A DNA stretch of 24,676 bases from positions 1 through 24,676 of the forward strand of contig JAIXMF010000196.1 in assembly GCA_025201365.1 (NCBI GenBank). Direction: 5' to 3'. The notes beneath the pieces are model-generated. The model was not told where the DNA came from, did not search any database, and saw only the letters and a program-made list of their open reading frames with translations. The DNA comes from Syncephalis plumigaleata. Lineage: Eukaryota; Zoopagomycota; Zoopagomycetes; Zoopagales; Piptocephalidaceae. Shown here one piece after another: positions 1-24,676 of the stretch. The position numbers and the translations under genes were made by a program. Every line of letters starts with the position of its first letter. The first letter of the stretch is position 1.

Positions 1-157
1 AGTCAATTGATTCACATTGTACAAGCAGGGATGGCCATTAATATTGACATGTATGTATGTATGTATCTTTGTATTCTACTAAATTATCACATGTAACTGA
101 CAAGTCATCAAGTAATGACTACACGACTATTACCATACATATTATTGTATAAACATC

Positions 158-163
158 TTTATT
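158..163 (-). terminator. Poly(A) signal of the RBR gene
   Basis: AATAAA on the minus strand about 23 nt beyond the RBR stop codon. The position suits a fungal 3' end, but the motif is common in AT-rich DNA. Confidence 0.4.
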
Positions 164-185
164 ATGGCTCTATTAATAAATTAGG

Positions 186-1719
186 TTATGGCAGTACCAT
201 ATGACTGTGTCGTCTCGACGATACTGATCGAGTGATGATACGACGCATGCCAGACATGTTAGGAATGATGCGTGGCATACTCCAACGACTACGCTGCCAT
301 GATTTACGCTTTGTCGACGTTAATTGACTAATATCATAGGTCATTAGCTCGTCGACCGCTTCCTCCACTTGGTCACCTTCCTCTTCAGGCCAGTGGATAC
401 TGTCGTTAAGCGTGCAACCCGACAATAGACACTTGGAGGTTGTCGTGTCCCATTTACCGCCACATCGATAACAACTATTAGTAAGAAAGGAATAAATAAA
501 AAGATACCATTCGGATTTGTTAATGATTCTGCGTTAAATGTATAATGTTAATGACGTACAATTCATGCGAGCACAAACAATTAGTCGAGGATCTATCCGT
601 TTTATGACCGGATATCATAGTATTACACCCTTGACAACGATGACAGCCACTCCGTCCGACGGCTTCGCTCTTACTTCTCACCGCCAGTTGTTTGGATGGT
701 GCGCTAATTGGTTCGCTTTGACGACGTGCCACCGACCATTGATTTGAATTCGTATTCGAGTTTGTATTCAGATTAGAACACGGGAATCCGATATGATTTG
801 CGGTGGTACACTTGACACAGAACTTGAATCCACACTGCGAACAAAAGATAGAGCTATCCCAAGAGAAGGATTGCGATGCGGTTGGCATCAATGTTGCTCG
901 ACACGTCTTGTTAGGACATAGAATGGTACGAGTCATCGTGGGTTTAGCTTCCGTTTCACCACGCCATTGTACTAGTAAATGCGGGTCAATTATTCGTGCT
1001 ACATCCTCGGTATTGGTGGTGATTTCGTGTGTACACTTGGGAATCGGACAATGCAGCAATGTCGTGGTGTAGCCACCACGTTTAACGTATAATTCAACGT
1101 AACGTTTTATGCACTCATGACAGTAAGCATGGCCACATGACAGTAAAAGTGCAGCTTTGACCGTGTCGTCTTTGATAATATGCTTGGTCGATTTTCTTCT
1201 TACCGTGGATAACGAGGCATTAGTGGCTACCAAGTCGAAACATATGGCACACTCGTAATGTGAACGAGATGGCAAATCTTTATCATTATTATCATCAGCA
1301 TCGCCAGCATCGGCATCACTTTCCGCATAAGCATCGCCAAATGGATTATCACCTTGTCGCTGATCATGTAACATCCGTTCTTTTTCAACAGATTGTTGCT
1401 TTGACGAGGAAGAGGAGGAGGAGACGGAAAATGAGCGAAATCGAAGTGATTGCAATTTGCCATAAAATTGCTTGCCTGATATACTGGGAAAACGCAGTCT
1501 AGATCGCTTTGCAGTGAGCACTTGTCCACTTTCAGCAGCTGGCTCTTGTTCTGTCTTTGACTTTCTCAGTACAGGTCGAGTGCGTTGATTCCTCTCTACA
1601 TCCTCGCTAGCGGCAGTGGTGGTAGTCGCTCGTCGTATGAGACGACGTGGCCTACTATCGCTATTACTATCGGTAATAGTTTCATGCTTTTGTGCATTCT
1701 TCTTTCTAATCAATGGCAT
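186..1719 (-). CDS. RBR (RING1-IBR-RING2) E3 ubiquitin ligase-like protein, catalytic Cys missing
   Basis: Two exons, 1719-560 and 474-186, joined across an 85-nt intron (559-475: GTACGT donor, TACTAATAG branch and acceptor). The join restores the end of RING2 (HEFCYRCGGKW) and gives 482 aa. Residues 1-150 are basic and Ser-rich, then acidic. RING1 spans about 157-229 (CAIC, CGHAYCHEC, CPIPKC), with a long loop between the second and third ligands. The IBR spans about 268-314 (CPNKTC, CSQCGFKFCVKC, H, C). RING2 runs from 362 (CQGC) to 391 (CLC, FCYRC). RBR ligases pass ubiquitin through a RING2 cysteine about ten residues after the second zinc ligand. Here 366-380 contain no Cys, so HECT-like transfer is doubtful although zinc ligands look intact. 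The ATG at 1719 is the first in frame. Family call firm; activity and substrate unknown. Confidence 0.85.
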
Positions 1720-2651
1720 TGTAATACAAGTGCTTCAATGAACGAGAACAATAAAAATCAATGATAAACAAGTACAAAAATTAAAAGAGATATACAATTG
1801 AAATAAGAAGAAGAAGACGAGGAAGACGAAGAAGTGGCAGACAAGCAATAAAGCAATACACAGAAACAAGCACGAATACACGAGAATGGATGGACAAAAA
1901 GTGGGGCAAATGCCCTTATCGTTCTGTAACTTTATACCACCACCACTCTCGACCCAGCCTAGTTTTTCATTCATTAATGAACCGGTTTGTACAAGCATAG
2001 GCGTCATTGCTGATACATACCCACGTACACGTACATCCACACACATTTAAGCCTATCAAATTGTAGGAGTCACAGTTGACTCGGCGATGAGCATGGTATT
2101 TATTGCAAAAAAACCAGTAGAATTGAAATTGTAACACTAGAAGCGTAAGGATCATCATTATTATTGGCTGAGCCTATACAATAAAGGTAATTTATTAATA
2201 ATAATAATATTGTTGTGATGCTTATTCATGACCTGAACAAGAGCGTGGTGCAATATAAAAAGAGGAAGAAGAAGAAGAAGAAAAGGAAGAAGTAAGGATG
2301 AATAAAAGTGTAGCGAGCACAACAAGGACTAATTTAACGTTGAAAATTATAACGCAAGTGCGTATGTTAATGTCCTACGAGAACAATGATGGGATCACCC
2401 CGGCCCGCCAGCAGGCCATAATAAACGATCAGTGGAAAGACAGAAAGATAATGACAAAAAGAAAAGTAATTGCCATCGATCGTCTCCCTTCCAACAATAG
2501 TAATATTACCAATAAACTTATGGATAGAGTCGAGCTTTTTTTATAGTTTTTTACGCGATTATGTTGGACTAACAGTAGTCATTGTACAACAACGAGAGTG
2601 TGTCAACAATCATTGTAATACAATTCAGTCTAGTAATACTAAGCTGGACTT
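1720..2651. other. Intergenic, no convincing gene
   Basis: AT-rich spacer between the RBR start and the stop of the secreted repeat protein. It holds purine runs built from GAA/GAAG (about 1805-1835 and 2260-2292) and AATAAT runs near 2195-2210. An 82-codon frame at 2298-2546 (+) has no recognisable domain and an ordinary composition. I do not call it a gene. Confidence 0.5.
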
Positions 2652-2896
2652 TTAGTATTTCTTGTCATCATGATCCTTCTTGTCGTCGTGATCATATCCG
2701 TGGTCCTTCTTGTCATCATGATCCTTCTTGCCGTCGTGATCATATCCGTGGTCCTTCTTGTCATCATGATCCTTCTTGTCATCATGATCCTTCTTGTCAT
2801 CGTGATCATATCCGTGGTCCTTCTTGTCGTCATGATCCTTCTTGTCGTCGTGATCATATCCGTAGTCCTTCTTGTCGTCGTGACCATAGCCATGCT
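2652..2896 (-). repeat. Coding tandem repeat, His-Asp-Lys tail
   Basis: Imperfect tandem units encoding HGYDHDDKKD followed by one or two HDDKKD units, continuing to the stop codon of the secreted repeat protein. Unit order and number are irregular, as expected for slippage or unequal crossing-over. Confidence 0.8.
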
Positions 2897-3863
2897 CGTG
2901 GTGTTCGTCATCCTTCGATGTCTTACACTTGTCATTTACGCAGTTCCAGCTCTTGCCGTGACCATCTTTTACGGCAGTTCCCTCGCTAATATCTTTACCG
3001 TTCCAATGGCCACCTTGCCAGTTGGCACCATTGCCATGACCATCAGCAGCTACACCGGCACTCCATGAGTTGGGCTCATTGCGTCTCTTCAAGTCGTGGA
3101 CATCATTCCAGCTCTTGCCGTGTCCGTGCTCGAAAGCGGTTCCTTCGCTGACCTTGCGTCCATTCCAGACACCACCCTGCCAGTTGGCACCGTTACCGTG
3201 TTCATCCACAGCAACACCGGCACTCCATGAGTTGGGCTCATTGCGTCTCTTCAAGTCGTGGACATCATTCCAGCTCTTGCCGTGTCCGTGCTCGAAAGCG
3301 GTTCCTTGGCTGATCTTGCGTCCATTCCAGACACCACCTTGCCAGTTGGCACCATTGCCATGACCGTCAGCGGCAACGCCGGCACTCCATTCGTTGTTGT
3401 GGTGGTGGTCGTGATCATGTTCGTCACGGCGTACTAGCTCATGAACAGTGCTCCAGCTCTTACCGGCACCGTTATGGAATACTGTGCCTTGGCTGACATC
3501 ACGTCCTGCCCAGTGGCCTCCGTGCTTATTGCCATTAAGACCGTGACCATTGTCGAATGCACCGCCATGCCACGAGTCGTGATGTCCGTCATCGCGGCGT
3601 GCTAGTTTGGCGTCACCATAACCATAGTAGTCGTTGTGTTCATCGTGGTGTGGCTTATCATCGTGATGCTTATATCCATCATCGTGGTGTCCATTGTCGT
3701 GGTGACCATGTCCATGTCCATCGCCATGATGATGTCCGTCATATTGACCCTTGTAGGTGTAATCCGGAGTAGCCACACCATCGGGTGTTGGTAGTGCGAA
3801 AACGCCAACGTTGGCCACGGCGGCGTTCAACAATAGGACAGCGGCAGCGAGTTTGCAGTACAT
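2652..3863 (-). CDS. Secreted Kex2-type repeat pro-protein with His/Asp/Lys tail
   Basis: Single exon, 403 aa from the ATG at 3863, which opens a clear signal peptide (MYCKLAAAVLLLNAAVANVGVFA, residues 1-23 in two blocks: 1-10 and 11-23). An in-frame ATG 16 codons upstream would bury that peptide, so I prefer 3863. Residues 44-85 are His/Asp/Gly-rich. Four related repeats follow, about 91-144, 147-204, 208-258 and 262-313. Shared motifs are W-S-A-G-V-A, GANWQGG-W-NG, S-(Q/E)-GTAFEHGHGKSW. They are separated by ARR (90), VRR (146), KRR (207) and KRR (261), typical Kex2 sites. The last repeat has the only two mature cysteines (308, 313). The tail 319-403 is tandem HGYDHDDKKD/HDDKKD. This matches the general plan of fungal Kex2-processed repeat proteins; I know no named homologue. 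The acidic-His tail could bind metal (inference). Confidence 0.8.
   Translation of the reverse strand: MYCKLAAAVLLLNAAVANVGVFALPTPDGVATPDYTYKGQYDGHHHGDGHGHGHHDNGHHDDGYKHHDDKPHHDEHNDYYGYGDAKLARRDDGHHDSWHGGAFDNGHGLNGNKHGGHWAGRDVSQGTVFHNGAGKSWSTVHELVRRDEHDHDHHHNNEWSAGVAADGHGNGANWQGGVWNGRKISQGTAFEHGHGKSWNDVHDLKRRNEPNSWSAGVAVDEHGNGANWQGGVWNGRKVSEGTAFEHGHGKSWNDVHDLKRRNEPNSWSAGVAADGHGNGANWQGGHWNGKDISEGTAVKDGHGKSWNCVNDKCKTSKDDEHHEHGYGHDDKKDYGYDHDDKKDHDDKKDHGYDHDDKKDHDDKKDHDDKKDHGYDHDGKKDHDDKKDHGYDHDDKKDHDDKKY
3059..3382 (-). repeat. 162-nt tandem coding repeat
   Basis: Two adjacent, nearly identical 162-nt (54-codon) units start at about 3059 and 3221. Each codes a KRR-NEPNSWSAG...SWNDVHDL module of the secreted pro-protein. 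Flanking modules are more diverged, so these two are the most recent duplication. Confidence 0.8.
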
Positions 3864-3910
3864 GGTGGTTATCAAGTAGAAGTATTCAAACAAAAAAACA
3901 AAGTTGAACA

Positions 3911-3942
<32 letters not shown>

Positions 3943-3946
3943 GTTG
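3911..3946. repeat. (TGAT)n/(TGGT)n microsatellite
   Basis: Tetranucleotide tandem repeat within the likely 5' UTR of the secreted repeat protein, about 50-80 nt upstream of its ATG. Confidence 0.85.
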
Positions 3947-4072
3947 TTTAGTTGATTGTTAGCTTGCCAGCCAGCTGACGAAAGAATTCAGTAGTTGTTG
4001 TTGTTGGAGGTTGCAAAGCAAAGGTGAGTATGAGATGATGCTGAATAAATGGAATGGTAACATTAGCGACGG

Positions 4073-4082
4073 TATTTATATA
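4073..4082 (-). promoter_or_regulatory. TATA-like box of the secreted repeat protein
   Basis: TATATAAATA on the minus strand, about 210 nt upstream of the chosen ATG. It implies a 5' UTR of roughly 170-180 nt rich in CAA and CAAT. No mapped transcript supports it. Confidence 0.45.
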
Positions 4083-4727
4083 CAAAATTGTCCGTGTATG
4101 TATGTATAAATGTGTGGGGTATTAATCTCTACATTATACTGCATAGTCACTTGTTATTCCAAGCCCAAGGTTGTCAACGGTCAATATGATCTTGCCTAGC
4201 CTTTTTTCTTTCGTTAAAATAAGTATAATAATAGGAATAATAACAGGAATAATAAGAATAATGCAATTCATACCATTTGGCTTGTCGCATTCTAGTATGC
4301 AGGCTCATGTATGTACGACAAGCCAAAAGGAGTCAAGTAGAGGAAATGATACAAGCTGCACTACAAGCCATAAAATAACGACAAAGAGGAAGGAGCAAGC
4401 CATTGATAAGATGTCCACTTGCTCTACTGATGCCATGAATCTATCGTAGAATGGTAATTTAGTTGCATCGAGGCATGTACTTTAGATGTTGATTACATTT
4501 CACGGTGTTTTCTATCGTTAATGATCTTATTGCCAATAGGAATGGAAATAAACGGCATGTCTCGTAATGATAATACGAGCAATTAGATCAACTATAAAGA
4601 CATTTCAATGGTGTACAATACAATATTGACCACGTTACACAATGACCGGTTGATCTACGTGGCGAACTATTGTGGTAGTCATTACTACTGCTATTCCAAT
4701 TTCTTTTTCCTTACCCTTTCCGTCACC

Positions 4728-6482
4728 ATGAACGTTATTCCCAGTGTTATCGTTGAACGTATCGCCATATACGCCGATACCAATTCACTAGTAGCACTAG
4801 CAGCATGTTGTCGACAGCTCTGGTGGCACATTACTCAGCTGCAGCCTATTTGGATGCATCGATACCAGGAGTATTATAAATTTAAGGATGATAAGGAGGC
4901 TGCGTGGATATCGTGGTATACAAAGACATTACGTATATCATCGTCATTGTCGTCATCTGCATCGTCTGCATCGCCTGCATCATTGAGGCTTGCCTATAGA
5001 AGTGTAGAAAATAAGCACTACAATATCAATTGGTTTCACGCATTATGCCATCGACGTACTACCGATGCCAATTGGTTTAGAAATCAATCGAAACACCTAC
5101 AGAGTATCATTACCACACGCGAGCATACTAGAGTAGTGGTATTGCAGAGGATCCTAATCAAAGATACGATTCTACACAAATGTCGAGTGATCGAGCAATG
5201 CCAACCATTGGAGGGAACAAATGACGCTCGATTCTGGCGTTTATGTACACCATGCTATACGGGATTCGATCCTGACATTACAGTCAAGAATATTTCGATA
5301 TCGGATAAATATCTATTAATGTTTATTAGTCATCCTGAGGGATCGTCGAGTGACTATCAGCTACCAGGTAGTATACTCGTGTGGCCCGTCAATCGTATAG
5401 CCACTATGCCACCACGCTGCCTCACCTATCCCTACAATGGTAGTGTGAACATTCGTGGTTGCTGGGCCATGTTCAACTATTCGGTTAAGAAGCCGGATTC
5501 ACGCAAGGTCGAAGCGGTCATTATTCATGTGCTGAACCTTAACACCGGTCGCGTATGCATTAACACGTTCAATAGCGTGGTAACCTGGTCGTTCATACAA
5601 CGTATCACCAATGACACGGTGACCGTGATTCGTGTATCATTTGAAGGATTCCACTTTGCCACTCCAGTAAAATGGAGTGTATGGGAGTTCTCTAACATTC
5701 TTGTATCGGATACACCACGCTGTTTAATGAAGGGCAGTTTCGTCGTGAGTGGATTCAACGATTTAACACCGTTAATGGAAAGACTAGACGACGATCGAAT
5801 TATTGTAAGATGCCTCGCTTTCCGTAATAATAATAATGACAATGGTGATGATGGTGGTGGTCAATCGATCAACGACGATATGAGCAATAATAATACTAAT
5901 AATAATACGAATACATTAACACTGGCAGTTATTTCAACACGTAGTAGTAATACAAATAAAGTGCTACATGATCAGCAACCAGTATGGTCGCGTAATATTT
6001 TAATGAAATCGGCAAAACCGCTCATTTCATTGAATCGAGTGATCGTCGTGACGAGAGATGGTTGCACAGTCTACGATTTGGATAATGGCGATGCATTGGC
6101 ATTCACTCCCATGGATACCATTCAATCATTGCTTCATGAACACTGTTTGGCCAATGCTCATTATCATCTACGAATGACGGCAAGCTACATACAAGGATAC
6201 GTTTTGTGCGAGTCAATCGATAACACATCGTATGTGGCGGTGGATCCAATACACACAGAACGCTCCGGAAAGCTAAGGTTAGCCTACGTATTCGAGCATT
6301 ACAACATAAAAGCATCGCAATCAATGCTTATCGAGAATCTTTGGGATAAACAATACTACGCTAAACTGTTGAGAATTCCATCTCCTAATGGAAAGAAATT
6401 GGAACTAAGGATTAGTACCGTGTGCGTACTTGTTATCGAATGCAACGGACAATACAAAGTACTTGATTTCTCCTTCCCATAG
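4728..6482 (+). CDS. F-box protein of unknown target
   Basis: Uninterrupted frame, 584 aa from the ATG at 4728. The context CACCATG is good and the F-box starts at once: residues 2-46 contain IPSVIVERIAIYADTNSLVALAACCR, split here as IPSVIVERIAIYA and DTNSLVALAACCR, then LWWHITQLQPIW. An upstream in-frame ATG (4608) would add 40 non-conserved residues. F-box proteins link substrates to Skp1-Cullin-F-box ubiquitin ligases. The remaining ~530 residues show no repeat family I can name. They include alternating hydrophobic strands, such as a VTVIRVSFEGFHF segment, that could form a beta-propeller (inference). An Asn/Gly/Asp low-complexity insert lies at about 367-398. No introns are needed. Confidence 0.75.
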   Translation: MNVIPSVIVERIAIYADTNSLVALAACCRQLWWHITQLQPIWMHRYQEYYKFKDDKEAAWISWYTKTLRISSSLSSSASSASPASLRLAYRSVENKHYNINWFHALCHRRTTDANWFRNQSKHLQSIITTREHTRVVVLQRILIKDTILHKCRVIEQCQPLEGTNDARFWRLCTPCYTGFDPDITVKNISISDKYLLMFISHPEGSSSDYQLPGSILVWPVNRIATMPPRCLTYPYNGSVNIRGCWAMFNYSVKKPDSRKVEAVIIHVLNLNTGRVCINTFNSVVTWSFIQRITNDTVTVIRVSFEGFHFATPVKWSVWEFSNILVSDTPRCLMKGSFVVSGFNDLTPLMERLDDDRIIVRCLAFRNNNNDNGDDGGGQSINDDMSNNNTNNNTNTLTLAVISTRSSNTNKVLHDQQPVWSRNILMKSAKPLISLNRVIVVTRDGCTVYDLDNGDALAFTPMDTIQSLLHEHCLANAHYHLRMTASYIQGYVLCESIDNTSYVAVDPIHTERSGKLRLAYVFEHYNIKASQSMLIENLWDKQYYAKLLRIPSPNGKKLELRISTVCVLVIECNGQYKVLDFSFP

Positions 6483-6824
6483 TCAAACGGTATATATGTA
6501 CACATATTAATAAATGAAATACTGACTTTAATATAAACAAGTTGATTGCAAACTAGCAACTACATTATTATTTTATATATGATGTCATCAAGTACAGTGG
6601 ATGAACACGCGATTGAATTCCGATTCAAAATGGACAAGAGTAAAATAAAACAAAAATAAAAAATAACAAAAATAGCACATGCGATCGGGCTTATCTTTCA
6701 TCTTTTTTCTTCCTCCTCCTCCTCTTTCTCTTCTTCTTCGTCTACTTCCCTGACCCGCTTTTCTTCACGTTACGCTTCAATTGAACGCGAATTGCTAAGC
6801 CTTCCTCTTCCTCTTCTTATCAAG
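6483..6824. other. F-box 3' end and GMP synthase promoter
   Basis: AT-rich first half, then a long pyrimidine tract (about 6693-6750, CTT/CCT repeats) directly upstream of the GMP synthase start. Such tracts are common in promoters and 5' UTRs of strongly expressed fungal genes. No gene is seen. Confidence 0.5.
6509..6514 (+). terminator. Poly(A) signal of the F-box gene
   Basis: AATAAA 27 nt beyond the F-box stop codon. Confidence 0.5.
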
Positions 6825-8668
6825 ATGGCCGATCTTCAACAGCCCAACGTACCCGGTGTCACTACCGAGGTACACTCCATGTATGACACCATTTTAATCC
6901 TTGACTTTGGCTCGCAATACTCTCACCTTATTACACGTCGTGTACGTGAGGCTGGCGTTTATTGTGAACTCTTGCCCTGCACCCAAAAAATAGACGAACT
7001 TCATTTCAAGCCAACTGGTATGTATGCCTATATATACATATATATATATATATCGTCACCTATCCTTATTATTATTACTACTACTATTTCTCGTAGTAAT
7101 AGTTATTGAACTAGTTTGTTAACACATTTTCTTTCCTTTATTATTTCGTTATTAGGTGTTATTCTATCCGGCAGTCCTTACTCCGTCTACGATAAAGATG
7201 CTCCCCGTGTTGATCCAAAGGTATTCGAGTTGGGCGTACCTGTACTAGGTATTTGCTATGGTCTTCAGGTAATGAATAGAAGATGTTTTATTTAATAATA
7301 ATGCTAATAATAATGAAAATCGTTAAACATGTAATCTAGGAAATTGCCTGGAATCATGGTGGCAAAGTAGATCCTCATGATAAGCGAGAATACGGACATG
7401 CTATCGTTAACGTGACACATCATGACAACCATCCCGTGGCCAACCTTCTATTCGACGGCGTTAACACAACAACCAAAGTATGGATGAGTCATGGTGATCA
7501 ATTGAGCGTGCTACCACCAGGTTTCCGTATTATCGGCCATACATCCACGGCACCATACGCGGCCATTGCCCATGAGGAGAAACTACTCTACGGTATTCAA
7601 TTCCATCCGGAAGTAACGCACTCGGAGCAAGGACCATTGATTCTACGTAACTTTGTAATTAACGTGTGCAAATGCCGTAACAACTGGTCCATGGACTCGT
7701 TTGTCGATAAGGAGATCGAACGTATTCGTGCCATTGTCGGCCCTACAGCCGAGGTGGTCGGTGCCGTTAGCGGCGGTGTCGATAGCACGGTGGCAGCCAA
7801 GATCCTACAGACCGCCATCGGTGATCGATTCCACGCCATTCTAGTGGATAACGGTGTGATGCGTCTTAACGAGTGCGCCACCGTTAAGGCGCAATTAGCC
7901 GATCATCTCGGTATCAACCTAAAGGTGGTCGATGCAAGCGAGGAGTTCCTCGGTCTATTGAAAGGAGTGACCGACCCTGAGAAGAAGCGTAAAATCATTG
8001 GCAACACATTTATCAACGTGTTCGAGCGTGAGGCGGCCGCCATTGACGAGGAGAACGCGAAGAAAGGACGAGGCAAGATTGAATACCTACTCCAGGGTAC
8101 ACTCTACCCGGATGTCATTGAAAGCATTTCGTTCAAGGGACCGTCGGCCACCATTAAGACACATCACAATGTGGGCGGTCTCCTCGAGGATATGCGACTC
8201 AAGCTTATCGAACCGCTACGCGAGCTGTTCAAGGATGAAGTACGCGCCTTGGGACAACTATTGAAGATTGACGAGGAACTCGTGTGGCGTCATCCATTCC
8301 CCGGACCCGGTCTAGCCATTCGTGTACTAGGCGAGGTGACCGCATCTCAAGTGGAGATCTGTCGTCAAGCCGACGACATTTACATTGGTGAAATTAAGAA
8401 GGCAGGCCTTTACCGTAAGATCTCCCAGGCTTACGCTGCATTGTTGCCTGTACGCTCGGTCGGTGTTATGGGCGATCAGCGTACTTACGAGCAAGTGATC
8501 GCTCTACGTGCCGTTGAAACCACCGACTTTATGACGGCCGACTGGTTCCCCATGCCAGTAGACGTGTTGAAGCGTATTAGTCAACGTATTATTAACGAGG
8601 TGCGTGGTGTTAATCGAGTAGTTTACGATGTAAGTTCCAAGCCTCCTAGTACCATTGAATGGGAGTAG
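6825..8668 (+). CDS. GUA1: GMP synthase (glutamine-hydrolysing)
   Basis: Three exons: 6825-7017, 7156-7268 and 7340-8668, 544 aa, the usual length. The enzyme aminates XMP to GMP using glutamine and ATP, the last step of guanine nucleotide synthesis, in the cytosol. N-terminal class I amidotransferase domain: [12 protein letters not shown] near 24-35, nucleophile Cys98 in GICYGLQ, and partners His191/Glu193 in FHPE. ATP pyrophosphatase domain: P-loop SGGVDS at 246-251. The C-terminal domain has [18 protein letters not shown] and the conserved terminus KPPSTIEWE. Intron 1 (138 nt) carries a TA microsatellite; intron 2 is 71 nt. The start at 6825 (MADLQQ) is preferred to an in-frame ATG 11 codons upstream because it leads directly into the family's N-terminus. 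Confidence 0.97.
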
Positions 8669-8672
8669 GTAC

Positions 8673-8737
8673 GACACACACACACAAACAGACAAACAGA
8701 CAGACAGACAAACAAACAAACAGACAAATATATACAC
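8673..8737. repeat. (CA)n / (CAGA)n microsatellite
   Basis: Compound repeat of CA and ACAG/ACAA units immediately after the GMP synthase stop, in its 3' UTR. Confidence 0.85.
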
Positions 8738-8805
8738 ACATGACATGTTTATCTAGAGTATATAAGCTAAAGCTTTAGATTTCTTGTTATCTCTCTTTCT
8801 TTTTG

Positions 8806-8811
8806 AATAAA
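8806..8811 (+). terminator. Poly(A) signal of GMP synthase
   Basis: AATAAA about 138 nt beyond the stop. It lies between convergent genes: the next minus-strand stop is at 8884. Confidence 0.45.
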
Positions 8812-8883
8812 TCATGTTTCAAATTATCATGTAATTGTATTAAAGAAAGGAAATAATAATAATAATAATGTTGTAGTTATCGT

Positions 8884-11800
8884 TTACATATTATTTTGTG
8901 TGCGGAATGTATCCCAAGCTCGATTCAACGAGACAAACACCTCTTGCGCCACTATTTGCTGTTCTGTTGTCGCGTCTTTCGCCACCTTATCCGGATGAAG
9001 ACGAGCGATGGCTCGCATGTAGCGTACTTTAACCTGCGATGGAGATATCAGATCTTGTAGACCACACTGTTTAACACCGGCTTCCGGCCATAGAATACTG
9101 TCGAGACTGCATAGTAATGCGCGTAAGTTATCCTCCTTCTGGAATCGCCATCGATTCACTCGTGCCTCCACTTGATCCTTAATAGCCATTCGTTTCTGTT
9201 CCTCCACCTTTGCTTGCATCTCCTTGCGACGCATTTCTGCCACCGCCGTACTCTTTTCAATATGTTCCCTATTGTATAATAAATAGAACAGGTTATTATT
9301 ACTGAATACTAATCTACAAGCACTATACATACCTATCTGCAGCTGTTGTCGTATTATGATGATTATTATGATCAGTGGACATATTAAATCCATTTGATGT
9401 TGCTGTTGCTGTATTAAATGATGCGTTATTCTCAAAGGCAAACCAGTCACGTGCGAAAGCATTAGGTGTCGTAGAAGTAGTAGAGAATGTAGAAGTACTA
9501 CTAGTACCACTGCCCATAGAGAACCAATCATCCTCGAATGCCGTTCTCGTCGGTGGAGGTGGATTCGAAGGTGGATTCGACGAGGTTGGCATGTTTGTCG
9601 ACGGTTGAGGAAATGACGCGGAAGCAGTGGACGTGGTCGTATTAAATAGCGGTGAATTTGTAAATGACGATGAACTCGCGGAGAATGTAGTTGACGAGGT
9701 AGATGAGGGTGGGTTCGCATTGGCACTCGCTTTATTCTGTCGACATTGACGTGCTCCTTCAGTGGCCGCCACACCTGCTCCATGACTGGATGCTCGTTCA
9801 TAATCTCTAATTGCCTCGTCGTATAGTTCAAGTGTTTGATATGCGGTGGCACGTCGTAACAAGCCTTTACACAGTTGATCCTTAAATACAACCCCATCCT
9901 TCGTAGTACCCGTCTCCCCGCCAATCATAGTAATTACAATACCACAATCATCAATGGCCGATTGATAATTAGCATTCTTTAGTCTAGTCATTGCACGATT
10001 ATTATAGAGTAAGATGTTACGAGCATGATCTGATGGTAAACAATCGATTGCTTGTGTGTATAACTTTTCAGCATCCATATAATGACCGGTCTTGAATCGT
10101 TCATTACCCTGTTGTCGTAATTCTTCAGCTCGTTTCAATGCTGCTGTAACGGTTGAATCAGGTGAACTAGCACTCGATACAGGTGGCGATTGATGAGTAT
10201 GAACCGAGGTAGGTGTACGCTGTTGTTGTCGATAATTATTATTATCTGTAGTAGTGTTGCTAGTAGCAGTTGTAGTAGTAGTAGTAGTAGGTGTTGATGA
10301 TGATGAACTACTAATAGATGCTTCTTTCTTAGTTGATGTCTCCTCGGGTGTATCTCGATAAGGACGGAAATACGGTTTTTGTGATTCAGTTGATCGTGCT
10401 GGTTTACTCGACTGATTCCTGCCGTAATATTGATCAGAATAAGCAGTGGCTCTATTATTATTATTACTGTTACTAGTTGTAGCAGTAGTTGTAGTGTTGT
10501 CCTCCTTTTCATCTTCATCATCTTCATCGCTTTCATCTCCATCAAGGGAAAGTCGAGTACTATGACGTGAATTACCCAATGGATGTGAACCACTAGCACT
10601 CTGTTGATATGCGTCCATCCTTTCCTGAAGTAATGTTTTCGATTGTTGGAACAATGAAGATGCCTTACTGAATACACTTTGTTTAATCTCTTCGGCCGCC
10701 GTCCATAATCGTTCGCTATTAGTTCCGCTGGCATTCATTGCATCACTTGGTGCACGATGCTCATCGTTGATTGATCCGGTGGCACGACCGCTATTGGAAC
10801 GATTTACATTTGGACGAGCGGGTCGAGTGGGACGTGTGGATGCTCGTCCATTATCGACTTGATCACCCGACAATTGTTGCGCTGCCTCTCTGTCCTGTAC
10901 GAGAATAGCAACCGCTGCCTCTACATCGCCATTTGACATGCCAAGGGCGGTACGCGCTTGTTCAGTAGTGAATCCCATTTCCACAATCTGTGCAATATCA
11001 TGATCTTTCTTCACTCCATCATCAGTAGCAGTTGATCGAGGTGGTCGAGGTGGTTTACCCTAATAAATTAGTTAATATTTATCCGTCATGCTATACCGCT
11101 ATATTACCTCAATTACTGGAGATTGAGATGAACGCGTTGATGGCGATGATGGTGAATGATGCGATACCTTCGGCTTATTCGATAATGGCGGTGGTGGTGG
11201 TGGCGCTGCCTTTTTAGTAGTTACAGGTTCAGCTAGTATACCCAGTGGATTATCATCGTCTTCAGTAACAATAACGGTAGCATTAATCACCGGGCTACGA
11301 CGACTAGATGAGGAGGAGGATACTGGTGGTGATCCCGCACTAGTATGACTTTCTTTGGTTCTATGTCCACGCGGTGGTTTCTGCGGTACACTACTGGATT
11401 CCTTACTGGAATGATTAGCGGTCTATTGATGTCTAATAGTTAGCCCTATTATGTTACGCACTATTAGTTATTGGTGTACTTGCACTAAAACCGCCAGTAG
11501 TACTGTTAAGTAGATCTAGATTCCATGGATCTGCCGGTATAGGTGTGGATGGTTTGGAATTGGCGGGTATACTAGCCGGTGATCCCGTACGTGATCTATT
11601 AAGAATATGCATTAGTTATTTAATGTAAATACCAGGACTTTTTTAATATTTACAAATCATTAAGAGATGGCGCTTTCTTATCTGTTGATGGCGATGGTAC
11701 TCGTCCCAAATGCGGTGCACCTCCCAGTCCAAGTAGATCACCAAATGGATCGTGTCCTGAATTATTATTACTACTACTATTGGATGCAACACCTGGTTTA

Positions 11801-12195
11801 CTAGCATGCGGTGCAGGTAAAGGCGATGAAGAGCGATTAGATGTTGTTGCATTAATAGTTGACTGATATTTGTTATAGCCATTACTACTATTATTATTAC
11901 TAATGTTGTTATTGTTGTTGTTGTTGTTTCCTATTTGCTCCCATAGATTCCGCATTGATGCTACTGATGGTCGTGGTGCACTAGATGTCTCGTCATCTTG
12001 TAACGGATCAAGTTCATTGAGTTTATGCGATGCTTTTAGCAGTGTGGGACTAGCCAAGTCCAATAAATCGCCGCCACTCCGAGTAGAATTGGCATTGACT
12101 CGGGTAGACGAGGCTGCTTTTATGCTATTGTCCATAGAAGTTCCATTGCTTTTGGTGGGTCCATTTTGCCAGATGAGATCGTTAAGGTCGTCCAT
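8884..12195 (-). CDS. SWA2: Auxilin-like clathrin-uncoating J protein (UBA-TPR-J)
   Basis: Five exons: 12195-11654, 11595-11458, 11405-11108, 11059-9333 and 9268-8884, 1029 aa. Auxilins bind clathrin coats and recruit Hsp70 to strip them from vesicles. In order: MDDLNDLIW start, like other fungal Swa2 proteins; clathrin-box-like LLDLA (44-48); DPF (149-151); DPW followed by NLDLL (203-210); Pro/Ser-rich linker; UBA (about 347-381, IVEMGFT...ARTAL); TPR repeats (about 632-756, QGNERFKTGHYMDAEKLY); Ser/Thr/Asn linker; coiled coil; C-terminal J domain with HPD at 993-995. This is the Swa2 order, but the linkers make it longer than the yeast protein. The intron 2 ends (11457-11406) are the least certain: they were chosen to keep frame and avoid a TAG. 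It is convergent with GMP synthase. Confidence 0.9.
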
Positions 12196-13834
12196 CTTGT
12201 GAAATTGCCCTAACTGCAACTATTGGTACAATACGCGTTTAACTAGGGACTGAAACGGTTACGTTAACCGTGATGGAGTATAGGTGAGACTGGAAGTAAG
12301 TGCGGTAATAGTAGTAGCGGTAGTAGTAGCGGTAACAGAGGTGACAGAAATGAAACAAAGACGCCGCCCGGGCGCTAACAGTGCAGAAAAGTTCTGACTG
12401 GAATACGTAGGCGAAGCGATAAGGATAAAACACGAATAACACCGAGACCTAAATGAATAAAGATGAGAGCAATAGTGTGTTGTATATATGAATGAGCGAG
12501 TGAGTGAATGAGTGAGAGAGTAATATTGGAAAAAGGATGGTGATCATCTTGCTACCAGATAGTCACCAAGGAGAAATCATTGTGCTATTTTGTTATTATT
12601 ATTATCCCGAGTTAGAAAAAGACATATCGGAAGTTTAATAATGTGGACAAATAAAACCATTTTACCAATTGTCAGCTAATTAATTCATTAGCATGCCTAA
12701 ATATACGTATATTCTCCTTTAACATTTGTCCGTTTATCGCGCATAAACTATGCATGAATCGATAGCATGTACGCTCACCCTAATAGTTATGCCAATTCAT
12801 TTACTCTGCTAGATTAACTTATATCTCATTATTCTATAACGTAAGGCATAGTTTTATAATGTATCCGAATTGTAGCACATTGACACACACACACACGCGC
12901 ATATAACAATTCAAAGTCCAATAAGCCGGTTATACCAGCGATATAACCCGTTAAAATGCAGCCTTTTCTTAGTAATACCGACGATAAATGTTGCACCTCT
13001 AGAATGAACGCGTTTAAAATTATAATCAAATATTGTCTCCTCGTTGCCGCATTCGAAACTTAACGTGGAAACTGCCGTAGTGTAGCAAAAGGCGAAAGCC
13101 CATCACGGTGCATACCCATGAATATATTGGGATGGAACAGGCCACGGAACAGCTATCACGTTGCCGGCAGTGACTTCATACTGGAGACAAGGTTTGAATT
13201 TTTTGACATGTACATGACAAAACGTATTGGTGCACGAGTTTCATTATATTCCAGTTGGCCACCCGCGTTGACCTATTTCTCAATCAATTTCAAGCGGTGT
13301 AACATATACTCCTAACTGCAATTTCAACTAGCTAAAGGATGCATCACACGTGCTAATCATAGCTTCTATAACATTGTTTTATGTAAAGATGGGGCTGAAA
13401 TCTGTAGCCGACCACTATATAAACAAGAGCAATTTTTTACATCCTATTGCATACTACATCAACTGGTTTCTCTTTCTCGTGGATTATTCCTTCCTTCTTT
13501 TAGCAATCTGCAACGATATCTCACAAAATCCGTTTCGGTAAAGGCTGGTCCTTTCAAAATTCCTTTGCGCTGTCCTTTATATAACACTGTCGACATCCTG
13601 CTCCACACTTACCCCCTCCCCTATTTCTGCTACTACTTCCTCTACTACTATTCCTACTATTGCTACTACTATCCATACGATTGATTGCATTTGCTACGCC
13701 TCGTTCATTCACCACTCCTATCCCCGGCAATCACGATCTTGACCCATTAAAAGGGTAGCAACGCAACAGAAAGTTGTGTCCTACTCTTTAAACATTTTAT
13801 TCTATAGATCAATTTATTGTCATAACGTTAAATT
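12196..13834. other. Long intergenic region without a convincing gene
   Basis: About 1.6 kb. The first 350 nt hold TAG/GTA and GAGT repeats and one GC-rich patch (near 12362-12378), likely the auxilin-like gene's promoter. Short frames at 12829-13029 (-), 13118-13315 (+) and 13350-13541 (+) have no domains. An imperfect hairpin with a GAAA loop lies at about 13073-13110. The right end has CTACTA runs and TATA-like boxes for the next gene. I found no terminal repeats or reverse transcriptase motifs. Confidence 0.5.
13576..13584 (+). promoter_or_regulatory. TATA-like box of the secreted mini-exon gene
   Basis: TTTATATAA about 250 nt upstream of the ATG at 13835. A second candidate, TTAAAAGG near 13747, is closer. 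Neither is proven. Confidence 0.3.
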
Positions 13835-15627
13835 ATGCGTGTCACCAACGCTGTTCTTTGTGCCACCTTGTTGTTGGCGGTATCTTCGACGACCACCATC
13901 ACATCGGTCGAAGCTGCTCCATTAAAATTCTCATCAGTAAGTAGTGGAATCAATACTCAGCCTCGATACATATATATAAATTAACTCGATTTGTTTAGTT
14001 TGGCATTAAAGTGCCAAGTATGCCTTCATTAGGTTCCCTTAAACCTAATATTCCATTCGTAAGTAATGAGATGAATATTCAACTCTAATATACTGACTAA
14101 ATTTGTATAGCTTGGCGGCAAATCACCAAGTATGCCTTCATCGGGTAACTCCTTTACATCTAAGATTCCATTCGTAAGTAATGAAATTAGCGCTTAATTT
14201 GAAGACACTCACAAAATTGGTTTGTTTAGTTTGGCAAGAAACCCCCACCTGCTCCAGGAGCAACGGTTCCTGGATCAGCGGCTCTTCCTAAGGCGCAACC
14301 ACCACCAACGGTTCCAGGAGCAACGGTTCCTAATACGCCTGACCATTTAAGAGCATTAGATTCTACGCCTGGTAGCACACCACCCGTAACAACAACTCCT
14401 TCCACTAATTTGCCACAAACCAACACAGCAGCACCGGTCAATAATCCTGCACCGCCAGCTCCTGATTCGACTGCCCAGATGATGCAATTTATGCAACAAA
14501 ATGCCCAATCAGGAAATAGAATGGAGGCTCTCACTTTAGGTGCAACTGTTAGCACTGGCCTGGTCTCAGCAGGTGCTAACATAGCTGCGTCTAATAATGC
14601 AGTTGCTGCGCAAACTAAGCAAGCGGAAATCCAAGCAGCTGCGCAAGATAGGGCAACGCAAGCCCAAACGGAAATAGCAAGGACTCAAACGCAAGCTCAA
14701 GCGGATATGGTAAAAGCTCAATCGCAAGGCCAAATAGATATGTTAAACGCCCAAGCAAATGCCCAAACGAAGATGATGACGTTACAGCAGCAACAGCAGC
14801 AACAACAACAAGCTTCCCTTGGCTTCCCACCGGGCCAAGGCTCGTTTGGAGGCGCACCTTCCTCTAATAATCCATTAGGAACCTCCTCGACCTCCACCTT
14901 CCCACAAGATCCATTAACAGATTCAACTCTCCCACAAGATCCATTTGGCACTACATCTCCAAGTTCCTCCCTAAAGGACCCATTAGCTAGTTCAACGTCA
15001 GGTGCTGGTACTACTGGTACTGGCACTGGCACTGGAGTCCCTGGTGCTGGCGGTGCTGGTGCTCTTCCTGGCGGTGCTGGTACTGGAGCCACTGGAGTCC
15101 CTGGCACTGGCGCTACATCTCCAAGTGCCTCCCTAAAGGACCCATTAGCTAGTCCAACGTCAGGTGCTGGTACTACTGGTACTGGCACTGGAGTCCCTGG
15201 TGCTGGCGGTGCTGGTACTGGAGCCACTGGAGTCCCTGGCACTGGCGCTACATCTCCAAGTGCCTCCCTAACGGACTCATTAGCTAATCCAACGCTAGGT
15301 GCTGGTACTACTGGCACTGGCACTGGCACTGGAGTCCCTGGTGCTGGCGGTGCTGGTGCTCTTCCCGGCAGTGCTGGTACTCTTCCTGGCGGTGCCGGTG
15401 CTCATCCTGGCAGTGCTGGTACTCTTCCTGGCGGTGCCGGTGCTCATCCTGGCAGTGCTGGTACTCTTCCTGGCGGTGCCGGTGCTCATCCTGGCAGTGC
15501 TGGTACTCTTCCTGGCGGTGCCGGTGCTCATCCTGGCAGTGCTGTACTCTTCCTGGCGGTGCCGGTGCTCATCCTGGCAGTGCCGGTGCTCTTCCTGGCG
15601 GTGCTCTTCCTTCTAGTACCAATCTAG
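13835..15627 (+). CDS. Secreted Gly/Ala/Thr/Pro-repeat protein with mini-exons; frame broken near the end
   Basis: Four exons: 13835-13936, 13999-14058, 14111-14173 and 14230-15627, all joined in phase 0; 540 aa as read. The N-terminus is a signal peptide (MRVTNAVLCATLLLAVSS..., cleavage probably near residue 27). Exons 2 and 3 are related 20- and 21-codon modules (F/L-G-x-K, PSMPS, K-x-I/N-IPF or K-IPF). Exon 4 opens with FGKKPPP and a Pro-rich stretch. Next comes an Ala/Gln-rich, coiled-coil-like block (about 195-270) ending in a poly-Gln run. Long units starting TSPS(S/A)SLKDPLA follow, then GTLPGGAGAHPGSA repeats. At about 15543 one G of a GGT codon is missing relative to the other repeats. 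The rest is then read as a hydrophobic tail ending at 15627. Without that loss the frame would run to a TAA at 15636-15638 and end STNLAKL. Possible cell-surface or effector protein; function unknown. Confidence 0.7.
14953..15370 (+). repeat. Long coding tandem repeat (162/135 nt units)
   Basis: Three units beginning at 14953, 15115 and 15250, each coding TSPS(S/A)SL(K/T)D followed by GAGTTGTGTG-type runs. Unit lengths differ (162 nt, then 135 nt) through internal loss of GGAGALPG-type segments. Confidence 0.8.
15379..15600 (+). repeat. 42-nt minisatellite encoding GTLPGGAGAHPGSA
   Basis: Units begin ACTCTTCCTGGCGGTGCC at 15379, 15421, 15463, 15505 and 15546. The spacings are 42, 42, 42 and then 41, so the last junction has lost one base and changes frame. 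Copies are otherwise nearly identical. Confidence 0.9.
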
Positions 15628-15721
15628 CAAAGCTATAAGTGAAATGACAGTTACTTTATAAGCCCATATACACCTACTCAGTATTTACGCTATTATCCTT
15701 AACGACATTTGAGTGATATCA

Positions 15722-15727
15722 AATAAA
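15722..15727 (+). terminator. Poly(A) signal of the mini-exon secreted gene
   Basis: AATAAA about 90 nt beyond either candidate stop codon. Confidence 0.45.
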
Positions 15728-16121
15728 TTGAATTTAAAGATACTCTCTTTTTATTATTTAGCTCATATTATATTCTACACTAGTCATTTAACGCAAAAAC
15801 ACGCATACACACAAACAATTATTTAATCAATTCTAGAATTTCTAATAGCAAAACTGGATGCTATAATAAGATATCGTAGAATCAAGTGAACCGCTTATTA
15901 CACGTCAAATTGAGCGTATGGTACATTCCGCTCGAGTTGGGGCAGCCTGAAATGGAAATGCCAATGACGTTTATTACCTTATTGGGCGTTTGTAGAGTGT
16001 AAGACGGATGTTAAATTAATCATTTAGACGGAACTTATCATGACAATTATTCAAGCTCCTTATAGATATACATGTCTCCGTGTATACACGTGGCCATTCT
16101 GAAGTTAGCGATAAGAACAAG

Positions 16122-16127
16122 TATAAA
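16122..16127 (+). promoter_or_regulatory. TATA-like box of the five-exon secreted gene
   Basis: TATAAA 184 nt upstream of the ATG, in an otherwise unremarkable region and followed by a GGGGG run. Confidence 0.4.
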
Positions 16128-16305
16128 TGGGGGTGATATATCGCAATTGCTACCCATGATAAAGCAATACACGAACTTACTTCCGCTCCTTCATTCTACA
16201 CGAAACCACACTACGTCTTTTGATTCTTTCTTTCCTTTATCATTCGACGCAGACTATTCATATCAACACTTTCTCCCTATCACTACGACAAACATCCTAC
16301 AAACC

Positions 16306-17627
16306 ATGATGAAACTATTTAGCTGTGCTATCATTATCACTTGCGCATCGTTGATGCTCAATCATGCCATGGAAGCGCATGCCATAGATCAAAGGATCAA
16401 CAGTGTGTACAACTTGTGATCCTCGATGCCTACACTTTATACTAATCAACCTTGTAATATAGATATCTTCTCGCGTAAGGATCCAGCTGCGAAATATCTA
16501 GCGAAGAATAGCGAAGCGCATCAATTAACCAATATAGAATGGCTACCTCAGGAATACAATAGTGGCCTCTTCAGACTCCCTAAAACGAGGACAGCCCATC
16601 TATTGCGGGATGGTAAACCGGCCACCTTAAAATGTGGAACCAAGCTTGACCATGAGATACAAGTTTCCCAAGTACGTCTGACCGAATGGCTGACCGACTG
16701 ACCAATTTATAGTATACCGTAGCTTACTAATACGTGATTAGGTGTTGCAAGCAACTGCTCCTACCTTTCGTAATACACGCGGCACGGATAACATTGTGTG
16801 GCCAGTGGATGCTTTCGACGCGAAATCTAGCAAGTTCGCTCAGTACAAGCTAGCATCTAAGCTTCATTCACGTATTATGGGGGAAACCAAATGTATCGTT
16901 TACGAAAGATACTTGAACGCTTATCCCTTGGATCAAGTGCTCAACGGAAGGCCAATATCGAGTGTTGCAGATGTTCTTTTAACCGTACTCATACACACGC
17001 TAAGAGGTAATTCATTGAGAAAGATGAATAGAAGCTAAATAGTCCACTCGTCAAGTACATACACATATACGTACATATACTAATCGTGAATATTTAGGAA
17101 TCAACTATCTATACAAAGTCAATGTTGCACCAGTTCAACTGAAATCCTCAGGTATGATTTCACACTACAATTTAATGGCAATGCACTATTAACGATACTG
17201 TTGTTATTCATTAGATATTATGCTTATATTCGATAAAGCGGACAGGAGGCTCGAGGGGGCGAGGATTAGCAACTATGAGGGTGCCTCTTTATTGACACCA
17301 AATCCGGAACAGCCCATAAATGAAAAGCAATTTGTGACTGTACGTGACCAGAGTCCAGAAGCGCAGATTCAATGCAAGAAAACCAATGAGGCACTCGCTG
17401 CTATAATACGCAGATCCATTATTGGTTATGGCGATAATGCGAAAAACAACGTGGATACCATCTTGGATGGACGACTAAAGTATGGAAATGTACCAGCGGA
17501 ATATGCTTCCGCGGTCAAGGAGAGATGCAAGCTTTTATTGGGAATAGCAACTGAACTATCCGATACTTCTGCTCGGACTTGCTATGTTCCTCGCAAGATC
17601 TTACAAAGATTCGAAGTCGTAAACTAG
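16306..17627 (+). CDS. Secreted protein of unknown function, five exons
   Basis: I do not recognise this family. Exons 16306-16402, 16463-16671, 16742-17006, 17098-17151 and 17215-17627 join to 345 aa in one frame. The first 25 or so residues (MMKLFSCAIIITCASLML...) are a signal peptide. No further membrane segment is clear, so it is probably secreted. The mature part is globular-looking and mixed in composition, with about five cysteines (KCG, KCI, QCK, RCK, TCY contexts) and no low-complexity repeats. Intron 1 uses GTGTGT and TACTAAT...ATAG and removes an in-frame TGA at 16417. The other introns have GTACGT, GTAATT and GTATGA donors. Exon 4 is only 54 nt. A TATA box precedes it and a poly(A) signal follows. 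It lies head-to-tail with another secreted-protein gene, but the two show no similarity. Confidence 0.7.
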
Positions 17628-17996
17628 CATGCTTCCTATTACAAATAAAGAGAAGGATGAACATCCTTGAGTAACCACTTTTACAATGTTCTTCTGATTC
17701 ACTCATTACAAATATTGATTGAAATGTATGCATTCTTCGTTAATACTAGTGCTTATATCACTAGCAAAGATGTGATATAGTATGAATATAAAGTATACTT
17801 GACGGTAAAGCAATGTGTTTATGCTTGTATTTGTACTTGTGCTATACCTGCATTGAATAATAGTAATAATAATAATACGTCAAACCAGTATCAATGATCA
17901 TCCATATCAAATGCAACTAGTAGTAGCAATTGCCATATTACAATCAGCACTTCGTGAATAACAAACATATTTATAGATTGATTATTACTACTACTA
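17628..17996. other. Convergent intergenic region
   Basis: AT-rich 3' ends of the secreted-protein gene (+) and Argonaute (-). Contains short AATAAT and TACTAC runs near 17858-17878 and 17985-18000. No gene is seen. Confidence 0.5.
17644..17649 (+). terminator. Poly(A) signal of the five-exon secreted gene
   Basis: AATAAA 17 nt beyond the stop codon. Confidence 0.5.
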
Positions 17997-20651
17997 CTAC
18001 ATGTAGAACATGCAATTACGCAATTTCTCGTGCAATCGACGGTAACTTGGCGCGGTAGAATCCGACGTATGACTGGTGACATCGCCAAAGTTGTCGCCGG
18101 TAGCATGGAAACGAGCACGAGCCGCCAAGATATCCGCGTAATAAATGGGTGGCACTACGCTGACAGATCGAGTGCAACGCGCGTATAAATAGCACATGCG
18201 ATAGGTGAGCTCTTGCAATGCGTCCGGCGTGAATCGATTCTCATCGTAAATCACTTGATAATGTGATGGACGTGACGTGCCTTGAATGCCCGAATGAGAC
18301 ATTAGGTAAAAGTCGAACTCGTAGGGATGCGTGATATCCGAATCGACGACTGTGCCGGGCACGCAATTACCCGATCTATCGGCCATCTCACGCCTAGTTG
18401 GGAAAAAGCGAGTATGATGTCGTTTCTGCACCGTGACATAAGTAAGCGTCGGATTGTAGTGCGGCTCTAATTGTTTGCACGCTTGCTTAACGGCTTTAAC
18501 CTCCATGTCGAGCACTTGTTGGAACTCGCCCTCCGACACACCATCACGATAAAAGAGAATACGCGCCGGCTTATGTCCGGTATTTCGGAAGAACGCCTTC
18601 AGCAACTCGATAACCATCTCGGACAAGTCGCCAATAATCTCGGCGCGAGCCGTTTGAATACGAATAGACGAGCTGAACTGGGATAGACTAGCGTCGATAG
18701 AGCCGACTAGGGCGGATATCGAGGGACGTGTAACATCGCCGGGCGCGGGATGAGAAACGTCAGCGCCAATGATGATGGTGGGCTTCTCACTAATAAATGG
18801 CAGTGCATCGCGTGCTAACGTGGAATTGATGCCGCCGAGTTTCGCGTTCATCTTCAAACAAACGTTCGCGCAATATTGTATATTCGGTCGATGCGTGTGT
18901 TTCGCGACAATACACTGCGTGGGGATACCGACGATTGTCTCGCAGACACGCTTGATTTCCGCGTATAACGGCACAGATGAATCCGGAACAATACAGACGA
19001 TAATTTGCGGAGGTGCACGGAATCGTTTCTCGGCTTCCATGTGAGCAGCACGCATAATCTGCTCGACATTGGTTTGTCGATTCTGCTGTACGATCGGCGG
19101 CTGACTAGCGGTGATATTCATGCCGGTACGCTTACAAGTCGACACTAGCTCGCGGATAAAGCCCTCGGCCTGGCCACGTCCCACACGGTCGGCAAACGAT
19201 ATGACCGACCAACTACCGAGGACGGCGCCCGTTGATACAAGCTTATCGCGCAAGTTCCACACGCCCGTGTTCGGTGTCACTATTGCCTCGCGACTCTTCG
19301 GGTTGTAATGAATGCGCGGCGTCTCCAATATACGAGCTTTAACATTCATCGGTTCCGTGTCCTTGATGGAAACGCCGAAAGCGCGAATATACTGATTGTG
19401 ATGATACTTTAACTCGCGGATACTATCGCGTACCATGTTCAATCGCTTGTCCGGACGATGAGTCGTGAACTTGATCATACCGTCTGTTTGTTCGGGTGAT
19501 AGTTTACGCGAGCACCGTTGATTCTCGACGACATCGCACACTTCCATTGGGAAGTACATGCCCTTCTTTACTTCGATGCAAGGCAGTTCCGGATATCGCA
19601 GACGCATCTGGTACTTTTCCCTAAAGTAGTTCACCACACTCTGCTGCTGATTGGTGTCACCCACGGTGAATGTCGTGCGTGAGGCATCGCCTTTGGTGAG
19701 GTGGTTCGCCTTATACTTGCGTTTGTCCGAACCACGATGCGTGACGTAAAAGGATAAACCCTTGACATAGGATTCAACACGCGCAGCATCATTCGATCGC
19801 AAACCACGACGTAACTGATCCGGATGTTGTAGGTTAAGGATACGACACACGATATTAATGAGCGGACCGTGCGCGTAGAATGCCGTCGAGCTAATATCCA
19901 CGTTCACGATCATTTGTCTATAAGCGGGACGAACCGATTGGTACAAGCCTTGACGTGCCACTAGGCCACCAGGTAATGGTACCGAGCTCTGTTCATCAAT
20001 ATAGTAGGATCGTCCGACCGTCGTGTAGCGGAATGCCGGTTGATGTCGTAGTAGAATATCGTACAGCATAATTGCAGAGTGAATATTCGGAGTGATCTTG
20101 CATCGGCCCTCGATGAATTCAAATAATTCCCTCATGTTCACCTCCGCAGTACGACGAATGGTTAGCGTGAAAATACGCGGTTTACGTGTGGAACGACCAT
20201 CGGATTCGGGCAGGGTAATCTACAACGAGTATTTATATCAAGTACATACTAATACTATTTCTATTGCTACTGCTACTACTACTACTACTAATAATAATAA
20301 CACGCTAATCTATTGGGTAAAATTTACCTCAGTACGGAAACCATCACCAAATGGCATATCTCTCGGTGCATAGGCGATCTTCTTTCCATCGTATACCATC
20401 AATAGACCACGCCATTGCGAACGATTCATATCTTCGAATTGTTGAAACACTTGTCTATTGGTGAATGGACTCGAGTCCGGTTCAATGGTTACGTCATATT
20501 GAATAACGTTACTCTCAATCATCCTGGTTATCATGTAATTATTGGTGGTCACAGTAACAGGGCGACCGTTTCTACCGTAGCCAGGACGATGAACGAACGA
20601 GACCGGCTGATACGTAGCCACTTGTTGTTCTGCTTCCATCATACTAGCCAT
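17997..20651 (-). CDS. Argonaute, RNA-silencing slicer with DEDD tetrad
   Basis: Two exons, 20651-20328 and 20219-17997, with a 108-nt intron (GTAAAT...GTAG) that contains a CTA/TAT trinucleotide run; 848 aa. Argonautes hold small guide RNAs and cut or silence matching transcripts. N domain from FVHRPGYG and GRPVTV; the PAZ region is about 210-345; MID has the 5'-phosphate pocket (YAEIKRV, PTQC, K residues in NVCLKMNAKLGG, near 527-571). PIWI carries D595 (GADVSHP), E635 (RAEII), D667 (YRDGVSEGEF) and D804 (YYADILAARAR). The last position is Asp rather than the His usual in animals; DEDD is an accepted catalytic set, so it is probably an active slicer. The start at 20651 (MASMMEAEQQ) is likely, but a short upstream exon cannot be excluded. 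Confidence 0.95.
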
Positions 20652-21414
20652 GTTGGGAACAATAAAAGCAGCACCTAAGGCGTGGGTTAATAAAACGGCC
20701 AAATAAGATGTCGAATAGTATTTGATAAAAGAGAGAAAAAGGAGTAATGAAGACAGAACAACCTAGTGAACTGGATAGAGTGGTAGTAGAGATGAGTAAA
20801 TACCGATAGTAACTCAAAGTAAAAATAAAGGATTGCTAACAGTATTTATTAAACCAACAAAGAGAAGTAACCAGGCCTGTAAACGGTTAAAACAACAACA
20901 ATAACAACAACGATAACAACGATAACAATAGCACTAGAAAAAGAAAGAGGTTGGGTGTACGCATAAAAAAGGAGGAAAGAAACCTTTTTTCAGTTTTAAT
21001 GCGTCTCCAACTCGCTTAAAGTGAAGAGGTCAGATTCGTAATAAGCCATGACCATTTCATAAGCATAGAATATTTGCTCACTTTTTTTACAACTTTATTA
21101 ACATCCTACTAATGAATGGCTTGCATAGGCAAATAGAAAATGAAAACTTGTTCATTCTTGCTCTAATAATAATGAATTATTATAGAATATTAACAGTTAA
21201 TCAATGTAAGCAGCACATTATAGGTAACTAGATAGAGAGATATACAATTTTAGGTAGTTTATTAAACAAAACAACGTATAAGCAATAGTGCCGCGTATTA
21301 TTCATTAAAATGTTCATGAATAATAGTCTCATCATTTCTCATCATTTACTCGGGTAGATCAATGGTTCAGGGGTGGTAGTAGCAACAACAACAACAGTGC
21401 ATGCTTATGAATGA
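20652..21414. other. Intergenic, Argonaute promoter and SPX-fusion 3' end
   Basis: Contains a CAA/AACGAT repeat stretch (about 20893-20930) and A-rich runs. It also has plus-strand T-rich patches that may be poly(A) signals of the SPX-fusion gene. No coding sequence is supported. Confidence 0.5.
21258..21263 (-). terminator. Possible poly(A) signal of the SPX-deacylase gene
   Basis: AATAAA on the minus strand, about 150 nt beyond the stop codon. Confidence 0.35.
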
Positions 21415-23826
21415 TTATAAGTGTCCATCATTTGACTCACCCGCAAACTCGCCTCCAATTACCCCGAGATGTATGATTCTGTTGCCACTCTGACATACGG
21501 GATCGACATTCTTACCAACGATAATGCCATCCTCTGGTGAGTAATACGTGCACTCTAGGTGGCCAAATATCGAGTGTACAGTAGCGATGGGTTCACCCTT
21601 GCGTACCCATGTATTAACATCGTGTAGTACACTTAGAATGCCACCAGTACGAGCAAATATCCAGAACTACATTGCACATGCATACATACATAATAGATAG
21701 ATAAATAAATAAATAAAAGTAAAGATACGTGTACATTAGACGGTCACACTTATTAGATACATGAATGAATGAATGAATGAATGACCTACACTTCTGGAAC
21801 AAATAACCGGTTCGAATTCAGGCATGTCTTTCTCGTGTGGAATCATTTTGAGATGTGACATAATGTTCGTCACGCCTAGGAGAGCGCTTTTTAAGTATCG
21901 CTTCTGTAACTGGGATGGATCACCAATTTCAACTAGTAATCATGGCATTATTGTTAAATAAATATGCTGTTATAGGATGATATGCTTTTCTCTACTCACC
22001 CGTGATAGCGGCAATGTTACGTTCCATGGCTGCACCGCGTAATGATCCATCTGGACTTGTATTGTGTACAATAATCTAATACACACAGTATATATATATA
22101 TATGATTTGATGAGTGATTGCTATTAAATGTTCACTGCTGTTTTGTACATACTTGTGGATTCTGTAGACGTGCCATGGCATGAGTACGCGGGCTATTCAT
22201 GTCGGCACGCACGTATAACGAATTCATTCGACCACGACTAGCCGTGTGGAGATCGAGTAAATGGTTGCATTTAACAATGATTCGCTCCATTAAATGATAG
22301 GCGTATACTTGCGCTACCGTTCCATTACTCTTGCTGTCATCACACGTATTTTATACGAGTAAATAGATGCGCGTACTACATCATGTTCATTAACAGGGAC
22401 TTACCCTGGCATTAGTCGATTCAAGTCGGAACCATCGGTGTAGCCACGTTGCCCACGTACATAGCCGGGTGCATTGGCCACTGGTACTGCCAGTACCGTA
22501 CCATGCAATTGTGTGCAGTCCAGTTCCGAGAACAGTTTATGAATAAGTGGGATGCCATTAAGTTCATTGCCATGTAGAGCGGCAGTAATACCAAGTACTG
22601 GACCCGATTTTGTCCCCTATACAAGGTGAGCATGCATGTGTGTGTGTGTGTTCAAATTGTGAGCTACGTAGATAGTCTATGCTAATGTGGATGCCCTTAC
22701 CTTAGCCACAATGACTGGCACTTTAATCGGTTCACCAAGACCATTCTGCGCTAGTACCACCCATTGACGGGTTATCTGTCCATGTGGCATGGTATCTAAT
22801 TCGAGATCTTCCACAATAGAAATATGCGCCTCTAATACTGAACGAGATCCCGTATCATCTATCACTGCACCAAGGATTGAATCGCGCCTTTTTAACGGAT
22901 CTTTTACTTGTTCGTCTACCGGTTGTGGTACCGGTGGCACTTGTTGTCGCCACACCTATAATAAACGATTAGTCGATTTGCAGGAGATGTCTACATGACA
23001 ACACGATGCATTAGTTGCTAGCGAGCCATTCGCTTACCTGACGAGCACGAACGAGTAGGTGTTCATTCTTATGAGCACGCGCAAATGGTGTGTTCTTAAT
23101 CAATGGCCAGACACGATTTGTCAAATTGCTTGCTCCAAAGTTCTTGTCGTATTTCTTTAATATCTTTTGAAATCCTGTTACATTCGTGTGAACGTAATCT
23201 AATTCGAATAGAGCATTCATTAGGATATTATTGATGAGGATACGCATTCTATCCAAATACTTACCGGCAATATACTCGAGTGATTGTAGTAACTTGGTAA
23301 CTCTTGCTTCTATAATGAATTCATTGCATTAGTCAAGATAAATGCAATCGTTGAAGCACGTATGGTCATCATAGCACTTACAGGCATCATTTTCACCGAG
23401 TGCCATGTCCTTCTCACACTACTTATTGTTAGCTGATCATTCTTCTTATATCACGCGGTGCAATTTGCAATGTACATGTGTATACGCATACCTGCGAGTC
23501 CAATTCCTCCAGTTTAACGGCACATTCTCTCTCCTGCTTTACGTAACGATCGTTGACTTTGTCCACCTCCGTGAGAACCATCTGTTCAAACTGATCCGCC
23601 ATAATGTTCATATCCTCCTCGGATAGCACTTCATCTAACGATAGAGAACGAGCAAGTTAGACTACAAATGACCATGTCGTCTTTTCTTTTCTTTTCTGCT
23701 TAATAGTGACAAACCATTGCAACGTGCTCGATTCGCGGCAATCTGCTTCTTTAAGCTTTTATAATCGATATAATCAACGCTCCAGGCTGGTATGGCCCGG
23801 AGTGCCAACTGCTTAGCGAACTTCAT
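21415..23826 (-). CDS. SPX domain fused to AstE/AspA-type zinc deacylase
   Basis: Ten exons, 559 aa: 23826-23715, 23634-23492, 23418-23382, 23306-23038, 22955-22701, 22616-22405, 22333-22153, 22075-22000, 21932-21790, 21666-21415. The SPX domain (about 1-185) opens MKFAKQLALRAIPAW and IDYKSLKK (Tyr22, Lys26), and ends with TGFQKILKKYDK (Lys145, 148, 149, 152). These are the basic positions that bind inositol pyrophosphates in other SPX proteins. After a linker, the M14-like succinylglutamate desuccinylase/aspartoacylase domain (about 230-545) has zinc motif HGNE (His287, Glu290), DLNR, LLDLHTAS (His372) and TVEIGD (Glu430). All expected active-site parts are present, so it is probably an active deacylase; the substrate is unknown. 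Every exon join keeps frame and both domains run on uninterrupted, so fusion by mis-annotation is unlikely. The exon 3/4 junction is ambiguous (TAG/AAG tandem acceptor). Confidence 0.9.
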
Positions 23827-24258
23827 GATATACTATGGATACGTAGACGACGACTACCTATGGAATAAGCAACACGCATCAAATGATAATAGAGAAGAGT
23901 GGAAAGAAATAATGTCTTACACTTTTGTTAATTGATCTGTGACGCGATGTTTAAGAAGGTAACACAGAGACAGAGACAGAGAGACACAGAGAGAGAAGTG
24001 GTGCACTTATCAGTGTGTGATGCTTATCATCATCGTCATCATTGCATATATTTTTATTCCGTAAATCATTAGCATTAATAAAAAACGCGAACGTCATCAT
24101 TTGTTGTTTTTGTACAATGCGTTCTTACATTGTAGTCATTGTAATACTACTAATATTCATGATCAATATTTTGAATTGGATATCGCTTATTATTAAAAGA
24201 CTCGTAATCGTATATCAATAAATGAAAGGAAAAGAACTGTAATTGCAATTGATGAATG

Positions 24259-24289
<31 letters not shown>

Positions 24290-24388
24290 CCTTACATCCA
24301 CTTACCAACGCGTTATTCTTTTTTGCTGCTTTTTTCAATTCAAGATTCTACTTATTACTACACTTAGATTACTTATTGCTATAAGAAT
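23827..24388. other. Divergent intergenic region (SPX fusion / DUF4536 gene)
   Basis: AT-rich, with CAGAGA-type repeats (about 23968-23996) and a GT microsatellite. It holds the presumed promoters of the two divergent genes. No coding sequence is supported. Confidence 0.5.
24260..24289. repeat. (GT)n microsatellite
   Basis: About 14 uninterrupted GT units, some 100 nt upstream of the DUF4536-like gene. Confidence 0.95.
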
Positions 24389-24646
24389 ATGGTCGATACG
24401 CCCTCTGATAATAGTCAACAAGACTGTATCGCTTGTCGTCTAACTGGTGGTGGTGCGTTTACAGGTGTAGGCGGCTATTTACTATGGGAAAGCAGGCAAT
24501 TACCACTAAAGTTGCAAGCACGTCGCACTGGTCTACGTATTGCAGGACTAGGTAGGTTACTAGCAATAACAAGGATATTTCGATTCTTGTAATAATGAAG
24601 TATTATAGGATTCATTGCTGCAGGCATTTATCGTTTATTAATGTAA
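24389..24646 (+). CDS. DUF4536/DMAC1-like small membrane protein
   Basis: Two exons, 24389-24551 and 24609-24646, around a 57-nt intron (GTAGGT...TTATAG); complete 66-aa protein. The layout is a short hydrophilic N-terminus, DCIACRLTGGGAFTG (a CxxC motif, then the first glycine-rich membrane segment), a basic loop with QARR, and a second membrane segment ending GFIAAGIYRLLM. This fits the DUF4536 family, related to animal DMAC1, which helps assemble the distal membrane arm of mitochondrial complex I. Mitochondrial inner-membrane location is inferred from the family. Reading through the intron would replace the second membrane segment's end with an unrelated tail, which supports splicing. Confidence 0.8.
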
Positions 24647-24676
24647 AATCAAGCATATCAAAGTATAAGTGAACGA

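Follow-up and report, generated by a model that had tools for sequence, protein, structure and literature searches.

An SPX domain joined to an AstE/AspA-type zinc enzyme in Syncephalis plumigaleata, and its putative pairing with an ATP-grasp-fold ligase

An SPX domain lying ahead of a zinc enzyme of the aspartoacylase/desuccinylase (AstE/AspA) type raises two questions: are the two halves really one protein, and if so, which reaction would the SPX domain control? We analyzed this arrangement in a stretch of 24,676 nucleotides of Syncephalis plumigaleata DNA, referred to here as the window. The minus strand from 23826 to 21415 was read as one gene of 11 exons with a 537-aa product, its start ATG lying at 23826 and its stop codon ending at 21415, just where the initial annotation had placed them. 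In the gene model the frame is open throughout, and all introns are GT-AG and between 66 and 123 nt long. The features are listed in Table 1.

Table 1. Coordinates of the exons of the SPX-enzyme gene and of other features of the window
Feature	Position	Strand	Content
Exon 1	23715..23826	-	Start codon, SPX N-terminal hairpin (Y22, K26); SPX profile positions 1-31
Exon 2	23492..23634	-	SPX helix region, from the gene model
Exon 3	23382..23418	-	SPX; junction to exon 4 uncertain in the window copy
Exon 4	23265..23306	-	SPX
Exon 5	23038..23198	-	SPX core helix GFQKILKKYDK (K123, K126, K127, K130)
Exon 6	22701..22955	-	Linker (residues ~166-210), then the N-terminal stretch of the enzyme; both domains joined in one exon
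Exon 7	22405..22616	-	HGNE zinc motif (H265, E268), R307, N316, R317
Exon 8	22153..22333	-	LLDLHTAS (H350), GRMNSLYVRADM
Exon 9	22000..22075	-	From the gene model
Exon 10	21790..21932	-	Catalytic Glu (E408, TVEIGDP)
Exon 11	21415..21666	-	C-terminal domain and stop; alignment to DoeB 6twl reaches residue 525
Argonaute	18000-20219	-	Uninterrupted 740-codon frame; PAZ, Mid, Piwi
Repetitive frame, Gly/Ala/Pro-rich	14230-15624	+	No Pfam match at E 0.001
Repetitive frame, His/Asp-rich	2655-3947	-	WSAGVAADGHGNGANWQGG-type repeats; no Pfam match at E 0.001

Two details of the initial annotation were revised, namely its count of ten exons and its lysine cluster at residues 145-152. Intron 4 (23264-23199) is 66 nt long, in frame and stop-free, and its retention would add 22 residues; when it is removed, the cluster is formed by K123, K126, K127 and K130. 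Reading through this intron would explain both the count of ten and the higher lysine numbering. With the intron kept, SPX scored 62.7 bits; with it removed, the score was 68.9 bits, and human XPR1 aligns across the intron 4 site with no insertion.

The SPX matches stop near residue 165, and the resemblance to 79 bacterial enzymes is clear from about residues 210-224, in an alignment that took in the window protein from residue 204 onward only. Exon 6 therefore holds a linker of ~45 aa together with the start of the enzyme. This linker exon had been proposed at 22955-22701; it was found there and is open. The C-terminal domain in exon 11 is presumably of the barrel-sandwich type. A scan of 22600-23100 for bacterial-type promoters and terminators returned one site each, on the plus strand and close to shuffles, which is uninformative for a eukaryote.

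The window contig (C108, 24.7 kb) duplicates a portion of C112, which is 2.35 Mb long, at 98-99% identity over the two stretches compared (1-8000 and 18795-24676). The ~98% duplication resembles a second haplotype, with several one-base length differences in 2.8 kb aligned. The two copies of the gene differ by nine exonic substitutions, eight of them synonymous and one of the nine lying in the SPX part; two exonic one-base indels were set aside in this count. If all substitutions are taken as transitions, with a 66% chance that a transition is non-synonymous, the synonymous excess has a probability of about 0.001. Across the genome, all four AstE_AspA matches fall inside the two copies of this gene.

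That two adjacent genes, or a decaying gene, had been misread as a single gene is very improbable. The window copy does have an unusual junction between exons 3 and 4, needing an AAG acceptor three bases past a TAG that would end the reading frame, and the C112 copy is frame-shifted in exon 6 by a length difference of one base; however, where one copy is awkward the other reads cleanly, the C112 copy passing the exon 3/4 junction with ordinary sites and scoring 70.1 bits in its SPX part. Moreover, the junction of the two domains is spanned by exon 6, the synonymous pattern runs through SPX and enzyme exons, and the catalytic residues are kept. The one-base indels between the copies, of which two are exonic, fall in short homopolymer runs and look like consensus or assembly errors of either contig; alternatively, they may mark a decaying allele. 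Contamination was rejected because the SPX-enzyme gene and the partner gene described below both bear introns (read by eye) and the other SPX copy lies on the 2.35 Mb contig. The SPX and enzyme halves are almost certainly parts of one gene.

The Pfam SPX model (PF03105; cut-off 27.8) matched the whole protein at 61.9 bits (E 1.5e-16) and the SPX part alone at 68.9 bits, so the full SPX domain with Y22 and K26 that had been claimed from the letters alone stands. The ligand-pocket residues Y22, K26, K123, K126, K127 and K130 are all present, and those beyond the counterparts of Vtc K127 and Y22 are taken by us to have ligand roles. In the accessible part of PMC10167327, Vtc K127 belongs to a lysine surface cluster, and Y19, Y22 and N121 lie near the pocket; Y19 and Y22 recur in the window protein, whose K123 and N117 match Vtc K127 and N121 at an offset of four. 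IPK-family matches were found at three places in the genome, two of them with equal score, and one contig bears PPIP5K N-domain matches at two sites, so that inositol pyrophosphate ligands can probably be made. Judged by its residues, the SPX domain is quite likely to bind inositol (pyro)phosphates. Gating of the enzyme by inositol pyrophosphates, the hypothesis of the initial annotation, is plausible in view of the kept ligand-site residues and the encoded IPK-family and PPIP5K-type kinases. We favor, with moderate confidence, an SPX domain that gates catalysis, the direction of gating being likewise our inference. The SPX domain might instead serve chiefly to position or scaffold the enzyme, with no catalytic gating; contacts with other SPX proteins at the vacuole would be one example. 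The VTC complex uses SPX-SPX contact, according to the accessible part of PMC10167327, and a VTC-type match is present in the genome, but the kept ligand residues fit scaffolding and gating alike, and we regard this role as improbable.

At the other SPX loci of the genome, pieces matched VTC, GDPD, EXS, CitMHS and RING models; these loci were scanned as single pieces, and the assignment of a match to the same gene as SPX was based on its position alone. At one locus (L041, C329:472500-480500) one open frame contains the C-terminal part of an SPX domain, at 32.2 bits, as well as an ACT-like stretch, whose 22.1 bits fall narrowly short of the cut-off of 23, and downstream pieces match HAD / phosphoserine phosphatase SerB. 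This locus is possibly another case of SPX fused to an enzyme of amino-acid metabolism, and no paper in the literature searched joined the terms SPX domain, phosphoserine phosphatase and fungal. A further SPX gene appears to be present in two copies (L038 on C340, L039 on C257); the one piece of L038 scanned matched SPX weakly, and no further domain exceeded its cut-off there. An SPX-like stretch with 42% identity over query residues 111-152 was also seen on an IMG/VR viral contig of 2363 bases (L022).

The enzyme half matched AstE_AspA_cat (PF24827) at 113.6 bits (E 1.1e-32; cut-off 25), in agreement with the AstE/AspA type first assigned to it, and the motifs that had been named were all located: HGNE at 265-268, LLDLHTAS at 346-353 and TVEIGD from 406. 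H265, E268, R307, N316, H350 and E408 are identical in all 79 bacterial rows and in DoeB. We assume that H265, E268 and H350 are zinc ligands and E408 the catalytic residue, with roles as in carboxypeptidase A. The enzyme half is very probably an active zinc amidohydrolase. Its identity to the bacterial family is 49-55% over 267-273 residues (best 80 of 408 loci). Viral contigs were scanned twice, once with the full-length protein and once with the enzyme half as query, and no enzyme relative turned up; the scans used few short peptide patterns, which may miss distant ones.

The activity first proposed for this enzyme was N-acyl amino acid hydrolysis. Its present form is an SPX-gated, aspartoacylase- or DoeB-like deacylase functionally separate from the ligase described below. 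Among solved structures, 3cdx and DoeB (6twl/6twm) are the nearest in sequence, R307, N316 and R317 agree with DoeB, and DoeB takes the acetyl group off N-alpha-acetyl-diaminobutyrate (PMC3187862, accessible part); the scores nevertheless lie far under the cut-offs of the DoeB equivalog TIGR02994 (70.8 bits vs 402.7), the AstE equivalog TIGR03242 (16.9 vs 305.65) and the bacterial aspartoacylase equivalog NF002601 (28.6 vs 180), and the conserved bacterial partners show ATP-grasp folds or profiles, not acetyltransferase ones. Deacylation was kept as one option, which we consider unlikely.

The genomic surroundings of the bacterial relatives were analyzed at the best 80 of 408 relatives (L049-L128), for which 79 loci were counted; 69 of the 79, with at least 2700 nt upstream of the enzyme gene, were testable. 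A family of 480-aa proteins is encoded beside the enzyme gene in 62 of the 69 testable loci, a GshB-like ATP-grasp protein in 58, both partners in 56, and both in the same order in 53. For six of the seven testable loci that lack the 480-aa family next to the enzyme gene, the genome carries it elsewhere. Among 198 genomes of one phylum (that of genome G004), the enzyme and the 480-aa protein occur in the same seven, one of which is the chosen center. Since they come from the best 80 of 408 loci and from the genomes of a single phylum, the linkage and co-occurrence data are not independent. Downstream of the enzyme gene, genes named from reading their sequences as arginine decarboxylase-, agmatinase- and deoxyhypusine synthase-like were present in 18, 16 and 16 of the 51 loci with at least 4500 nt downstream. 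A polyamine role was set aside, as these genes possibly reflect lineage-limited synteny.

No Pfam or NCBIfam model scored over its cut-off for the 480-aa family. The predicted structure of a bacterial orthologue (~480 aa) has an ATP-grasp fold, its best Foldseek match reaching a TM-score of only 0.39-0.40, and on this model the partner is probably a ligase, with an amide ligase fold. For the bacterial operon, no literature linking ATP-grasp, aspartoacylase and RimK was found, and the accessible part of PMC4431377 mentions neither aspartoacylase nor desuccinylase.

The genome of S. plumigaleata also encodes a member of the 480-aa family. This intron-bearing gene lies on contig C90, separate from and unlinked to the SPX gene. 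It was pieced together from exons chosen by eye, with one unexplained frame change in the reading, and the resulting protein has 55% identity to a Myxococcota relative over 484 columns. A search of the genome, run without a positive control, found no GshB-like gene. A tree was built for each of the two proteins, and in both the copies of this genome group with the bacterial loci L115, L059 and L086 (enzyme and 480-aa protein, support 100/96 and 98/93), placements left unsure by long branches, with L086 and L059 flagged as a possible false join. At these three loci the 480-aa gene stands directly before the enzyme gene and no GshB-like gene is in view (two-gene form). It is fairly probable that the SPX-enzyme is paired with the C90 ligase, presumably through a shared metabolite.

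The two-gene and three-gene forms also differ at residue 317, presumably the position of the carboxylate-binding Arg in carboxypeptidase A and aspartoacylase, which is Arg in the window protein. At loci with a GshB-like gene this residue is His in 66 of 67 and Arg in one; at loci with the 480-aa neighbor only, it is Arg in five of seven, with one His and one Gln; and at the five loci with no partner in view, His occurs four times and Asp once. The comparison of Arg against the rest between GshB and 480-only loci gave a Fisher p of 8e-6, relatedness ignored. The Arg/His switch tracks the absence or presence of the GshB-like gene and is a lead to a possible substrate difference between the two forms. 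N316 and R317 suggest that the substrate carries a free alpha-carboxylate on its leaving part.

Because the bacterial partner appears to be an ATP-grasp ligase, the substrate may be an amide or (iso)dipeptide that is made and unmade by the pair. We tentatively read the protein as an SPX-gated amidohydrolase undoing the bond made by its partner ligase, at slightly less than an even chance for the whole; the fusion is read directly from the gene, and gating, pairing and substrate are what we infer. The C90 ligase would spend ATP to make a small amide or (iso)dipeptide, and the SPX-enzyme would hydrolyze this product when inositol pyrophosphates bind to or leave the SPX pocket, reporting the phosphate and energy state to it. 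Ligase and amidohydrolase would form the two halves of a cycle, of which the hydrolase half bears the SPX domain here. An (iso)dipeptide-like substrate is possible rather than probable. We are similarly doubtful about a wider history, in which a eukaryote acquired from bacteria a module for making and breaking an amide, consisting of the ATP-grasp ligase and the zinc amidohydrolase, and added SPX to obtain an inositol-pyrophosphate-gated storage or solute cycle of some amide or dipeptide.

The SPX effectors described in the accessible parts of PMC12388464, PMC13153306 and PMC10167327 act on phosphate transport, polyphosphate, signaling and transporter turnover, and the SPX classes named in those of the first two do not include an SPX-AstE/AspA fusion. 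The literature search, which covered few subscription papers, found none naming an SPX domain with succinylglutamate desuccinylase or aspartoacylase, or PF03105 with PF04952; among the papers listed for SPX in combination with deacylase terms, none used the words SPX domain. If the gated amidohydrolase is real, phosphate status would be linked to nitrogen and carbon reserves directly, with no transcription step, and a soluble, switchable enzyme would offer an assay for how SPX transmits ligand binding. Taken together with the SPX-ACT-SerB-like locus, it would point to a wider habit of putting amino-acid enzymes under SPX. The bacterial 480-aa family of ATP-grasp fold would gain a testable role.

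Known SPX effectors include the VTC4 polyphosphate polymerase, Pho81/GDE1-type SPX-GDPD proteins and SPX-RING ligases. The window protein shares with these the N-terminal SPX domain, ligand residues included, and the presence of a catalytic or effector domain after it; it differs in that this second domain is a zinc amidohydrolase, of a kind belonging to amino acid or amide metabolism and not to phosphate transport, polyphosphate or ubiquitin. DoeB/EutE, the N-alpha-acetyl-diaminobutyrate deacetylase, shares 22% identity in the aligned stretch, and the window protein is far under the DoeB cut-off. CphZ, which hydrolyzes the cyanophycin dipeptide beta-Asp-Arg, belongs to the same fold family, at 16% identity for the bacterial orthologue compared, and is a fold match only. 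Closest is the bacterial three-gene set of 480-aa ATP-grasp-fold, GshB-like and AstE/AspA-type proteins, to which the enzyme half is 49-55% identical and whose 480-aa member is also encoded here. It differs in that SPX has been added here and no GshB-like gene was found (in the search without positive control), and in that the window protein has Arg at position 317, as do most two-gene loci, whereas 66 of the 67 loci with the GshB-like gene have His.
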